Shown here: positions 1-64,000 of the stretch, piece after piece | How the letters are laid out: every line of letters begins with the position of its first letter | Position numbering within the stretch: the stretch's first letter is position 1 | Assembly (NCBI RefSeq): GCF_011305415.1 | Contig: NZ_JAANOQ010000001.1 | Location: 310,001-374,000 of the forward strand | Direction: 5' to 3' | Source of the DNA: Flavobacterium bernardetii | Lineage (GTDB): Bacteria; Bacteroidota; Bacteroidia; Flavobacteriales; Flavobacteriaceae | DNA length: 64,000 nucleotides | The notes under the pieces: model-generated | The model's input: the letters and a program-made list of their open reading frames with translations, nothing else | Database searches by the model: none | Told to the model about the DNA's origin: nothing | Position numbers and translations under genes: made by a program

Positions 1-196
1 TAGTGGCTGGAGAAATTTCAGGAGCAATTTCTGCTGCATATCCATTTAAAGCAAGTTCTATGGATTCAATCTCATTTTTAATTGCAATATGGAGTGAAGC
101 TAAATTACTAATTTCAATATTTTCTTCGTCAGATGTCATACCTAAAACGTATAACTCCAATATACCTGAGTCTATATATTTTTCTATTGGATCCAT
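1..196 (-). CDS. Anti-sigma factor (RskA-like), N-terminal part only
   Basis: The first 65 codons of a gene that runs off the left edge. The ATG follows the TAA of the sigma factor directly (TAAATG), so the two are very probably translated together. The visible protein begins MDPIEKYIDSGILELYVLG and continues into an acidic helical stretch. This resembles the N-terminal zinc-less anti-sigma segment of RskA-type proteins, which usually carry one transmembrane helix and a periplasmic domain. The usual role is to hold the ECF sigma factor inactive at the membrane. The membrane segment lies outside the window, so the assignment rests on the N-terminus and the neighbour. Confidence 0.75.
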   Translation of the reverse strand, partial: MDPIEKYIDSGILELYVLGMTSDEENIEISNLASLHIAIKNEIESIELALNGYAAEIAPEISPAT

Positions 197-754
197 TTAT
201 TGTACTTGTGCTTTTTCTTTTAATAGTTCTCTCAAAATAAGCAATGCTTTTCTCATTTTCGTTTTTACTGTTCCTAAAGGAATATTCAATTCTTTACTTA
301 TTTCTTGTTGTGTATATCCTTTGTAATAAGCATGCTGGATTAGTAATAAGTTTTCACTAGTTAATTTTTCAACTACTCCTATTAAACCAATAGTGTCTGA
401 TGAAAAATTCTCAGTAAACAATTCATTTAGTTCATATACGTTATTTGATATGTTTCGGTTTTGATTTTTGTTGTTTTTAGATCTTTTAAAATCAATAGCA
501 GCATTTCGGGCAATGTTTATCATCCAAGTGAAAAGTCGGCCTTTACTGCTGTCATAATTATCAAAACTATTCCAAATTTTAATAAAAGTATTTTGAGTCA
601 AAACTTCCGTTTCTTCATAATCACCTATAATAGCATAAATTATTCCAAATAATGCCTTGGAATAAGTATCGTATAAATAGGAAAAAGCTTTTTGGTCTCT
701 ATTTTTAATTAAAACCACTAATTCATCCTGATGATATTTTATTTTTTCTTTCAA
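197..754 (-). CDS. ECF-type RNA polymerase sigma factor
   Basis: A 185-residue sigma-70 family protein of the usual ECF size. Region 2 spans about residues 20-95, with the helix around FTWMINIARNAAIDFKR typical of core binding and -10 recognition. Region 4 spans about 125-180, with the helix-turn-helix YTQQEISKELNIPLGTVKTK for -35 recognition. The only in-frame start is TTG at 754: upstream there is a stop and no ATG or GTG, and the next methionine is near residue 76, inside region 2. The anti-sigma gene follows with no gap. It probably directs a small stress or envelope regulon together with that partner. Confidence 0.93.
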   Translation of the reverse strand: MKEKIKYHQDELVVLIKNRDQKAFSYLYDTYSKALFGIIYAIIGDYEETEVLTQNTFIKIWNSFDNYDSSKGRLFTWMINIARNAAIDFKRSKNNKNQNRNISNNVYELNELFTENFSSDTIGLIGVVEKLTSENLLLIQHAYYKGYTQQEISKELNIPLGTVKTKMRKALLILRELLKEKAQVQ

Positions 755-863
755 ATTAATTGTTATATTTAAAAAACGTACTTATTTTTAGTTAAGATTT
801 TATTTTAAGTAAATATATTAAAATTTCTCTTAGAATAAATATCATTTCATAATATAACAGCCT

Positions 864-1166
864 ATGCAAACACCTTACTACGCCGTAATATTCACTTCTA
901 AACGAACGGAATTAGATGATAATTATGCTGAAATGGCACTGAAAATGGAAACCTTAGCCAAACTACAATCTGGGTTTTTAGGTGTGGAATCGGCACGAAA
1001 TGAAATTGGAATTACCGTTTCGTATTGGGAAAGTTTAGAAGCAATTGCGAATTGGAAACAAAATTTAGATCATTTAGATGCGCAATTTTTAGGCCGACAA
1101 AGATGGTATGAAAATTATGTGGTTAGAATTGCGAAGGTAGAGAAGGAGTATGGGTTTGAGAAGTAA
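864..1166 (+). CDS. Antibiotic biosynthesis monooxygenase (ABM) domain protein
   Basis: A 100-residue single-domain protein with the ferredoxin-like ABM pattern: YYAVIFTSKR as the first strand, a helix with MALKMETLAKLQSGFLGVES, then the strand ITVSYWESLEAIANWKQN. Small proteins of this type degrade heme or oxidise quinones in some species, while many have no known substrate. It stands alone, divergent from the sigma factor across a 109-base AT-rich gap that must hold both promoters. The specific reaction cannot be read from sequence. It ends 5 bases before the convergent esterase gene. Confidence 0.8.
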   Translation: MQTPYYAVIFTSKRTELDDNYAEMALKMETLAKLQSGFLGVESARNEIGITVSYWESLEAIANWKQNLDHLDAQFLGRQRWYENYVVRIAKVEKEYGFEK

Positions 1167-1171
1167 AGATT

Positions 1172-2140
1172 CTAATTTGTCTGCATTTCCTTAAAGAAGA
1201 ATTTAATTACTTCAAGATTTACGTCTGATGTTGTCCAATGTCCTACATTTTCATACGTTTTAAAGATAGAAGTGATTTTGTTTTTGTTGTAATTTTCTTG
1301 ACATTTCAAATAACGTTCTTGAACTATTTTGCCTAAATTAGTATTGATTATGTTGCGTTCTTCATCGCTGTAAGCATCATCAAATTGTACGGCATCATTT
1401 TCATCCAATTTTCCCATATAGATGAATTTTGGAATGTTTTTGAACGTATTGATATCAAACTTTTTATCAAATATTTTAGTAAAATCATTAATTCCGATTG
1501 GATAATTAAGTTTTACATTGTTGATTTTCTTTTCAGGAAGCATTAATTCTCCGTTAAAACCTCCAATAGCTAAAGCTTTTATCATTTCTGGATGAATAAA
1601 TGAAAAACGATTAGTAAAAGTTCCAGAAGCTGAAAAGCCATTCATAAATATTTTAGAATCTACTTCAATATTCATTGTAGTTAATATTGTTTTTGCATCT
1701 TTAATCATTTCTATTAATTGTAAATCTAATCGTTTTAATTCAGTAGAATTTTCCATGATCACATCTCTATCTAAAGCATGAGTATAAGTCAACGGTTGAT
1801 ACGCTGGTCTAGGGAAAATTGGAACTAATAAAGGAATTTTCAGCATCGTAGAAACATTATTTCCAACTGAACTCACAGATGCTAAATCAATAGCGTATGC
1901 TTTGTGTAACTGAATACTGTCGGAGATTTTTCCAGTATTGTTGGGTTCTACAAGTAAAAAAGTTTTTTTATTTATTGGTGTTCCTTTTGGAATAAACAAA
2001 ATGTATTCATGATGAAATCCTTTTTCTGTATTTTTTGGAATAATAAGTAAACTGTCTTTTTTAAAGATTTCTATTTTAGATTCTTGAGCAAAAGAAAAGA
2101 AACAAGTAAGTATAAAAATGTAGCTATATATAAAACGCAT
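1172..2140 (-). CDS. Secreted alpha/beta-hydrolase (esterase-like)
   Basis: A 322-residue protein with an N-terminal signal peptide ending near FSFAQ (residues 1-19), so exported to the periplasm or beyond. The nucleophile elbow is GFSASG at residues 168-173 with Ser170. A likely acid is in LDENDA (about 245-250), and the histidine is His301 in VGHW. These fit a serine esterase or polyhydroxybutyrate-depolymerase-like fold. The substrate is unknown. It is followed in the same direction by PhzF-side genes but separated from the lipoprotein gene by about 50 bases. Confidence 0.75.
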   Translation of the reverse strand: MRFIYSYIFILTCFFSFAQESKIEIFKKDSLLIIPKNTEKGFHHEYILFIPKGTPINKKTFLLVEPNNTGKISDSIQLHKAYAIDLASVSSVGNNVSTMLKIPLLVPIFPRPAYQPLTYTHALDRDVIMENSTELKRLDLQLIEMIKDAKTILTTMNIEVDSKIFMNGFSASGTFTNRFSFIHPEMIKALAIGGFNGELMLPEKKINNVKLNYPIGINDFTKIFDKKFDINTFKNIPKFIYMGKLDENDAVQFDDAYSDEERNIINTNLGKIVQERYLKCQENYNKNKITSIFKTYENVGHWTTSDVNLEVIKFFFKEMQTN

Positions 2141-2192
2141 AATACTATTTTTTTCTTCATCTGACGATTGAATATTGTATTTGTTACAATTA

Positions 2193-2732
2193 TTACCGTT
2201 TTGAATTGTGATTTGGTATAAAAGGTAAATACAAACTACATAAAAAGTCTTCTTTGTTTATTATTCCATAAATATATAGAATCGTTATAGTTTTTGAAAT
2301 CTTTGTTTTGGTTAAAATTTGAAATAGTTTTTCTTTAAAATTATAAAATGAAGTTTCAAATTGATTTAATTCTGCCGTTTTTTTATTAATTTGTTCTGAA
2401 ATATAAATCTCAGAAACTGACTTTTTGTTTTTCTGAATGATGAATTTATTATTGAAGTTAGGCATAACTAATGGCTTTTTACCATAAATATGTTTTTCGC
2501 CATTTAATGTGTCAATATTATATTCTAAAAATAATTTATTGATGCTGTTTTTTTCTTGTTTTGTGAAATTCACCTTTCCTTTAAAGTCATTATACCAATC
2601 TATTTCAATATCGCCGTTTTCTAAATTTAGAGTATAATTTTGATTTGAAATGATAACATCCAAATTATCAACAGATTTGTTTTCACAGTTTATGATAAGG
2701 AAAAATGATGAAAGAATAATTAATTTTTTCAT
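2193..2732 (-). CDS. Putative lipoprotein of unknown function
   Basis: A 179-residue protein. The N-terminus MKKLIILSSFFLIINC is a lipoprotein signal with Cys16 as the lipidation site. The rest is a mixed polar sequence (many N, K, I) with no motif I recognise, and no transmembrane segment after the signal. It lies 11 bases downstream of the PhzF gene on the same strand and may share its transcript. Start chosen at the ATG that begins the lipoprotein signal. Confidence 0.65.
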   Translation of the reverse strand: MKKLIILSSFFLIINCENKSVDNLDVIISNQNYTLNLENGDIEIDWYNDFKGKVNFTKQEKNSINKLFLEYNIDTLNGEKHIYGKKPLVMPNFNNKFIIQKNKKSVSEIYISEQINKKTAELNQFETSFYNFKEKLFQILTKTKISKTITILYIYGIINKEDFLCSLYLPFIPNHNSKR

Positions 2733-2743
2733 TTGGTTTTTGT

Positions 2744-3532
2744 TTACTCAATCCAAAAATTACCAATAGAATACGTTCTCGCTTGGCCGCTAATTATTAC
2801 TCTATTTTCTTTATTTGTACAATTTAAATTTCCAATTCTTTCAGATAATTGCATAGCTTTAAGTTCATTCTTTTGTAAACGATTTGCCCAAAACGGAATT
2901 AAAGAACAATGTGCAGAACCCGTAACTGGATCTTCTAAAATTGTGGCTTGAGGAGTGAAAAATCTAGAAACGAAATCGCAATTATTTCCTTTTGCAGTTA
3001 CAATTACGCCACCAGGACCTAAATTAATTTGGTCGAAAAATTGTCTGTATATTTCTATTTGTTTGATGTCTTCCTCAGACTCATATACTAAAACATAATC
3101 TCTAGATTTATAGACTTCTTTAGGCTGAATATTTAGCGATTTTGAAATTACTTCTGGTAAATCGTTTTCAATTGGCATTCTAGAAGGAAAATCTAAAAAA
3201 TAAAAATCATTTTCAGCATTCACAGTTAAGTCGCCGCTTAAGGTTTCAAAAATTATAGTATTACTTGGATATTTAAGTATCGCTTTTAAACAATGTGCTG
3301 TGGCTAAAGTCGCATGACCACATAAATCCATTTCTAAATCTGGTGTAAACCAACGTAAATGTATCTTTTCTCCTTTATTCACAAAAAAAGCAGTTTCTGC
3401 TACAGCATTTTCTTTTGCGATTTGTAAAAGGATTTCGTCTGGTAACCATTCCGTTAATGGCACAACACAAGCTGGATTTCCACCAAAAATTTTATTGGTA
3501 AAAGCATCTATTTGATATAATTCAAGTTTCAT
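2744..3532 (-). CDS. PhzF family isomerase/epimerase
   Basis: A 262-residue member of the PhzF family, which share a diaminopimelate-epimerase fold with two similar halves. The N-terminal signature DAFTNKIFGGNPACVV is present. The catalytic glutamate of the family is Glu46 in the VAETAFF motif. The central LCGHATLATAH and the C-terminal DPVTGSAHC segments are both intact. Phenazine genes are absent, so this is one of the many stand-alone PhzF proteins with an unknown small-molecule substrate. Confidence 0.92.
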   Translation of the reverse strand: MKLELYQIDAFTNKIFGGNPACVVPLTEWLPDEILLQIAKENAVAETAFFVNKGEKIHLRWFTPDLEMDLCGHATLATAHCLKAILKYPSNTIIFETLSGDLTVNAENDFYFLDFPSRMPIENDLPEVISKSLNIQPKEVYKSRDYVLVYESEEDIKQIEIYRQFFDQINLGPGGVIVTAKGNNCDFVSRFFTPQATILEDPVTGSAHCSLIPFWANRLQKNELKAMQLSERIGNLNCTNKENRVIISGQARTYSIGNFWIE

Positions 3533-3586
3533 ATGTTTTACAAGTTTTAAATTGCTTAAAGCAAATCCATATTATCTTTTTTTTTA

Positions 3587-3898
3587 TTAATCTTGTCCTT
3601 CAATTGTAATATCTAAATGTTCACTTTCAATTCCAAAACTGAGAAAAATGTCGATAGCTGTATCTTCGCCAGAAACAATTAATAGTTTATATTTATTTTT
3701 TTTATTTGAAAATTCCACATCTTCGATGGCATTAATTCTAATGGTCATTGCAAGTGATTCGTTAAAAGGTACGTTAATAAACCAATTTTCTTGTATTGTT
3801 CCTTCTAGTATTTGCCCAATAATATAAAATTCATTTCTACTTCTTATAGCAAAACTATCGATTGCCTTAAATAGTCCTTGTCTAACTTTTGTATTCAT
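3587..3898 (-). CDS. Conserved hypothetical protein, 103 aa
   Basis: A short soluble protein with no signal peptide or membrane segment. The middle reads like a small beta-barrel (YIIGQILEGTIQENWFINVP, then a strand with MTIRINAIEDVEF), which recalls the EF-Tu domain-2 type of barrel. That resemblance is weak. No catalytic motif is visible. It sits between the PhzF gene and a membrane protein gene on the same strand, with about 50-base gaps on both sides. Confidence 0.6.
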   Translation of the reverse strand: MNTKVRQGLFKAIDSFAIRSRNEFYIIGQILEGTIQENWFINVPFNESLAMTIRINAIEDVEFSNKKNKYKLLIVSGEDTAIDIFLSFGIESEHLDITIEGQD

Positions 3899-3945
3899 TT
3901 TAGATTTTTAAATTGCTCAAAGTTGGGAGACTTTCGCATCTGTTT

Positions 3946-4419
3946 TTATTTTTTAATTATCTTCTTTGTTATTATTCCGATACTAAAAGTTGAAATAATA
4001 GTTATAAATAAAATTCCTCTGTAATTTATATTATTATGATGATAGAGTATAACTCCATTTTCTTTTTTTGGAAACTGAACAGTTATTCTAATAAATTCAC
4101 TTTCGACATAACAATAAAGACAATAAAAACCTATGATACTGATAATGTATAACAAAGCTAGTTTTAGTTTTATGATATTTGAAGTTAAGTTTTTGGTTAA
4201 AAAAAAATAACTTATTGGTATTAAAGTCAAAATGAAAGCAATGTCAGTTTGAAAAAATCGAAAATCTTTGGCGCCATAATAATCGATTTTATATTTCGCA
4301 AAATATTTAATAGATTTTCGAGTTAGAATTCGGTAATCTATTTCAAACCAAACTCCAATAATAAAGAATAAAATTATAGATAAAATAAGAATTAATATAC
4401 TAATGTTTTTTTGAGTCAT
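3946..4419 (-). CDS. Small integral membrane protein, unknown function
   Basis: About 157 residues from the first ATG, which encodes MTQKNISILILILS. A longer version would need a TTG at 4440. Four hydrophobic stretches are visible: near the start, around IAFILTLIPISYFFL, around LALLYIISIIGFYCLY, and GILFITIISTFSIGIIT near the C-terminus. This suggests a four-helix membrane protein. The C-terminus is lysine-rich (KKIIKK). I do not recognise the family. Confidence 0.55.
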   Translation of the reverse strand: MTQKNISILILILSIILFFIIGVWFEIDYRILTRKSIKYFAKYKIDYYGAKDFRFFQTDIAFILTLIPISYFFLTKNLTSNIIKLKLALLYIISIIGFYCLYCYVESEFIRITVQFPKKENGVILYHHNNINYRGILFITIISTFSIGIITKKIIKK

Positions 4420-4480
4420 TTTTCGGATTGATACGTTCAATAAACTTATATTTCAAATATATAAAATTATCCCATAAAAA

Positions 4481-4500
4481 AAGACTGCTTTCGCAGTCTT
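4481..4500 (-). terminator. Rho-independent terminator of the DUF349 gene
   Basis: A perfect 8-bp stem (AAGACTGC / GCAGTCTT) with a 4-base loop, followed on the minus strand by a run of T (the A run at 4475-4480). It lies 9 bases past the stop of the DUF349 gene. Confidence 0.9.
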
Positions 4501-4508
4501 CCTTATTA

Positions 4509-6467
4509 TTAGATGTTATTCAACTGTTTCAGTTTGTCTTTCCAAAGTTGTAATTCTTCTTTATATTTTTCAATATTTTTTTGAACTTCCTTCACAAATG
4601 GATTGTTTCCTTTTGAGTTATTAAAAAAGCCAATATTGTTTTCTAATTGGTTGATTTCGTGTTTCAACTCGTCAATTTTTCTTCTCATGAAAATTTGCTC
4701 GTTTGCAATCGCTCTTTGGTCGTTTCCTTCCGAAAGTTGATCTAAACGGTTGCTAAATTTCATCATTTCAGAATCTTTCTTAGATAAACTTAGTTTTTCA
4801 AACAAAGCATCTAAAATCTTATTGAATTTTCCTTCAATATGACGACGATTTTGTGGCACTTTTCCAAATTCTTTCCAAGCAGCAATATGCGCTTTTATCG
4901 CATCTAAATCCGTTTTATGGTCGCCTACTAATTCAAATGCACGAACAATTTCTAAATATTCTTTTTTCTTCTCGAATGCTTCAACTTCTACACCAATTTC
5001 TTCTTTTCTTGATTCGTGTAATCTGTCGAAATACGCATTACAAGTCTTTTTGAATGTTTCCCAAATTTCATCCGATTGTTTTCTTGGCACATGTCCAATT
5101 TTTTTCCACTCGTCCTGAATTTGCTTCATAATTGGAGTCGTAGTTTCGAAATCTTCCGTGTCTACATTTGCTTTTGCTTTTTCAATTAAAGCAAACTTCA
5201 ATTCTAAATTCTGGTGTTGTTCGTTTTTAATGTCTTTGTAAAAGGCGTTTTTAGTCGCGTTAAAATTACGAACGGCATTTTTAAAATTACTCCAAGTTTC
5301 TTCCGTTGCTTCAGCTGGCACACGACCGGCTTTAAAGAAAGCTTCGCGTAATGCTTCTAACTTTACAATCTGATTTTGCCATTCTCCGTGATTATTTACT
5401 TTTTCAGCGCTTAATGCGTTTACTTGAGCAATAATTTCATTTTTACTAGCTAAATTTTCTTGTTCTTTTTCTTTGAATTGAGAAGATAATGCTTCACGTT
5501 TGTCGTGTAACAATTTCGTGATTTCGCTAAATTCTTGCCAGATTTTTTCTCTGTTTTCCTTGTCAACTGGTCCGATTTCTTCTTTCCAAACACGGTGTAA
5601 CAATTGTAATTCTCTGAAAGATTTCGTTACATCTGGTTGATCAACTAAAAGTTTCGCTTTGGCAATAATCTCTAACTTTTGTTCTAAATTATTTTTAAAA
5701 TCGGCATCTCTAATTTCTCTATCTAAATGTACAATTTCGTAAAATCTATCGACATGGAAATGGAAATTATTCCACACTAAATTGTATTTGTCTTTTGGAA
5801 TAGCTCCAGTGTTTTTCCAACGTTCTCTAATTTCGTTGAATTTTTTGAACATGTCTGAAATGTTAGAATCCGTACTAGCAATTAAAGCTTTTACTTCTTC
5901 AATCAGTTGTGTTCTTTCAGCCAAATTATTTTTTAACTGATTTTCTATATTTTTAAAATTGTTCGCTTTTTTAGCACGATACGTGTCTAATAAATGATCA
6001 AATTTTACTTTTAAAGGCGAGTGGTATTCAAATTCAGTTGTAGCTTCATTCTCAGCATAAAAAGCAGTACGTTTTTCCTCAATCATTTGATGATAGTGGT
6101 TTAAGAACGCTTTTTTTACATCTTCAATTTGATTTTTGTAGAATAGGGCTTTTTCATGACCAACAAGTGTAGTCAATTCATCCACTAATTCTTCTAAAGA
6201 AAGACTTTCATAATCTTTTGACACGATTTCTAAATCGGCATGAATAGAACCATCTTCACTAGCTTCCGCCAAATGATTGTCTATTTCATCTTGCGCAGAA
6301 ACAGGTGTTGTTACTTCTAAATCTTGTGAAACAGCTTCGTTTTCAGTTACTTCAGTATTCTGAGTTTCAATTTCATTTTCAACTTCTAAAGTTGAATTGT
6401 TTTCCATTGATGCTGTTTGCTCTTGTCCATCTGCGTTTTGCAGGTTATCATTCAATTCTTCTAACAT
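4509..6467 (-). CDS. DUF349 domain protein with five repeats
   Basis: About 652 residues from the ATG at 6467 (MLEELNDNLQNADG). An upstream TTG would add 18 residues unlike a natural N-terminus. Residues 1-90 are acidic and low-complexity. The rest is helical and holds five DUF349 repeats, each with a W-K-x-x-G pattern: RERWKNTGAIP, HRVWKEEIGPV, REAFFKAGRVP, QDEWKKIGHVP and IAAWKEFGKVP. A C-terminal coiled coil follows (KIDELKHEINQLENN). The protein is cytoplasmic and probably acts as a scaffold or nucleic-acid-associated factor. The function of the family is not settled. aroE precedes it on the same strand. Confidence 0.9.
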   Translation of the reverse strand: MLEELNDNLQNADGQEQTASMENNSTLEVENEIETQNTEVTENEAVSQDLEVTTPVSAQDEIDNHLAEASEDGSIHADLEIVSKDYESLSLEELVDELTTLVGHEKALFYKNQIEDVKKAFLNHYHQMIEEKRTAFYAENEATTEFEYHSPLKVKFDHLLDTYRAKKANNFKNIENQLKNNLAERTQLIEEVKALIASTDSNISDMFKKFNEIRERWKNTGAIPKDKYNLVWNNFHFHVDRFYEIVHLDREIRDADFKNNLEQKLEIIAKAKLLVDQPDVTKSFRELQLLHRVWKEEIGPVDKENREKIWQEFSEITKLLHDKREALSSQFKEKEQENLASKNEIIAQVNALSAEKVNNHGEWQNQIVKLEALREAFFKAGRVPAEATEETWSNFKNAVRNFNATKNAFYKDIKNEQHQNLELKFALIEKAKANVDTEDFETTTPIMKQIQDEWKKIGHVPRKQSDEIWETFKKTCNAYFDRLHESRKEEIGVEVEAFEKKKEYLEIVRAFELVGDHKTDLDAIKAHIAAWKEFGKVPQNRRHIEGKFNKILDALFEKLSLSKKDSEMMKFSNRLDQLSEGNDQRAIANEQIFMRRKIDELKHEINQLENNIGFFNNSKGNNPFVKEVQKNIEKYKEELQLWKDKLKQLNNI

Positions 6468-6549
6468 GTTATAATGCTTAAGTTTAGGGTTCGAAGATAC
6501 CAAAAGAGGTGGGAAATTCAAAGAAATTATCCTATTATATGATTAAATG

Positions 6550-7308
6550 TTACTTATTCCAGATTAACCACGCTTTTTCGGCTTGAAAAATCAGCATTTC
6601 ATGTCCGTTTTTAGTCACCGCACCAGCTTTTCTGGCTTTCTTTAAAAAAGCCGTTTCTTCAGGATTGTACACTAAATCGAAAGCGATGTGTTTTGGAGTA
6701 AATAACGAGTAATCCAACTTTGGTAATTCGGCAATATTTGGGAAAGTTCCCAATGGAGTAGTGTTAATTACGATTTGATATTCGTTAAATATATCTGCAT
6801 TAATTTCTTTGTAACCAATTTCATATTCAGAAGGATCTCTTGAAACAAAATCGAATTCAATATTCAGCTTTTTTAAAGCGTAGGCTACGGCTTTACTAGC
6901 GCCTCCTGTTCCTAAGATTAAAGCTTTTTTGTGATGGTTTTTTAAAAGTGGTTTTAGCGCTTTTTTGAAACCATAAAAATCGGTATTATAGCCTTTTAGT
7001 TTTTTGTTTTTCGTTATAGAAATGCAATTTACAGCACCAATTTTTTTAGCATTTTTGGAAACTTTATCTAAAAAAGGTAGTATGGTTTCTTTGTACGGAA
7101 TAGTCACATTTAAGCCAACTAAGCCTTTAGTGTTTTTGATAACATTGGTTAATTCTTTTACGTTTTGAATGTCGTAATTTTCATATTCACAATTGTGAAA
7201 ATGGTTATGCAAGAATTTTTCCGCAAAGTATTTTTTTGAAAAAGAATAACTTATGTTCTTGCCAATAAGCCCAAACTTTCGTTGTTTCTTAAGTGATTTC
7301 TTTTTCAT
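6550..7308 (-). CDS. aroE: Shikimate dehydrogenase
   Basis: A 252-residue enzyme that reduces 3-dehydroshikimate to shikimate with NADPH in aromatic amino-acid synthesis. The substrate lobe has GLIGKNISYSFSKKYF (the SxS pair near residues 20-24), the catalytic Lys73 in NVTIPYKE, and Asp110 in YNTD. The nucleotide-binding loop is GTGGASKA at 133-140. The C-terminal NGHEMLIFQAEKAW helix is intact. A basic N-terminal extension of about 10 residues precedes the domain. The gene starts after a structured leader downstream of the DedA gene. Confidence 0.93.
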   Translation of the reverse strand: MKKKSLKKQRKFGLIGKNISYSFSKKYFAEKFLHNHFHNCEYENYDIQNVKELTNVIKNTKGLVGLNVTIPYKETILPFLDKVSKNAKKIGAVNCISITKNKKLKGYNTDFYGFKKALKPLLKNHHKKALILGTGGASKAVAYALKKLNIEFDFVSRDPSEYEIGYKEINADIFNEYQIVINTTPLGTFPNIAELPKLDYSLFTPKHIAFDLVYNPEETAFLKKARKAGAVTKNGHEMLIFQAEKAWLIWNK

Positions 7309-7342
7309 ATATGTGAATTTATTTTTTAGTGGTCATATATGT

Positions 7343-7398
7343 AATCACCTCTTTTTTTATAGGTGTTTGCTTAGGCAAACTTTTAGTTAATGGTGATT
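7343..7398 (-). promoter_or_regulatory. Nested inverted repeats in the aroE leader
   Basis: Between the DedA and aroE genes an outer pair AATCACC / GGTGATT (7343-7349 and 7392-7398) encloses a 6-bp hairpin GTTTGC TTAG GCAAAC (7365-7380). A third pairing, CACCT (7346-7350) with AGGTG (7361-7365), uses some of the same bases as the other two. The structures therefore exclude one another, as in an attenuator. This is read from sequence only and no regulator is known. Confidence 0.4.
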
Positions 7399-7407
7399 TC
7401 ATTTTAG

Positions 7408-8052
7408 TTATGCTTTAGTAAATTTCGATTTGAAAATTTTAATAAAAATAGGTAAAATCGACAGTAAAACAATACCTAAAACTACTTTTTCAAAATTATT
7501 TTTTACAATATCAAATTGTCCTAAGAAATAACCCATAAGTGTAATTCCTGCTACCCAAAGTATAGCGCCAAGAATACAATTGATGATGTAATTTCTGTAT
7601 TTCATACTTCCAGCACCAGCTACAAAAGGAGCAATTGTTCTTACGATTGGTACGAAACGTGCCATAATTACGGCTTTTCCACCATTTTTTTCGAAGAAAT
7701 CTTCTGTTTTTTCGATGTATTCTCTTTTTAAGAATAGAATTTTTTTCTTCTCTTTGATGAGCTCACCGAATTTGTGACCAACGAAATAGTTTAAATTATC
7801 CCCTAAAAGTGCGGCTAAAATTAATAATGGAATGATGATAACCAAACTCAATTTTCCTGTAGTTGCTGCAATAACTCCAATAGCAAATAGCATCGAGTCG
7901 CCAGGTAAAAGTGGCATAATTACGAAGCCAGTTTCTACAAAAACAACTAGAAATAAAATGAAGTAAATTAAAGTGTTGTATTGGTCAATTAATTGAGTTA
8001 TTACGGTTAATGGGTCTTTTAAAAAGTGTAATAAAAAGTCGATAAATTCCAT
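7408..8052 (-). CDS. DedA family membrane protein
   Basis: A 214-residue polytopic membrane protein of the DedA/SNARE-associated family, proposed to move undecaprenyl phosphate or other lipids across the membrane. Family signatures present are the re-entrant motif MPLLPGDSMLFAIG, GDNLNYFVGHKFGE, and MARFVPIVRTIAPFVAGAG with the conserved arginines. Length is normal. The TPR gene lies 9 bases upstream on the same strand, so the pair is likely co-transcribed, with aroE possibly read through the structured leader. Confidence 0.92.
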   Translation of the reverse strand: MEFIDFLLHFLKDPLTVITQLIDQYNTLIYFILFLVVFVETGFVIMPLLPGDSMLFAIGVIAATTGKLSLVIIIPLLILAALLGDNLNYFVGHKFGELIKEKKKILFLKREYIEKTEDFFEKNGGKAVIMARFVPIVRTIAPFVAGAGSMKYRNYIINCILGAILWVAGITLMGYFLGQFDIVKNNFEKVVLGIVLLSILPIFIKIFKSKFTKA

Positions 8053-8061
8053 TGATTGGGC

Positions 8062-9462
8062 TTAAATATTATGGTTTTTGATAATTTTTTGTACGTTTTC
8101 TGATTCCCAAACATGTGGAAATAAATCTTTTAAAATATAATTTTTATGAAAATCGGTGATTAAGGCTAGATTTAACGCTTCAATGGCATTAAATTCTTCG
8201 TCAATATTGTAATATAAACCCACCATTCTGTATTGAATTTCTGATTCGTTTGGATATAAATCTTTTGCTTGATTTAAGATTTCAAAAGCAGCAGAAACTT
8301 CTCCTAATACATATAAAACATCGCTCCAGCAAAGGAAATTATCTAATTCGATATCGCCATTTTCAAACGCTTTTCTGTAACCTTCTTCCGCTTCTTCAAT
8401 GAAATTTAAATACTGATTGATATTCGCATATCTTCTCCAATATAACGAGTTTTCACCGTCAATTCCAATCGCTTTATTGATGTAATAAAGTGATTTTTGA
8501 TAGTTTTTTTCAGAAATATAAAAATCGGTAATGGCTAACCAAGCTTTGTCTAACAATGGATCTTCGTGAACGGTTTTTAAATAAAAGTTTAAGGCTTGTT
8601 CTTTATTACCTAATTTTTCGTAACATTTACCAATGCGTAAATAGGCAAATGAAGTGGGATCGTCCAATTCAATTGTAATGTTGTAGCAATCAATCGCTTC
8701 TTGGTAGCGTTTAAGTTTTTCTAACGATTTGGCTTTTTCTAAAAAGGCTCCTAAAAAACCTTCGTCAATTAAACACGCGTAATCGAAAGCCCAAACTGCT
8801 TTTTCATACTCTTTTAAAGCATAAAATTGGCGGCCTAATTGATGCCAAGCGACTTCACTATACGGATTTTTGTCGATGAAATTTTCTAAATAAACAATGG
8901 CTTCTTTGTTCTGATCTAAGAAATCGAAACAATACACTACGTTGTATAAAGCAGAATAATCTTCTTCATCGTTTTCTAAACATAAGATGAAATTGTCTTT
9001 TGCGAATTCTAAATTATCCATGAACAAGTATTCCATTCCAATCATGGAATAGATATCGGCTTCGTCATCTGTATAACGAAGTGCGTTATTTAAATGTTCG
9101 ATAGCTTTTTCGTGCTGGTCTCTTTTAGAGCAAATATTAGCACGCTGAATGAAAACTTCTTCGTTAGTTGGTTCTAATAAAGCGATTTCGTTCAGTATTT
9201 TTTCAGCTTGTTCAATTTTGTCGTCGTAGATTAAAATTTCTACGTGAACTAGTTTTAAACCTGTAGATTTTGGATGTTGTTCTAAGCCCAATCGTAAAGC
9301 TTTTTTGGCTAGATTGATTCTTCCCGTGTCCATATAGTGCAAAACAATGTCCTCGAATTCTTCTGAATCAAAGAAAAAGACCTTGTTGGTTTTTAACATA
9401 GATTCAAATTTAGATAGCGATAAGTTGTTTTCTTCCTCTTCTTCTTCATGACTCATATTCAT
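8062..9462 (-). CDS. Tetratricopeptide repeat protein
   Basis: A 466-residue cytoplasmic protein. After an acidic start (a run of six Glu near residues 6-11) the whole chain is made of TPR helices, for example AEKILNEIALLEPTNEEV, AIEHLNNALRYTDDEADI and AIDCYNITIELDDPTSFAYL. No signal peptide or enzyme domain is visible, so it is a protein-interaction scaffold of unknown partner. The start could be Met1 or Met3. It is 9 bases upstream of the DedA gene and transcribed with it. The 192-base gap before it holds only a palindromic repeat. Confidence 0.88.
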   Translation of the reverse strand: MNMSHEEEEEENNLSLSKFESMLKTNKVFFFDSEEFEDIVLHYMDTGRINLAKKALRLGLEQHPKSTGLKLVHVEILIYDDKIEQAEKILNEIALLEPTNEEVFIQRANICSKRDQHEKAIEHLNNALRYTDDEADIYSMIGMEYLFMDNLEFAKDNFILCLENDEEDYSALYNVVYCFDFLDQNKEAIVYLENFIDKNPYSEVAWHQLGRQFYALKEYEKAVWAFDYACLIDEGFLGAFLEKAKSLEKLKRYQEAIDCYNITIELDDPTSFAYLRIGKCYEKLGNKEQALNFYLKTVHEDPLLDKAWLAITDFYISEKNYQKSLYYINKAIGIDGENSLYWRRYANINQYLNFIEEAEEGYRKAFENGDIELDNFLCWSDVLYVLGEVSAAFEILNQAKDLYPNESEIQYRMVGLYYNIDEEFNAIEALNLALITDFHKNYILKDLFPHVWESENVQKIIKNHNI

Positions 9463-9584
9463 AGCGCAACTATTTAAAGTTCATGTAATAAAATTACGTA
9501 ATTAAAGGCTCGCAATTTCCTTGCCAAGTGTATGTTTTGAACAATTTAATTAACAAAATTCAAGTTCAAAATCAACTATATAAC

Positions 9585-9636
9585 AACACAGATTAGAGAA
9601 ATTATATTAATTTTTAAAATTTCTTTAATCGGTGTT
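9585..9636. repeat. Dispersed palindromic repeat, family C, copy 1
   Basis: Imperfect inverted repeat. The left arm is AACACAGATTAGAGAAATT (9585-9603) and the right arm is AATTTCTTTAATCGGTGTT (9618-9636). The same arms recur at 19898-19949. It fills the gap between the aminotransferase stop and the TPR gene start and contains no reading frame. Confidence 0.75.
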
Positions 9637-9654
9637 TCAAATAAATATGATGTT

Positions 9655-10845
9655 TTAAAGATTTAAAGCCTCAACTTCATCCATAACTTCTAACAAAAGT
9701 TTACAACCTTCTTCAATTTCTTGGTTGGAGATGGTTAATGGAGGTGTAATTCTGATAGCAGTTCCTTCGAATAATAACCAAAATAAAATTAAACCACGTT
9801 TGTGACATCGTAAAATAACTTCGTTGGTAATATTCGGACTTTTTGTCATAGCTGCTAACATTAAGCCTTTTCCACGAACTTCGGTAATTAAAGGATGCAC
9901 CAATAGTTTTCGGAATAGTTTTTCCTTTTCTAACGTTTCCGCCATTAAATTGGTTTCGGTAATTTCTTGTAAGGTTGCTAAACAAGCGGCTGCAATTACG
10001 GGATGACCGCCAAATGTAGTAATATGTCCTAATTTCGGATTATCATATAATAAATCCATATGTGCTTCTGAAGCTACGAAAGCACCAACTGGCATTCCGC
10101 CGCCCATTCCTTTTCCGATCACTAAAATATCAGGAATGCAATCGTAATTTTCAAATCCGAATAATTTTCCTGTACGACCAAATCCGGGTTGAATTTCGTC
10201 TATAATTAACATTGCGCCAACTTCTGTACAACGTGCTCGAACTTTTTTTAGAAAATCGTTTTGTGGTTGAATAAACCCAGCGCCACCTTGAATAGATTCT
10301 AAGATAATTCCGGCTGTTTTTGTGGTAATTTTTTGAATGTCTTCTTCGTTATTAAACGTAATGAAATCGACATCTGGAATTAAAGGTCGGAATACTTGTT
10401 TACGTTCTTCGAATCCCATTACACTCAAACTTCCCATCGTATTTCCGTGATACGCATTATGACAAGAAATGAATTGACTTCTTCCAGTTACTCTTCTTGC
10501 TAATTTTAAAGCGCCTTCCGTAGCTTCTGTTCCAGAATTTACCAAATACGTTTTTTTTAACGGATGTGGAAGATGGTGTGCCAATAATTTACAATATTCT
10601 GTAGCAGGATTTTGAGCGTATTCGCCATACACCATCACGTGAGAATATTTGTCTAATTGGTCTTTTATGGCATTATTAACACGCTCATTTTGATGTCCCA
10701 AACTACAAGCCGAAACACCAGCTACAAAATCTAAATATTTATTTCCCGAAGTGTCGTAAATATAAGAACCTTTAGCATGAGAAATTTCCATAGCTAATGG
10801 GTGAGGAGAGGTTTGTGCTTGATATTTAAAGAAATCTTGTAGCAT
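9655..10845 (-). CDS. Class III PLP-dependent aminotransferase
   Basis: A 396-residue fold-type I aminotransferase. The phosphate-binding SGTEA loop is at 104-108, Asp216 is in IIDEIQPGFGRTG, and the PLP lysine is Lys245 in VIGKGMGGGMPVGAF. The sequence is closest to the ornithine/acetylornithine/4-aminobutyrate group and is usually named an aspartate aminotransferase family protein. The amino donor cannot be decided here because no arginine or lysine pathway genes are adjacent. It lies downstream of the OstA-like gene across a heptad-repeat junction. Confidence 0.9.
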   Translation of the reverse strand: MLQDFFKYQAQTSPHPLAMEISHAKGSYIYDTSGNKYLDFVAGVSACSLGHQNERVNNAIKDQLDKYSHVMVYGEYAQNPATEYCKLLAHHLPHPLKKTYLVNSGTEATEGALKLARRVTGRSQFISCHNAYHGNTMGSLSVMGFEERKQVFRPLIPDVDFITFNNEEDIQKITTKTAGIILESIQGGAGFIQPQNDFLKKVRARCTEVGAMLIIDEIQPGFGRTGKLFGFENYDCIPDILVIGKGMGGGMPVGAFVASEAHMDLLYDNPKLGHITTFGGHPVIAAACLATLQEITETNLMAETLEKEKLFRKLLVHPLITEVRGKGLMLAAMTKSPNITNEVILRCHKRGLILFWLLFEGTAIRITPPLTISNQEIEEGCKLLLEVMDEVEALNL

Positions 10846-10859
10846 GTTTAGTTTGGGAG

Positions 10860-10957
10860 TTTATAAGGTTAAAAGTTTAAAAGGGTTTGCTAATTGCTTT
10901 TCACTAATCACTAATCACTTTTTACTTTTTACTTTTGCCTTTTTACTTGGCTCTTTT
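10860..10957. repeat. Heptanucleotide array 1 (3' end of OstA gene and junction)
   Basis: About 14 consecutive 7-base units on the plus strand, such as TTTATAA, GGTTAAA, AGTTTAA, AAGGGTT, TGCTAAT, TGCTTTT, CACTAAT (twice), CACTTTT, TACTTTT (twice), GCCTTTT and TACTTGG. The unit drifts but the phase stays at 7. The array covers the junction with the aminotransferase gene and the last codons of the OstA-like gene. Confidence 0.85.
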
Positions 10958-12618
10958 TTAACTTCTTTCTTCCCATATTCCGTAGTTTCTTTCATTACGT
11001 CCATGGGTTTTTTCTCTTCTTTTTCTTTCTTTTGCGTTTCTGCTTTTATTTTTTCATCGATGGCTTTTTCTTCTTCTGGAAAAATGTTTTCTAGAGAAGT
11101 TATTTTTTCATCAATTCGCCAAACAAAACCTCGAAGTCGCCTTGCATTTTTCGGGAAATCTTTATCTGGATAGGTATCGCTTAAAATTTGTTTGAACGAG
11201 GTTAATTCTAAAATCTGATTGTTCTCTAATTGCATGTTAATACTACTTGAAACTCCTTTGTCAATACCAACCATTTCATCAGCATCGTTATACATGAAAT
11301 AGATTTTTTCGGTATTTTTTATTAAATCAACTTCGTATAATTTATTGTCTCTAAATTTTCCATACAAAAATTGTCCTTTTACTTGGTTGTAATTATCTTC
11401 TCCAAGTGTGTCTTTTTGTATTAAAAATGCATTGTTTAGAATTTTTAATGAATCTAGTTTTTCGGTTTTATTATTTCCAATTAAATGAATTTCGTCGCCA
11501 GTCATTTGGTTGTCGCTATTCCAAATTACGGGTCTACCTATTAGTTTTGTTAATTGTGTTTTGTAGTTCGAATGGATCGAATCACATTTTCCGCTCATAT
11601 CAGTTTTGAAAAAACGCACATTATTAAAAGCTCTAATCGTTCTATCTTCTTGTGGACCAGTTACTAATATTTTTTTACCGTGTAAATACATCGTGTCTTT
11701 TTCCACCAACGTTTTTACCAACGCTTTTTTGGTAATAAACATCGAATCTTTTTTAGTGCCACCAACATTTCTAAACACTTCTGCATAATGTCCGGTTGCA
11801 ATTAAATTGTTAATTGTGTCGGTTATTTTTACATTATTTGTGGCTTTAGCGAAATTTCTCTTTCTGTCGTAATTGATTATATCGCCTTCCACTTTCCGAT
11901 TGTTGTAAACGATATCTGATTTGTCGAGCAGTCTTCCAACATCATTTTTAGTGTCATAAAATCCTTTCGAAGTATGGATTACGTTTTCTTTACTGGTAAT
12001 TGTGCTAGGTCCGTAAACATAAGCGTGACCAGAATTATCGTAAAAATCTAAATTGTTAGTTTTAATTGTCACTTGTGGATTTACAACTGTAACGGCTGTT
12101 TTGAAAACATATTTTTTACTGTTTAAAAAATATCTTCCTGATTTACTTTTTAAGGTATTTTCTTTATTTACGATTGTACCCCAGCTTTTATAATAGGCTT
12201 GTTGAATACTTCTGTCGAAATAAATTGTATCGGTAGTTAAGTTAGAATCTGGTGAACGTAAATTTACATTTCCTGTTGCAAAAGCGAATTGTGTTTTACC
12301 GTTATATTCGGCATATCGGCTATTCATTACAATCGTATCACCTTGGTTTAAGGAAACGTTTCCGAATGCTTTTACATAATCTTCATCAGTATAATGATAG
12401 GCTTTGTTGCAGTTAATTCTAACACCGTTATGTTCCACTTGAACATTTCCAGTAAATACAATCGCACCAGGAATTTCATTTTGGTTTTTATCAATAAAGT
12501 CAGAATGTAAAATTTTAATTCCATTCGGATTTGTTGGAGCAATGGGTTGAGTTGGTGTTTGTGCATTTCCAAATAAAATGGAGAATATCAAAACGACAGC
12601 ATATATATATTTTCTCAA
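10915..12618 (-). CDS. OstA-like protein (LptA/OstA domain), LPS transport related
   Basis: A 567-residue exported protein with signal peptide MRKYIYAVVLIFSILFGNAQ. The mature part is a series of beta-jellyroll strands of the LptA/OstA type (for example GAIVFTGNVQVEHNGVRINC, FAFATGNVNLRSPDSNLTT, YVYGPSTITSKENVIHT). Such proteins bind lipopolysaccharide in the periplasm. The only possible start is TTG at 12618: an in-frame TGA lies six codons upstream and no ATG lies in the signal. The last 15 residues are lysine-rich, ending KKAKVKSKK, and are encoded by heptad repeat DNA. The native C-terminus may therefore have been extended by the repeat. Confidence 0.85.
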   Translation of the reverse strand: MRKYIYAVVLIFSILFGNAQTPTQPIAPTNPNGIKILHSDFIDKNQNEIPGAIVFTGNVQVEHNGVRINCNKAYHYTDEDYVKAFGNVSLNQGDTIVMNSRYAEYNGKTQFAFATGNVNLRSPDSNLTTDTIYFDRSIQQAYYKSWGTIVNKENTLKSKSGRYFLNSKKYVFKTAVTVVNPQVTIKTNNLDFYDNSGHAYVYGPSTITSKENVIHTSKGFYDTKNDVGRLLDKSDIVYNNRKVEGDIINYDRKRNFAKATNNVKITDTINNLIATGHYAEVFRNVGGTKKDSMFITKKALVKTLVEKDTMYLHGKKILVTGPQEDRTIRAFNNVRFFKTDMSGKCDSIHSNYKTQLTKLIGRPVIWNSDNQMTGDEIHLIGNNKTEKLDSLKILNNAFLIQKDTLGEDNYNQVKGQFLYGKFRDNKLYEVDLIKNTEKIYFMYNDADEMVGIDKGVSSSINMQLENNQILELTSFKQILSDTYPDKDFPKNARRLRGFVWRIDEKITSLENIFPEEEKAIDEKIKAETQKKEKEEKKPMDVMKETTEYGKKEVKKEPSKKAKVKSKK

Positions 12619-12710
12619 GGTTTCTATTTTTTGTCAAATTTAAGTAAAATGTATAAAAATGTGTAGGTATTAAGAATATTTTATGGTTTTTTTTATAAGA
12701 CAAGGCTTTT

Positions 12711-12735
12711 GCCACAAAGACACGAAGGCGCAAAG
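12711..12735. repeat. Short octanucleotide-periodic repeat
   Basis: GCCACAAAGACACGAAGGCG followed by CAAAG shows a period of about 8 bases (CACAAAGA, CACGAAGG, CGCAAAGA). It lies in the 232-base gap between the LRR gene and the OstA-like gene. Sequences of this style recur in flavobacterial intergenic DNA, but only this copy is in the window. Confidence 0.4.
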
Positions 12736-12772
12736 AATTAATATTAGATTGTGTTACCTTTTGGGAATAAAA

Positions 12773-12843
12773 AACCGCAAATTCTTAGAGTATTAAATCT
12801 ATGAATTTGCGGTTGAGATACTGAAACGAGTTCAGTATGACAA
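12773..12843. repeat. 71-bp palindromic repeat, downstream copy; terminator-like
   Basis: A 12-bp stem AACCGCAAATTC / GAATTTGCGGTT (12773-12784 and 12803-12814) is followed by the family A half-element with TACTGAA and TTCAGTA. On the minus strand the stem is followed by a T run, so it can terminate the LRR gene. It matches 15547-15617 at 66 of 71 positions. Confidence 0.88.
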
Positions 12844-12850
12844 AATAGGA

Positions 12851-15436
12851 TTATTCTTTTATGAATTGACTGGTACTAAAACCATCATTCGTATTTATTT
12901 TGATGAAGTAATTTCCAGTTTTTAAATTCGAAACATCAACTTTTAGAGCATTTCCAGTTTGAACCGTTACTAATTGTCCAATTGGGTTATAAATTTCAAT
13001 CGAGTTAATTTCAATTGCCGATTTTAAGGCAATATTCAATTCGTTAGATGTTGGATTTGGGTATAAACTGAAATAATTCGCAAATTCGAAACTCGGATTA
13101 TTTAAAGCTGCAATTGTTGTAGTTGCTGTATTGGTAACAATTGGGAAATTATAATCGAAATAAATATTTGCTGAGTTGCTAAATGTATTTCCGATTACTA
13201 AACTTGGTAAAGTTTTGATTTTAAATGCAATGTAACCATCGTTATTTGCATCATCGAAAGGTAAATTGATGTTTTCAAAAATGAATTCAACCTTATTACC
13301 TGAAATTTTTGTAACATAATTATGACTTGCGTTTAAAGGAACTAAGCTTGAAACATCAAATTTAGTGGTGTCAATCATATCTTTTACTACGATATTTTCT
13401 GCAGGGAAAGTTCCTGTGTTTTCAAAGCGAATCATATAATGTACATATTTTCCAACTTCACTTGGAGAAATTGTTGTTCCTTGTAAACACGTTTTGTCAT
13501 TTGGATCCAAAGAGTTAACAACAAGTTGTTTTAATCCAAAAGTATTGTCAATTGGTAATTCATCTGAATCTAATTGAGTTATTTCAGCTATATAAATTAA
13601 GAAATCACCTGCATTAACTGCTGGACTTTCAACTGGCGAATTTACATTCAATACAACACTGATTTCTCTAGTTTCAAAAGGATTTAAATTACTATAATTG
13701 AAACTTAAATTATTTAATGTTTGAGTTGTAAATGCTGGGTTTGTTGAAACGATATCTAAAACAGCGTCATTAAATTGTAAATTAATCGTTCCATTCTCAA
13801 CTTGATTACCTTTATTTTTATAGATGATTTTATAGATAGCGTCAAAACCTGGTCTGGCCACAGTTGTTGGAATAATAGAAACTTCAACGTCGTGTTTTAT
13901 TCCGTTTGGTCTAATACAAAAATCTTGTGTAAACGGACTAGTTTGTGTTGGGAAACTCATAACTACATTTGGAGGTGTAGCAGTAAAATAATTAGGATTT
14001 TCTAAAATTGGAGTTATTGTGTATTGACCAGCTTGTACAGGTATAGCATAATTACCAGAATTATTTGAAATTATTGAACCAGTTATAATTCCATCAGTAA
14101 TTGAATATTTTAAATTTGGGAAAGTACTATCAGTAATATCACATCCGTCATTTTCATTATCAAATTTTTGTTGTCCTTCAATGGTGTAAAATTCTCCACC
14201 TGGTACAAAAGAACAATATGTATTTACATGACAGTTTATATATCCAAGTGCTTGTATTTTATTTTGTATTAAATTTATTTGTGTTTCATCAGCACATATA
14301 TATTGTAAAGTTGGATTTCCAATTAATGAAATAGACGTATAGTTCATGTCCATGGGACTATTGTATGATTTTTCGATACTGTTATTTTTTATATTTAACA
14401 TTGTTAAAAGATTATCCTTACAATTTAGTATTGTTAAATTAAAATTATTTGAAACATCTAAATTTGTTAATTGATTATTTCGACAATCAATAATTTCTAA
14501 TAAATTATTATTTGAAACATCTAAATTTGTTAATTGATTATTTTGACAATCAATAGATTCTAATAAATTATTATTAGAAATATCTAAGCCCGTTAATTGA
14601 TTATTACTAACATCTAATCCTTTTAAACTAATGTTTTGAGTAATATTAATGTTTGATATTTCAATGTCGTCACAATTTAGATATATTAAATTAATGTTTT
14701 GAGACAAATCTAAATTAGTTATTGGGTTATATGCACATGTCAAGCGTGTCAATAATATATTTTGAGATAAATTTAAATTTGAAATATTATTACTATGGCA
14801 TTCAAGTATTTCAAGATTAATGTTAGAAGTTGTATTTAAGATTGATAATTGATTTGAACTACAAATTAATGTTTTTAATGCTGTGTTTTGAGATATATTT
14901 AAATTTGTAATTTGATTGTCACAACAAAACAAAATTTCTAATTGATTATTTTGAGTAATATTTAAATTTGAGATTTGATTATAATGACAATGTAAAGACG
15001 TTAATAAAGGGTTTGATGATAAATCTAAATTTGCTAGTTGATTGTTTGAACAATCTAAACTTTTTAGATTAACGTTTTGACTTAAATCTAAATTTGTAAT
15101 TCCTGTAAAACTAGATCTTAAACTGATTAAATTTGTGAAATAATTTAATCCTTCTAAGCTTGTAATATTTGATCCTGATAAGTTTAAGATAGTAATTATT
15201 TCTGCTTCTTGTATCTGAATTTCACCATCATTATTTGTGTCTATAGAGTTAGATGAATTTGTAGACCAAGAGTTTGATGTTGAATCATAAAATGGTTGTG
15301 CTGAAGAAGCAATATTATTATTGTAATTTGCTTCTAATAATTTTGCTTTAAAATTGGCATCAGGAAAATTGATAATTTGTGCTTTTGCGCAAATTGTACT
15401 AATTACTAAAATTAGTGTAAAAGTAAGTTTCTTCAT
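12851..15436 (-). CDS. Secreted leucine-rich-repeat protein with type IX sorting domain
   Basis: About 861 residues from the ATG that opens a clean signal peptide (MKKLTFTLILVISTICAKAQ); ATGs at 15439 and 15454 are alternatives. An EF-hand-like loop DTNNDGEIQIQEAE is near residue 70. About 300 residues of 21-residue LRR units with NQLTNLDVSNN follow. A conserved repeat-type domain of secreted flavobacterial proteins comes next (SLDPNDKTCLQG, VKDMIDTTKFD, IYFDYNFPIVTNT). A type A sorting domain closes the protein (FSLYPNPTSNELNI to the end). It is exported by the type IX system and probably displayed for adhesion. It is flanked by two copies of a 71-bp repeat. Confidence 0.9.
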   Translation of the reverse strand: MKKLTFTLILVISTICAKAQIINFPDANFKAKLLEANYNNNIASSAQPFYDSTSNSWSTNSSNSIDTNNDGEIQIQEAEIITILNLSGSNITSLEGLNYFTNLISLRSSFTGITNLDLSQNVNLKSLDCSNNQLANLDLSSNPLLTSLHCHYNQISNLNITQNNQLEILFCCDNQITNLNISQNTALKTLICSSNQLSILNTTSNINLEILECHSNNISNLNLSQNILLTRLTCAYNPITNLDLSQNINLIYLNCDDIEISNINITQNISLKGLDVSNNQLTGLDISNNNLLESIDCQNNQLTNLDVSNNNLLEIIDCRNNQLTNLDVSNNFNLTILNCKDNLLTMLNIKNNSIEKSYNSPMDMNYTSISLIGNPTLQYICADETQINLIQNKIQALGYINCHVNTYCSFVPGGEFYTIEGQQKFDNENDGCDITDSTFPNLKYSITDGIITGSIISNNSGNYAIPVQAGQYTITPILENPNYFTATPPNVVMSFPTQTSPFTQDFCIRPNGIKHDVEVSIIPTTVARPGFDAIYKIIYKNKGNQVENGTINLQFNDAVLDIVSTNPAFTTQTLNNLSFNYSNLNPFETREISVVLNVNSPVESPAVNAGDFLIYIAEITQLDSDELPIDNTFGLKQLVVNSLDPNDKTCLQGTTISPSEVGKYVHYMIRFENTGTFPAENIVVKDMIDTTKFDVSSLVPLNASHNYVTKISGNKVEFIFENINLPFDDANNDGYIAFKIKTLPSLVIGNTFSNSANIYFDYNFPIVTNTATTTIAALNNPSFEFANYFSLYPNPTSNELNIALKSAIEINSIEIYNPIGQLVTVQTGNALKVDVSNLKTGNYFIKINTNDGFSTSQFIKE
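14444..14632. repeat. 63-bp tandem repeats inside the LRR gene
   Basis: Three consecutive 63-bp units (14444, 14507, 14570) encode one 21-residue LRR each. Units 1 and 2 differ at only a few bases. The third is more diverged. Confidence 0.85.
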
Positions 15437-15546
15437 CATAGTTTCTTTTTTCATAAGATGCAAAACTTTGTAATTGGTTGCGTCTTTTTTTAAGAAATTT
15501 CTTATTTTAATAATAAGTGTTTGTTTTTTAAGAAACTATCTAAAAA

Positions 15547-15617
15547 AACCGCTAATTCTTAGAATATTAAATCTATGAATTAGCGGTTTAGATACTGAAA
15601 CAAGTTCAGTATGACAA
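15547..15617. repeat. 71-bp palindromic repeat, upstream copy
   Basis: Stem AACCGCTAATTC / GAATTAGCGGTT (15547-15558 and 15577-15588) followed by the family A half-element. Compared with the copy at 12773, the A-T pair in the stem has become T-A on both sides, so pairing is kept. It lies upstream of the LRR gene. Confidence 0.88.
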
Positions 15618-15644
15618 GTTTACGTTGACTTTTGGGAATAAAAA

Positions 15645-15664
15645 AATCCCGATTGCTCGGGATT
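15645..15664 (-). terminator. Terminator of purA
   Basis: Perfect 8-bp stem AATCCCGA / TCGGGATT with a 4-base loop TTGC and a T run on the minus strand, 9 bases past the purA stop. Confidence 0.92.
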
Positions 15665-15672
15665 TTTAAAAT

Positions 15673-16944
15673 TTATCTTGTGATAGTTTGTGTTCTGTCT
15701 GGTCCAACAGAAACTACTTTTATTGGCACTTCTAATTCTTTTTCAATGAACTCGATGTATGTTTTTAATTCTGATGGTAATTCTTCGTAAGTTGTCATAC
15801 CAGTTAAATCTGCTTGCCAACCTTTCATTTCTGTATAAATTGGTTGTACATTTTCTGGTTCAATATTGTATGGAAAATGTTTTAATGTTTTTCCTTTATA
15901 GTTGTAAGCTGTACAGATATTTAACGTTTCGAATCCAGATAAAACATCACCTTTCATCATGTATAATTCAGTTACACCATTTACTTCAACAGCGTATTTT
16001 AAAGCTACTAAATCTAACCAACCACAACGACGAGCACGACCAGTAACTGAACCGAATTCATTACCAATTTTTGCCATATTGGCTCCATCTTCGTCAAAAA
16101 GTTCTGTTGGGAAAGGTCCACTTCCTACGCGAGTTGTGTATGCTTTGAAAATTCCGAAAACTTCTTTTACTTTATTAGGAGCAATTCCTAAACCTGTACA
16201 AGCTCCAGCAGCTGTTGTATTTGAAGAAGTTACAAATGGATACGTTCCAAAATCTACATCTAATAAAGAACCTTGCGCGCCTTCTGCTAAAATTGTTTTT
16301 CCAGCTTTTAATGCTTTGTTTAAATATTCTTCTGAATCAATGAAAGTTAATGTTTTTAATTCTTCCACAGCTGCGAAAAATTCCTCTTCCATTTCCGCTA
16401 AATTGTACTGCAAGTTTACATCGTAAAAAGCAATCATAGCTTCATGTTTGTCAGCTAAAGCGCGGTATCTTTCTTTGAAATCAGCCATTTCAATATCACC
16501 AATTCTCAAACCATTTCTACCAGTTTTGTCCATATAAGTTGGACCAATTCCTTTTAAAGTAGAACCAATTTTCGCTTTTCCTTTAGAAGCTTCAGATGCT
16601 GCGTCTAATAAACGGTGCGTTGGTAAAATTAAATGTGCTTTTCTTGAAAGTAATAATTTTGATTTGATGTCTAAATTAAATTTTTCTAATCCTTCAATTT
16701 CTTTTTGAAACACTACAGGGTCCATTACTACACCATTTCCGATAATATTTACATTATTTTTATGAAAAATTCCAGAAGGAATCGTTCTTAAAACATGCTT
16801 AATTCCGTCAAATTCAAGTGTGTGCCCAGCATTTGGTCCACCTTGAAAACGAGCAATAATGTCGTATTTTGAAGTTAATACATCGACGATTTTCCCTTTT
16901 CCTTCGTCACCCCATTGTAATCCAAGTAGTAAGTCTACATTCAT
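15673..16944 (-). CDS. purA: Adenylosuccinate synthase
   Basis: A 423-residue enzyme that joins aspartate to IMP using GTP, the first step from IMP to AMP. The GTP loop is GLQWGDEGKGK (Asp13 catalytic). The second catalytic residue is His41 in NAGHTLEFD. Other family segments are GIGPTYMDKTGRNGLRIGD, AEGAQGSLLDVDFGTYPFVT and VGSGPFPTEL. Length is normal. It lies 57 bases downstream of the Fur-family gene across a perfect 20-bp palindrome, with no promoter-like element visible on this strand in the gap. It may be read from the fur promoter. Confidence 0.97.
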   Translation of the reverse strand: MNVDLLLGLQWGDEGKGKIVDVLTSKYDIIARFQGGPNAGHTLEFDGIKHVLRTIPSGIFHKNNVNIIGNGVVMDPVVFQKEIEGLEKFNLDIKSKLLLSRKAHLILPTHRLLDAASEASKGKAKIGSTLKGIGPTYMDKTGRNGLRIGDIEMADFKERYRALADKHEAMIAFYDVNLQYNLAEMEEEFFAAVEELKTLTFIDSEEYLNKALKAGKTILAEGAQGSLLDVDFGTYPFVTSSNTTAAGACTGLGIAPNKVKEVFGIFKAYTTRVGSGPFPTELFDEDGANMAKIGNEFGSVTGRARRCGWLDLVALKYAVEVNGVTELYMMKGDVLSGFETLNICTAYNYKGKTLKHFPYNIEPENVQPIYTEMKGWQADLTGMTTYEELPSELKTYIEFIEKELEVPIKVVSVGPDRTQTITR

Positions 16945-16981
16945 TGTGTTGTTGTTTGTTGTTTGTATTTATGCTTTGAAG

Positions 16982-17001
16982 GGACAAGTCGCGACTTGTC
17001 C
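16982..17001. repeat. Perfect 20-bp palindrome next to the fur stop codon
   Basis: GGACAAGTCGCGACTTGTCC is self-complementary over all 20 bases and abuts the stop codon of the Fur-family gene at 17002. It could be a dispersed palindromic repeat, a processing hairpin or an operator for purA. No T run follows, so it is not a typical terminator. Confidence 0.8.
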
Positions 17002-17439
17002 TTACTTATTTTTTGTTCCGTAAAAATATAAGGAATGAGTTTCGATATTGATTCCGAACATTTCTTCCATAGTTTGTTTGATTTGCTGAATACGTGGATC
17101 GCAAAATTCTATAACTTCTCCAGTATCTGTCAAAATAATATGGTCGTGTTGTTTGTCGAAATAAGATTTCTCGTAATGCGCTTGGTTTTGACCAAACTGA
17201 TGACGTCGTACTAATTTACAATCCAATAATAATTCGATGGTGTTGTATAAAGTCGCACGAGAAACACGATAATTCTTGTTTTTCATTTTGATATACAAGG
17301 ATTCGATATCAAAATGTTCTTGATTCTCGTAAATTTCTTGAAGTATAGCGTAGCGCTCAGGTGTCTTGCGATGCCCTTTTTCTTCAAGGTATTTTGTAAA
17401 AACGTTTTTAACCGTTTCTTGGTTTTGGTTGTTATCCAT
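17002..17439 (-). CDS. Fur-family transcriptional regulator
   Basis: A 145-residue winged-helix metal- or peroxide-responsive repressor. The DNA-binding part has [16 protein letters not shown] and the recognition helix [15 protein letters not shown]. The metal-binding part keeps His42 and the HDH pair (His98, His100). The usual structural-zinc CxxC after HDH is replaced by Leu103-Thr-Asp-Thr106. Only Cys74 and Cys113 remain, so the structural zinc site seen in many Fur and PerR proteins is missing. Target genes cannot be told from here. A candidate promoter lies just upstream and purA follows downstream. Confidence 0.93.
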
Positions 17440-17463
17440 TTGTTATTTAAATGAAAAGAAATG

Positions 17464-17495
17464 CAAATATAATGAAAGTTACCTTATAGATGCAA
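17464..17495 (-). promoter_or_regulatory. Candidate promoter of the Fur-family gene
   Basis: On the minus strand, TTG (17495-17493) and TATATTTG (17471-17464) match the Bacteroidota -33 and -7 elements (TTG, TAnnTTTG) with a 21-base spacer, slightly long. Initiation would fall about 18 bases before the ATG. Confidence 0.5.
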
Positions 17496-17578
17496 GATTT
17501 TGGAAAATAGAATTAAGATTATAAGAAGTGTGTTATAATTAAGTATAAAGATTGAAGTTATTTAATTTTTCCTAATGC

Positions 17579-19798
17579 CTAATTATTATAAACCCTTGTT
17601 ACTTTGTCAATCCCATCAACTGTTTTTATATTTTCAATTAATTTTTTAAGAATCATATTGTTTTGAACCACAACTGTAATTTGCCCGTTAAAAATTCCAG
17701 CATCTGTATTTAAACTGATACTTTGAATGTTAACATGCATTTGATTAGAAATTACTTTTGTTAATTGGTTTGTTAGTCCCATAACGTCCATTCCTGTAAT
17801 TTTTAAAATGGCATTAAATTCTTCCTGAGTTGAATCTATCCATTTCGCTTGTACAATTCGGTAAGCAAAATTCGATTGTAAACTTATCGCGTTCGGACAA
17901 TCGGTTTTATGGACTTTTATACCTTCATTGATAGTAACAAATCCGAAAACACTATCACCAGGAATTGGATTACAACAAGGAGAAAGTTTATACTCTAATT
18001 TACTTTGTTCCGTTCCAAAAACTAATAAATCTAATTTTTTAGTATTATCATTTTTCTGGATTTTTTCTTCGTAAGAACTTGGATTTCTTTTAATAGTTTT
18101 CTTGAAGAAGTTGACTAAAGTATTGCTTTTTTGTGCGGCATAATCACGTAATTGTTGATTTTCGATTGCACCAATACCAACTCTGTAAAATAAATCTAAA
18201 CTGGTTTGTAGTTTAAAATAATTTACTAATTCGTTGATAGAATTTTCGTTTAAAGTAATTTTTAAATGGCGTAATTTTCTGGTAAGAATTTCTCTTCCGT
18301 CTTCGCCAATTTTTTTGATATTATCGTTTAATACGTTTTTAATTTTGTTTTTTGCTCGGGCTGTCGTTACATAATCTAACCAATGGATTGTTGGTTTTTG
18401 ATTTTGAGAAGTAATAATTTCAACTTGATCACCACTATTTAATACATAATTTAAAGGCACTAATTTCCCGTTGACTTTCGTACCACGAGTTTTTACTCCA
18501 ATTTCTGAGTGAATACTAAAAGCAAAATCTAGCGAAGTTGCGCCTTTTGGTAACGATTTAATTTCCCCTTTTGGAGTGAAAATGTAAATTTCTTTGGCGT
18601 ATAAATTCAGCTTGAAATCTTCTACAAAATCTACCGCATTATTATTCGAATTTTCTAGCGCTTCTTTCAGTTGATTTAACCAAATTTCTAAGCTGTTTTC
18701 TTCGGTAGCATTATTTTTATATTTGTAGTGTGCGGCATATCCTTTTTCTGCAATTTCATCCATTCGTTCACTACGAACTTGAATTTCTACCCAACGACCC
18801 ATTGGTCCCATTACGGTAATGTGTAACGCTTCGTAACCTGTTGATTTTGGTGAAGATATCCAATCACGTAAACGACTCGGACTTGGTCGGTAATGATCTG
18901 TCACAACTGAATAAATTTTCCAAGCTAGGAATTTTTCATCGTGAAGATTGGATTTATAGATAATTCTAAGGGCAAATTTATCGTACACTTCATCGAAAGT
19001 TACCCCTTGTGCTTTCATTTTTCTTCGGATAGAATAGATAGATTTCGGTCGGCCTTTAATGATAAAATCGATACCTTCTTCTAACATAGATTTTCCTAAA
19101 ACATCAGAAATAGCCTTAATATAAGCGTCTTGTTCTTCTTTCGTTTCTTTGATTTTACTGAAAATATCTGCGTAAACTTCTGGTTCTGTATATTTTAAAC
19201 CTAAATCTTCTAACTGTGTTTTGATATTGTATAAACCTAATCGATGGGCGAGTGGCGCATAAATATATAAGGTTTCTGAAGCGATTTTGGCTTGTTTGTA
19301 ATCTGCCATTCCGTCCATAGTTTGCATGTTGTGCAATCTATCTGCGATTTTGATTAGGATTACTCGAACATCATCGTTTAATGTCAATAACATTTTACGG
19401 AAATTTTCCGCTTGAAGAGAAATTTCTTGTTCGTTTTTTACTTTTGGAATTTTGGTTAATCCTTCAACAATTTTAGCAATTTTAGGATTAAACATTTTTT
19501 CAATGTCAGAAATGGTGATGTCAGTATCTTCCACCACATCATGTAATAGGGCAGAAGCAATACCAGTTGAGCCCAAACCAATTTGAGAAGCTACAATTTT
19601 GGCCACAGCAATGGGATGAAAAATATAGGCTTCACCTGATTTTCTTCTTTGTTCGCTATGTGCTTCTACAGCAACATCAAAAGCTTTACGAATTAGTTTT
19701 TTATCTTCATCTGTAAGATTTTGATAACTAATGCGAAGTAGCTCTTTATATTCTTTGGCGATGGCTTTGTTTTCTGCTTCTAAATCTATCTCTGTCAT
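17579..19798 (-). CDS. Bifunctional (p)ppGpp synthetase/hydrolase
   Basis: A 739-residue RelA/SpoT homologue, the stringent-response alarmone enzyme. The N-terminal HD hydrolase is intact: His61, and His86-Asp87 in ALLHDVVEDTD, then ADRLHNMQTM. The synthetase follows, with IKGRPKSIYSIRRKMKAQG and WVEIQVRSERMDEIAE. A TGS domain comes next (IYIFTPKGEIKSLPKGATSL). The chain ends with a conserved-cysteine region (SPCCNPIPGD) and an ACT domain. Both active sites look complete, so it should make and degrade (p)ppGpp. Transcribed alone, with a 139-base gap to fur and 174 bases to the serine hydrolase. Confidence 0.95.
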   Translation of the reverse strand: MTEIDLEAENKAIAKEYKELLRISYQNLTDEDKKLIRKAFDVAVEAHSEQRRKSGEAYIFHPIAVAKIVASQIGLGSTGIASALLHDVVEDTDITISDIEKMFNPKIAKIVEGLTKIPKVKNEQEISLQAENFRKMLLTLNDDVRVILIKIADRLHNMQTMDGMADYKQAKIASETLYIYAPLAHRLGLYNIKTQLEDLGLKYTEPEVYADIFSKIKETKEEQDAYIKAISDVLGKSMLEEGIDFIIKGRPKSIYSIRRKMKAQGVTFDEVYDKFALRIIYKSNLHDEKFLAWKIYSVVTDHYRPSPSRLRDWISSPKSTGYEALHITVMGPMGRWVEIQVRSERMDEIAEKGYAAHYKYKNNATEENSLEIWLNQLKEALENSNNNAVDFVEDFKLNLYAKEIYIFTPKGEIKSLPKGATSLDFAFSIHSEIGVKTRGTKVNGKLVPLNYVLNSGDQVEIITSQNQKPTIHWLDYVTTARAKNKIKNVLNDNIKKIGEDGREILTRKLRHLKITLNENSINELVNYFKLQTSLDLFYRVGIGAIENQQLRDYAAQKSNTLVNFFKKTIKRNPSSYEEKIQKNDNTKKLDLLVFGTEQSKLEYKLSPCCNPIPGDSVFGFVTINEGIKVHKTDCPNAISLQSNFAYRIVQAKWIDSTQEEFNAILKITGMDVMGLTNQLTKVISNQMHVNIQSISLNTDAGIFNGQITVVVQNNMILKKLIENIKTVDGIDKVTRVYNN

Positions 19799-19897
19799 AT
19801 CTGAATATTGGGAAATATAAAAATAGTGTTTAAAAATCAGATATCAAAAAAAGATTAAAGAAATATTAAGGTAAGAACAGAGATTAAAATAATTTAA

Positions 19898-19949
19898 AAC
19901 ACAGATTAAAGAAATTTCAAAAATTTATATAATTTCTCTAATCTGTGTT
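19898..19949. repeat. Dispersed palindromic repeat, family C, copy 2
   Basis: Inverted repeat AACACAGATTAAAGAAATTT (19898-19917) and AATTTCTCTAATCTGTGTT (19931-19949), closely matching 9585-9636. A degenerate further copy of the left arm (ACAGAGATTAAA) lies just before it. It occupies the gap between the serine hydrolase stop and the rel/spoT start. Confidence 0.8.
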
Positions 19950-19972
19950 GTTTTTTTTAGTTCTTGAATTTC

Positions 19973-21502
19973 CTATTTTTTATTAAAATCTAAATCCTGA
20001 AAATCGTAACTAAAATCAGTTAGTTCAGAAATTGCTGCCATTTTAATATTGGTGTTGTTGGCTGAAAAAGTGATTAAAGCATCAGCATTAAAACTTCTAT
20101 TGAACCATTTCACCGCAAATGTGTTGTCTTTGTAGAAGAAAATTTCACCAGCTAATTGAGGAGAACGCTCTGAATTGAAATACATCTTTCCTTTTTTCTC
20201 CGTAATAGTGATGTTACCGAACCAATTGTCTTTGTAAGTTCCAACATAGTTTTTAGCATCTACTTTTACTTTATTCTTCTTATTTTCTGCAATTTTTGCC
20301 CAAACTTCTGTAGTTACTTTATCAGCTTCAGCGATGTTGTTTTTTTCTCTATCACTAAAAATTTTTACATAATCTTTGTACTCAATTTTTAAATAAGCAT
20401 CTTTAATTGTACTTGTAATTGCATTGAAAGCTGCACCAGATTGCTGATTCGTTAACACTACAATTCCTAAATTTAATTCTGGAATAAGAGTGACTTGCGT
20501 AACAATTCCTTCTAAACCACCAGTATGTGTGACTTGTTTGTAGCCTTTCACATCACTTAAAAACCAACCTAATCCGTAACCAGAAAAATGAGTAAAATAG
20601 GGTTCTTTAGTTCTGGCTGGAATGATAGTTTGTAATTGCCACATTTCATTATGTTGCGCTTCAGAAAACATTTTGAATTGTTTTTCAGAACCATATTTTC
20701 CTTGTTGCAATTGCATAATCATCCATTTACTCATATCGTTGACAGAAGAATAAATTCCGGCAGCTGCATCAAAAGTTTGATTTTTATATCGAGAAATAAC
20801 TTTTAATTTTCCGTCTGTTGGTACGTGTGGATCGATAATGTTTGTCGTGTCTTTTAAACGTAAAAAGGAACCTGCACTATTGTTCATTTCTAGAGGTTTC
20901 ATCATTCTGTTTTCTATAAAATCACACCAAGATAAACCGCTAACTTTTTCAATCACTTCACCGGCAACGATGTACAATAAATTATCATAATCGTATTTGG
21001 TTCTGAATGCAGAAACAGGTTTTAAATGTTGTAAATTCTCAATAACATCTTTTGGTTTGAAATTACTTCCGTCAGGCCAAATCATTAAATCTCCTGCGCC
21101 TAAACCTAAACCACTTCTGTGTGTAACTAAATCACGAACGGTAAATTCATTCGTAACATACTCATTGTACATTTTAAAATTTGGTAAGTGTTTCACCACT
21201 TTATCATCCCAATTCATTTTCTTTTCATCTACTAACATCGCAATGGCAGCAGTAGTAAACGCTTTACTATTGGAAGCTACTCCAAAAAGTGTATTTCCAT
21301 CTACTTTATCTTTTTTCAGAATAGATTTTACACCGTAACCTTTACTGTGAATGATTTTTCCGTCTTTTACAACGGCTACTGCAACACCAGGAACATTAAA
21401 TGCTTTTAGTGTGTTTTCTGCTACTTCATCAATTTGTTTTTCCGTGATTTGAGAAAAAGCTGTGAATGTAGTTAGAAGTGAGATTAATATTATTTTTTTC
21501 AT
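19973..21502 (-). CDS. Exported class C beta-lactamase-fold serine hydrolase
   Basis: A 509-residue exported protein with signal peptide MKKIILISLLTTFTAFSQ. The catalytic motifs of the beta-lactamase/D-peptidase fold are all present: SxxK as Ser77-Lys80 (ASNSK), YxN as Tyr172-Asn174 (YDN), and the third box His326-Thr-Gly-Gly. The last 110 residues form an added lipocalin-like C-terminal domain (NYVGTYKDNWFGNITITEKK) seen in peptidase members of the family. Probable role is cleavage of D-amino-acid peptides or esters in the periplasm. Resistance to beta-lactams cannot be concluded from the sequence. Confidence 0.88.
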   Translation of the reverse strand: MKKIILISLLTTFTAFSQITEKQIDEVAENTLKAFNVPGVAVAVVKDGKIIHSKGYGVKSILKKDKVDGNTLFGVASNSKAFTTAAIAMLVDEKKMNWDDKVVKHLPNFKMYNEYVTNEFTVRDLVTHRSGLGLGAGDLMIWPDGSNFKPKDVIENLQHLKPVSAFRTKYDYDNLLYIVAGEVIEKVSGLSWCDFIENRMMKPLEMNNSAGSFLRLKDTTNIIDPHVPTDGKLKVISRYKNQTFDAAAGIYSSVNDMSKWMIMQLQQGKYGSEKQFKMFSEAQHNEMWQLQTIIPARTKEPYFTHFSGYGLGWFLSDVKGYKQVTHTGGLEGIVTQVTLIPELNLGIVVLTNQQSGAAFNAITSTIKDAYLKIEYKDYVKIFSDREKNNIAEADKVTTEVWAKIAENKKNKVKVDAKNYVGTYKDNWFGNITITEKKGKMYFNSERSPQLAGEIFFYKDNTFAVKWFNRSFNADALITFSANNTNIKMAAISELTDFSYDFQDLDFNKK

Positions 21503-21533
21503 TTTATGATGTTTTTGGTTGTTTAGTTAAAAG

Positions 21534-21584
21534 CTTCTCGATACAATTTTCTACATTTCATTTCGAAAATCACTCGAAGTGACG
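21534..21584. repeat. Dispersed intergenic repeat, family D, copy 1
   Basis: CTTCTCGATACAA at the left and TCACTCGAAGTGACG at the right. A degenerate relative is at 45330-45374. It lies between the methyltransferase stop and the serine hydrolase start. Confidence 0.5.
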
Positions 21585-21636
21585 ATTATTGCTATTGATG
21601 TTTAATTGGCATATCGACACATTGATAATTGACTAA

Positions 21637-22425
21637 TTAAAACCCTCTTTGTCTTTTGGCTTCGAATAATAAAATAGCGGCAGCTACCGAAACATTCATA
21701 GAATCGATAATACCTTGCATCGGAATGTTGATGTTTTTGGTTGAATTTTGTCTCCAAACTTCTGTAATTCCTGTGGCTTCTGTTCCAACTACTAAAGCGG
21801 TTGGGTCGTTATAATTTTGTGTATGATAAGTGGCTGAATCTTGTAAAGTCGCACAATAAATATTGATGTTGTTTTCTTTTAAAAAGGCAATGGCTTCTTC
21901 TGAAGTCGCCACAGCAATTTGTCTTGTAAATAAACAACCTACACTTGAACGCACAATATTTGGATTGTATAAATCCGATTTTGGATTGGCAATAATAACC
22001 GCATCAATATTGGCGGCATCGGCAGTTCGTAATAAAGCACCTAAATTTCCTGGTTTTTCTAAGCCTTCTGCGACTAAAATTAATGGATTTTTAGATAATT
22101 TTAAGTCGGATAATTGTAAAGGTTTCGATTTTGCTATGGCAATAATTCCTTCAGTTGTATCGCGATAAGCTAATTTTTGGTAGACTTCTTTCGAAATTTC
22201 AATTAATTCCACTTGTTGTGAAGTTAATTTTTCGATTTGATTTTCCGAGATGATTTCTGGTAAAAACAAAACAGTTTCTAATTCGTAACCGCCTTTTACG
22301 GCTAATTCAATTTCACGTTGTCCTTCAATAATAAAAGTTCCCGATTGTTTTCGTGCTTTGGCTTTGTCTTGCAATAAAACTAAGTTTTTTACAAACGGAT
22401 TTTGAATGGAGGTGATTTGTTTCAT
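21637..22425 (-). CDS. SpoU/TrmH-family RNA 2'-O-methyltransferase
   Basis: A 262-residue methyltransferase with an N-terminal substrate-binding domain (residues 1-95, starting KQITSIQNPFVKNLVLLQDK) and a C-terminal knotted SPOUT domain. The three SPOUT motifs are present: EKPGNLGALLRTADA, ALVVGTEATGI, and IPMQGIIDSMNVSVAAAILLFE. It transfers a methyl group from S-adenosylmethionine to a ribose in rRNA or tRNA. The target base cannot be assigned here (RlmB-like is possible). Confidence 0.92.
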   Translation of the reverse strand: MKQITSIQNPFVKNLVLLQDKAKARKQSGTFIIEGQREIELAVKGGYELETVLFLPEIISENQIEKLTSQQVELIEISKEVYQKLAYRDTTEGIIAIAKSKPLQLSDLKLSKNPLILVAEGLEKPGNLGALLRTADAANIDAVIIANPKSDLYNPNIVRSSVGCLFTRQIAVATSEEAIAFLKENNINIYCATLQDSATYHTQNYNDPTALVVGTEATGITEVWRQNSTKNINIPMQGIIDSMNVSVAAAILLFEAKRQRGF

Positions 22426-22433
22426 TTTGAGTA

Positions 22434-22465
22434 ACTAAGTTGCTAAGAATCTAAGTTACAAAGTT
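22434..22465. repeat. Octanucleotide repeat ACTAAGTT-type
   Basis: Four 8-base units ACTAAGTT, GCTAAGAA, TCTAAGTT and ACAAAGTT just upstream of the methyltransferase start codon. Confidence 0.6.
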
Positions 22466-22485
22466 ATCTTTTTTAGAGATAAAAA

Positions 22486-22518
22486 CAAAGTCGCAAAACG
22501 AATGGCTTTGCGACTTTG
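22486..22518 (-). terminator. Terminator of the 139-aa membrane protein gene
   Basis: Perfect 12-bp stem CAAAGTCGCAAA / TTTGCGACTTTG with a 9-base loop and a T-rich tract on the minus strand, 19 bases past the stop at 22538. Confidence 0.88.
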
Positions 22519-22537
22519 AAAATTTTGTTATTTTAAT

Positions 22538-22957
22538 CTATATCAAGAAAATAAAAATATATGAGATTGATATTATTAAGAAAGCTATTGTTATATAAAT
22601 AACCTTATTCAAATAATTTTCTAGTACATTCTTTTTAATTAATGTAGCAATTATAATTGTAAAATAACTTAATAATGACATTAACAAAAATGAAAAGGCA
22701 GCCCACGGATTCCCATCTGATTTCAATGAAATATCACCTAAAATTCGTATTATAACTTCATTTAAAATTATTAATCCAAAAGCAATTGATATTTTACTAT
22801 TAAAATTATCTTGATTTAAATTATAAAGAAGTATTATCAAACAAATTGGCATGTAAATATGTGCACTAATACCAATCATATTTTGATATTTAATTGATAA
22901 TAATCCAAATAGTAAAACTATTGTTGTTGGAATTAATATGTTATATTTATTTAGCAT
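22538..22957 (-). CDS. Small polytopic membrane protein, unknown
   Basis: A 139-residue protein that is almost entirely hydrophobic, with about four transmembrane helices (ILIPTTIVLLFGLLSI; IYMPICLIILLYNL; FSFLLMSLLSYFTIIIATLI; IYITIAFLIISISYIFIFLI). No motif I recognise. Its start codon lies 14 bases after the amidohydrolase stop on the same strand, so it is probably the last gene of that transcript. A strong terminator follows it. Confidence 0.6.
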   Translation of the reverse strand: MLNKYNILIPTTIVLLFGLLSIKYQNMIGISAHIYMPICLIILLYNLNQDNFNSKISIAFGLIILNEVIIRILGDISLKSDGNPWAAFSFLLMSLLSYFTIIIATLIKKNVLENYLNKVIYITIAFLIISISYIFIFLI

Positions 22958-22971
22958 ATAAAATTTGAAAT

Positions 22972-24285
22972 CTATTGTTTCACTTCCGACTTCACACTTC
23001 CAGCTTCATACTTCCCTTTATATCTTTCGTATAATTCTGTTTGATGACTTTCTAAACTAATTTGTCTTCCATCAATAAAAGCATGAGATAATTTATTCGT
23101 TTTCATATCTAAAGCATCTCCTTCAGAAATGAATAGGGTAGCACTTTTTCCACTTTCTAAAGTTCCGTATTTCGCGTCAATTCCTAAAATTTTTGCGGTG
23201 TTTGATGTGATTAATTTCAACGCATCTTCTTTGTTCATTCCCCAAGCGGCGCAAGTTCCAGCATAAAAAGGCATGTTACGAGTTTGCATACGTTCCATAT
23301 CACCTGAATTTTCTAAACCAACTACAATACCTTTATCGGTTAAGATTTTTGCAATTTTGTAAGGTAAGTTTACATCTTCATCTTCAGAATTAGGCACATC
23401 ATGAATTCTTCTTAATAAAACAGAAACATTATTTTCTTTCAATAAATCGGCAATTTTATGTGCGTTATAGCCACCAATAATTACTAATTTTTTAATGTTA
23501 TTTTTCTTTTTGAATAAAATAATATCTGTGATTTCTTTTTCGCCATTTGCGTTTACATACAAGGTTTTATCGCCGTTTTGTAAGCCATTCATAGCATCAT
23601 AAGGAATATCTTTTACTTTTTTATCCGAATTCGAATAACCTAAAGCTTGGTCAAAAAAGGATTGAATGGCTTTAGTTTGTTCGTCGTATTTTTTGTTTGG
23701 TTCGATGCCGCCTGGTTCAGCCCACCAACCTAATCTGGCATAGCTATTTGGCCAACGCATGTGAATTCCGTCATTTTCTTTAATTACGGCATCTTCCCAG
23801 TTCCAAGCATCTAATTGTACTACTGATGAAGTTCCAGAAATTCTTCCACCACGAGGTGTGATTTGCGCTAACAAAACACCATTTGGTCTTGCCGTTTCTG
23901 TTAATTTAGATTCTGTATTATAGGCAATTAAACTTCTAATATGTGGATTGAATTCTCCAATTTCACTTTCATCATCTGAAGCACGAACCGCATCCACTTC
24001 CACTAATCCTAAAGTTGAATTAGGTGCGATGAAACCTGGATAAATATGTTTTCCGTAAGCTTCAATTGTAATATCATGTTTGGCTGGTCTGGCTAAAGTT
24101 CCATCTGAAACCGAAGCAATTTTTCCATCAACAATCGAAATTAAACTGTTTTCTTGAATTTTTCCGTTACCTAAATGTGCAGTTCCACCCATAATTAAAA
24201 TGGATTTTGTTTGCTTAGGTGCTGGTGTTTGTTGCGCAAAACTTACTAATGAAGTTAAGGCTAGTATGAATGTTAGTTTTCTCAT
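22972..24285 (-). CDS. Amidohydrolase-superfamily protein lacking metal ligands
   Basis: A 437-residue exported protein (signal ending near LTSLVSFAQQ) with the imidazolonepropionase/dihydroorotase-like composite fold. The N-terminal beta sandwich leads to YGKHIYPGFIAPNSTLGLV, where active members have an HxH motif; here it is PNS. No HxH is present, so the metal site looks lost. The C-terminal sandwich (KYGTLESGKSATLFISEGD) is intact. The start shares one base with the stop of the larger partner (TAATG), so the two are translated together and may form a complex. The last codons are heptad-repeat DNA. Confidence 0.85.
   Translation of the reverse strand: MRKLTFILALTSLVSFAQQTPAPKQTKSILIMGGTAHLGNGKIQENSLISIVDGKIASVSDGTLARPAKHDITIEAYGKHIYPGFIAPNSTLGLVEVDAVRASDDESEIGEFNPHIRSLIAYNTESKLTETARPNGVLLAQITPRGGRISGTSSVVQLDAWNWEDAVIKENDGIHMRWPNSYARLGWWAEPGGIEPNKKYDEQTKAIQSFFDQALGYSNSDKKVKDIPYDAMNGLQNGDKTLYVNANGEKEITDIILFKKKNNIKKLVIIGGYNAHKIADLLKENNVSVLLRRIHDVPNSEDEDVNLPYKIAKILTDKGIVVGLENSGDMERMQTRNMPFYAGTCAAWGMNKEDALKLITSNTAKILGIDAKYGTLESGKSATLFISEGDALDMKTNKLSHAFIDGRQISLESHQTELYERYKGKYEAGSVKSEVKQ
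22981..23015. repeat. Heptanucleotide array 2, inside the amidohydrolase 3' end
   Basis: Five 7-base units CACTTCC, GACTTCA, CACTTCC, AGCTTCA and TACTTCC inside the coding sequence. They encode the last residues (KYEAGSVKSEV) before the TAG stop. Confidence 0.75.
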
Positions 24286-27200
24286 TAGTTGTTGTATTTA
24301 GCGTGAAATTCTCTACATTTTTCACCAAGGGTATCACAGTGATAATGTCCGCTCGATTTTTTCTTTGGTTCTTGTGTTTTTAAACCTTTGTTTTTGGCGT
24401 CTAACAATAAATTAATTAATTCATTTCTTTCTTTTTGAACTAATTCATTTTTCGCATTTTCTTGCTCAATATCAAAGAATAAAATTCCATCAACAACTGT
24501 TTTTTCTGCTTTAGCATAAATAGTTAAAGGATTATCAGACCAAAGTACCACATCGGCATCTTTACCTACTTTTATACTTCCCACTTTATCATCCACTTGT
24601 AATAATTTAGCTGGATTTAAGGTTACGAAATTCCACGCTTGTTCTTCAGTAACGCCACCATATTTTAATGTTTTTGCAGCTTCGTGATTTAATCTTCTAG
24701 ACATTTCTGCATCGTCAGAATTAATTGAAACCGTTACACCAACATTATTCATAAGTGCTGCATTGTAAGGAATTGCATCGTTTACTTCATATTTATAACC
24801 CCACCAATCTGCGAAAGTAGAACCACCAACACCATGTTTCGCCATTTTGTCTGCTACTTTATATCCTTCTAAAATGTGTGTGAAGGTTTGAATTTTGAAG
24901 TTGTATTTCTCAGCTACTTTTAATAGCATGTTGATTTCAGATTGTACGTAAGAGTGACAAGTAATGAAACGTTTTTTGTTTAAGATTTGACTTAAAGTTT
25001 CTAATTCAATATCAAATCGTGGTGCAATTCCACTTTTTTTAGCATTGTACGAATCCCATTCTTTTTGGTAAGCCAAAGCACGAGAGAAATAATCTTCATA
25101 CACTTGTTCTACACCCATTCTAGATTGAGGAAAACGTAATCTTTCTACATCGCCCCAATTCGATTGTTTTACATTTTCACCTAAAGCAAATTTGATATAT
25201 TTTGGTGCACTTGGAACCAACATTTCCTCAGGATTGTAACCCCATTTTAGTTTGATAAATGCGGCACGACCACCAATTGGATTGGCAGAACCATGTAGTA
25301 AATTAGCAGCAGTTACACCACCAGCCAAGTTTCTGTAAATATTAATATCTTCCGAGTTTACGACATCTTCAATAGTAACTTCAGCAGAAGAATTTTGTCC
25401 GCCTTCGTTTACACCATTTGAAATGGCAATATGTGAATGTTCGTCAATGATTCCGGCAGTTAAGTGTTTTCCAGTCGCATCGATCACTTTTCCTTTTTGC
25501 GGTAAGTTTTTACCGATTTTGATAATTTTTCCGTTTTCAATTAATACGTCAGTTTCTTTTAAATTTCCTTCTTTTTCCCCTGTCCAAACGGTTGCGTTTT
25601 TAAATAGAATCGTTTCTTGTTTTGGTTTTGAAGCATTTCCAAAAGCCATATTTGGGAAAGTTACTGGATAAAAAACAGGTGCTTTTTTCTCTTCTTTTTT
25701 CTCTTCTTTTTTAACTTCGGCAGGTGCTGTTTTTTTTATGGCTGACCAAGAAACTTCTTTTCCGTTTTCTAAAATTGCTTTTCCAGATAAACCCGTTTCT
25801 GATTTTAATCCAGAAATTCTAATGAATTTTGAAGCCACTGAATCTTTACTTTTAACAACCATTGATATCCATGGTTCGTTGTAAGTCATTTTTGTTCCGA
25901 ATTCTAATTTATCTTGAGAAATTTTAGCGTCTAATTTTGAAATTTCACCTTCAATTGCTAAATCGTATTTGGTATTATCAAAAGTCAAATCGTATTTTCC
26001 TCTAATATCTGAAGGTTGCATTTTTTCAATTACGAATCTGTTACCTTGAATCCAGTTTTCTTGAATCGTGTTTTTAGCATCGAAAATATCACCGCTAACA
26101 ATAATAAAATTGGCTAAATTTCCTTTTTTCAAAGAACCAATATTTGATTGATTCGCAATTTTTGCTGGAATTTCCGTTAAGGCAGCAATAGCTTTTTCTT
26201 TTGGAAAACCTAATTCAACTGCTTTTCTTAAATTAGTTAAAAAGTCTTTTGAATTTTTTAAATCGGCGGTAGTTAATGCGAAATTAATATTGTTTTCTGA
26301 AAGCACTTTTAAATTGAATGGTGCTTGATTCCAAAATCTCATATCTGCTAAAACTACTTGTTCTGCTAAAAAAGAATCAGAAACATCGTAAGCCTCTGGG
26401 AAATTAATTGGCATAATCAAAGTAGCATTCGTTTTTTTAACTTCTTCAATACGTTCAAATTCGTTTCCACTTCCTTTAATGATGTAGTTTATTCCTAATT
26501 CGTCACCAATTTTATCTGCTCTTAAAATGTTTAATTTATCTCCTGCATTAAAGATTTGAAGTAAATTTTTATTTTGATTGAAGACTTCTAATGAAGCATC
26601 TTTACTTTTTGAACCGCCAGCTGCATACCATTTTGCATCGTGGTAAAACTGACGAATTAACGCCATACTTCCCATTAAGGAAGAAGGATAGGCTTGACTA
26701 GAAAGTGAACTTCTTTTAAAAGTTAAATGTTGAGATATTTTTTTATTTAAAATACGATTTCCATTAGTTTCTCCGTCGTTTAATGTCCAAAGTAAACCTG
26801 TTCCGGCAACAATTCCATCGTTATTAAAACTTAAAACCGTTCCAAAACCTGTCTCTCTTAAATCTTTTGCTATTTTTTCATCGTAGCTTAAATTTTCAAA
26901 GGCATTAAAATCGGCTCTAATGTGGTCGTTCCAATAATATCCATTTCTTTCCGAATCATATTGTGGAGCTCTTGAATTTCTTGGTTTAGCTTGAGGTTTT
27001 TGAATACCAAATTCGGTATACAAATCAATAAATGATGGATAAATTGTTTTACCAGTAGCATCAATTATTGTCGCTTCTTTAGGAATGGAAACTAAAGCAC
27101 CAATTTCTAAAATTTTATCCTCTTTGATTAAAATTGTAGCTTTTTCAATTTTTACATTTGATGAAGTGTAAACGGTAGCATTTGTTACAGCTACAACGTT

Positions 27201-27299
27201 TTTGAAGGTTTGTTTTACGCCGTCATTTTTCGGAAAATAATCTTGGCTAAAACTTAAATTAACAGTCAGAAGAACTATTAAAAGTTTAAATATTCGCAT
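24285..27299 (-). CDS. Exported tandem amidohydrolase (double-domain)
   Basis: A 1004-residue exported protein with two amidohydrolase units. The N-terminal unit (about 20-480) reaches TIYPSFIDLYTEFGI with no HxH and looks degenerate. A lysine-rich linker follows (KKEEKKEEKKAP). The C-terminal unit (about 565-975) has the metal set HSH in IIDEHSHIA, a later CHSYVQ, THILEGY, and Asp-Asp in SINSDDAE, so it should be active. The tail ends with a Cys/His cluster, SSGHYHCDTLGEKC. The substrate is probably a dipeptide or cyclic amide. The degenerate 437-residue partner follows with a one-base overlap. Confidence 0.88.
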   Translation of the reverse strand: MRIFKLLIVLLTVNLSFSQDYFPKNDGVKQTFKNVVAVTNATVYTSSNVKIEKATILIKEDKILEIGALVSIPKEATIIDATGKTIYPSFIDLYTEFGIQKPQAKPRNSRAPQYDSERNGYYWNDHIRADFNAFENLSYDEKIAKDLRETGFGTVLSFNNDGIVAGTGLLWTLNDGETNGNRILNKKISQHLTFKRSSLSSQAYPSSLMGSMALIRQFYHDAKWYAAGGSKSKDASLEVFNQNKNLLQIFNAGDKLNILRADKIGDELGINYIIKGSGNEFERIEEVKKTNATLIMPINFPEAYDVSDSFLAEQVVLADMRFWNQAPFNLKVLSENNINFALTTADLKNSKDFLTNLRKAVELGFPKEKAIAALTEIPAKIANQSNIGSLKKGNLANFIIVSGDIFDAKNTIQENWIQGNRFVIEKMQPSDIRGKYDLTFDNTKYDLAIEGEISKLDAKISQDKLEFGTKMTYNEPWISMVVKSKDSVASKFIRISGLKSETGLSGKAILENGKEVSWSAIKKTAPAEVKKEEKKEEKKAPVFYPVTFPNMAFGNASKPKQETILFKNATVWTGEKEGNLKETDVLIENGKIIKIGKNLPQKGKVIDATGKHLTAGIIDEHSHIAISNGVNEGGQNSSAEVTIEDVVNSEDINIYRNLAGGVTAANLLHGSANPIGGRAAFIKLKWGYNPEEMLVPSAPKYIKFALGENVKQSNWGDVERLRFPQSRMGVEQVYEDYFSRALAYQKEWDSYNAKKSGIAPRFDIELETLSQILNKKRFITCHSYVQSEINMLLKVAEKYNFKIQTFTHILEGYKVADKMAKHGVGGSTFADWWGYKYEVNDAIPYNAALMNNVGVTVSINSDDAEMSRRLNHEAAKTLKYGGVTEEQAWNFVTLNPAKLLQVDDKVGSIKVGKDADVVLWSDNPLTIYAKAEKTVVDGILFFDIEQENAKNELVQKERNELINLLLDAKNKGLKTQEPKKKSSGHYHCDTLGEKCREFHAKYNN

Positions 27300-27333
27300 A
27301 GTTTTGGTTTTTTGTGTGCTAAAAATAGGAAAA

Positions 27334-28287
27334 TTATTGATAAGTTTTTCCTTTGAATAGACTTTTAACAGATGTTATATTCAAAGGAAATTCTAAAATT
27401 ACATGTGTTAAACTTAATAGGTATAACCAATATAATCCTGTTTTGTAATTATATAAATAGAGTAGAACGGATAAAATCCAAATTAGAATAATTGCATAAA
27501 TTTTTACTTTAGTGGTTTTATGCCATTGAATAATTGACGTTTTTGAAAACCAATTTAAGTAATGATAGGTGTAAGCAAAGGCAATAAACTGCATGAGTCG
27601 AGTTCCTAAATTGGAAAAATAAATGATGTGTTCAGGTGTGTGTGTTTCTCCGAGAAGAATTAATAAGGTTTGGTTTAGTTTTTCAAAAGATTGGTATTTT
27701 GAAAGGATGTCTACTTCTGAAAGAAAAATTTTCCAATTGAAATTCAACAAGAACAAACTAGTTGCCAAAAAAACAATTAAAGTGATTAACGACCATTTAT
27801 TTTTAGTTTTTAAAAAACCTGAAAGGATAAAGATTCCAGTAAAAATAAAAACATGAATTAAGGATGGAAGAAATAAAGAAAAAACGGTTTTAAAATATTC
27901 TTTAAAATAAATTGTAGCAACAATTCCAATACCAATTGAAAGTATAAATTTCCAATTTTTATAAAGTTTTATATTTTCTTTCGAATTGAAAATGGAAACT
28001 AAAAACGTGAAAAATATTAGAAATGGAATTGTAGGTTTTAATTGCGCTAAAGTTGGAATGTAAACAATACTACCAATTAGAAATAGTGGAACAAACAGAT
28101 AATAAACATGGGTTTTATCTTGAAGAAAATAGTTTCGTTGTTGCAACCAATTGATTTCTGTAAGATAATGAAGCGGACCTAGAAAAGCATAAACTATAAG
28201 AAAAGTTTCAAAAGGACAAATGAAAGCTAAAACTCCTGAAAAAAGAATTAGAAAAATATTGAGTAGGTCAATATTCAATTTCGGCAT
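27334..28287 (-). CDS. Polytopic membrane protein with intramembrane histidines
   Basis: A 317-residue protein with about eight to nine hydrophobic helices. Histidines sit in or at the ends of separate helices: His40 (LGPLHYLTEI), His145 (LPSLIHVFIFTG), His216 and His220 (GETHTPEH), His242 (YTYHYLNWF) and His295 (LTHVILEFPLN). This resembles membrane di-iron or Brp/Blh carotenoid-cleavage-type enzymes, but the full signature of those families is not seen. The start overlaps the DUF58 stop by one base (TAATG), so it belongs to that operon. No function is known to me. Confidence 0.65.
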   Translation of the reverse strand: MPKLNIDLLNIFLILFSGVLAFICPFETFLIVYAFLGPLHYLTEINWLQQRNYFLQDKTHVYYLFVPLFLIGSIVYIPTLAQLKPTIPFLIFFTFLVSIFNSKENIKLYKNWKFILSIGIGIVATIYFKEYFKTVFSLFLPSLIHVFIFTGIFILSGFLKTKNKWSLITLIVFLATSLFLLNFNWKIFLSEVDILSKYQSFEKLNQTLLILLGETHTPEHIIYFSNLGTRLMQFIAFAYTYHYLNWFSKTSIIQWHKTTKVKIYAIILIWILSVLLYLYNYKTGLYWLYLLSLTHVILEFPLNITSVKSLFKGKTYQ

Positions 28288-29618
28288 TATAAAATTCCTC
28301 TTGCTTTAATTTCTAAATATTGATTTATAGTATCAATAGTTAGACTTTCAGGTTGTGTTAATAAAGCGTAAATTCCGTATTTTCTTAATTCGTTTACGAT
28401 TAATCGTTTCTCAAAATCGAATTTTTCTGCAATTACTTTATCGTAAACTTCTTGAATATTTTCTGCTTTTTTATCAATTAAATCATTTAACTCTGTGTTT
28501 TTAAAGAACACAACCATAAGTAAATGATTTTTTGCAATTCCTTTTAAATAAGGTAATTGGCGATTTAAACCATCTAAAGTTTCAAAATTCGTATATAAAA
28601 CAATCAAACTTCTTTGATTAATATGCTTTTTAACGTCGACATACAAACGGCTGAAATCGCTTTCAAAATAATTTGTTTTGATGTTGTATAAATTTTCCAA
28701 AATCAGATTCATTTGACTGCTTCTTCTTTCGGCAACAATTCTGTTTTCTACCTTTTTGGAAAAAGTAAACATTCCAGCTTTGTCGTTTTTCTTTAAAATT
28801 ACGTTGGATAAAACTAAAGTCGCATTTATCGCATAATCAAGTAAGCTTAAACCATTAAAAGGCATTTTCATGACACGACCTTTATCAATAACCATATACA
28901 CATTTTGTGATTTTTCATCTTGAAACTGATTAATCATCAAAGCGTTTTTCTTGGCAGTTGCTTTCCAGTTTATGGTTCTCATGTCGTCACCTTGAACGTA
29001 TTCTTTAATTTGTTCAAATTCCATGGTATGACCAATTCTTCTAATTTTTTTCAATCCGTGTTGGAATAATTTATTCGAAAAAGCAATCAAATCGTATTTT
29101 CTCAATTGAATGTACGAGGGATAAGTTGGCACCATTTGACCGTTATCGAAAGTATATCTTTTCGAAAGTAATTTTAATGGCGAAATGGCATAAATATTTA
29201 GGTTTCCGAAAGCATATTCGCCTCTTTCTGTTGGTCGGAGAAAATACTTTAAATCGGTTTTTTCTTGAGCTTTTATTTTTTTCTGAATAGTAAAATTTCG
29301 AACCTGAAATTGAAACGGAATTTCATCCACCACATTTATTTCAATAGGGAAGGTGTACTGATTTGAAATTTTGATTATGATTTCATTCTCATCACCATTT
29401 GATAATTTTTCAGGTGTAATTCTGTTGGCTTTGATTTTTTGTCCGAAAGAAAATAGTAAAATATAATCGATAATCGTGAAAACTAATAAAATAAAAAACA
29501 CATACCAACTTGCAGAATACAAAGCAGGAAAAAAGAATGAAAGTATAAAACAAGTAATGACTCCCATTAAGCAATAGAAGAAAAAGTTATTGATGAATAA
29601 TTGTTTATATAATTTCAT
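28287..29618 (-). CDS. DUF58 domain protein
   Basis: A 443-residue membrane-anchored protein with two N-terminal hydrophobic segments (FFYCLMGVITCFILSFFF and WYVFFILLVFTIIDYILLFS). The family signature GDDMRTINWKATAKKNALMI lies near residue 215. A von Willebrand A-like fold follows (VYMVIDKGRVMK). DUF58 proteins are nearly always paired with a MoxR ATPase, as here (107 bases upstream). The pair is thought to act as a chaperone or assembly factor at the membrane. The downstream membrane protein is translationally coupled to it. Confidence 0.92.
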   Translation of the reverse strand: MKLYKQLFINNFFFYCLMGVITCFILSFFFPALYSASWYVFFILLVFTIIDYILLFSFGQKIKANRITPEKLSNGDENEIIIKISNQYTFPIEINVVDEIPFQFQVRNFTIQKKIKAQEKTDLKYFLRPTERGEYAFGNLNIYAISPLKLLSKRYTFDNGQMVPTYPSYIQLRKYDLIAFSNKLFQHGLKKIRRIGHTMEFEQIKEYVQGDDMRTINWKATAKKNALMINQFQDEKSQNVYMVIDKGRVMKMPFNGLSLLDYAINATLVLSNVILKKNDKAGMFTFSKKVENRIVAERRSSQMNLILENLYNIKTNYFESDFSRLYVDVKKHINQRSLIVLYTNFETLDGLNRQLPYLKGIAKNHLLMVVFFKNTELNDLIDKKAENIQEVYDKVIAEKFDFEKRLIVNELRKYGIYALLTQPESLTIDTINQYLEIKARGIL

Positions 29619-29640
29619 TTTGGAATTGTTAAAATATTCG

Positions 29641-29709
29641 TTGTCATTCTGAACTTGTTTCAGAATCTTTTAATTATTGAGAGAAGCTGAAACAAGTTCA
29701 GCTTGACAA
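29641..29709. repeat. Dispersed palindromic repeat, family A, complete copy
   Basis: Inverted arms of 23 bases (29641-29663 and 29687-29709) pair with two mismatches; the core is CTGAACTTGTTTCAG. It fills the gap between the MoxR stop and the DUF58 start, so it lies inside the operon. Related copies are at 12813, 15588 and 55745. Confidence 0.88.
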
Positions 29710-29725
29710 ACATCATAATTTAGTT

Positions 29726-30748
29726 TTATCTTGGAATTTCTACTGAATCCACAATTTGTTTGATAATTTCAGAGGCGCTAATTCCTTCCATTTCTCTTTC
29801 TGGCGTAACAACTACACGGTGTTGTAAAACAGGAATTGCTGCTTCTTTAATATCTTCTGGTGTTACGAAATCTCTTCCTTTTATAGCTGCGAAACCTTTT
29901 GAAGCATTTAAAATGGCAATTGAAGCTCTAGGTGATGCTCCTAAATATAAAAATGGATTTTCACGCGTGTTTAAAACTACTTTTGCAATGTATTCAATTA
30001 ATTGTGGCTCAATAATAATTTGCTTTAATAAACCTTGAAATTCTTTGATCTCACTTTTAGAAACAATTGTAGCCACATCAGCCATTTTATTTCTGTTTTG
30101 CAATTCGTTTTCTTTTTGAAGAATGGTAATTTCTTCGGATAAATTTGGATAACCAATGCTAATTTTGAATAAAAAACGGTCTAATTGTGCTTCAGGTAAA
30201 CGATATGTTCCTTCTTGTTCAATTGGATTTTGAGTAGCAATTACTAAAAAGGGTTCGTCCATAATATACGTTTTTCCATCTACTGTAATTTGTCTTTCTT
30301 CCATCACTTCAAACAAAGCTGCTTGAGTTTTGGCAGGCGCACGGTTTATCTCATCAATTAAAATAAAGTTAGAAAAAACAGGACCTTTTTTAAATTCGAA
30401 ATTTGACTTTGATAAATCGAAAACCGAAGTTCCAATAATATCTGATGGCATTAAATCTGGCGTAAATTGAATTCTACTAAAATCTAAAGCCATAGACTTT
30501 GATAATAATTTTGCTGTAAGCGTTTTTGCCACACCAGGAACACCTTCTAACAAAATATGACCATTTGCCAAAATAGAAACGATTAATTGATCCACCATTT
30601 TGTGCTGACCAACAATTACTTTTCCTAATTCGTGTCGGATTTTATCAACACTCGTTTTTAAAGGTTCTAGATTAATTCTTGATTGAAAATTCACATTTTC
30701 GTTTGTTTCTGTTGTTTCGTTTACTTCGTTTGATTCAAATGATTCCAT
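29726..30748 (-). CDS. MoxR-family AAA+ ATPase
   Basis: A 340-residue ATPase. An acidic, threonine-rich N-terminal tail (residues 1-25) precedes the AAA+ core. Walker A is GVPGVAKT at 69-76, Walker B is FILIDE at 128-133, and a sensor region ATQNPIEQEGTYRLPEAQ follows. MoxR proteins form rings that insert metals or fold partners carrying von Willebrand A domains. The DUF58 gene next to it is the expected partner. It lies 9 bases downstream of the DUF4350 gene, in one operon. Confidence 0.95.
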   Translation of the reverse strand: MESFESNEVNETTETNENVNFQSRINLEPLKTSVDKIRHELGKVIVGQHKMVDQLIVSILANGHILLEGVPGVAKTLTAKLLSKSMALDFSRIQFTPDLMPSDIIGTSVFDLSKSNFEFKKGPVFSNFILIDEINRAPAKTQAALFEVMEERQITVDGKTYIMDEPFLVIATQNPIEQEGTYRLPEAQLDRFLFKISIGYPNLSEEITILQKENELQNRNKMADVATIVSKSEIKEFQGLLKQIIIEPQLIEYIAKVVLNTRENPFLYLGASPRASIAILNASKGFAAIKGRDFVTPEDIKEAAIPVLQHRVVVTPEREMEGISASEIIKQIVDSVEIPR

Positions 30749-30757
30749 ATTTTATAA

Positions 30758-32131
30758 CTATAAATTAAGTTTTTCTATTAGTGTATTCAGTTCAACTAGA
30801 TCTTTTTCAGTTAAAGAAGAACTATTTTTTATATGATTTATTTTATTAATTGCTTTCACAATATCTGTTTTGTCTTTTGATGTTTTTTGATGTAATCTGT
30901 TCATGAAAGTTTCATCTAAAACAGTTGTTTCTAAGTAATATTCTTTTCTAATTTTCTCTAAGAAATATACTATTTTCTTTTCGGCTATGTCTTTGTGATT
31001 TTTTTCTAAAAAGTATAAATTTCCAATTGTTTTAGCAAATTCTACGGTTGTGTTTTTCACAGGTTCTGTTATAGGAATAATGCGTTGTCTTCTTTTTGCA
31101 TTGAAAAGCATAAAAATGATTATTCCAAACAAACCTAAATACCAAGCCCATTTTAAGGCAGGTTGACTGAATATAAAACGTAAAGGACTATCTGAAATTG
31201 AACTTTCTTGACTTCCTTCAACACTCCAATAAATTGTTTCAGAATCAATATGTGAACAAACAGTTTCGATATATTTATAATTGTTTTTCAGTAAATAATA
31301 GTTGGTAAAAGCAATAGGTTGTAAGTGTAATACAAATTTACCTTCACCATGTTTTATTTCTACAAAATTAGGTAAAGTGTATTTTTCATCGTGAATATTC
31401 CCTAAAATAGTAGTGGTGTTTTTATCAAATTTACTAAAATAATAATCGGAAGCACCTTTGTCAAATTCGAAATTTATGTTTGAGTTTACTAATGTGCTTT
31501 TTAATTTTGTTTCGATATGATTCCTTAACATTACTTCAAAATTCAAAGAATCTTTTAAAATATCAGGCATTGTTGTTGAGCTAATAAAAACCGTGTTTCC
31601 TCTTTCAACATAATATAATAATTCTTCTGTTGATCTTTCGTCAAATTTGTAGAAATCTGAAATTGCAAAAATAGTCCCGTTTTTATTATCTCTAACTTCA
31701 ACACTTTGAATAACATTTTCTTCATATGAACTGTTATCAACAGAAATAGTGTCAAAAGAAAGGGTATCACTAACGTTGTTATATGAAACAGTGTCACTTT
31801 CATTTTCGTAAGTAATTGTATCTGCAAATTGGTCATCAATTGTATCTACAACAACTGGAGGAACGTTTTCTTCATAATAGTTACTATCGCTTACAGATGA
31901 ATTTGTACCGTAAAAAAACTCATAGGGCGTTTCTGAAAATTTTTCTAAATTTTGATTCTTAAATAAACCTTCAGATTCATCGTTGAAAACTTTTAATCCA
32001 AACGGAATTTTATCGTTTAAACCATAAGTTTGTCTCCAATTTAAAGGTTTTTTCTTGTTAGAATCGGCAAAAATAATCAGAACCAAAACCAGCACTAAAA
32101 AGAAAATAAGTATTTTGATATTTTTACCCAT
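30758..32131 (-). CDS. DUF4350 domain protein
   Basis: A 457-residue membrane protein. One N-terminal helix (ILIFFLVLVLVLIIFA) is followed by a periplasmic part containing the DUF4350 domain (GTIFAISDFYKFDERSTEELLYYVERGNTVFI near 155-185). A Ser/Asp/Tyr-rich linker separates the two. A second helix (WYLGLFGIIIFMLFNA near 335-350) leads to a cytoplasmic helical C-terminus. The domain is regularly found beside MoxR, DUF58 and DUF4129 genes. Its role is unknown. Its start lies 2 bases after the DUF4129 stop. Confidence 0.85.
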   Translation of the reverse strand: MGKNIKILIFFLVLVLVLIIFADSNKKKPLNWRQTYGLNDKIPFGLKVFNDESEGLFKNQNLEKFSETPYEFFYGTNSSVSDSNYYEENVPPVVVDTIDDQFADTITYENESDTVSYNNVSDTLSFDTISVDNSSYEENVIQSVEVRDNKNGTIFAISDFYKFDERSTEELLYYVERGNTVFISSTTMPDILKDSLNFEVMLRNHIETKLKSTLVNSNINFEFDKGASDYYFSKFDKNTTTILGNIHDEKYTLPNFVEIKHGEGKFVLHLQPIAFTNYYLLKNNYKYIETVCSHIDSETIYWSVEGSQESSISDSPLRFIFSQPALKWAWYLGLFGIIIFMLFNAKRRQRIIPITEPVKNTTVEFAKTIGNLYFLEKNHKDIAEKKIVYFLEKIRKEYYLETTVLDETFMNRLHQKTSKDKTDIVKAINKINHIKNSSSLTEKDLVELNTLIEKLNL

Positions 32132-32133
32132 AA

Positions 32134-32883
32134 TTATCTATTCTGGATGGCGTTTATAAAATGATTTTCAGCTTTGGCGAAGTCTTCTTGAGTTAATTCA
32201 AATTCACCGTACCAACAATAATCATAGATGTAAGATAAAAATTCGAATTCTTTTTTTAGCCCATTATTTTTAATTTCAATTAAATAATCGGTGTTCGTTT
32301 TTTCAATATCCCAATCGATAATTGTTCTATCGGAAAGCGATTTTAATAACCATAAATAATAATATCGAGTTGCAATTCGGAATTCATTTTTTGACTTAGC
32401 TGTAGCAATCACATCTTTAAAATTGATAAAATGAATGTTTTCTTCATCCATAGTTCCAACATTTATTTTTTTCTTATTTCGACTAAAAACCCAACCGCCT
32501 TCTTTGTTTAGAATTAATTTTACAATCATAAAAATTACAAAGCCAATAATAGCAAAGCCTAGTACTTTCATAATAATTTCAAAGTTAGAAAACACTTTTC
32601 CGTTATTTGAAAAACTGAACAATCGGCTAAAGAAATCAGCGATTTTTTTCTTGAATTTTTCCCAAGCTGTAAGCTGCGTGTTTTCTAATTTAGGTTGATA
32701 ATTATATGCTTCACCTTTATATTTTGATTGAAAATTAGCTTCAAACTTTTTTTCTACGGGTTTTGAAGTAGCGTAATATGCTGTGTTTTCTTTGGAACGA
32801 ATGGCTAAAGAATCCACTTCTTCTTGCGCATTTGAAAAAACAATTGAAAATAGAAATAGGAGGTAAATAAACTTATTCTTCAT
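32134..32883 (-). CDS. DUF4129 domain protein
   Basis: About 249 residues from the ATG (MKNKFIYLLFLFSIVFSNAQ, a signal peptide). A TTG three codons upstream is less likely. A periplasmic segment (30-95) precedes one transmembrane helix (VLGFAIIGFVIFMIVKLIL), then the cytoplasmic DUF4129 domain with ATRYYYLWLLKSLSDRTIIDW and FEFLSYIYDYCWYGEFEL. The start overlaps the end of the next upstream gene by 11 bases. The family co-occurs with MoxR clusters; its job is unknown. Confidence 0.85.
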   Translation of the reverse strand: MKNKFIYLLFLFSIVFSNAQEEVDSLAIRSKENTAYYATSKPVEKKFEANFQSKYKGEAYNYQPKLENTQLTAWEKFKKKIADFFSRLFSFSNNGKVFSNFEIIMKVLGFAIIGFVIFMIVKLILNKEGGWVFSRNKKKINVGTMDEENIHFINFKDVIATAKSKNEFRIATRYYYLWLLKSLSDRTIIDWDIEKTNTDYLIEIKNNGLKKEFEFLSYIYDYCWYGEFELTQEDFAKAENHFINAIQNR

Positions 32884-33814
32884 TGCTTCCAATTAAGTCA
32901 ATTTCAGAAATATTACTTGTTTTTTCCGTTTCATCAATCATAGAATAATACATAATTCCTTGATTTATAGAAATTATATTTTGTAATAAATAATTTAAAC
33001 TAATTGATAGAATAAATGTGATTCCAAACATTATGATCATAAACGAAATCGTTTCTTGTTGATTTTCTATCCCTTCAGTTTCAATGTTGAACATAACACC
33101 AAATATTCCAATAAAATAAGGAATGAATGAGATAAATGAAACGACCGTGTTTACTATAAAATATATAATCATTGTTGAACCAATCAAAGGCCAAGGTTTT
33201 TTTGTAAATAATTTATAGCCTTTTGATAGAGAATCAAAGTAACCTTCATTTGTTGTAATGTAATTATAATAAGTAAATGAAATACAAGTGAAAAGGGCTG
33301 GAATTACAATTAAAATCAGAGGAATTCCGATTAATATAAAAACTAAAGCAAAACATAAAAATCCAATAATAATGGTAATTGGAAAAAGAATTACTAAAGA
33401 TAAAAGAAAGAAAACTAAAGATTTTCCAATTTTTGATTTAATATATTTCCAGATGTTTGTAGTGTTAGTTTCTTCATTTCTTTCAACTAATTTTAAATAG
33501 GCTATTGGATATAAGCTATTAATTAAAGTTAGAATTAAGATTAAAATAAAAGCACCAATTCCGTATCCGATAAATAATTCAATATTTTGCAGAAAATAGC
33601 TTTCAAATCCGTTTCCGCTATTTGGTAATCCATTTGTAAAAAGACCATCATAAAATATTTTTATGAAAAAGTAAAGTAATACGATCAATACTAAAAGAAC
33701 TCCACCATTTATAGCAATATAGTTGGCGAAATAATTTTTTCCGTGCACTTTAAAAAAGTTAAAAGTATCCCCAATTAAGTCGTTAAAATTTCTTTTTTTA
33801 TAGAGTTGGAACAT
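32873..33814 (-). CDS. Polytopic membrane protein of the MoxR cluster
   Basis: About 313 residues from the ATG (MFQLYKKRNFNDLIGDTFNF). The opening segment resembles membrane domains described as glycerophosphodiester phosphodiesterase-type, without the catalytic domain. Six hydrophobic helices are visible, including GGVLLVLIVLLYFFIKIFY, LIFGLIAL-like stretches and IMFGITFILSISLNYLL. It overlaps the SpoIIM gene by 17 bases and the DUF4129 gene by 11 bases, so it is clearly part of the same operon. Confidence 0.75.
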   Translation of the reverse strand: MFQLYKKRNFNDLIGDTFNFFKVHGKNYFANYIAINGGVLLVLIVLLYFFIKIFYDGLFTNGLPNSGNGFESYFLQNIELFIGYGIGAFILILILTLINSLYPIAYLKLVERNEETNTTNIWKYIKSKIGKSLVFFLLSLVILFPITIIIGFLCFALVFILIGIPLILIVIPALFTCISFTYYNYITTNEGYFDSLSKGYKLFTKKPWPLIGSTMIIYFIVNTVVSFISFIPYFIGIFGVMFNIETEGIENQQETISFMIIMFGITFILSISLNYLLQNIISINQGIMYYSMIDETEKTSNISEIDLIGSNEE

Positions 33815-34775
33815 GTAATTTAATTTTTCGATTAACAATAAATGGATATACTAAATAATAAAAACTGATAATAGATAATGTAATTAAGATGATTCCAATG
33901 CTAAGCCAATTTGGCATTTCTACAGAATATCTGGTGATGTAGCCTTCTAAAAAACCAGCGGCAATTGTAAAAGGAAATGTACTCAAGAATATTTTAAATG
34001 TATTTTTAAAACCAATTTTAAATGAATTTAAACGCGAGAACGTTTTTGGAAATAAAATACTAGCTCCTAAAGCAAAGCCGCAAGCTGCTTCAATTACAAT
34101 TGCGAAAATTTCCATAGAACCATGAATCCAAATTCCTCTAACACTTTGCCATAAAACACCTTGTTGATAAAAGAAATATTGAAAAGAACCTATCATAATA
34201 CAATTGAACATATAAATATAGAACGTACCAATTCCTGCGAAAATGCCATAGAAATACGACTTAATTCCAACCATTAAATTGTTAAAAGTAATACCTATGA
34301 AACTTCCCCAATTGCTGCCAGATTTATAAATAGCAACCGGATTTCCTTTTTTAATATTCTCTAAAGTTTCATTTACATAACCATCAGAAAGAATTAATCG
34401 TACAAAAGAATCATCATAATGTGCAGAAACTACACCAATTCCTGTTAGTAAAAAAAATAAAATAAAAGCATACAAAACATATCTTCTGTATTCATAAACT
34501 AGCATTGGAACTTCCTCTTTAAAGAAAAAGGCTAGTCTATTTGAGTCTTGTCTTTTCGTTTTATAAATCTTTTGATACGTTTGTGAAGCCAAGTGATTTA
34601 AGTATACAACGGTTTTACTTTTTGGGTAATACGTTTGCGCGTAAGACAAATCGTTAACTAAATGTATGTACAAATTAGCTAAATCATCAGGATTTTTTTT
34701 AGTTTTACCAAAAATTGCTTGCTCAAAGTCGAGCCATTTTGGTTTATTTTGCTTAATAAATGCTACTTCTCTCAT
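33798..34775 (-). CDS. Stage II sporulation protein M (SpoIIM) family membrane protein
   Basis: A 325-residue protein and the first gene of the MoxR cluster on this strand. The N-terminal cytoplasmic segment (1-105) has WLDFEQAIFGKTKKNPDDLA. The membrane part carries the family core: GIWIHGSMEIFAIVIEAACG followed by FALGASILFPKTFSR, then SFKIGFKNTFKIFLSTFPFT. In sporulating bacteria SpoIIM belongs to a peptidoglycan-degrading complex. Here no sporulation genes exist, so it is used for something else. The RDD gene starts 20 bases away in the opposite direction. Confidence 0.9.
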   Translation of the reverse strand: MREVAFIKQNKPKWLDFEQAIFGKTKKNPDDLANLYIHLVNDLSYAQTYYPKSKTVVYLNHLASQTYQKIYKTKRQDSNRLAFFFKEEVPMLVYEYRRYVLYAFILFFLLTGIGVVSAHYDDSFVRLILSDGYVNETLENIKKGNPVAIYKSGSNWGSFIGITFNNLMVGIKSYFYGIFAGIGTFYIYMFNCIMIGSFQYFFYQQGVLWQSVRGIWIHGSMEIFAIVIEAACGFALGASILFPKTFSRLNSFKIGFKNTFKIFLSTFPFTIAAGFLEGYITRYSVEMPNWLSIGIILITLSIISFYYLVYPFIVNRKIKLHVPTL

Positions 34776-34795
34776 GAAGTGCTAAAATATAAATT

Positions 34796-35536
34796 ATGAA
34801 TCAATTATCCATAACAACTACACAAAATGTTAATATAAATTTTACAGCAGCAAGTGTTGGTGATAGAATTATTGGTCAAATACTTGATATGTTGGTTCAA
34901 TTGGCCTATATAATTTCTGTTTCTTATCTTTTAGATTATACTGGATTTAGTGATAATTTAGATTTTAAGGATTCATGGTCTACAAGAGCAGTATATATTA
35001 TGATATTTTCTCCGGTTATCATTTATAGTTTACTTCAGGAAAGTTTATGGGAAGGTCGAACCATTGGTAAAAAAATAATGAAAATTAAAGTCATTAAAAT
35101 TGATGGTTATCAAGCTGGTTTTGGAGATTATTTAATCAGATGGTTATTTAGAACTGTTGATGTGTTAATTGGTAGTGGAATTATAGGTTTGATTTTCATT
35201 GCAACAAGCAAAAAAAATCAAAGATTAGGAGATATTGCTGCCGGAACTGCTGTAATTTCACTTAAAAACAAAATAAATATTAATCATACTATTCTTCAAG
35301 AATTACATGAGGATTACGTGCCTATTTATCCTGAAGTAATTAAACTTTCTGATAACGATATGCGAATTATTAAAGATACTTTTGAGACGTGTTTACAATC
35401 TAAAGATTTTGTGACCATTTCTAAAATGAGAAAGAAAATTATTGACGTAACAGGTATAAAATACAATTCAAATACGGATGTAGAATTTATGAGAACCGTT
35501 TTAAAAGATTATAATTTCTATACGAGAAATATGTAA
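34796..35536 (+). CDS. RDD family membrane protein
   Basis: A 246-residue protein. The RDD domain (residues 15-155) has the signature AASVGDRIIGQILDMLVQ (with the R-D-D type charges), WEGRTIGKKIMKIKV, and RLGDIAAGTAVISL, with about three transmembrane helices. A cytoplasmic helical tail (160-246) is extra. RDD proteins are suspected transporters, with no defined substrate in most cases. It is divergent from SpoIIM with only 20 bases between start codons, so the two promoters must overlap the neighbouring coding sequences. Confidence 0.9.
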   Translation: MNQLSITTTQNVNINFTAASVGDRIIGQILDMLVQLAYIISVSYLLDYTGFSDNLDFKDSWSTRAVYIMIFSPVIIYSLLQESLWEGRTIGKKIMKIKVIKIDGYQAGFGDYLIRWLFRTVDVLIGSGIIGLIFIATSKKNQRLGDIAAGTAVISLKNKININHTILQELHEDYVPIYPEVIKLSDNDMRIIKDTFETCLQSKDFVTISKMRKKIIDVTGIKYNSNTDVEFMRTVLKDYNFYTRNM

Positions 35537-35540
35537 TTAT

Positions 35541-37334
35541 TTATCTTTTCAAATATAAATAACCATTCATTGGATCTGGATATTTAGGGTCATTCAAATA
35601 CAGAATATAGTAGTAGGTTCCGCCAGGAGAATCTGAATCCCCAACTGAATTTTCTGCTTTTCCATCCCAATCTGGTTTGTTGTTATTTCCTGTCCAAATT
35701 AATCTTCCCCAGCGGTTATAAACTTCTAGACTGAAATTCACATAAATATTTCGTAAACCATCAATAAAAAAAGTATCATTTAAGCCATCATTATTTGGTG
35801 AAACCGCATTATAAACAATTATTTCACAATTTCTCGATTTCAATAAAAAGGAAGTTATAGAGAAACAACCATCCGTATTTTCAATTCGTACCCAAATAGT
35901 TTTAGGAGTAGTTACTGCTTCAAAGTTTGTAGTGTTGGCAATTTGATTTATTTCAGCAATTGCATCATTTTCAGACTCGTAAAAAGCTACCAAATCATTA
36001 GTTTCAATTTTTATGGAATTCGCATAGGAAGAAAAATCAAATTTAGCACGGGTTAATCCTAAATTACAGCTAACTAAATCTTCAGGTTGATTAAAATTTG
36101 GTGATGCCAAAAGAAGAATTGGCAATGTGAAAGAATTATTACTTTCCGAAATTTCATTTATAATTCCAGTTCCATTTCCGATATCGTCAACTTGTGCCAT
36201 TAAATTAAATTGAAGCGGAATAGATGCTGGTATAGTTACGATTATTGTTCCATTTTCAAAACCACCTATCGGAATACTATTTTGAGTAAAAGTAGAACCA
36301 ATTACTACGCCATCAGCATAAAAGGTAATTGGTGTATTTGCTGGTAAATCAGCTGTGGAATTAAAATTGGTAACGGTGTAATTTAAAGTCAATTCTCTAA
36401 CATTACAGCTTAAATCTGGTGCTGTAAAAGTAATTCTGGCATCTGGTAACTGACTGTTTAATTTAGTAACAATCGCATTAACCATAACATAATCTTGTCC
36501 GGAAGTTAATTGAATTAAAGCTGAAGTGTCACCAACATTTATATTGTTTTGAATGTTATAAATATCCAAATCCATATTATAAAGTGTGTTGGAATTGGTT
36601 ACAGAATTAGTTCCATTAAAGGCATTGTTTGCGGGGTTTAATGGCGGATTACTAATAATATTCCCGTTAATTCTTAAAGTTTCATTAACGGCTAAACCGC
36701 TATCACCTTCCCAAGCTAAAAAACCAATTTTAGCATCTAAATTGTCAATAACATTTAAGGCGTTTAAAGTCACATTTAAATTATTCTGTAAAGCTGAAAC
36801 GACTTGCATACCATCATAAATATTTAATTGGTTTAATGGTAATACTGGGTTTTTAAAAACTATAATTAAAGCCCATCCTGCAAAATTTGTACTGTTTTGC
36901 GAGTGTAAGGGTAAAAAACTACTAACGTCTAAATCTGAAAATGTATAAACACCATTTCCTGTCGCTTGAATTTGAGGAGTTACATCAGCAAAAGCACTAA
37001 AATAATTAAAAGTTTGCCCTTGAACTAAAGTATTTGAAAAAGTTCGTGTTGCTGTTATATCAGTTCCGTTTAATTTTACACCAAAATCACCAGTCCCACA
37101 ACCTGCCCAATATAAATAAGCACTTTCAATTACATCTCCTGAATTTAAAGTTAAAGTGGCATTTGAAGTGGTAAGTACAGATGCAGGAAAAGTTTGAAAT
37201 GAATTTTCAACTGGATTTAAAGTGTTTCCAACAAATGTAAAATCATATCTTCCATTAAACTGGCTATATAAACCAATGTTTTGAGAAAAAGTATGCTGAA
37301 ATACAAATAAAATAAATACAAGTAATTTTTTCAT
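35541..37334 (-). CDS. Secreted protein with type IX type B (gliding) sorting domain
   Basis: About 597 residues from the ATG (MKKLLVFILFVFQHTFSQ, signal peptide); a TTG one codon upstream is not needed. Residues 20-310 form a beta-rich unknown region. A CARDB-like domain follows (LNYTVTNFNSTADLPANTPI). The C-terminal 90 residues are the gliding-motility-associated sorting domain: AVSPNNDGLNDTFFIDGL, VYNRWGRLIW, and PGGTYYYILYLND, ending GYLYLKR. It is secreted by the type IX system. The stop is 4 bases from the convergent RDD stop. Confidence 0.9.
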   Translation of the reverse strand: MKKLLVFILFVFQHTFSQNIGLYSQFNGRYDFTFVGNTLNPVENSFQTFPASVLTTSNATLTLNSGDVIESAYLYWAGCGTGDFGVKLNGTDITATRTFSNTLVQGQTFNYFSAFADVTPQIQATGNGVYTFSDLDVSSFLPLHSQNSTNFAGWALIIVFKNPVLPLNQLNIYDGMQVVSALQNNLNVTLNALNVIDNLDAKIGFLAWEGDSGLAVNETLRINGNIISNPPLNPANNAFNGTNSVTNSNTLYNMDLDIYNIQNNINVGDTSALIQLTSGQDYVMVNAIVTKLNSQLPDARITFTAPDLSCNVRELTLNYTVTNFNSTADLPANTPITFYADGVVIGSTFTQNSIPIGGFENGTIIVTIPASIPLQFNLMAQVDDIGNGTGIINEISESNNSFTLPILLLASPNFNQPEDLVSCNLGLTRAKFDFSSYANSIKIETNDLVAFYESENDAIAEINQIANTTNFEAVTTPKTIWVRIENTDGCFSITSFLLKSRNCEIIVYNAVSPNNDGLNDTFFIDGLRNIYVNFSLEVYNRWGRLIWTGNNNKPDWDGKAENSVGDSDSPGGTYYYILYLNDPKYPDPMNGYLYLKR

Positions 37335-37416
37335 CAAGTGGAAGTAATTTTAATATTTATGGTCAATAATTTTACCAAAGTAATAAAATTCACTAATTTC
37401 CCCAAAGATTTCTCTT

Positions 37417-38400
37417 ATGAATACATATAAAATAGTAAAATATACTTCTGAACATTATCAAATGTGGAATAATTTTGTAGCCAATGCTAAAAATGCTACT
37501 TTCTTATTTCATAGAGATTTTATGGAATATCATTCCGATAAATTTCAAGATTTTTCCTTACTTATTTTTGATAAAAAAGACATTTTGAAGGCTATTCTTC
37601 CTGGAAATATTTTGGATAATGTAGTTTATTCTCATCAAGGATTAACTTATGGTGGTTTGGTTTTAGATGAAAATAGTAAACTTTCGGAAGTAATTCAGTT
37701 GAATTATCAACTTTTAAAATTTTTATCCGAAGCTGGAATTGAAAAGTTGCAACTTAAAATAATTCCAAATATTTACAATAATTTTCCTTCTGATGAAATG
37801 GAATATTTGGCTTTCCTTTTAAATGCCAATTTAGTCAGAAGAGATGCGATTGCAATACTTGATTTATCTAATAAAATTGAAATTTCTCGTGTTAGAAAAC
37901 GTGGAATTGAAACTGGAAAAAAACATCAATTACAAATTATTGAAGAAGATACTTTTGATTCCTTTTGGAAAGAGTTATTAATTCCTAATTTAAATTCTAA
38001 ATACAACACCAATCCAGTACATTCTTTAGAAGAGATAACGTATTTAAAATCGAAATTCCCTAAATTGATAAGACAATTTAACGTCTATTTTGAAGATAAA
38101 TTGGTTGGCGGAGTGACTGTTTTCATCACAAAAAATGTAATTCATCCTCAATATATTTCAGGAAACACAGCGTTTAATAATTTATATGGTGGTTTAGATT
38201 ATTTGTATAATCATTTGATTACAAGTGTTTTTAAGAATGAGAAGTATTTTGATTTCGGAATTTCTAATGAAAATAGTGGACGAAATTTAAATGAAAGTCT
38301 GCATTATTGGAAAGAATCTTTTGGAGCTAGAACTATTGCTCAGAATTTTTATGAAATAGAAACCAAGAATTTTGTTAAATTAAATCAAGTGTTACTATGA
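37417..38400 (+). CDS. GNAT/FemAB-like acyltransferase of the glycan module
   Basis: A 327-residue protein with the double-GNAT look of FemAB-type proteins: an N-terminal [20 protein letters not shown] segment and a second acetyltransferase-like half with [20 protein letters not shown] and [19 protein letters not shown]. It opens the glycan module and overlaps the sugar aminotransferase gene by an ATGA. This arrangement suggests that it acylates the amino sugar made there. The acyl group is unknown. Confidence in the fold is moderate. Confidence 0.7.
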
Positions 38401-39476
38401 TAAAATTCCTCGATTTACAAAAACTGAATCAACCTTTTGAAACGCAATTTTTATCAAAAACAAAAGAATTTTTAGATAAAGGTTGGTATATTTTAGGTAA
38501 CGAAGTCAAACAATTTGAAAAAAACTTTGCCCAATATTCTAACGCAAAACATTGCATTGGAGTAGGAAATGGGTTAGATGCGTTGGTGCTAATTTTAAAA
38601 GCCTACATTCAACTTGGTAATTTACAAAAAGGTGATGAAATAATTGTACCAGCAAATACTTATATCGCAAGTATTTTAGCGATTTTACAAGCCGATTTAG
38701 TTCCCGTTTTTGTTGAGCCAAATATCGAAAGCTACAATATCAATCCCGATTTAATTTCGGAAAAAATAGCACCAAAAACTAAAGCCATTTTATTGGTTCA
38801 TTTATACGGTCAATTGGTGGAAATGGACAAAATTATGGAGTTAGGTTATAAACATAATTTGCTGATTATTGAAGATGCGGCTCAAGCTCACGGATTACCA
38901 TTTGAAGGAAGTCACACGAGAGGTTTTAGTTTTTATCCGGGTAAAAATTTAGGTGCTTTAGGAGATGGTGGTGCCATTACAACTAACGATGATAAACTAG
39001 CTGAAGTATTGTTTTCTTTAAGAAATTATGGATCAGACAAAAAATATCATAACGATTATATTGGTGTAAATTCTCGTTTAGACGAATTGCAAGCCGCTTT
39101 TTTAAGTATTAAATTACCACATTTAAATGCTGAAAACGAAGCACGAAAAAATGTTGCAAAACGTTATTTAGCAGAAATTACGAATACTAAAATTGTTTTA
39201 CCAACTTGTGAAAATTTCGATAAACACGTGTTTCATTTATTTGTAATTCGTACCGAAAAAAGAGACAATTTACAAGAATATTTATGGAATAACGGAATTG
39301 AAACAGTAATTCATTATCCAATTCCACCTCACAAACAAAAAGCTTTACAAAATTTCAATCAGCTTAGTTTGCCAATTACGGAGAAAATTCATCAAGAAGT
39401 ATTGAGTTTACCAATGAGTTCTGTTTTGTCAGATGATGAAATTTCACATATTATTTCCACTTTAAATACCTATTAA
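38397..39476 (+). CDS. DegT/DnrJ/EryC1/StrS sugar-nucleotide aminotransferase
   Basis: A 359-residue PLP enzyme that puts an amino group on a keto-sugar nucleotide. Motifs: [16 protein letters not shown] near 55-70, Asp160 in [10 protein letters not shown], and the PLP lysine Lys183 in [30 protein letters not shown] and VFHLFVIR are also typical. It is closest to enzymes making 3-amino-3,6-dideoxyhexoses (FdtB/QdtB type), but no ketoisomerase gene is adjacent to confirm this. Coupled to the upstream acyltransferase (ATGA) and followed directly by the flippase (TAA then TTG). Confidence 0.92.
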
Positions 39477-40745
39477 TTGTCTAAAATCAAGAAAATAATT
39501 CAACAGCCGTTATTCAAAATTACTTCTTTGAATAGCGTGCATATTTTGTTGAAATTGGTTTTTGGTTTTATCACTTCCAAGGCGTTAGCTATTTTTGTTG
39601 GCGCAAACGGAATGGCATATATCGGGAATTTCAGAGCTTTTTTAAATGTAGTTGAAAACTTTTCTTTACTCGGGATTCAGAATGCAATTGTAAAATATGT
39701 TTCTGAATATCAGAATGATAAGCTTAAATTAAAATCGGTTTTAGCTACTTTCGGATTGTTGCTTTTGACTTCTTCGATTGTAATTAGTTTGGTTTTAATT
39801 TTCGGTGCGAATTATTTATCGAAGCAAATCTTTCATCATTCCGAAATATATAGTTTTGTATTTTATGTTTTAGCGATTTTATTTCCCTTATATGTTTTTT
39901 CAACGTATTGTATATCAGTTGTTAATGGTTTTCAGCAGTATAAAAAAGTAATTTACATTCAGATAATTTCAAGCAGTATTGCTTTGGTTTTTTCTGTTTT
40001 CTTAATCTATTATTACGATACTTTCGGCGCTTTAATTTCATTGGTTTTAGCACCTGTTTTCGTTTTTTTTGTGAGTCTTTTTCACCTGAGAAACATGATT
40101 TCGTTTTCTGATGTTTTTTCGATAAAATCTTTTGATTTTTCGGTGGTTAAAAACTTGTCTGAATATGTATTAATGGCTTTAGTTTCGGGCGTGATAGGTT
40201 CATTTGTTTTATTAGAAATTCGTACAGATGTAATTGAAATTACGGGTTTGAAAAACGCTGGAATTTATGAAGGTTTACAACGAATTTCCTCTTATTATTT
40301 GTTGTTTATTTCTTCCATAATGGCAATTTATTTTTATCCGAAATTAGCGGAATCAAATTCGAATACAAAAGAAATTGTTTTCAATTATTTAAAAACGATA
40401 ATCCCTCTATTTGCAATTGGTTTAGCTATAATTTATTTGTTACGACAATTTATTATTCAGGTTTTGTTTTCTGCTGAATTCGAAACGATGGAATCTTTGT
40501 TTTTATGGCAATTGGTGGGCGATTTATTAAAAGCAACTTCCTTAATTTTTGGAACAATTTTAATCGCAAAAAAGCTAACAAAAGTATTTATAATTACTGA
40601 AATCGTTTCTTTATTTATCATGTATTATTCGTCGAATTGGATGTTGCATGCGAATGGAATTAACGGGATTGTTATGGCTCATACGTTTACTTATTTTATG
40701 TATTTGTTAGTTTTAGTAATTTATTTTAGAAAAATTTTCAAATGA
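39477..40745 (+). CDS. Polysaccharide flippase (Wzx-like, O-antigen translocase)
   Basis: A 422-residue protein with about 12 transmembrane helices of the MATE/Wzx superfamily, moving lipid-linked sugar units across the inner membrane. Typical segments are HILLKLVFGFITSKALAIFV and ENFSLLGIQNAIVKYVSE near the start, and a later GLQRISSYYLLFISSIM. The start is TTG, directly after the TAA of the aminotransferase gene; the next in-frame ATG would remove the first helix. It overlaps the GT2 gene by an ATGA. No Wzy or ligase is in the window. Confidence 0.88.
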   Translation: MSKIKKIIQQPLFKITSLNSVHILLKLVFGFITSKALAIFVGANGMAYIGNFRAFLNVVENFSLLGIQNAIVKYVSEYQNDKLKLKSVLATFGLLLLTSSIVISLVLIFGANYLSKQIFHHSEIYSFVFYVLAILFPLYVFSTYCISVVNGFQQYKKVIYIQIISSSIALVFSVFLIYYYDTFGALISLVLAPVFVFFVSLFHLRNMISFSDVFSIKSFDFSVVKNLSEYVLMALVSGVIGSFVLLEIRTDVIEITGLKNAGIYEGLQRISSYYLLFISSIMAIYFYPKLAESNSNTKEIVFNYLKTIIPLFAIGLAIIYLLRQFIIQVLFSAEFETMESLFLWQLVGDLLKATSLIFGTILIAKKLTKVFIITEIVSLFIMYYSSNWMLHANGINGIVMAHTFTYFMYLLVLVIYFRKIFK

Positions 40746-41455
40746 AAATAGTAATTGTAATTCCGTTTTATAACGAAGTCGAAAGAATTAATTTGGAGAA
40801 TTTTCATGTAATTTTTAATGAATTTCCACATTATAATTTTTTATTAGTTGATGATGGAAGTTTAGATAATACTATTGCCATTTTAGAACAATTTCAATCT
40901 GAATTTTTAAATGTTGAAGTTTTAAAATTAGATAAAAATGTTGGTAAAGCAGAAGCCATCCGATCGGCGGTTTTATCCATTTCAGAAGCAGATTTCATTT
41001 CTTATTATGATGCAGATTTAGCCACACCTTTTTCAGAATTAGATAAATTAATTCAGTTTTCAGTTCAAAATCCAAACTATAAAATGGTAATGGGCGCCCG
41101 AATTAAATTGATTGGAAACGGTGTGCAACGTTCTCTTAAAAGACATTATTTTGGTCGAATTTTCGCTACAATTGTGAGTCAATTTGTACTGAAAGTGCCA
41201 GTTTATGATACGCAATGTGGCGCGAAAGTAATTGTTTTTCATACGGCTAAACAAATTTTTGAGAAGCCTTTTATTTCTAAATGGTTGTTTGATGTAGAAT
41301 TATTAAAACGTTTACAAAAGATTCATGATTTAAGAAAAGTAGTAAAAGAAATTCCATTAGAAAAATGGGAAGAAATTGGAAATTCGAAAATTAAAGTTCG
41401 TGATTTTTTACGAATTCCTTTTCAATTATTTCAAATTTATAGAAAATATGATTAG
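40742..41455 (+). CDS. Glycosyltransferase family 2 (DPM1-like)
   Basis: A 237-residue GT-A glycosyltransferase. The nucleotide site has IVIPFYNEVERINLENF and the LLVDDGS motif; the metal-binding DAD is in YYDADLATPFSEL. VPVYDTQCGAKVI matches dolichyl-phosphate-mannose-synthase-like enzymes that charge a polyprenyl phosphate. No C-terminal membrane helix follows. It is overlapped by the flippase before it and by the next gene after it. It probably supplies the lipid-linked sugar donor for the two GT-C-like neighbours. Confidence 0.9.
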   Translation: MKIVIVIPFYNEVERINLENFHVIFNEFPHYNFLLVDDGSLDNTIAILEQFQSEFLNVEVLKLDKNVGKAEAIRSAVLSISEADFISYYDADLATPFSELDKLIQFSVQNPNYKMVMGARIKLIGNGVQRSLKRHYFGRIFATIVSQFVLKVPVYDTQCGAKVIVFHTAKQIFEKPFISKWLFDVELLKRLQKIHDLRKVVKEIPLEKWEEIGNSKIKVRDFLRIPFQLFQIYRKYD

Positions 41456-42728
41456 GCATTTTAAAAAATATCCGATTTCAATATTAGTTATCTTTAGTTT
41501 GGTTTTTAGAGTTTTATTCTATTATTTGAATCAAAAAATTCTATTACCTAATGATAGTCAAACTTATATTGATTTGGCTAAACTTATTTCTTCAGGTTCA
41601 ATAAAAGGTTATTTTGGCGGTCGTTCTCCTGGTTATTCATTGTTAATTTCTTTTTTAGGAAATTCTCTCCAATTTGTTGTTTTTTTTCAAATTGTAATTG
41701 GAATATTTTCTTCAGTTTTGTGGTATAAGATTTTAAATCACTTTAAATGTGATTCTTTTGTTTCATTGACTATTTCCTTTTTTTTCAGTTCGTTTCTTCA
41801 TGTTTTGTCTTACGAAAACGCAATATTAATTGAAACAATTAATCTGTTTTTAATTACATTATTGATTTATTATATTCTTAAAAATCACATTTTAAAGATT
41901 GCATTTTGTTTGGCAATTTTAGTACTTTTAAAGCCTTTTTATATTTATTTGCCATTTGTAATTTTTACTTACTTTGTTTATAATAATTTCAATTTGAAAA
42001 ATATTATTAAGCAGAAATTACTACTGTTAATTTTACCATTAGTGGTGTTTGTTTCTTGGTCTTATGTGAATTTTGTGAACACGGATTATTTTGTTTCTTC
42101 GACTTATTTCGGACTTAATAAAATTCAAAACTGTGTTAATTTTATTGAAAAAGCACCAGAAGAATTCAAATGGATCAAAGAACCGTATTTGAAACAGAGG
42201 GATTTACATTCTGAAAAGGGATTAGGAAGTCCAATGTGTATTTGGTATGCTGTAGATAAGGGTGATTTTAATTATAAAAATTTGAGCTTTCCACAATTGT
42301 CAAACGAGTTTGGGAAATGTGCAGATATAACAATCAAAAACAATTTTGGTTTATATATAAAACAAGTAATTTTCCTTTCTTTTAAAGAGTTTTGGAATGT
42401 CGAAATGGTAAGTGCAAATACATTTGAAAACAGTAAAGGTTTAATTCATATCTGGAATTTGGAACGTATTTTTTTACGATTAATTAAAATTTTATTTTTG
42501 TTTTTAATACCAGTTTATATTTTCCGATTTTTAAAAAACAGACTTTTCAATATTGAATTATTATTGGTTTTAATTGTGCTTTCAACTGCAATTTTGCAAG
42601 CTTTAGTCGTTTATGGTTCCAATGCACGATACAGTTTTCCTTTCGAATTTATTATGATTACAATCGTTTTACTATTTATTAAAAACAACTTTTTCTCCAA
42701 AAAAAATGAAGCAACATATACAAAATAA
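41448..42728 (+). CDS. GT-C-fold membrane glycosyltransferase-like protein, copy 1
   Basis: About 426 residues from the ATG MIRHFKKYPISILVIF, which overlaps the GT2 stop by 8 bases. About ten helices. Acidic loop motif PNDSQTYIDLAK and the loop GGRSPGYSLLIS match the ArnT/PMT-type GT-C fold, which uses polyprenyl-phosphate sugars. The C-terminus has AILQALVVYGSNARYSFPFE. The downstream gene is a paralogue with the same motifs in the same order. Acceptor and sugar are unknown. Confidence 0.7.
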   Translation: MIRHFKKYPISILVIFSLVFRVLFYYLNQKILLPNDSQTYIDLAKLISSGSIKGYFGGRSPGYSLLISFLGNSLQFVVFFQIVIGIFSSVLWYKILNHFKCDSFVSLTISFFFSSFLHVLSYENAILIETINLFLITLLIYYILKNHILKIAFCLAILVLLKPFYIYLPFVIFTYFVYNNFNLKNIIKQKLLLLILPLVVFVSWSYVNFVNTDYFVSSTYFGLNKIQNCVNFIEKAPEEFKWIKEPYLKQRDLHSEKGLGSPMCIWYAVDKGDFNYKNLSFPQLSNEFGKCADITIKNNFGLYIKQVIFLSFKEFWNVEMVSANTFENSKGLIHIWNLERIFLRLIKILFLFLIPVYIFRFLKNRLFNIELLLVLIVLSTAILQALVVYGSNARYSFPFEFIMITIVLLFIKNNFFSKKNEATYTK

Positions 42729-44031
42729 CAAACACATTTACGGGTTAATTTTATTGCTTTTTGTAGCTAAATTATTCTTTTTTATTGGGTATGATAATTT
42801 TTCTGAAGCACCTGATAGTTGGGCTTTTAATCATTTTGTTAAAGAATTAATTAACGACAATTTTGATGATTATTTGGGTGAAAGAACTCCCGGTTATCCG
42901 TATGTTATTTACTTACTTAATCACGATAAAATTTTAGTTGTATTGGTTCAAATGTTAATGGGAATTGTTACGGCTGTTTTTTGGTTTAAAACGCTGTTAA
43001 ACTTGAATTTTTCGCAAAAAATTGCGTTTTATGTAACGTTGTTTTCGTCTTTGTATTTGCAAAATTTCTTTTATGAAACGTTTATTTTAGCAGAAACGTT
43101 CATGCTATTATTAAACTCTATTTTATTCTATTTTTTATTGAATAATTATTTCGAGAAAAAGGAAATTATTGTTGAAATCATTTTGAGTATTCTTATCACG
43201 ATTTTAATTTTGGTAAAACCTTTTTTTATATTTTATCCGTTTTTAATTTTCGCTTTATACCTTATTAAAAATTTTTCTTTCAAGAAGTTGGTTTCAGTTA
43301 AATTAATCCTTTTTATTTTACCAATGTATGCCTATTTTAGTTGGTGTAGTTTTGTTGAAGAGAAAATCGGATATTTTGAACCAACAGCGTATTTTGGATT
43401 AAATTTAGCTCAAAACTGTCTTTATTTTGCTGAAAAAGGTCCAAAAGAATATGATTATATAATGAAGCCCTATGTAAAATACAGAGAGGAAATGTTGCAA
43501 AATGGTGAAGATGCATCTATGGCGGTTTGGAAAGTTTGGGGCGGCCAACATTTAGCACCAAAATACACAAAATTTGCTGATGTTACCAATCAATTTGGAA
43601 AGTATGCAAAAGCAACAATTGCTACTAATTTAGGAGATTATTTTTATTATTCGATTACCAATTCGTGGTTTGATTTCTGGAAAGTATTTGATATGAAACC
43701 TCATATGAAATTTCAAGATAATATGTTTAATTCTGTAATTTCAGTGATTAATTCTATTCAAATTTTTATAGTATTAATTCTAAAATTTGTCTTTCTATTA
43801 TTGAGTTTTTACTATTTATATGATTTAATAAAGAATAGAAAAATTAATGCTGTAATGATTCTTTTGGCTTTTATTCACGCTGCTGCAATTTTGCAAGCTT
43901 TAGTTGTTTATGGAACAAATGCTAAGTATGCATTTCCGTATGAGTTTTTTATGCTAATTGTAGTGTTGTTATTTTTGAAAGAAAAATTTAATTGGTTTTC
44001 CAAAGTTCAACATATTTCTCAGCCTGAGTAA
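42706..44031 (+). CDS. GT-C-fold membrane glycosyltransferase-like protein, copy 2
   Basis: A 441-residue paralogue of the preceding gene, which it overlaps by 23 bases. Shared landmarks: APDSWAFNHFVKE, GERTPGYPYVIY, AYFGLNLAQNCLYFAEKGP, and AILQALVVYGTNAKYAFPYE near the C-terminus. About ten helices. The last 14 codons are also coding in the opposite direction for the GT1 gene (44-base tail-to-tail overlap). Probably another polyprenyl-phosphate-sugar-dependent transferase of the same glycan. Confidence 0.7.
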   Translation: MKQHIQNNKHIYGLILLLFVAKLFFFIGYDNFSEAPDSWAFNHFVKELINDNFDDYLGERTPGYPYVIYLLNHDKILVVLVQMLMGIVTAVFWFKTLLNLNFSQKIAFYVTLFSSLYLQNFFYETFILAETFMLLLNSILFYFLLNNYFEKKEIIVEIILSILITILILVKPFFIFYPFLIFALYLIKNFSFKKLVSVKLILFILPMYAYFSWCSFVEEKIGYFEPTAYFGLNLAQNCLYFAEKGPKEYDYIMKPYVKYREEMLQNGEDASMAVWKVWGGQHLAPKYTKFADVTNQFGKYAKATIATNLGDYFYYSITNSWFDFWKVFDMKPHMKFQDNMFNSVISVINSIQIFIVLILKFVFLLLSFYYLYDLIKNRKINAVMILLAFIHAAAILQALVVYGTNAKYAFPYEFFMLIVVLLFLKEKFNWFSKVQHISQPE

Positions 44032-45133
44032 TATAATGATGTTCCTTTTGAATGAACTGAATGGCATTTTTACCGATTCGTTCTATTTCGGACGGATTTT
44101 CAATTAAAAAGGATAGTTTTGTAACTAAATAATCAACATCTGGCAAAGCATTTATTGCTACTTCATCTTCTTGTAAATGATATTGATTTAAGAATTCAGT
44201 TTCCGCTCCAGTAAATACCACTTTTCCTTTAGCCATTGCTTCTAAAGCATTAAAACCTTGATCGAAACCATAAACTTGATCTAATAAAATATGTGCTTTT
44301 TCGAAGTGTTTTTGATAGTCGGAATACGGTATGTTTTTTGTGATTTTTACTTTTATAGTATTTGGATATTTTTCTTGAATGATTGCAATTGCTTTTTCGA
44401 AAAATGAAATTCCTTTTTTATAAGAATTTCCGGTATTGATGCCAAGAAATATATTTATTTTATCATAAATTTTATTTTCAATAACCGTAATTTTATCTGT
44501 GTTTATTGGGTTGGCTATTATAGTTAAATATTTTTTATTTCCCAATAATGGTCGCACATAATCTAAATCTGATGCAATTACACCACGAATGTTTTTATAC
44601 AAAAAAGTATGAATTTTTTTATGTGGTTTATCTACAAAGTCGAAAAAGTAATCGTATTGTTTTTTTGCTTCTGGAATATCTTCAAAATAGGCATTCATAA
44701 CCGAATAACGGTCTTTTTTCTGAAGCATATGACTTACGGTTGAATAGTCAATTCCGCAACATAATAAAAAGATTTTTTGGTTTTGTTTGAAGATTCGTTT
44801 TAGTAAAAATAATTCTAATTTGGATGTTGTTTGTATCGGACTTTCGTTAATTAACTGAACAATATCAAAGTCTTTAAGCTTTTTAGAAATCCACCAAAAA
44901 CGAATTCCGTGTTCCAATAGAACCAAATCATATTTGAAAATTCTGAACCAAATTTGTCTTGGAATGTTTCCTAATTTTGATTTGAAAAAGTTAGCTCGAA
45001 TACTAATATCAGCAGGAAAGTTTTTAAATCCATCGCCATTATTTACTAAAATTACTTCGTGGCCTAAAGCCAAAAGTCCTTCTTTTAATGAATTATGTAA
45101 CCGACTAAATTCTCCTACAAGTAGTATTTTCAT
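43988..45133 (-). CDS. Glycosyltransferase family 1 (GT-B fold)
   Basis: A 381-residue GT-B protein. The N-terminal Rossmann half starts MKILLVGEFSRLHNSLKEGLLALGHEVILVNNG. The C-terminal half has the donor-binding region ILLDQVYGFDQGFNALEAMA with the conserved E in ALEAMAKGKVVFTG, followed by AINALPDVDYLVTK. It uses a nucleotide sugar on the cytoplasmic side. It is convergent with, and overlaps, the GT-C gene, and probably belongs to the same glycan pathway. Confidence 0.88.
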   Translation of the reverse strand: MKILLVGEFSRLHNSLKEGLLALGHEVILVNNGDGFKNFPADISIRANFFKSKLGNIPRQIWFRIFKYDLVLLEHGIRFWWISKKLKDFDIVQLINESPIQTTSKLELFLLKRIFKQNQKIFLLCCGIDYSTVSHMLQKKDRYSVMNAYFEDIPEAKKQYDYFFDFVDKPHKKIHTFLYKNIRGVIASDLDYVRPLLGNKKYLTIIANPINTDKITVIENKIYDKINIFLGINTGNSYKKGISFFEKAIAIIQEKYPNTIKVKITKNIPYSDYQKHFEKAHILLDQVYGFDQGFNALEAMAKGKVVFTGAETEFLNQYHLQEDEVAINALPDVDYLVTKLSFLIENPSEIERIGKNAIQFIQKEHHYITQAEKYVELWKTN

Positions 45134-45215
45134 TTTTTTGGGACGCGGATTTTACGTATGCTTCGCAACGCTAATTTAAACTGATTTTATTTTGAAGGAC
45201 AAACTACACGCAATC

Positions 45216-45273
45216 TTGTCATTCTGACGAAGGAAGAATCTCATAACAAATGAATAAATCTTTCTTCGTTCAA
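45216..45273. repeat. Dispersed palindromic repeat (family A-like variant)
   Basis: Left part TTGTCATTCTGACGAAGGAA and a partly complementary right part with TCTTTCTTCGTTC. It shares the TTGTCATTCTGA start with family A but has a different core. It lies in the gap between the GT1 start and the lon stop. Confidence 0.55.
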
Positions 45274-45283
45274 ATATAAAGAA

Positions 45284-45317
45284 AAAAACCTATAAGTTAA
45301 ACTACTTATAGGTTTTT
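45284..45317. terminator. Bidirectional terminator after lon
   Basis: Stem AAAAACCTATAAG / CTTATAGGTTTTT with an 8-base loop and A/T runs on both sides, so it could work in either direction. It lies 65 bases past the lon stop, with the family D repeat between. Confidence 0.85.
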
Positions 45318-45329
45318 GAGTTGTTATCT

Positions 45330-45374
45330 GTTCTCAATACATTCCGATGAAAAATCGGAACACATGAACTGACG
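45330..45374. repeat. Dispersed repeat, family D, degenerate copy 2
   Basis: TTCTCAATACATTCCGATGA followed by AAAATCGGAA and ending GAACTGACG, comparable with 21534-21584. An internal hairpin TTCCGAT / ATCGGAA is present. Confidence 0.45.
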
Positions 45375-45381
45375 TTTTTAA

Positions 45382-47844
45382 TTATTTCTTGATATCAAAA
45401 GTAATTGCATTTTTCACTTTGTCTTTCAAAATTGCAATATCAATTACTTCTTTCATTGTATCCACATAATGGAACGTTAAACCTGTTAAATAATCAGCTT
45501 TAATTTCTTCAATATCACGTTTGTTTTCTTTACACAAAATAATTTCTTTAATATTTGCGCGTTTTGCTGCTAATATTTTTTCTTTTATTCCACCAACAGG
45601 TAACACTTTTCCACGTAAAGTAATTTCGCCTGTCATGGCAATATTTTTCTTAATTCTATTTTGCGTAAAACTAGAAACCATTGACGTTAACATAGCTATT
45701 CCAGCACTTGGTCCGTCTTTTGGAGTAGCACCTTCTGGCACGTGAATGTGAATGTTGTATTGGTTTAAAATATCTGGATCAATATTCAATTGTTTTGAAT
45801 TCGCACGTATATATTCCAAAGCAATCGTAACTGATTCTTTCATCACAGTTCCTAAATTTCCTGTCATGGTCATCGCACCTTTTCCTTTAGAAACTAAAGA
45901 TTCAATAAACAAAATATCACCACCAACTGATGTCCAAGCTAAACCTGTCACCACACCAGCTGTATCGTTATTTTCATATTTATCGCGTTCCATTCTTGGC
46001 GATTTTAACACTTCAAGAATGTCTTCATCCGTTACTTTTTTGTTGTATTCTTCTTCCATTGCTACAGATTTTGCAGCATAACGAACCATTTGTGCAATGG
46101 TTTTGTCTAAACTACGAACTCCAGATTCACGAGTATAACCCGTTACGATTTTTTCTAATTGTTTTTTGCCAATTTGTAAATCTTTTGAAGTTAATCCATG
46201 CTCTTTTAATTGTTTTGGTAACAAGAAGTTTTTCGCAATTTCAATTTTTTCTTCAATCGTATAGCCAGACATATTTATAATTTCCATTCTGTCTCTTAAA
46301 GCAGGCTGAATAGTTGATAAACTGTTTGCTGTAGCAATGAACATTACTTTTGAAAGGTCGTAACCTAATTCTAAGAAATTGTCATGGAAATCACTATTTT
46401 GTTCTGGATCCAAAACTTCTAATAGGGCAGAAGATGGGTCGCCATTATGACTCGTAGATAATTTATCAATTTCATCTAATACGAAAACAGGATTCGAAGT
46501 TTTTGCTTTTTTGATAGATTGAATAATTCTTCCTGGCATCGCACCAATATAGGTTTTTCTGTGTCCACGAATTTCTGCTTCATCACGTAATCCACCTAAT
46601 GAAATACGAACATATTCTCTTCCTAAAGCTTCTGCAACCGATTTTCCAATTGAAGTTTTACCCACACCTGGAGGTCCGTATAAACATAAAATTGGCGATT
46701 TCATATCGTTTCGTAATTTTAAAACAGCCAAATGTTCTATGATACGTTTTTTGACATCTTCTAAACCAAAATGATCACGATCTAAAATTTGTTGCGCTTT
46801 TTTAAGGTCGAATTTATCTTTAGAAAACTCATTCCAAGGCAATTCTAAAAATAAATCTAAATAGTTACGTTGGATTCCAAAATCTGGTGAATTTGGATTC
46901 GTACGTTGTAATTTATAAATTTCTTTTTCGAAATGTTCCGCTGTTTTTGCATCCCATTTTTTAGCTTTTCCTTTGTTACGCATTTCTTCAATTTCTGCAT
47001 CGTGTGAAACGCCACCCAATTCTTCTTGGATAGTTTTCATTTGTTGTTGCAAGAAATATTCACGCTGTTGTTGGTCTAAATCGAATCGAACTTTAGATTG
47101 AATATCATTTTTCAACTCCAATTTCTGAAGTTCTAAATTCATGTAACGTAACGTTTCTAAAGCGCGTTGTTTTAAATCGACAATAGAAAGTAAGTTTTGT
47201 TTGTCTTCCACGTTTAAATTCATGTTAGACGACACAAAATTGATTAAAAACGGATTGCTCTCAATGTTTTTTATTGCAAAAGTAGCTTCCGAAGGAATAT
47301 TCGGACTTTCCTTTATAATTTCAATCGACATTTCTTTAATCGATTCAATTATCGTTGCAAATTCTTCGTCGTTTTTCTTTGGGCGAATTTCGGTTACTTC
47401 TTTAATTTTCGCTTTAAAGTAAGGTTCTGATTGTGTAAATTCCTCAATTTCAAAACGTTTTTTACCTTGAAGAATTATGGTTGTATTTCCATCAGGCATT
47501 TTCAGTACGCGCATAATTCGAGCAACTGTTCCTACATGATGAATTTGATCTGAAGTTGGATCTTCATCCTCTTCATTTTTCTGAGCTACGACACCAATAA
47601 TTTTACCGGCAGCATTAGCATCGTTAATTAATTTTATTGATTTATCTCTACCAGCAGTAATAGGAATTACTACGCCAGGAAACAACACGGTGTTTCTTAA
47701 TGGTAATATGGGTAAATCTGCAGGTAATTCTTCATTATTCATTTCCTCCTCATCTTCGGGAGTCATTAATGGAATTAATTCTGCTTCTGTATCTATTTCT
47801 TGAAGCGACAAATTGTCAATCGCTAATATTTTATGGTTTGGCAT
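45382..47844 (-). CDS. lon: ATP-dependent protease Lon
   Basis: An 820-residue LonA protease of normal length. The N-terminal substrate domain starts LPILPLRNTVLFPGVVIPI near 44-62. A coiled region (250-320) precedes the AAA+ module with Walker A GPPGVGKT at 390-397. The peptidase domain has the Ser-Lys dyad: Ser713 in KDGPSAGIAM and Lys756 in GGIKEKILAAKR. It degrades damaged and regulatory proteins. It stands alone, with its own terminator. Confidence 0.97.
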   Translation of the reverse strand: MPNHKILAIDNLSLQEIDTEAELIPLMTPEDEEEMNNEELPADLPILPLRNTVLFPGVVIPITAGRDKSIKLINDANAAGKIIGVVAQKNEEDEDPTSDQIHHVGTVARIMRVLKMPDGNTTIILQGKKRFEIEEFTQSEPYFKAKIKEVTEIRPKKNDEEFATIIESIKEMSIEIIKESPNIPSEATFAIKNIESNPFLINFVSSNMNLNVEDKQNLLSIVDLKQRALETLRYMNLELQKLELKNDIQSKVRFDLDQQQREYFLQQQMKTIQEELGGVSHDAEIEEMRNKGKAKKWDAKTAEHFEKEIYKLQRTNPNSPDFGIQRNYLDLFLELPWNEFSKDKFDLKKAQQILDRDHFGLEDVKKRIIEHLAVLKLRNDMKSPILCLYGPPGVGKTSIGKSVAEALGREYVRISLGGLRDEAEIRGHRKTYIGAMPGRIIQSIKKAKTSNPVFVLDEIDKLSTSHNGDPSSALLEVLDPEQNSDFHDNFLELGYDLSKVMFIATANSLSTIQPALRDRMEIINMSGYTIEEKIEIAKNFLLPKQLKEHGLTSKDLQIGKKQLEKIVTGYTRESGVRSLDKTIAQMVRYAAKSVAMEEEYNKKVTDEDILEVLKSPRMERDKYENNDTAGVVTGLAWTSVGGDILFIESLVSKGKGAMTMTGNLGTVMKESVTIALEYIRANSKQLNIDPDILNQYNIHIHVPEGATPKDGPSAGIAMLTSMVSSFTQNRIKKNIAMTGEITLRGKVLPVGGIKEKILAAKRANIKEIILCKENKRDIEEIKADYLTGLTFHYVDTMKEVIDIAILKDKVKNAITFDIKK

Positions 47845-47983
47845 ATCTATTTATAAGTCATTTTGTCATTAAAAAGGGATAGTAAATTTACGAATAATTA
47901 TTGTGAATTGATGCAATTATCAATAAATACAAGGATTGAAGTATAATTTACACTAGTAATAGTCAAGATTTATGCCATAAAAA

Positions 47984-48007
47984 AATCCCGAAGGTTAGTT
48001 CGGGATT
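47984..48007 (-). terminator. Terminator of lipoprotein gene 1
   Basis: Perfect 9-bp stem AATCCCGAA / TTCGGGATT with a 6-base loop and a T run on the minus strand, 25 bases past the stop at 48032. Confidence 0.9.
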
Positions 48008-48031
48008 AAGATTATAAATGATTAGATTTTT

Positions 48032-49270
48032 TTAGTTAAAATAACTAGCATCTAAACCGTAGTTAAAAGTACCATTTGTAATTTGATAGGTAACTCCAGG
48101 TGTTGTTATAGTTTGATACGATATATTAAAAGTACCTTTAATTCTTTTAGTTGTTAAATTAAATTCAGTTATAGTTAATGAACCTCCTGTAACAATACTA
48201 TTATTTGGGAAACCTCCAACATAAGGTAAAACAAGATTTGCTTGACAAAGTAAACTTCCGCCACCGGCACCAAGATCAAATGTTTCAGTTAAAGGATATG
48301 TCCCTGGAACCCATTTGGCATTTGGGATATGAAGATTAATTTCAGTTAAAAAACCTAAATTATCACTAGTATCACCTTGAATCTTTAAATATCTTGGATC
48401 TCCAACTGGTGCTCCATTGTTTTGTACTACAACATCACTTCCAGTAAATGAGTATAAATATGGTTTCATGTTATTGAACTGAACTCCATTTATGTTTGCT
48501 GTCATTAATGCAGGAGTATTATCTACTTGACTTACAGCTGCAGTAAAAGTAACTTGATTACCATATGAAGTTCCATTTGCATTAGTCGCATAAGCACGAA
48601 GATAAACTAATGTACCAGGAACAATTTGTAATTGTGCTATTGTTGATATAAATGAACCAATTCCTGAACCATTTACTGTTTTATTATTACTTGGCAAAGA
48701 AGGATTAGATGATGTACTCCAAACTACTCCTCTTGTAATAACATTTGAGCCACCATCTGAAGTAATATTTCCACCACTTACTGCTCCGGGAAATACATTA
48801 TTTGTCACTGGTGAAGTTGTAAGAATTGGAAGATTTAATGAAGAACCAGTAGTTGTAAATGATAGCTGATTACCATAAGCAGTACCATTACTATTAGTTG
48901 CATAAGCACGTATATAATACGTACTACCCATAGTTAAATTAGAAAGAGTTGAAGTGAAATTTCCAATTCCAATTCCATTAATTGTTTTTGAATTTGTTAA
49001 TGTTGGATTTGGACTTGTGCCCCAAACTACTCCTCTTGATGTTATAGCTGAACCTCCGTCTGAAGTTATTGCTCCACCAGAAGTTGATGTTGTTGCTGTA
49101 ATATTTGTTACTGATGTAGTTGTTAAAACTGGTAATATATCAGAATTAATTGGTTCTTCTTGATTGTCTTGATTTAGTAAAGAAGAATCTACGGGTTCAT
49201 TTTCGCAAGAATTAAATGTTAATGATGTAATAATTACAAAAATTGAAAGTAGGTTTTTAATTGTTTTCAT
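48032..49270 (-). CDS. Lipoprotein with FN3-like repeats, paralogue 1
   Basis: About 412 residues from the ATG MKTIKNLLSIFV. Lipoprotein signal with the cysteine in TFNSCENEP. Two beta-sandwich repeats of about 95 residues follow, each with GGxITSDGG, TRGVVWxTSxNP and TYYIRAYATN-type segments, related to fibronectin type III. The C-terminal 150 residues start ANINGVQFNNMKPYLYSF and resemble a DUF6252-like domain. Predicted to be anchored in the outer membrane, surface or periplasmic side. It is the downstream copy of a tandem duplication. Confidence 0.8.
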   Translation of the reverse strand: MKTIKNLLSIFVIITSLTFNSCENEPVDSSLLNQDNQEEPINSDILPVLTTTSVTNITATTSTSGGAITSDGGSAITSRGVVWGTSPNPTLTNSKTINGIGIGNFTSTLSNLTMGSTYYIRAYATNSNGTAYGNQLSFTTTGSSLNLPILTTSPVTNNVFPGAVSGGNITSDGGSNVITRGVVWSTSSNPSLPSNNKTVNGSGIGSFISTIAQLQIVPGTLVYLRAYATNANGTSYGNQVTFTAAVSQVDNTPALMTANINGVQFNNMKPYLYSFTGSDVVVQNNGAPVGDPRYLKIQGDTSDNLGFLTEINLHIPNAKWVPGTYPLTETFDLGAGGGSLLCQANLVLPYVGGFPNNSIVTGGSLTITEFNLTTKRIKGTFNISYQTITTPGVTYQITNGTFNYGLDASYFN

Positions 49271-49310
49271 GTGTGAATTTTTATTCAAGTATTAAGTGAA
49301 ATTTATAAAA

Positions 49311-49337
49311 AAAATCCCGAAGTGTATTCAGGATTTT
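49311..49337 (-). terminator. Terminator of lipoprotein gene 2
   Basis: Stem AAAATCCCGA / TCAGGATTTT with one mismatch, a T run on the minus strand, between the two paralogues. Confidence 0.75.
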
Positions 49338-49358
49338 GATGTTTATATGAATTGTTTT

Positions 49359-50570
49359 TTATTGTATATAACTTGCGTCTAAACCATAATTAATTGTACC
49401 TGTTGTAATTTGATACGTTACACCTGGATTTAGGTTTGTTGTATAAGATAAAGTAAATGTTCCTTTAATTCTTCTTGTTGTAATATTGAATTCTGTTATC
49501 GTAAACGATCCAGCTGTTATTGTAGCAACAGGAGAACCTGCAACATTTGGTAAATCAACTTGAGCTTGAGAAAGTAAACTAGTAGTTAAATTAGTTTTTT
49601 CTGTTAATGGATAAGTCCCAACAGCCCAATGGTTATTTGGAATGTATAAGCTAATTTCAGTAAGAGAATTTAAATTATCATTAGTTACACCTTGTATTTT
49701 TAAATACCTTGGAGCACCAATTGTAGCACTATTGTTTAATACTTGTACATCTATTCCAGTTTGATCATATAAATATGGTTTCATGTTGTCAAATTGTACT
49801 CCATTAATATTTGCTGACATTATAGCTGGAGAATAATCTGCTAAATCAAGTGCAGCTGTAAAAGTTATTTCATTACCATAAGCAGTACCATACGCATTAG
49901 TTGCATAAGCTCTAAGATATACAGTTGAACCTGGAGCTACATTTAAATTAGCTATTGTAGATACAAATGCTCCGATTCCTAAACCATCAATAGTTTTGTT
50001 AGTACTTGGTACTGTTGGATTTGCAGTTGTGCCCCAGACAACTCCTCTTGAGATTACAGCCGAACCACCGTTAGCAGTTACGTCACCTCCAGTAGTTGCT
50101 CTTGGATATATATTATTAGTAATAGCAGCACTTGTTAGTACTGGTAAATGTGAAGCAGCTTCAGTTGTAATTACTACTTCATTTCCATAAGAAGTACCAT
50201 GAGTATTAGTTGCATAAGCACGAATATAATATACTGTTGCAGGTGTTAAATTATTCATGACTGATACGAAATTTGTACTTCCGATACCATCATTTGTTTT
50301 AGAATCACTTAATGTTGGATTATGAGCAATACCATAAACCACACCTTTTGCTGTTATAGCATAACCTCCATCAGTTGTTATTGTTCCACCAGAAACCGCA
50401 GATGTTGAAACTGTATTTGTAACAGTTGTAGTTGTAATTATGGGAAGTAATTCTGATAAATCAGGATTTTCATTTAAAAGAGATGGTTCTATAGGTTCAT
50501 CTGTACAAGAAACAAATGTCAATGATGTAATAAATACAAAAATTGAAAGTAGGTTTTTAATTGTTTTCAT
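49359..50570 (-). CDS. Lipoprotein with FN3-like repeats, paralogue 2
   Basis: A 403-residue paralogue of the neighbouring gene, in the same order: lipoprotein signal MKTIKNLLSIFVFITSLTFV then SCTDEP, two FN3-like repeats (AITAKGVVYGIAHNPTLSD; VISRGVVWGTTANPTVPS), and the C-terminal domain starting ANINGVQFDNMKPYLYDQ. The DNA of the signal peptide is almost identical in the two genes, whereas the rest has diverged. Each gene has its own terminator, so they are separate transcripts. Confidence 0.8.
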   Translation of the reverse strand: MKTIKNLLSIFVFITSLTFVSCTDEPIEPSLLNENPDLSELLPIITTTTVTNTVSTSAVSGGTITTDGGYAITAKGVVYGIAHNPTLSDSKTNDGIGSTNFVSVMNNLTPATVYYIRAYATNTHGTSYGNEVVITTEAASHLPVLTSAAITNNIYPRATTGGDVTANGGSAVISRGVVWGTTANPTVPSTNKTIDGLGIGAFVSTIANLNVAPGSTVYLRAYATNAYGTAYGNEITFTAALDLADYSPAIMSANINGVQFDNMKPYLYDQTGIDVQVLNNSATIGAPRYLKIQGVTNDNLNSLTEISLYIPNNHWAVGTYPLTEKTNLTTSLLSQAQVDLPNVAGSPVATITAGSFTITEFNITTRRIKGTFTLSYTTNLNPGVTYQITTGTINYGLDASYIQ

Positions 50571-50612
50571 ATTTTATTTATGGTTGTTTTGTTTTAAAAG
50601 TCAAATATAAAA

Positions 50613-51905
50613 TTATTTTTGAACTTTTAGGGTCCTGAATAATAAAAATACACCTGTTGCAAAAAATAGCACTAAAAATAAAATGGCATTTCTCATGCTT
50701 CCAGTAATCTGATCAATGAAGCCATAAATTAGCATTCCAATTACAATTCCAATTTTTTCGGCAACATCGTAAAAACTAAAAAAAGAAGTGGTGTCTTTTG
50801 TTTCTGGAATAAGTTTTGAAAAAGTTGAACGAGAAAGAGATTGAATGCCACCCATAACTAAACCTACAATAGCAGCTGTTGCGTAAAATTGAATGGGTTC
50901 TGTCACAAAAAATGCTCCAATACAAATGAATATCCAAATACTATTTATAACAATTAGGGTTTTAATGTTACCAAATTTTGAAGCTAATTTTGAAGTCATA
51001 ATCGCACCTAAAATCGCAACTAATTGAATCACTAAAATGCTAATAATTAACCCAGATGTTTTTTGTTCAGGGCTTTTCCAATTTATTTCTTGTTCTCCAA
51101 AATAGGTTGCTACTAGCATTACGGTTTGAACCGCCATACTATAAACAAAAAATGCAAATAAGAATTTCTTTAAGACTTCATCTTTAAAAAACAAAACTTG
51201 TACTTTTTTCAACTCTTTAAAACCATTAAAAAAGATGGATAAATTAATTGGATTGTTGTTTTTGTTCCCTTTTGGTAAATAATAAAAAGTATACTGACTA
51301 AAAACTAACCACCAAATTCCTGTAAAAACAAAAGAAAGACGCATAGCTTCTAGGGCTTCTTCACCCTTTTGACTTAAAATAAAAAACAAGCAAATAAGTA
51401 ATAAAACTACGCTTCCAACATAACCTAATGAATAACCTTTGGCACTTAATTTATCATGTTGTTCTGTGAAAGCAATGTCTGATAAATAGGAATTATAGTA
51501 TACTAGACTTCCCCAAAAACCTAATAATCCTAAATAGAAACAACAAATACCAAAAACCACATTTTCTTTGGTAAACCAATATAAACCAATACAAGAAAAT
51601 GCTCCTAAGTAGCAAAAAAATTGCATGAAACGTTTTTTATTGCCTAAATAATCAGCTATTCCAGATAAAATTGGAGATAAAATGGCAACAGATAAAAAAG
51701 CAAAAGCGGTTACGAAACTTATTAACGCAGTTGCTTTTATAGGAGAACCAAAAAGGACAATGTTTGGATTTTCTTTAGTAAATAAATATCCAAAATATAA
51801 TGGAAATATTGAAGAAGTTATCACTAATGAATAAACCGAATTAGCCCAATCATAAAAAGCCCATGCGTTTAATAACTTACTATTTCCTTTTTCTAAGTGT
51901 TTCAT
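50613..51905 (-). CDS. MFS transporter, UMF1/Atg22-like
   Basis: A 430-residue permease with 12 hydrophobic helices. The start LLNAWAFYDWANSVYSLVIT is the signature of the UMF1 family. The conserved loop GIADYLGNKKRFMQF and the later MGGIQSLSRSTFSKLIPE are also typical. Homologues in yeast export amino acids from the vacuole, but the bacterial substrate is unknown. It lies 67 bases downstream of the M48 peptidase, past that gene's terminator. Confidence 0.9.
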   Translation of the reverse strand: MKHLEKGNSKLLNAWAFYDWANSVYSLVITSSIFPLYFGYLFTKENPNIVLFGSPIKATALISFVTAFAFLSVAILSPILSGIADYLGNKKRFMQFFCYLGAFSCIGLYWFTKENVVFGICCFYLGLLGFWGSLVYYNSYLSDIAFTEQHDKLSAKGYSLGYVGSVVLLLICLFFILSQKGEEALEAMRLSFVFTGIWWLVFSQYTFYYLPKGNKNNNPINLSIFFNGFKELKKVQVLFFKDEVLKKFLFAFFVYSMAVQTVMLVATYFGEQEINWKSPEQKTSGLIISILVIQLVAILGAIMTSKLASKFGNIKTLIVINSIWIFICIGAFFVTEPIQFYATAAIVGLVMGGIQSLSRSTFSKLIPETKDTTSFFSFYDVAEKIGIVIGMLIYGFIDQITGSMRNAILFLVLFFATGVFLLFRTLKVQK

Positions 51906-51930
51906 GAAGTATATTTTTATAAAAAAAAAA

Positions 51931-51952
51931 AGTCCCGATAAATATCGGGACT
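51931..51952 (-). terminator. Terminator of the M48 peptidase gene
   Basis: Perfect 10-bp stem AGTCCCGATA / TATCGGGACT with a 2-base loop and a long T run on the minus strand. Confidence 0.92.
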
Positions 51953-51972
51953 AATATAAGATAATATTTTTA

Positions 51973-52788
51973 CTATTTAAATGTTACTCCAAATTTAGCA
52001 GCTTCCGCTCTAGCTTGAGGTAAAAGAGCTGTTAATTCGTTTATTCTAGTTTGGTTGCTAGGGTGCGTACTCAAAATTTCAGGTGGCGCTTGTCCGCCTG
52101 AATGCGCTGACATTCTTTCCCAAACTTTAACCGCATTAATTGGATCATAACCTGCAATCGCCATTAAAGTTAAACCAATCATATCTGCTTCACTTTCATG
52201 AGCTCTACTAAATGGTAACATTCCGCCAACTTGTGAAGCTGCACCATAAGCTTGCATGGCTAAAGCTTGAGTTTCTTCACTTTTATTTCCAACTGCTAGT
52301 TGTGCTCCAACCGCTCCAACTTGTTGTAATAATCCAGCGCTCATACGTTGTTGCCCGTGATTTGCTAATGCATGAGCAACTTCATGTCCCATAACAGCAG
52401 CAATTCCAGCGTCGTCTTTACAAATAGGTAAAATACCTGTGTAGAAAACTATTTTTCCTCCTGGCATACACCAAGCATTTACTTCTTTACTATCCACTAA
52501 ATTATATTCCCAGGCATAATCTTTCAAATAATCTGATTTTCCAATGGCATTTAAATATCTTTCTGATGCGACTTTAATTTTCATTCCAATAGTAGTAATT
52601 CGCTTTGCATCAGCAGTACCTTTTACTACTTTGTTCTCAGATAAGAACTGACCATATTGTTGAAATGCTGATGGAAATATTTGACTATTTGGTACAAATG
52701 CCATCGTACTTTTACCTGTAAAAGGATTTTTAGCACATGAAGCAACTAATATCCCAACGATTAATACTGATTTTATTGCTGTTTTCAT
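51973..52788 (-). CDS. M48-family metallopeptidase lipoprotein
   Basis: A 271-residue lipoprotein (signal ending at Cys18 in LVASCAKNP). The zinc site is HEVAH (His135, Glu136, His139) within IAAVMGHEVAHALANHGQQR, and the third ligand region is HESEADMIGLTLMAIAGYDP. This matches the LoiP/BepA-type envelope proteases that process outer-membrane proteins. Length is normal for the single-domain form without TPRs. It is likely a quality-control protease of the periplasm. Confidence 0.92.
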   Translation of the reverse strand: MKTAIKSVLIVGILVASCAKNPFTGKSTMAFVPNSQIFPSAFQQYGQFLSENKVVKGTADAKRITTIGMKIKVASERYLNAIGKSDYLKDYAWEYNLVDSKEVNAWCMPGGKIVFYTGILPICKDDAGIAAVMGHEVAHALANHGQQRMSAGLLQQVGAVGAQLAVGNKSEETQALAMQAYGAASQVGGMLPFSRAHESEADMIGLTLMAIAGYDPINAVKVWERMSAHSGGQAPPEILSTHPSNQTRINELTALLPQARAEAAKFGVTFK

Positions 52789-52887
52789 TTTTTTTTAGAT
52801 TTTATAAAACAAAGTTATTGTATTTTTTTTGTTAAATTCAAAAATCATTCCAAAATTTATTACCTACTTTTGTTTAAAATTTTTATT

Positions 52888-53751
52888 ATGCCAAAAAAAG
52901 CATCTAAAGTCGATGATAGAGTTCCTAAATTGGTAATCTTAATAGGCCAATTTCTATATAAAATCTCCCCAGTTTTAGCAGAAAAATATGCTCGAAAATT
53001 GTTTATCACTCCAATTAAACATAAAATTCCTAAACGCGAATTTCACATGGAGGCTGAAGCTGTTCAAACGAAATTATTTGTTCCTGCAATAAATAAAGAA
53101 ATTGTGGTGTATAGCTATGGTAATTCTAATAAGAAAATACTTTTAGTTCACGGATGGTCGGGTAGAGGCACACAATTAGTTAAAATTGCCGATGCCTTTT
53201 TAGAAAATGGTTATTCAACTATCAGTTTTGACGCACCTGCTCATGGAAAATCTGGAACTAAAACGACTTTAATGTTAGAATTTATTGAATCTATTTTAGC
53301 AGTTGAAAAATCATATGGACCTTTTGAATTTGCTGTTGGTCATTCACTTGGTGGGATGTCAATTTTAAATGCGATTAAAAAAGGATTACAAGTTAAAAAA
53401 GCGGTGGTTATTGGAAGTGGAAATAGCGTCATAAATATTGTAAACACTTTTGTGGAGAAAATAGGTTTGCCAAATAAAGTTGCTGTTTTAATGAGAAATA
53501 ATTTTGAGAAGAAATATCAATTTGAAATGGAAAGTTTTTCTGCTTATATAGCCGCAAAAGAAGTCAAAATTCCAGTTTTGGTCATTCATGATAACGATGA
53601 TGATGATATTCCTGTTTCAGAAGCACATCATTTAGCTGAAAAATTATCCAATAAAGAAATTTTAATCACAAATAATTTAGGTCACAGAAAAATTCTTGGC
53701 GATACAACAGTTATTACCAAAATTGTTGAATTCTTATTGATAAAAAAATAA
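52888..53751 (+). CDS. Alpha/beta hydrolase
   Basis: About 287 residues from the first ATG (MPKKASKVDDRVPKLVIL). Cytoplasmic, no signal. The oxyanion strand is ILLVHGWSGRGTQL; the nucleophile elbow GHSLGG has the serine; the acid is in HDNDDDDIPVSEAHH; the histidine is in NNLGHRKILG. Domain starts about residue 75, so the N-terminal part may contact the membrane or form a lid. The substrate is not predictable. A TACTTTTG -7-like element lies just upstream, but a matching -33 is not found at a normal distance. Confidence 0.85.
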   Translation: MPKKASKVDDRVPKLVILIGQFLYKISPVLAEKYARKLFITPIKHKIPKREFHMEAEAVQTKLFVPAINKEIVVYSYGNSNKKILLVHGWSGRGTQLVKIADAFLENGYSTISFDAPAHGKSGTKTTLMLEFIESILAVEKSYGPFEFAVGHSLGGMSILNAIKKGLQVKKAVVIGSGNSVINIVNTFVEKIGLPNKVAVLMRNNFEKKYQFEMESFSAYIAAKEVKIPVLVIHDNDDDDIPVSEAHHLAEKLSNKEILITNNLGHRKILGDTTVITKIVEFLLIKK

Positions 53752-53782
53752 AGGCACATTAGTATAAACAGATTATTAAATT

Positions 53783-53790
53783 TATTTTTG
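53783..53790 (+). promoter_or_regulatory. Candidate -7 element of the transketolase operon
   Basis: TATTTTTG matches TAnnTTTG and lies 17 bases before the ATG. No clear TTG is seen at the usual distance, so this is a weak call. Confidence 0.3.
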
Positions 53791-53806
53791 CAAAAAACTT
53801 TTTACA

Positions 53807-54655
53807 ATGACACAACAAATTTCTAATTTAGAACAATTTACACAACAAGTTCGAAGAGACATCTTAAGAATGGTTCACGCAGTTAATTCAGGTCACCCAG
53901 GTGGTTCTTTAGGTTGCGCAGAATTCTTAGTAACTCTGTATCAACATGTAATGAAAAGAAACGAAGGTTTTGATATGAATGGAATCAATGAAGATTTATT
54001 CTTTTTATCAAACGGACACATTTCTCCAGTATTTTACAGCGTTTTAGCAAGAAGCGGTTATTTCTCTGTTTCGGAATTAGCTACTTTCCGTAAATTAAAT
54101 ACACGTTTACAAGGTCACCCAACCACTCATGAAGGTTTAGAAGGTATTAGAATGGCTTCTGGATCATTAGGTCAAGGTTTGTCTGTTGCTATTGGTGCAG
54201 CGCAAGCTAAAAAGTTAAATAAAGATACGAATTTAGTGTACGTTTTAACTGGTGATGGTGAATTACAAGAAGGACAAAATTGGGAAGCGATTATGTATGC
54301 ATCTGCTAAGAATGTAGACAACTTAATTGCAACTGTCGATTTAAACGGTCAACAAATTGATGGTTCTACAAAAGATGTTTTAAATATGGGTAATATTAAA
54401 GCCAAATTTGAAGCGTTTGATTGGGATGTTTTAGAAATTACAGAAGGAAATAATATCGAAGCTATTATTAACGGAATGGCTGATGCAAAATCTCGTTCAG
54501 GGAAAGGAAAACCAGTTTGTGTGTTGTTACATACAGAAATGGGTAACGGAGTAGATTTCATGATGCATACACACGCTTGGCATGGTAAAGCACCAAGTAA
54601 TGAGCAATTAGAAAATGCCTTAAACCAAAATCCAGCAACTTTAGGAGATTATTAA
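53807..54655 (+). CDS. Transketolase, N-terminal (pyrophosphate-binding) subunit
   Basis: A 282-residue protein that corresponds to the thiamine-diphosphate pyrophosphate domain. Motifs: SGHPGGSLGCAEFLVTLY near 28-45, MASGSLGQGLSVAIGAA near 110-125, and the metal-binding GDGELQEGQNWEA near 145-157. Together with the next gene it makes a complete transketolase of the pentose phosphate pathway. The split form is known in archaea and several bacteria, and each half here starts and stops cleanly, so this is not a frameshift. Confidence 0.93.
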   Translation: MTQQISNLEQFTQQVRRDILRMVHAVNSGHPGGSLGCAEFLVTLYQHVMKRNEGFDMNGINEDLFFLSNGHISPVFYSVLARSGYFSVSELATFRKLNTRLQGHPTTHEGLEGIRMASGSLGQGLSVAIGAAQAKKLNKDTNLVYVLTGDGELQEGQNWEAIMYASAKNVDNLIATVDLNGQQIDGSTKDVLNMGNIKAKFEAFDWDVLEITEGNNIEAIINGMADAKSRSGKGKPVCVLLHTEMGNGVDFMMHTHAWHGKAPSNEQLENALNQNPATLGDY

Positions 54656-54658
54656 AAA

Positions 54659-54721
54659 TGCTTTATGCTTTATGCCTTAAGCGTTATGCTTATTGCCTAT
54701 TGCCTATAGCTTATAGCTAAA
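54659..54721. repeat. Heptanucleotide array 3, between the transketolase genes
   Basis: Nine 7-base units: TGCTTTA (twice), TGCCTTA, AGCGTTA, TGCTTAT, TGCCTAT (twice), AGCTTAT and AGCTAAA. They fill nearly the whole 72-base gap between the two halves. Confidence 0.85.
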
Positions 54722-54727
54722 AAAAAA

Positions 54728-55681
54728 ATGAAAAAATACGAAAATACAGGAAGTAAAGATACACGTTCAGGATTTGGAGCAGGAATGACCGAATTAGGAC
54801 AAAAAAACGAAAATGTGGTAGCACTTTGTGCGGATTTAATTGGGTCGTTAAAGTTTGACGATTTCAAGAAAAATCATCCAGAGCGTTTTTTCCAAATCGG
54901 AATTGCAGAAGCAAACATGATTGGAATTGCAGCAGGTTTAACTATTGGTGGAAAAATTCCTTTCACAGGAACTTTCGCTAACTTTTCTACTGGAAGAGTT
55001 TACGATCAAATTCGTCAATCTGTAGCTTATTCTGATAAAAATGTAAAAATTTGTGCGTCTCACGCCGGTTTAACTTTAGGAGAAGACGGTGCCACTCACC
55101 AGATTTTAGAAGACATTGGTTTAATGAAAATGTTGCCAGGTATGACGGTAATCAACACATGTGATTACAACCAAACTAAAGCAGCAACTTTAGCTTTAGC
55201 AGATCATCATGGTCCAGCTTATTTACGTTTCGGTCGTCCGGTAGTGCCAAATTTCACTCCTGCTGATGAACCATTCGTAATTGGAAAAGCTATTTTATTA
55301 AGCGAAGGAACAGATGTAACGATTATCGCAACTGGACATTTAGTTTGGGAAGCCTTAATTGCTGCTGAAGAATTAGAAAAACAAGGCGTTTCTGCTGAGG
55401 TTATTAATATTCATACAATCAAACCTTTAGATGAAGAAGCTATCTTAAAATCGGTTGCAAAAACAGGTTGTGTAGTAACTGCTGAAGAACATAATTTCTT
55501 AGGAGGTTTAGGAGAAAGCGTTGCAAGAACGTTATCTTTAAACAATCCAACGCCACAAGAATTTGTTGCGACAAACGATACATTCGGAGAAAGCGGAACT
55601 CCAGAACAATTAATGGAAAAATACGGATTAAATAGTGCTGCTATTATTGAGAAATCATTAAAAGTTATCGCAAGAAAATAA
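54728..55681 (+). CDS. Transketolase, C-terminal (pyrimidine-binding) subunit
   Basis: A 317-residue protein with the pyrimidine-binding domain (residues 1-165; [20 protein letters not shown] carries the conserved glutamate) and the C-terminal domain (190-317; [18 protein letters not shown] and [16 protein letters not shown]). It completes the enzyme of the preceding gene, with which it is co-transcribed. The C-terminus is normal in length. A strong terminator follows. Confidence 0.93.
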
Positions 55682-55700
55682 TCTATGCAGTTTATAAAAA

Positions 55701-55738
55701 AATCCCGTTTCGATTAACTTCGGAACGGGATTTTTTTT
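55701..55738 (+). terminator. Terminator of the transketolase operon
   Basis: Stem AATCCCGTTTCG / CGGAACGGGATT with one mismatch and an 8-base loop, followed by a run of eight T on the plus strand. Confidence 0.92.
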
Positions 55739-55744
55739 GAAAAC

Positions 55745-55815
55745 TTGTCATTCTGAATTTATTTCAGAATCTCAACTAAATATTATTAGAATCTGAAATA
55801 AGTTTAGATTGACAA
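55745..55815. repeat. Dispersed palindromic repeat, family A, second full copy
   Basis: 28-base inverted arms (55745-55772 and 55788-55815). The left arm begins TTGTCATTCTGAATTTATTT and the right ends TTTAGATTGACAA. It lies between the transketolase terminator and the bestrophin stop. Confidence 0.88.
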
Positions 55816-55817
55816 AA

Positions 55818-56681
55818 TCATAGAATTTCCTCAACATGTTTTTTAATATTACTCGCAATTTTTGCAATTGGTAAATCGTTTTCATCTGTTCCAAATGGGT
55901 CTTCAATTTCTTCTGCAATCAATTCTAAACTGGCTAAAACATAAAAGATAAACACTACGACTGGAACTACATAATACCCTAAACTAAATACATATCCGAA
56001 CGGCAATGTCATCACGTAAAAGAAAATAAATTTCTTGATAAATGCACTGTAAGAATAGGGAATAGGCGTGTTTTTAATTCTTTCACAAGCACCACATACA
56101 TCTGTAAACGATTGAAGTTCTGCATTCAAAATGATCAATTGGTCGCCAGAAATTTTATTCGATTTATATAAATCATTTATCTTATTGAAAATCATTTTTG
56201 CCACCTGATTCGGTTTGTGTTTGTTATGGTCAATTTCTAAATCTAAACCTTCAAACAGCACTTTACCCACTTCTTCGTTGGTTAAATGTTTTGCTAAAAT
56301 GGAAGCGTAACCTGGGATTATTTTTCTGAAATAGTTTTTATCCGATTCATTTTCTAAAATTGCTGATAATTTAATGGCTAAGTTTCTAGAATTATTCACC
56401 AAACTTCCCCATAATTTTCTTCCTTCCCACCAACGGTCATAAGCGGTATTGGTTCGGTAAGCTAAAAGTAAAGACAACACAAATCCTACCGTAGTGTGCA
56501 TGATAGAAATGTTTTTCACATGACTATCATCTTTTAATTTAAAAAAATGAATTTCTAAATAACAAACAGTTGCAGAATACGCTCCAATTAATAACATCAT
56601 TGGAATTAATTGACGAAATGTATCCGATTTATGAAATTTGAAAATGTATGTAATCCAATCTTTTGGGTTGTATTGTACCAT
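55818..56681 (-). CDS. Bestrophin-family anion channel protein
   Basis: A 287-residue protein of the bestrophin/RFP-TM family. The signature region RTNTAYDRWWEGRKLWGSL with NSRNLAIK lies near residues 75-105. Four hydrophobic segments are present (MLLIGAYSATVCYLEI; TTVGFVLSLLLAY; FFYVMTLPFGYVFSLGYY; VVPVVVFIFYVLASLELI). Bacterial members form pentameric ion channels. It lies downstream of TolC across a heptad array and may share its transcript. Confidence 0.93.
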   Translation of the reverse strand: MVQYNPKDWITYIFKFHKSDTFRQLIPMMLLIGAYSATVCYLEIHFFKLKDDSHVKNISIMHTTVGFVLSLLLAYRTNTAYDRWWEGRKLWGSLVNNSRNLAIKLSAILENESDKNYFRKIIPGYASILAKHLTNEEVGKVLFEGLDLEIDHNKHKPNQVAKMIFNKINDLYKSNKISGDQLIILNAELQSFTDVCGACERIKNTPIPYSYSAFIKKFIFFYVMTLPFGYVFSLGYYVVPVVVFIFYVLASLELIAEEIEDPFGTDENDLPIAKIASNIKKHVEEIL

Positions 56682-56690
56682 GGTTTAAGA

Positions 56691-56767
56691 TAAAAGTAAA
56701 AAGTAAAAAGAGCCAAGTAAAAAGGTAAAAGTAAAAAGGTAAAAGTAAAAAGGTAAAAGTAAAAAGA
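56691..56767. repeat. Heptanucleotide array 4, between tolC-like and bestrophin genes
   Basis: Eleven 7-base units: TAAAAGT, AAAAAGT, AAAAAGA, GCCAAGT, then AAAAAGG and TAAAAGT alternating three times, then AAAAAGA. The alternation makes a 14-base higher-order unit. Bases 56705-56738 match the reverse strand of 10925-10958 with one mismatch. Confidence 0.88.
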
Positions 56768-56781
56768 AACAACTGTTTTTA

Positions 56782-58086
56782 CTAATTTAATTTTAAAGTT
56801 CCCGCTAATTCTTTTAAGTTAATTTCTGAAAGTTTGGTAACATATTGTGCGTTAGAATATCTTACAGAAGCTTCTACAAAATTTTGTTGTGCCGTTCTGA
56901 ATTCAATCGTTGTGATGGTTCCGATTTTGAATTTCGCTAACGTGATATCTAAGTTTTGTTTGGCGATTTCTAAATTCTTTTCTTCGACTTTAACCAATTC
57001 TAAATTCGTTTGATAACTCGCAAATAATGTGGCTAATTGTGTTGTTAAAGATAGTTTTTGTTGTTCTAAAAGGAAACTCGCGTTTTCGACTTGATATTTC
57101 GCAACTTTTTCATTTCTGTTTTGAGTAAAACCGTTAAAAATTGGCATCGAAGCTGAAACTCCATACACAAAACCTTGTCCTGATGATTGCGTTACGAATC
57201 CTAATGAAGCTTCCGAACGTGTAAAGTTATAACCAGAAGTCAATCGCACCGTTGGGTAACGATTGCCTTTGACTTGTTTCAAATTTAAATCGGCGACTTT
57301 TTTAGTTAAGATTTGCGCTTGCAATTGCGGGTTTTGTTTTTCAGCCGTAGTTTTTAATTCGTTGAAATCTAAATTTTGTTCCAGCGTAATTTCTTGGTTG
57401 ACTTTAAAATCAGTTTGAACATCTCTTACTAATAATTCGTTCATTCTAATTTTTGTAATTCTGTATAATTCTTTCTGTTTTAGCAATAAACTTAAATCAG
57501 TATTCAAATCTACTTGAGCGTTTAAAACTTCTAATTTGGAAGCTTTTCCGATAGTAAATCTGTTTTTAGCCGTTTCCACTCTTTGGTTAGAAATCACAAT
57601 TGCTGTGTCAATTGAAGCCATCATTTGTTGTTGCTGTGCCAAGTCGAAATACGTTAAATACACATCGCTAATTTTAGTCAAAATAGCCGATTGCAATTCT
57701 GATTTTCCTTGTTCTTCCAACACTTTCAATTGTTCTCTTCTCGAAAACATGCTCATGCCATCAAAAATAGTCCAATCTAAACCTACACCATAACTCAAAT
57801 TCATGTTTTTAGCGCCGTCTAATTCTCTAACCGTTCCGCCAGCTTGGGTTTGCTTGGTGTCAATTAGACTATTGTTATTCGTGAAATTTGCGGTAACCGA
57901 AGGTAACATTCCAGCAGTTCCTAGATTGTTATTGGTTTCATCGATTTTCAAATTGTTTTTCGCAATTTTGATATCGTAATTATTTTCTAAGGATATTTTC
58001 ACAGCGTCTTCAAGCGTCAATATTTCTTGAGCTTGCGCTGAAAATCCAACGAATAATAGAAAAGCTATTTTATATAAATTTTGCAT
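56782..58086 (-). CDS. TolC-family outer-membrane efflux protein
   Basis: About 434 residues from the ATG MQNLYKIAFLLFVGFSAQAQ, a signal peptide; a GTG seven codons upstream is within a dispersed repeat and is unlikely. Two TolC repeats of long helices follow (IAKNNLKIDETNNNLGTAGML; VLNAQVDLNTDLSLLLKQK; TIEFRTAQQNFVEASVRYSN). It forms the trimeric outer-membrane tunnel for the RND pump encoded just upstream. The 378 bases between the two genes hold palindromic and heptad repeats. Confidence 0.93.
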   Translation of the reverse strand: MQNLYKIAFLLFVGFSAQAQEILTLEDAVKISLENNYDIKIAKNNLKIDETNNNLGTAGMLPSVTANFTNNNSLIDTKQTQAGGTVRELDGAKNMNLSYGVGLDWTIFDGMSMFSRREQLKVLEEQGKSELQSAILTKISDVYLTYFDLAQQQQMMASIDTAIVISNQRVETAKNRFTIGKASKLEVLNAQVDLNTDLSLLLKQKELYRITKIRMNELLVRDVQTDFKVNQEITLEQNLDFNELKTTAEKQNPQLQAQILTKKVADLNLKQVKGNRYPTVRLTSGYNFTRSEASLGFVTQSSGQGFVYGVSASMPIFNGFTQNRNEKVAKYQVENASFLLEQQKLSLTTQLATLFASYQTNLELVKVEEKNLEIAKQNLDITLAKFKIGTITTIEFRTAQQNFVEASVRYSNAQYVTKLSEINLKELAGTLKLN

Positions 58087-58124
58087 AATGTTTTTATTTT
58101 TTGCCACGTATAGTTTTGTTCTTT

Positions 58125-58234
58125 GCCACGAATTATCGAATTTTTCGAATCATTTTAAATTTAATTCGAATTAATTATCGACTTAGTCGATTCGAAAGTA
58201 TTTACTCAAAATTTTTAATTCGTGAATTCGTGGC
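58125..58234. repeat. Family B palindromic repeat, copy 1
   Basis: A 110-bp element bounded by GCCACGAATT and AATTCGTGAATTCGTGGC, with an inner palindrome TCGACTTAGTCGA inside TTCGAA arms. Copy 2 follows in the same orientation. Together the two copies and heptad array 5 account for nearly all of the gap 58087-58463. Confidence 0.85.
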
Positions 58235-58255
58235 TTAATTATATTCTTTTTCTTT

Positions 58256-58372
58256 GCCACGAATTCACGAATTTTTTTACTGTATTACTTAGTAATTTTA
58301 ATTCGAATTAATTATCGACTTAGTCGATTCGAATTGTGTTAATCCAAAATTATTAATTCGTGAATTCGTGGC
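58256..58372. repeat. Family B palindromic repeat, copy 2
   Basis: A 117-bp tandem copy with the same outer arms (GCCACGAATTCACGAATT / AATTCGTGAATTCGTGGC) and the same inner TCGACTTAGTCGA palindrome, 131 bases after copy 1. Confidence 0.85.
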
Positions 58373-58413
58373 AAAAAAAATATGTTTACAATGAATTCAC
58401 GATTTTTTTTAAT

Positions 58414-58462
58414 CTTCCAACTTCCAACTTCCAACTTCCAACTTCCATCTTCCAACTCCCAA
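58414..58462. repeat. Heptanucleotide array 5, after the RND pump gene
   Basis: Seven 7-base units: CTTCCAA four times, CTTCCAT, CTTCCAA, then CTCCCAA. It ends one base before the RND stop codon region. Confidence 0.92.
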
Positions 58463-58463
58463 C

Positions 58464-61400
58464 CTATTTTTCCAGTGCATCTAAATTATCAAATTCAGGT
58501 CGGTGTTTTTTGGCTTTCGACCACATTAAATAGAAGGCTGGAATTACAAATAAAGTCAAGACTAATGAAAACATCGTACCTCCAACAATTACAACTCCCA
58601 TTCCAATTCTACTTGTAGAGGCTGCTCCAAGCGACATCGCAATTGGTAATGCTCCTAAAGCAATCGCTAAACTTGTCATTAAAATTGGACGTAAACGGGC
58701 TTCTGAAGCTTCTATAATCGCTTCGTATTTGGGTTTGCCTTGTTCTCGTAATTGATTTGCGAATTCTACAATCAGAATTCCGTTCTTGGTTACCAATCCG
58801 ATTAACATGACGGTTCCAATTTGACTGAAAATATTCCAAGTTTGTCCGAATAACCAAAGCGAGAATAACGCTCCAGCAACTGCCATCGGTACAGTTAAAA
58901 TAATAATAAACGGATCAATAAAACTTTCAAATTGTGCTGCTAAAATCAAATAAATTAACAATAAAGCTAAACCGAATGCGAAAGATGTATTCGAACTACT
59001 TTCCACAAAATCTCTCGATTCTCCACCTAAATCTGTAGTAAAGGTTTCATCTAAAACTTTAGCTTTGATTTCATCCATCGCATCAATTCCGTCGCCCATA
59101 CTTTTTCCTGGTGCTAAACCTGCAGAAACTGTGGCCGACATATATCTATTGTTATGAAACAATTGTGGTGGATTACTTTGTTCTTCTACTTCAACCACAT
59201 TGTCTAATTGAATTAATTCTCCCGCTTTATTTTTTACAAACATCGAAGTTAAATCTAAAGGCGCATCACGGTCTTTTTGATCGAATTGTCCGATAACTTG
59301 ATATTGTTTTCCGTTTTGCATAAAATACCCAAAACGTTGTCCGCTCAAGGAAAGTTGAAGTGTTTGCGCTACATCTAAAACCGAAATCCCTAAACTTTCC
59401 GCTTTTTCACGATTGATAGTCACGTTAATTTCAGGTTTGTTGAATTTCAAATTTACATCTACATTAGAGAAGGTTTCATTCTTACTCGCTTCTTCCATAA
59501 ATTGAGGAATTTTTTCTCGTAATTTCTCAAAATTCGGCGCTTGAATGATATATTGAATTGGTAAGCCACCTCTACGATTTACCGCAATGGTTGGTTGTTC
59601 CGAAACATTGACTTTCGCTTGTGGATATTTCTTCGTCCATTTATTTAAATTATCTACGATTTCTTTTTGCGATTTTTCTCTGTTTTCTGGTTCCACCAAA
59701 GCCAAACGCACACGACCTGTATTCACAGACGAAGACATAAATCCAGGTGAAGTAATTACCAACGCCACTTTTTTCTCAGGAATAGAATCGTTTATCAAAT
59801 CTGATAATTCGGTCATAAATTTGTCCGTGTATTCATATGTCGCGCCTTCTGGTGTGGTCACACTTACAATCCCTAGACTTCTGTCGTCATAAGGTGCGGT
59901 TTCTTTTGGTAAGATTTTGAAAAACAACACTATCAATCCAATACAAACAATGACAATTGGAAAACTCAACCATTTTCTTTTCATGAAATTCGTTAAAGCG
60001 TTCGCGTAACCTTGATTTAAACCTACAAAATAGGGTTCTGTAAAATGATAAAATTTCGTTTTCTTTTGTTCGCCACCTTTCATTAAATAGGCGTTTAACA
60101 TTGGTGTTAAAGTCAATGATACGAAGGCAGAAATTAAAACCGCCGCACCAATTACGACACCAAACTCTCGGAACAATCGACCTACGAATCCTTCTAAGAA
60201 GACGATGGGTAAGAAAACAGCAGCAAGCGTAATAGAAATAGAAATTACAGCAAAGAAAATTTCGTTGGAACCTTTAATCGCCGCTTCAATGGGCGACATA
60301 CCTTCTTCGACTTTTTTGAAGATATTTTCGGTCACAACAATTCCATCATCAACTACTAATCCTGTAGCTAAAACGATAGCTAAAAGCGTTAATACGTTGA
60401 TAGAAAAGCCACACAAATACATGATAAAAAACGTAGCAATTAAGGAAACCGGAATGTCAATTAACGGTCGGAAGGCGATAGACCAATCTCTAAAAAATAA
60501 GAAGATAATCAAGACTACTAAAAGGATGGAAATCAATAAAGTTTCCGCAACCTCAACCACCGATTTTTTAATGAAAAGCGTGTTGTCTAAAGCAATATCA
60601 ATCTTAATATCTTTTGGTAATTCTTTTTTTAGTTTATCGAATTGCGCATAAAACGCATCGGCAATTTCTAAATAATTACTTCCAGGTTGCGGTATAATCG
60701 CCACAGCAACCATCGGATTTCCTGATTCGGTAAACTTCGTTTCTAAATTTTCTGATTCTAAAGAAGCATTTCCAATATCGCTTAAACGAACGGTTTTGTT
60801 TTCGTTTGAAATAATAATGATATCGTTAAATTCCTTTTCAGTCGATAAATTTCCAAGTGTTTTTACCATTAATTCGGTATTCGCACCGGTTAATTTTCCT
60901 GAAGGTAATTCTACATTTTGTTTGTCTAATGCCGCTCTAACATCAGAAACGGTTACTCCGTAGGAATTCAGTTTGATAGGATCAATCCAAATTCGCATCG
61001 AATATCTTTTTTGTCCCCAAATTTGCACGCCACTCACACCAGGAATCGTTTGAATTCTCTCCGCAATTACGTTTTCGGCATAATCGCTTAATTCTAATGC
61101 GTTTCTCGATTTACTTTGAACCGTCATCGAAATAATTGCATCCGAATCGGCATCCGCTTTAGAAACTACTGGCGGTGCATCAATATCTTGTGGTAAACTT
61201 CTAACCGCTTGCGATACTTTATCACGCACATCATTAGCCGCTTCTTCTAAGTTTTTTTCTAGTTTAAATTCGATGGTAATATTACTCGAACCTTGATTAC
61301 TCGAAGACGTAATATTTCGAATTCCGTCAATTGAATTAATCGCTTTTTCAAGTGGTTCTGTAATTTGCGACTCGATAATATCCGAATTCGCACCCGTATA

Positions 61401-61550
61401 ATTGGTACGAACAGAAATCTGCGCAGGATCAATCGAAGGAAATTCTCGAACACCCAAATAGGTATAGCCCAAAATACCAAATAGAATAATTAAAAGATTA
61501 ATTACGATGGTAAAAACGGGTCTTTTTATACTTAAAGTTGATAAAGTCAT
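58464..61550 (-). CDS. RND efflux pump inner-membrane transporter
   Basis: A 1028-residue hydrophobe/amphiphile exporter of the AcrB/MexB family. Twelve transmembrane helices with two large periplasmic loops (about 35-330 and 555-850). The proton-relay pair is Asp401-Asp402 in LATGLVVDDGIVVTENIF. The usual start SIKRPVFTIVINLLIILFG is present, and helices 10-12 are complete (ILMTSLAIALGALPIAMSLG). The substrates cannot be predicted. It works with the adaptor gene upstream and the TolC gene downstream. Confidence 0.96.
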   Translation of the reverse strand: MTLSTLSIKRPVFTIVINLLIILFGILGYTYLGVREFPSIDPAQISVRTNYTGANSDIIESQITEPLEKAINSIDGIRNITSSSNQGSSNITIEFKLEKNLEEAANDVRDKVSQAVRSLPQDIDAPPVVSKADADSDAIISMTVQSKSRNALELSDYAENVIAERIQTIPGVSGVQIWGQKRYSMRIWIDPIKLNSYGVTVSDVRAALDKQNVELPSGKLTGANTELMVKTLGNLSTEKEFNDIIIISNENKTVRLSDIGNASLESENLETKFTESGNPMVAVAIIPQPGSNYLEIADAFYAQFDKLKKELPKDIKIDIALDNTLFIKKSVVEVAETLLISILLVVLIIFLFFRDWSIAFRPLIDIPVSLIATFFIMYLCGFSINVLTLLAIVLATGLVVDDGIVVTENIFKKVEEGMSPIEAAIKGSNEIFFAVISISITLAAVFLPIVFLEGFVGRLFREFGVVIGAAVLISAFVSLTLTPMLNAYLMKGGEQKKTKFYHFTEPYFVGLNQGYANALTNFMKRKWLSFPIVIVCIGLIVLFFKILPKETAPYDDRSLGIVSVTTPEGATYEYTDKFMTELSDLINDSIPEKKVALVITSPGFMSSSVNTGRVRLALVEPENREKSQKEIVDNLNKWTKKYPQAKVNVSEQPTIAVNRRGGLPIQYIIQAPNFEKLREKIPQFMEEASKNETFSNVDVNLKFNKPEINVTINREKAESLGISVLDVAQTLQLSLSGQRFGYFMQNGKQYQVIGQFDQKDRDAPLDLTSMFVKNKAGELIQLDNVVEVEEQSNPPQLFHNNRYMSATVSAGLAPGKSMGDGIDAMDEIKAKVLDETFTTDLGGESRDFVESSSNTSFAFGLALLLIYLILAAQFESFIDPFIIILTVPMAVAGALFSLWLFGQTWNIFSQIGTVMLIGLVTKNGILIVEFANQLREQGKPKYEAIIEASEARLRPILMTSLAIALGALPIAMSLGAASTSRIGMGVVIVGGTMFSLVLTLFVIPAFYLMWSKAKKHRPEFDNLDALEK

Positions 61551-61553
61551 TTG

Positions 61554-61679
61554 GATTTACGATTTCTTATTTACGATTTACGATTTTGGAATTATGATTT
61601 ACGACTTACGATTTTGGATTTACGAATTAAGATTTACGATGTAAAATTCGTACTTCGTAAATCGTACTTCGTACATTTT
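61554..61679. repeat. Heptanucleotide array 6, between adaptor and RND genes
   Basis: Eighteen 7-base units fill the entire gap. The first part is made of GATTTAC, GACTTAC, GATTTTG and GAATTAA; the last part (AATTCGT, ACTTCGT, AAATCGT, ACTTCGT) is complementary in style, so the array can fold back on itself. Confidence 0.88.
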
Positions 61680-62736
61680 ACTTCAGCTTCACTTTAATTT
61701 CCGCTTCGTCTTTTAATGCCATTACGCCGGAAGTCAATAACGTATCGCCAGATTTTATGCCGCTTGTTACGACAACATCTTTTGAAGTTCTGGCTAACGT
61801 TTCAATTTTTACTTCTTTTGCTTTTCCGTTATTGGCAATATATACGACTTTTCCATTCTGAATGGGCACAACCGCTTCAGTAGGAATTACAATCGCATCT
61901 TTAATATTTTTTAGAGAAAGTTCGATAGTGGCGAACGTTCCGGGTAATAATTTCCCATTTGAATTGTCAGCGATGGCACGAATTTTTAAAGTTCTAGTTG
62001 CCGTTTCAATTTCTGGTTGGATAGCGTAAATTTTAGCTGAGAATTTTTGTGGATTATTTGGAATGGTGAATAGGATAGCAGCGTTATTTTCAATTTCCGA
62101 AGCATATTTTTCAGGAATAGAAAAACTAATTTTCACTTGACCTGAACTTACTAATTTGGTGATAAGTGTTGTTGGAGTAACGTATGTTCCAGGAGAAATA
62201 TTTCGTAAACCAATTTTTCCAGAAAAGGGTGCTCTGATGGTTGTTTTAGCAATTTGAGCTTGAATCAATTGGGTTTGTGCTTTTAAACTTCTGAATTCCG
62301 CGCTAGCAATCTCATATTCTTCTTGACTGATGGCTTCTTTTTGTAGTAATAATTTCGCTCTTCTTTCGTTTTCTGAAGCTAATTTTTGTCGTGTTATAGC
62401 TTGAGATAATTGAGCTCTCAATTCAATATCGTTGACTTTTAATAAAACCTGCCCTTTACTCACATTTGTACCTTCCGAAAAAGAAATTTTTTCAACAATT
62501 CCAGAAACTTCACTTCTAATTTCCACGTTTTCATTGGCTTCAATTGAACCAGAAAGTGAAATCGCATTAGAAAAATCTTTTGAAGAAACTACAATAGCTG
62601 TAACTGTTAAAGGCGGTTTTTTGTCCCCTTTTTTATCGTTTTTTTCAGATTCGGCAGAATTTTTTGTAATTCGGTAACCAATTAGTCCTAAAAGTGCTAG
62701 GGAAATTAACGTGATACTGATAGTTTTAATCTTCAT
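61678..62736 (-). CDS. RND efflux periplasmic adaptor (membrane fusion protein)
   Basis: About 352 residues from the ATG MKIKTISITLISLALLG. A longer reading frame begins at 62760, but that position is inside the -7 promoter element, so the shorter start is chosen. N-terminal membrane anchor, then a lipoyl-like domain (NVEIRSEVSGIVEKISFSEG), a coiled-coil hairpin (about 110-165), a second lipoyl half (TTIRAPFSGKIGLRNISPGT), and beta-barrel/proximal domains. It links the pump to TolC. First gene of the efflux operon. Confidence 0.94.
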   Translation of the reverse strand: MKIKTISITLISLALLGLIGYRITKNSAESEKNDKKGDKKPPLTVTAIVVSSKDFSNAISLSGSIEANENVEIRSEVSGIVEKISFSEGTNVSKGQVLLKVNDIELRAQLSQAITRQKLASENERRAKLLLQKEAISQEEYEIASAEFRSLKAQTQLIQAQIAKTTIRAPFSGKIGLRNISPGTYVTPTTLITKLVSSGQVKISFSIPEKYASEIENNAAILFTIPNNPQKFSAKIYAIQPEIETATRTLKIRAIADNSNGKLLPGTFATIELSLKNIKDAIVIPTEAVVPIQNGKVVYIANNGKAKEVKIETLARTSKDVVVTSGIKSGDTLLTSGVMALKDEAEIKVKLK

Positions 62737-62749
62737 GGTAAATAAGCTT

Positions 62750-62766
62750 AGATTTGACACAAATCT
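62750..62766. promoter_or_regulatory. Small palindrome overlapping the efflux promoter
   Basis: AGATTTGACACAAATCT has perfect 6-bp arms around a 5-base centre and covers the -7 element. It might be a second operator or chance. Confidence 0.4.
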
Positions 62767-62792
62767 AACTCTACTAAATTATACTTCCAAAA
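62760..62792 (-). promoter_or_regulatory. Promoter of the efflux operon
   Basis: Minus strand: TTTTG (62792-62788) and TAGATTTG (62767-62760) fit the Bacteroidota -33/-7 consensus (TTG, TAnnTTTG) with about 20 bases between. Initiation would be near 62754, about 18 bases before the ATG at 62736. Confidence 0.65.
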
Positions 62793-62812
62793 CGTTACAA
62801 TTTATTTAACAT

Positions 62813-62828
62813 ACTTGTAGGTACAAGT
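62813..62828. promoter_or_regulatory. Candidate repressor operator upstream of the efflux promoter
   Basis: ACTTGTAGGTACAAGT is a perfect palindrome (7-bp arms, 2-base centre) about 20 bases upstream of the -33 element. The size and symmetry suit a TetR-family dimer. No TetR gene is in the window. Confidence 0.5.
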
Positions 62829-62878
62829 GTTTGAAATATTTGGATTAAAAGGGAGTTTGTTATAAAATGATTTTTTTA

Positions 62879-62940
62879 TCACGAATGCACTAATTTTTTT
62901 TGAATTTTTTGTGCTTTATTTTAATTCGTGAATTCGTGGC
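62879..62940. repeat. Family B palindromic repeat, copy 3 (shorter)
   Basis: Right arm AATTCGTGAATTCGTGGC (62923-62940) identical to copies 1 and 2; the left arm (TCACGAATGCACTAA) is degenerate, and the inner palindrome is missing. It lies upstream of the efflux promoter. Confidence 0.75.
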
Positions 62941-62960
62941 AAAATATTTATTTTAATTTT

Positions 62961-63060
62961 TTTTGTCACAGTTTTGTGACATTTTTAATTGTTGAAAAAA
63001 TTTTGTCACAATTTCGTGGCAATTTTTTTTGGTTTAAAATTTTTGTCACAAGTTTGTTTT
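62961..63060. repeat. Three TTTTGTCACA motifs at exact 40-base spacing
   Basis: TTTTGTCACA starts at 62961, 63001 and 63041. The first forms a dyad TGTCACAGTTTTGTGACA; the second keeps a weaker dyad (TGTCACAATTTCGTGGCA). No reading frame is present. Together with the copy 3 repeat, promoter and operator this accounts for the gap 62737-63142. Confidence 0.7.
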
Positions 63061-63073
63061 GAGAGTTGGCAAT

Positions 63074-63106
63074 AAAAAAACTCCTAAGTGGGTTAGGAGT
63101 TTTTTT
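63074..63106. terminator. Terminator after the ATPase gene
   Basis: Stem with CTCCTAA / TTAGGAG (extended by A and T runs on both sides) and loop GTGGG. It could act in both directions; on the minus strand it ends the partial ATPase gene. Confidence 0.85.
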
Positions 63107-63142
63107 ATTTACTAAGCGAAATATTCGAGCAGGAGCGAAGTG

Positions 63143-64000
63143 TTAATAATCTTTAATATTAAACTTTGAAAGTAATTCTTGAAAACTATTTAAATAACTT
63201 TCTTGTAAAATTTTACTATCCTCGAAATTGGAATAATCAATTACATTTAATTCATTAATGTTTAAATATTTGTCTGCTGAATATTCTTCATTTTTAAGAG
63301 TTGAAGTTAAAATTACTTGTTTGTTTAATTTTAAGAATTCATCAATCATTGTCATTTCCTTTGAAGTAGATAATTCACCTTCTCGAAATGAATCAATAAT
63401 GATTGGAAACTTATGAGCCAAAACACTGTTTAAAGCCATAATTTTACAAAAATAATATTCTTGTCCTTCACTACCAGAATAGGTTTCGGTTGCCTTAGTA
63501 AATAATTCATCAAATTTAAGTAAACCTTGCGGATCAATAATATCATAAAAGCGTTTCATCTCTTTAAGAATACTTTCTAATATATACTTTTGTTGCTCTT
63601 TATCAGAAGTAATTTTACTTTCATTATTTTTTAATTGATTTTCAATTTCATTTAAACGATTTTGTAATTCTAAAACGATTTTGTCAACATCTTTCGAATC
63701 ATAAATTTCATCTTGAAACAAAATATAATTTTTAATTTCGGGGGTTGAATTTTCTAGAAGCTTGTTTATTTGTTCTTGTTCATTATTGATTTCAAGATTA
63801 AACTCAGAAATGATTTCATCTTTAATTTCAATACTTGATTTTATTGAGATTAGGATATTTTGTCTTACATGGTTATTACTAACTTCGAATTCAAAATCAT
63901 CATTAGTAAATATTATTTTTGAACTACCACAATCTCCACATTTAACTTTACCTTCATTAAGATTTCTATTCAAAGAGTTCAATTCAATAACTAATGCTTG
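63143..64000 (-). CDS. SMC/Rad50-like ABC ATPase, C-terminal part only
   Basis: The reading frame is open to the right edge (last visible codons read QALVIELNSLNRN), so the N-terminal part, with the Walker A, is outside the window. The visible 286 residues hold a CGDC zinc-hook-like motif near the start, a long coiled coil (NELNEIENQL-type, about 80-150), an ABC-signature-like SGSEGQ, and a Walker B FPIIIDS followed by a switch region QVILTST. This is the hook-and-C-terminal lobe of an SMC/Rad50-like ATPase. Such proteins act in DNA repair or in phage defence. The role here is undecided without the rest of the gene. Confidence 0.7.
   Translation of the reverse strand, partial: QALVIELNSLNRNLNEGKVKCGDCGSSKIIFTNDDFEFEVSNNHVRQNILISIKSSIEIKDEIISEFNLEINNEQEQINKLLENSTPEIKNYILFQDEIYDSKDVDKIVLELQNRLNEIENQLKNNESKITSDKEQQKYILESILKEMKRFYDIIDPQGLLKFDELFTKATETYSGSEGQEYYFCKIMALNSVLAHKFPIIIDSFREGELSTSKEMTMIDEFLKLNKQVILTSTLKNEEYSADKYLNINELNVIDYSNFEDSKILQESYLNSFQELLSKFNIKDY

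Follow-up and report, generated by a model that had tools for sequence, protein, structure and literature searches.

The window, the whole stretch of 64,000 nucleotides of Flavobacterium bernardetii DNA that was analysed, carries a gene for a secreted LRR protein between purA and an OstA/LptA-like gene (lptA below), with a copy of a 71-bp element on either side of it. The flanking genes are transcribed on the minus strand, which is also the orientation in which each hairpin of the element is followed by its U-run. The features of the region, in window coordinates and in order along the plus strand, are as follows.

10915..12618, minus strand: OstA/LptA-like gene, the downstream neighbour, called from its ORF and a domain match
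12758..12774, minus strand: downstream copy (A') of a 17-bp direct repeat, TTTTTTATTCCCAAAAG on the minus strand
12769..12774, minus strand: U-run of hairpin H1, AAAAAA on the plus strand, with its last two bases within the stem
12773..12814, minus strand: hairpin H1, with a 12-bp stem, a 1x1 internal mismatch, a 4-bp upper stem and an 8-nt loop; proposed terminator of the LRR gene
12815..12843, minus strand: REP unit 1, with a TTGTC foot, a ATACTGAA stem and a 5-nt loop, beginning 7 nt past the LRR stop codon
12851..15463, minus strand: gene for the secreted LRR protein, an ORF of 870 aa from TTG with LRR_4, DUF7619 and Por_Secre_tail
15542..15548, minus strand: U-run of hairpin H2, AAAAAAA on the plus strand, with its last two bases within the stem
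15547..15588, minus strand: hairpin H2, with a T-A pair at element positions 7/36
15589..15617, minus strand: REP unit 2, the second copy of REP unit 1
15629..15645, minus strand: upstream copy (A) of the 17-bp direct repeat, overlapping the T-run of the purA terminator
15642..15667, minus strand: T1, the terminator hairpin of purA itself, AAAAATCCCGA...TCGGGATTTTT on the minus strand
15673..16944, minus strand: ORF of the upstream neighbour, which we take from its sequence to be purA (adenylosuccinate synthetase)

The LRR ORF has in-frame ATGs shortly downstream of its listed TTG start. Its product carries a C-terminal type IX secretion sorting domain (PF18962, 50 bits; TIGR04183, 49 bits), which marks it as predicted T9SS cargo, and the secreted LRR gene named in the initial annotation, an account made from the sequence alone, is genuine. 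A hairpin resembling T1 also lies behind purA in F. terrigena, F. difficile and a further relative (G090).

The two 71-bp elements (12773-12843 and 15547-15617) are direct copies that differ at five element positions, namely 7, 18, 36, 43, and 56. In the 12-bp stem, position 7 pairs with position 36, as A-T in copy 1 (at 12773) and as T-A in copy 2 (at 15547), while positions 18 and 56 are loop bases and position 43 lies just beyond the stem. Pairwise comparison thus matched exactly what the initial annotation had described, five differences of which two make up an A-T to T-A swap within the stem. The repeat extends to 75 bp at 93% identity (blastn E 2e-27), and the element divides at 12814/12815 into a stop-codon-proximal part, the REP, and a remainder that is a terminator-type hairpin.

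The fold of REP and hairpin together was better than that of dinucleotide-shuffled sequences (z -7.9 in copy 1 and -6.1 in copy 2, with 0 of 200 shuffles as good in each), as was the fold of the hairpin alone (z -8.0 and -9.3, again with 0 of 200 as good in each), and the REP of copy 1 on its own gave a z of -4.2 with 1 of 200 shuffles as good. Both strands of the element are foldable, with the hairpin and an immediate U-run occurring together only on the minus strand. No Rfam family was identified at the gathering score in the whole window, and the element with its surroundings (111 bp) had no match in the plasmid collection.

REP and probable terminator halves of the element

We identified in the element a stable hairpin followed by a U-run behind a stop codon, the arrangement by which intrinsic terminators are recognized. 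The stable stem-loop and the U-run just past the stop codon are those of a Rho-independent terminator; unlike the usual terminator of this kind, the hairpin here has a long, partly A/U-rich 12-bp stem with an internal mismatch and is present in two near-identical copies. A rule-based terminator scan flagged none of H1, H2, and T1; its rule allows loops of 3-8 and needs a T-rich window right after the longest stem, a layout from which these hairpins depart.

Hairpins of the form AACCGC...GCGGTTTTTT with a U-run were identified in 278 of the 298 Flavobacterium genomes, where the reversed pattern had few matches, and a tighter form, CCGCNRATTC...GAATTNGCGG, in 40 of 299 genus genomes. Thirty of the 70 tighter-type hairpins, one per genome from 30 genomes, were inspected for T-tracts and gene context. 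A T-tract (at least 6 T in 10) was present on the side expected from the upstream gene in 27 of the 30, either side being counted between convergent genes, and absent in 3, and none of the 30 lay between divergent genes. Only the copy in this genome has a REP within 120 nt, the other 29 loci having none. In this genome, the loose pattern AACCGC...GCGGTT without a U-run is not enriched (8 places vs 6 for the reversed control); six of these 8 places are palindromic by reading, and five have a T6 tail (reversed control, 0). H1 and H2 share their loop and their REP and are therefore copies of one another, and the other AACCGC hairpins of the genome do not share them.

The REP half is made up of a TTGTC foot, an 8-bp stem (ATxCTGAA/TTCAGxAT), and a 5-nt loop. 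The genome has 97 matches to its core at up to 2 mismatches, the reversed pattern giving 6. For the REP tests, 86 units were kept from 96 sites in the fetched loci, which cover part of the places with up to 2 mismatches; ten sites were dropped, nine with fewer than 3 of the 5 foot letters and one with 3 core mismatches. The TGACA tag (reverse complement TGTCA) was present at 77 of the 96 sites and in 76 of the 86 kept units, which were themselves selected for at least 3 of those 5 letters. An inverted head-to-head partner within 90 nt was found for 48 of the 86 units, with 35 being single and 3 arranged otherwise. REP units 1 and 2 of the LRR locus are both single, without a head-to-head partner. 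By simple ORF calls, 77 units are intergenic and 9 lie inside called ORFs; 74 of the intergenic units stand behind a gene (median distance from stop codon to REP, 41 nt), 2 have divergent genes on either side, and 1 is at the edge of a locus.

For CGTC-tagged REPs, the passages of PMC3733652 that describe them give a tag that is often TGTC, stems of 8-9 bp with A-T at the first two positions, loops of 4-5, dimers that are mostly head-to-head, and a dedicated transposase that is not known. The Flavobacterium REP resembles these repeats in its TGTC tag variant, 8-bp stem, A-T first two pairs, 5-nt loop, and short unpaired tail, and likewise in its mostly head-to-head dimers, its location behind genes, its complementary stem variants, and its lack of a flanking transposase (compared with the same passages of PMC3733652). 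It appears to fit the CGTC-tagged REP superfamily, in which it is placed by described features rather than by consensus letters. Bacteroidetes are named among the carriers of CGTC-tagged REPs, with Flavobacterium unmentioned in the main text (PMC3733652). Unlike the CGTC-tagged REPs as described, the REP here is joined in tandem to a terminator, which is not among the associations given in those passages; CGTC-1 dimers sit inside 41-bp palindromes in H. neapolitanus (PMC3733652). A RepRanger table gives numbers without sequences for two Flavobacterium species, with predicted palindromic elements in the thousands (PMC12306157). A search of titles and the openings of abstracts found no publication on a Flavobacterium REP-terminator composite.

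The GTAG REPs of the REP/RAYT system, as portrayed in parts of PMC2817692, are also multi-copy palindromes that form inverted pairs and whose palindromicity is kept by complementary mutations, and the REP described here is like them in these respects and unlike them in its TGTC tag and in that no RAYT-like gene is flanked by the repeat. A RAYT transposase could have moved the REP half as a miniature element, together with the hairpin, and one protein of the genome (L058) does pass the REP-associated tyrosine transposase model (101 bits, cut-off 80). However, the flanks of the five Y1_Tnp-type genes of the genome contained no credible REP over ~1.5 kb each way, the only near-REP being one chance-like match at L058 with 5 of 22 positions substituted, and none of these genes lies between two inverted REP copies as in a REPtron. 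H1/H2-type hairpins, moreover, stand without a REP within 120 nt in 29 of the 30 inspected loci. RAYT-driven mobility is thus highly improbable, and we rejected it for the REP, as no RAYT or IS200-type gene in the genome is flanked by one.

A terminator-like hairpin lies within 130 nt downstream of 9 of 40 tandem-context REPs, vs 8 of 40 read on the opposite strand and 2% of mono-nucleotide shuffles, and between the stop codon and the REP in 6 of 40. With only 9 of 40 REPs having such a hairpin downstream, REP plus terminator is no general unit of this genome, and we do not claim that REPs generally stand before terminators. The exact REP-hairpin pattern was identified at 9 places in 8 of 298 genomes, one of which (L213) is without the terminator stem. 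A single mobile composite spread through the genus was rejected on this count, to which one further case (G406) is to be added. A REP followed by a hairpin behind a gene recurs in three genomes (G021, G119, and G126), seemingly at one shared locus, and in G406, where the preceding gene is presumably leuS.

Base pairing at the swapped position

The initial annotation took the A-T to T-A swap as direct evidence that the hairpin is under selection. Two copies alone provide one double change, which is also possible in one step. With five uniform random substitutions on 71 bp, the probability of at least 1 compensated pair is 0.032 and that of a compensated pair with none broken is 0.0028, figures that are suggestive of constraint on the stem and not proof of it.

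Similar hairpins number 70, from 40 of the 299 genus genomes, and pair 7/36 is Watson-Crick in 66 of them (shuffle mean 41, maximum 53); the 70 were collapsed by hand from both-strand rows and are not all independent, as G113 and G142 share one. The classes at this pair are 51 A-T, 8 T-A, 4 C-G, 3 G-C, 1 T-G, and 3 mismatched, with the 3 G-C cases of the 70 (G091, G136, and G241) coming from hairpins that fail the T-tract test. In 126 AACCGC...GCGGTTTTTT terminators among the matches listed, from which both-strand and identical rows were collapsed by hand so that a row may be missed, 106 pairs are Watson-Crick and 8 are G-U (shuffle mean 39, maximum 56), and G-C accounts for 2 of the 126. Since these are mostly unrelated terminators and the outer stem was fixed by both searches, the counts indicate that the class keeps the pair and imply no covarying descent of the present copies.

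The REP half shows strong covariation of its own among its genomic copies. Its two outer variable pairs are Watson-Crick in 80 of 86 units (position 1, A-T) and 82 of 86 (position 2, T-A or A-T), compared with shuffle maxima of 53 and 61, and slid pairings drop to chance. The remaining REP stem pairs are nearly invariant and carry little information on covariation.

Across eight hairpins with 12 pairs each, 6 of 96 cells are unpaired, half of them at the innermost pair; 5 fall in the sites of two MAGs at purA-lptA and 1 in the C34 copy of this genome. The two orthologous purA-lptA hairpins accordingly have 2 and 3 broken pairs, which counts against constraint. With Watson-Crick pairs at 7/36 in 66 of the 70 similar hairpins and in 106 of the 126 listed general terminators, the compensatory reading holds. 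Judged from sequence comparison, the stem is likely to be under constraint, a view that draws its support from outside the locus, the two copies by themselves being weak evidence, so that the claim of selection in the initial annotation stands in substance and its directness does not.

It is possible, though doubtful, that the double change arose in one step by intrastrand palindrome correction, in which one arm is copied from the other after a single mutation, and it would then be uninformative on selection. Template switching of this sort is known to occur in long palindromes that are nearly perfect, the swap is carried by only two copies in this genome, and the two orthologs have uncorrected mismatches. 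Against this, the position stays paired, by several kinds of pair, in independent terminators from unrelated loci; the class is thus under a pairing constraint however the mutation came about. Inversion of the hairpin as the origin of the swap was ruled out by reasoning, as reverse-complementing a palindrome leaves its arms unchanged. The locus offers a clean small example of a stem-preserving change in a bacterial terminator and, in Flavobacterium, in a CGTC-type REP family.

The purA-lptA site in relatives

Relatives comprised 11 matching genomes in a sample of 398 genus genomes, plus further loci, and six were read at the site (five close relatives and F. gelidilacus). The gene order relA-fur-purA-lptA-aminotransferase, in which relA, fur, purA, and the aminotransferase are putative names, is conserved in Flavobacteriaceae. 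The LRR gene lies between purA and lptA in this genome and in 2 of the 5 close relatives, F. terrigena (L164) and G090, and is absent from the site in the other 3, F. difficile and two MAGs (L160 and L185), and in F. gelidilacus; its presence at the purA-lptA junction is variable. One further locus (L163) has a weak (30%) LRR match at the site on the opposite strand, which was not counted as the same gene. In a five-gene tree, the LRR-bearing G090 falls outside the LRR-less MAGs, and the node of F. difficile and F. terrigena has a support of 0.215; the tree does not settle the order of LRR gain and loss.

A single REP-hairpin was identified behind the LRR gene in F. terrigena, where the REP is interrupted, and a single one directly behind purA in each of the two MAGs, both of which are without T1. 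G090 and F. gelidilacus have other terminators at the site, and in F. difficile T1 is preceded by a REP-like remnant. The upstream module (15547) is absent in all six relatives read, including the LRR-bearing F. terrigena and G090, and none of the 25 named loci scanned from purA to lptA has two modules at one site. In that scan, REP cores beyond chance-like matches were found only in the two MAGs, and the AACCGC hairpin in L160 and L164. Three of the six relatives read have a REP-hairpin ahead of lptA, and the downstream module is therefore taken to be the older one; the upstream module, seen in no genome but this one, is most readily explained as a local copy.

Crossing-over between the two elements was proposed in the initial annotation as a means of deleting the LRR gene, and such a recombination cassette would give on/off populations. 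The direct orientation and the 93% identity over 75 bp are in its favour, as are the patchy presence of the LRR gene among close relatives and the LRR-less alleles with one REP-hairpin in the two MAGs. At both MAG sites, a junction at the elements also scores slightly better than one at the 17-mers outside them (137 vs 126 in L160, 146 vs 123 in L185), an order that is expected from their one REP-hairpin. However, efficient homologous recombination would be expected to need a longer match than 75 bp at 93%, and the two MAG sites are without T1, which element-to-element excision would have left. The upstream copy occurs in 0 of the 6 relatives read and 0 of the 25 named loci scanned, and a junction at the 17-bp repeat, which lies outside both elements, gives a better fit to the empty site of F. 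difficile than one at the elements (score 257 vs 211). None of the six relatives read or the 25 named loci scanned showed an allele in which one recombinant element stood between flanks that were otherwise unaltered. The state with one repeat and no LRR gene, which the initial annotation had suggested looking for, therefore exists in L160 and L185, but without T1 and with the upstream copy absent from the relatives read. Because that copy is missing from those relatives and from the 25 loci scanned, no allele seen arose by recombination between these two elements, and excision between the two 71-mers was rejected for the alleles seen. With the upstream copy private to this genome and the F. 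difficile site fitting a junction at the outside 17-mer, the direct repeats did not hold up as a substrate for LRR deletion, and a cassette of this kind is extremely doubtful.

A route through the 17-bp repeats is unlikely. It would have the block REP2-H2-LRR-REP1-H1 moved in between 17-bp targets (TTTTTTATTCCCAAAAG), or lost from F. difficile by recombination there. The 15-base core is exact at these two places of the genome only (5 with one mismatch; reversed control, 3), and the flanks joined there align end to end with the F. difficile site, with 175 of 202 aligned bases identical and 46 gap columns that fall mostly at the ends and in a 21-bp REP-like remnant. In contrast, the LRR gene is present and H2 missing in both F. 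terrigena and G090, whose sequence past T1 is no close match to A; the similarity fades over ~29 bp at 83%, with no sharp end, and the block is without a transposase ORF. The 17-mer junction may mark an insertion, a deletion, or a copied trailer.

Proposed working of the modules and gene turnover

Each 71-bp element is, very probably, a minus-strand 3'-end module made up of a TGTC-tagged REP and then a Rho-independent terminator, with H1 as the LRR terminator, H2 as a back-up at most, the downstream module as the older, and the upstream module as a local copy. Direct support comes from the sequence, the orientation, the stem and U-run, the closeness to stop codons, the recurrence of both halves, and the pairing at the swapped position. 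From these features, H1 and H2 would be expected to terminate transcription in the cell, and the terminator's need of an intact stem is, we infer, the reason that the pair swap persisted.

Transcription of the LRR gene would pass REP 1, which begins 7 nt past the stop codon, and end in the U-run of H1, and the REP 1 hairpin may shield the 3' end of the mRNA or delay the final ribosomes. Work cited by PMC12306157 found reduced translation in E. coli when a REP stood within 15 nt of the stop codon. H2 would catch read-through past T1 of purA and so insulate the LRR gene from purA; as it comes after T1 and before the LRR gene, it would serve at most as a second, back-up terminator. A function beyond that of ordinary 3'-end modules is not needed as an explanation. 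Both halves are of known kinds, and their duplicated, joined arrangement is a new local instance.

It is very unlikely, in our estimate, that REP-terminator modules following housekeeping genes serve as landing or exchange sites at which purA-lptA gains and loses secreted LRR genes, with the terminator copied to insulate both sides; if they do, the role of 3'-end modules would extend beyond ending transcription to gene gain and loss. The purA-lptA junction itself is a place of gene turnover, with the LRR gene varying among close species and, farther off, unrelated inserts of 2.4-4.4 kb identified between purA and lptA in three more distant loci.

Insertions and repeats at the purA-lptA junction

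The distance between purA and the lptA-like gene was scanned in the fetched loci of relatives, and gaps of 4231, 4378, and 2364 bases were identified in L163, L168, and L177, respectively, against 8 to 251 bases in the remaining loci without the LRR gene. The 3 long gaps are read as other insertions at the same junction.

A CACAAAG-type repeat precedes the lptA-like gene in the window:

12709-12739: CACAAAG-type repeat, TTGCCACAAAGACACGAAGGCGCAAAG

A pattern search of the window genome with the first 21 bases of this repeat returned 11 close copies, versus 0 for the reversed pattern, and comparison of the purA-lptA loci identified the repeat as conserved at the equivalent position in Flavobacterium difficile. 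At the corresponding locus of Flavobacterium terrigena (L164), the REP (the TGTC-tagged palindromic repeat) ahead of the terminator is interrupted, with its arms retained only in part:

L164 7775-7812: REP broken by a small unrelated hairpin, TCCCGACACTTCGGGAT

REP pairs, REP-hairpin units, and other palindromes

Elsewhere in the window, 2 REP pairs were annotated:

29641-29709: inverted (head-to-head) REP pair
55741-55815: inverted (head-to-head) REP pair with a diverged core

Three other genomes (loci L212, L214, and L215) carry a REP joined to a AAACCGCTTCTT hairpin with a T-rich tail, located 3' of apparently the same gene, with the outer variable REP pair being C-G, G-T, and A-T, respectively. 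The tail half of the REP is duplicated in L213 (GTTTCAGCATCTCGTTTCAGCATCTC), as if the unit had slipped. Among the inspected hairpin loci, L114, L115, and L123 harbor CCGCGAATTC...GAATTCGCGG palindromes in which the T-tract is missing on the terminator side, and these possibly represent a separate repeat class.

A paralog of the LRR gene

The window genome (G000) also carries a paralog of the window LRR gene:

G000:C1:652576-655002: LRR-gene paralog

It is 73% identical to the window LRR gene over residues 332-870, and its separate N-terminal match contains 1 in-frame stop. Over the C-terminal part, the paralog (81%) and the F. terrigena gene (79%) are about equally close to the window LRR gene.
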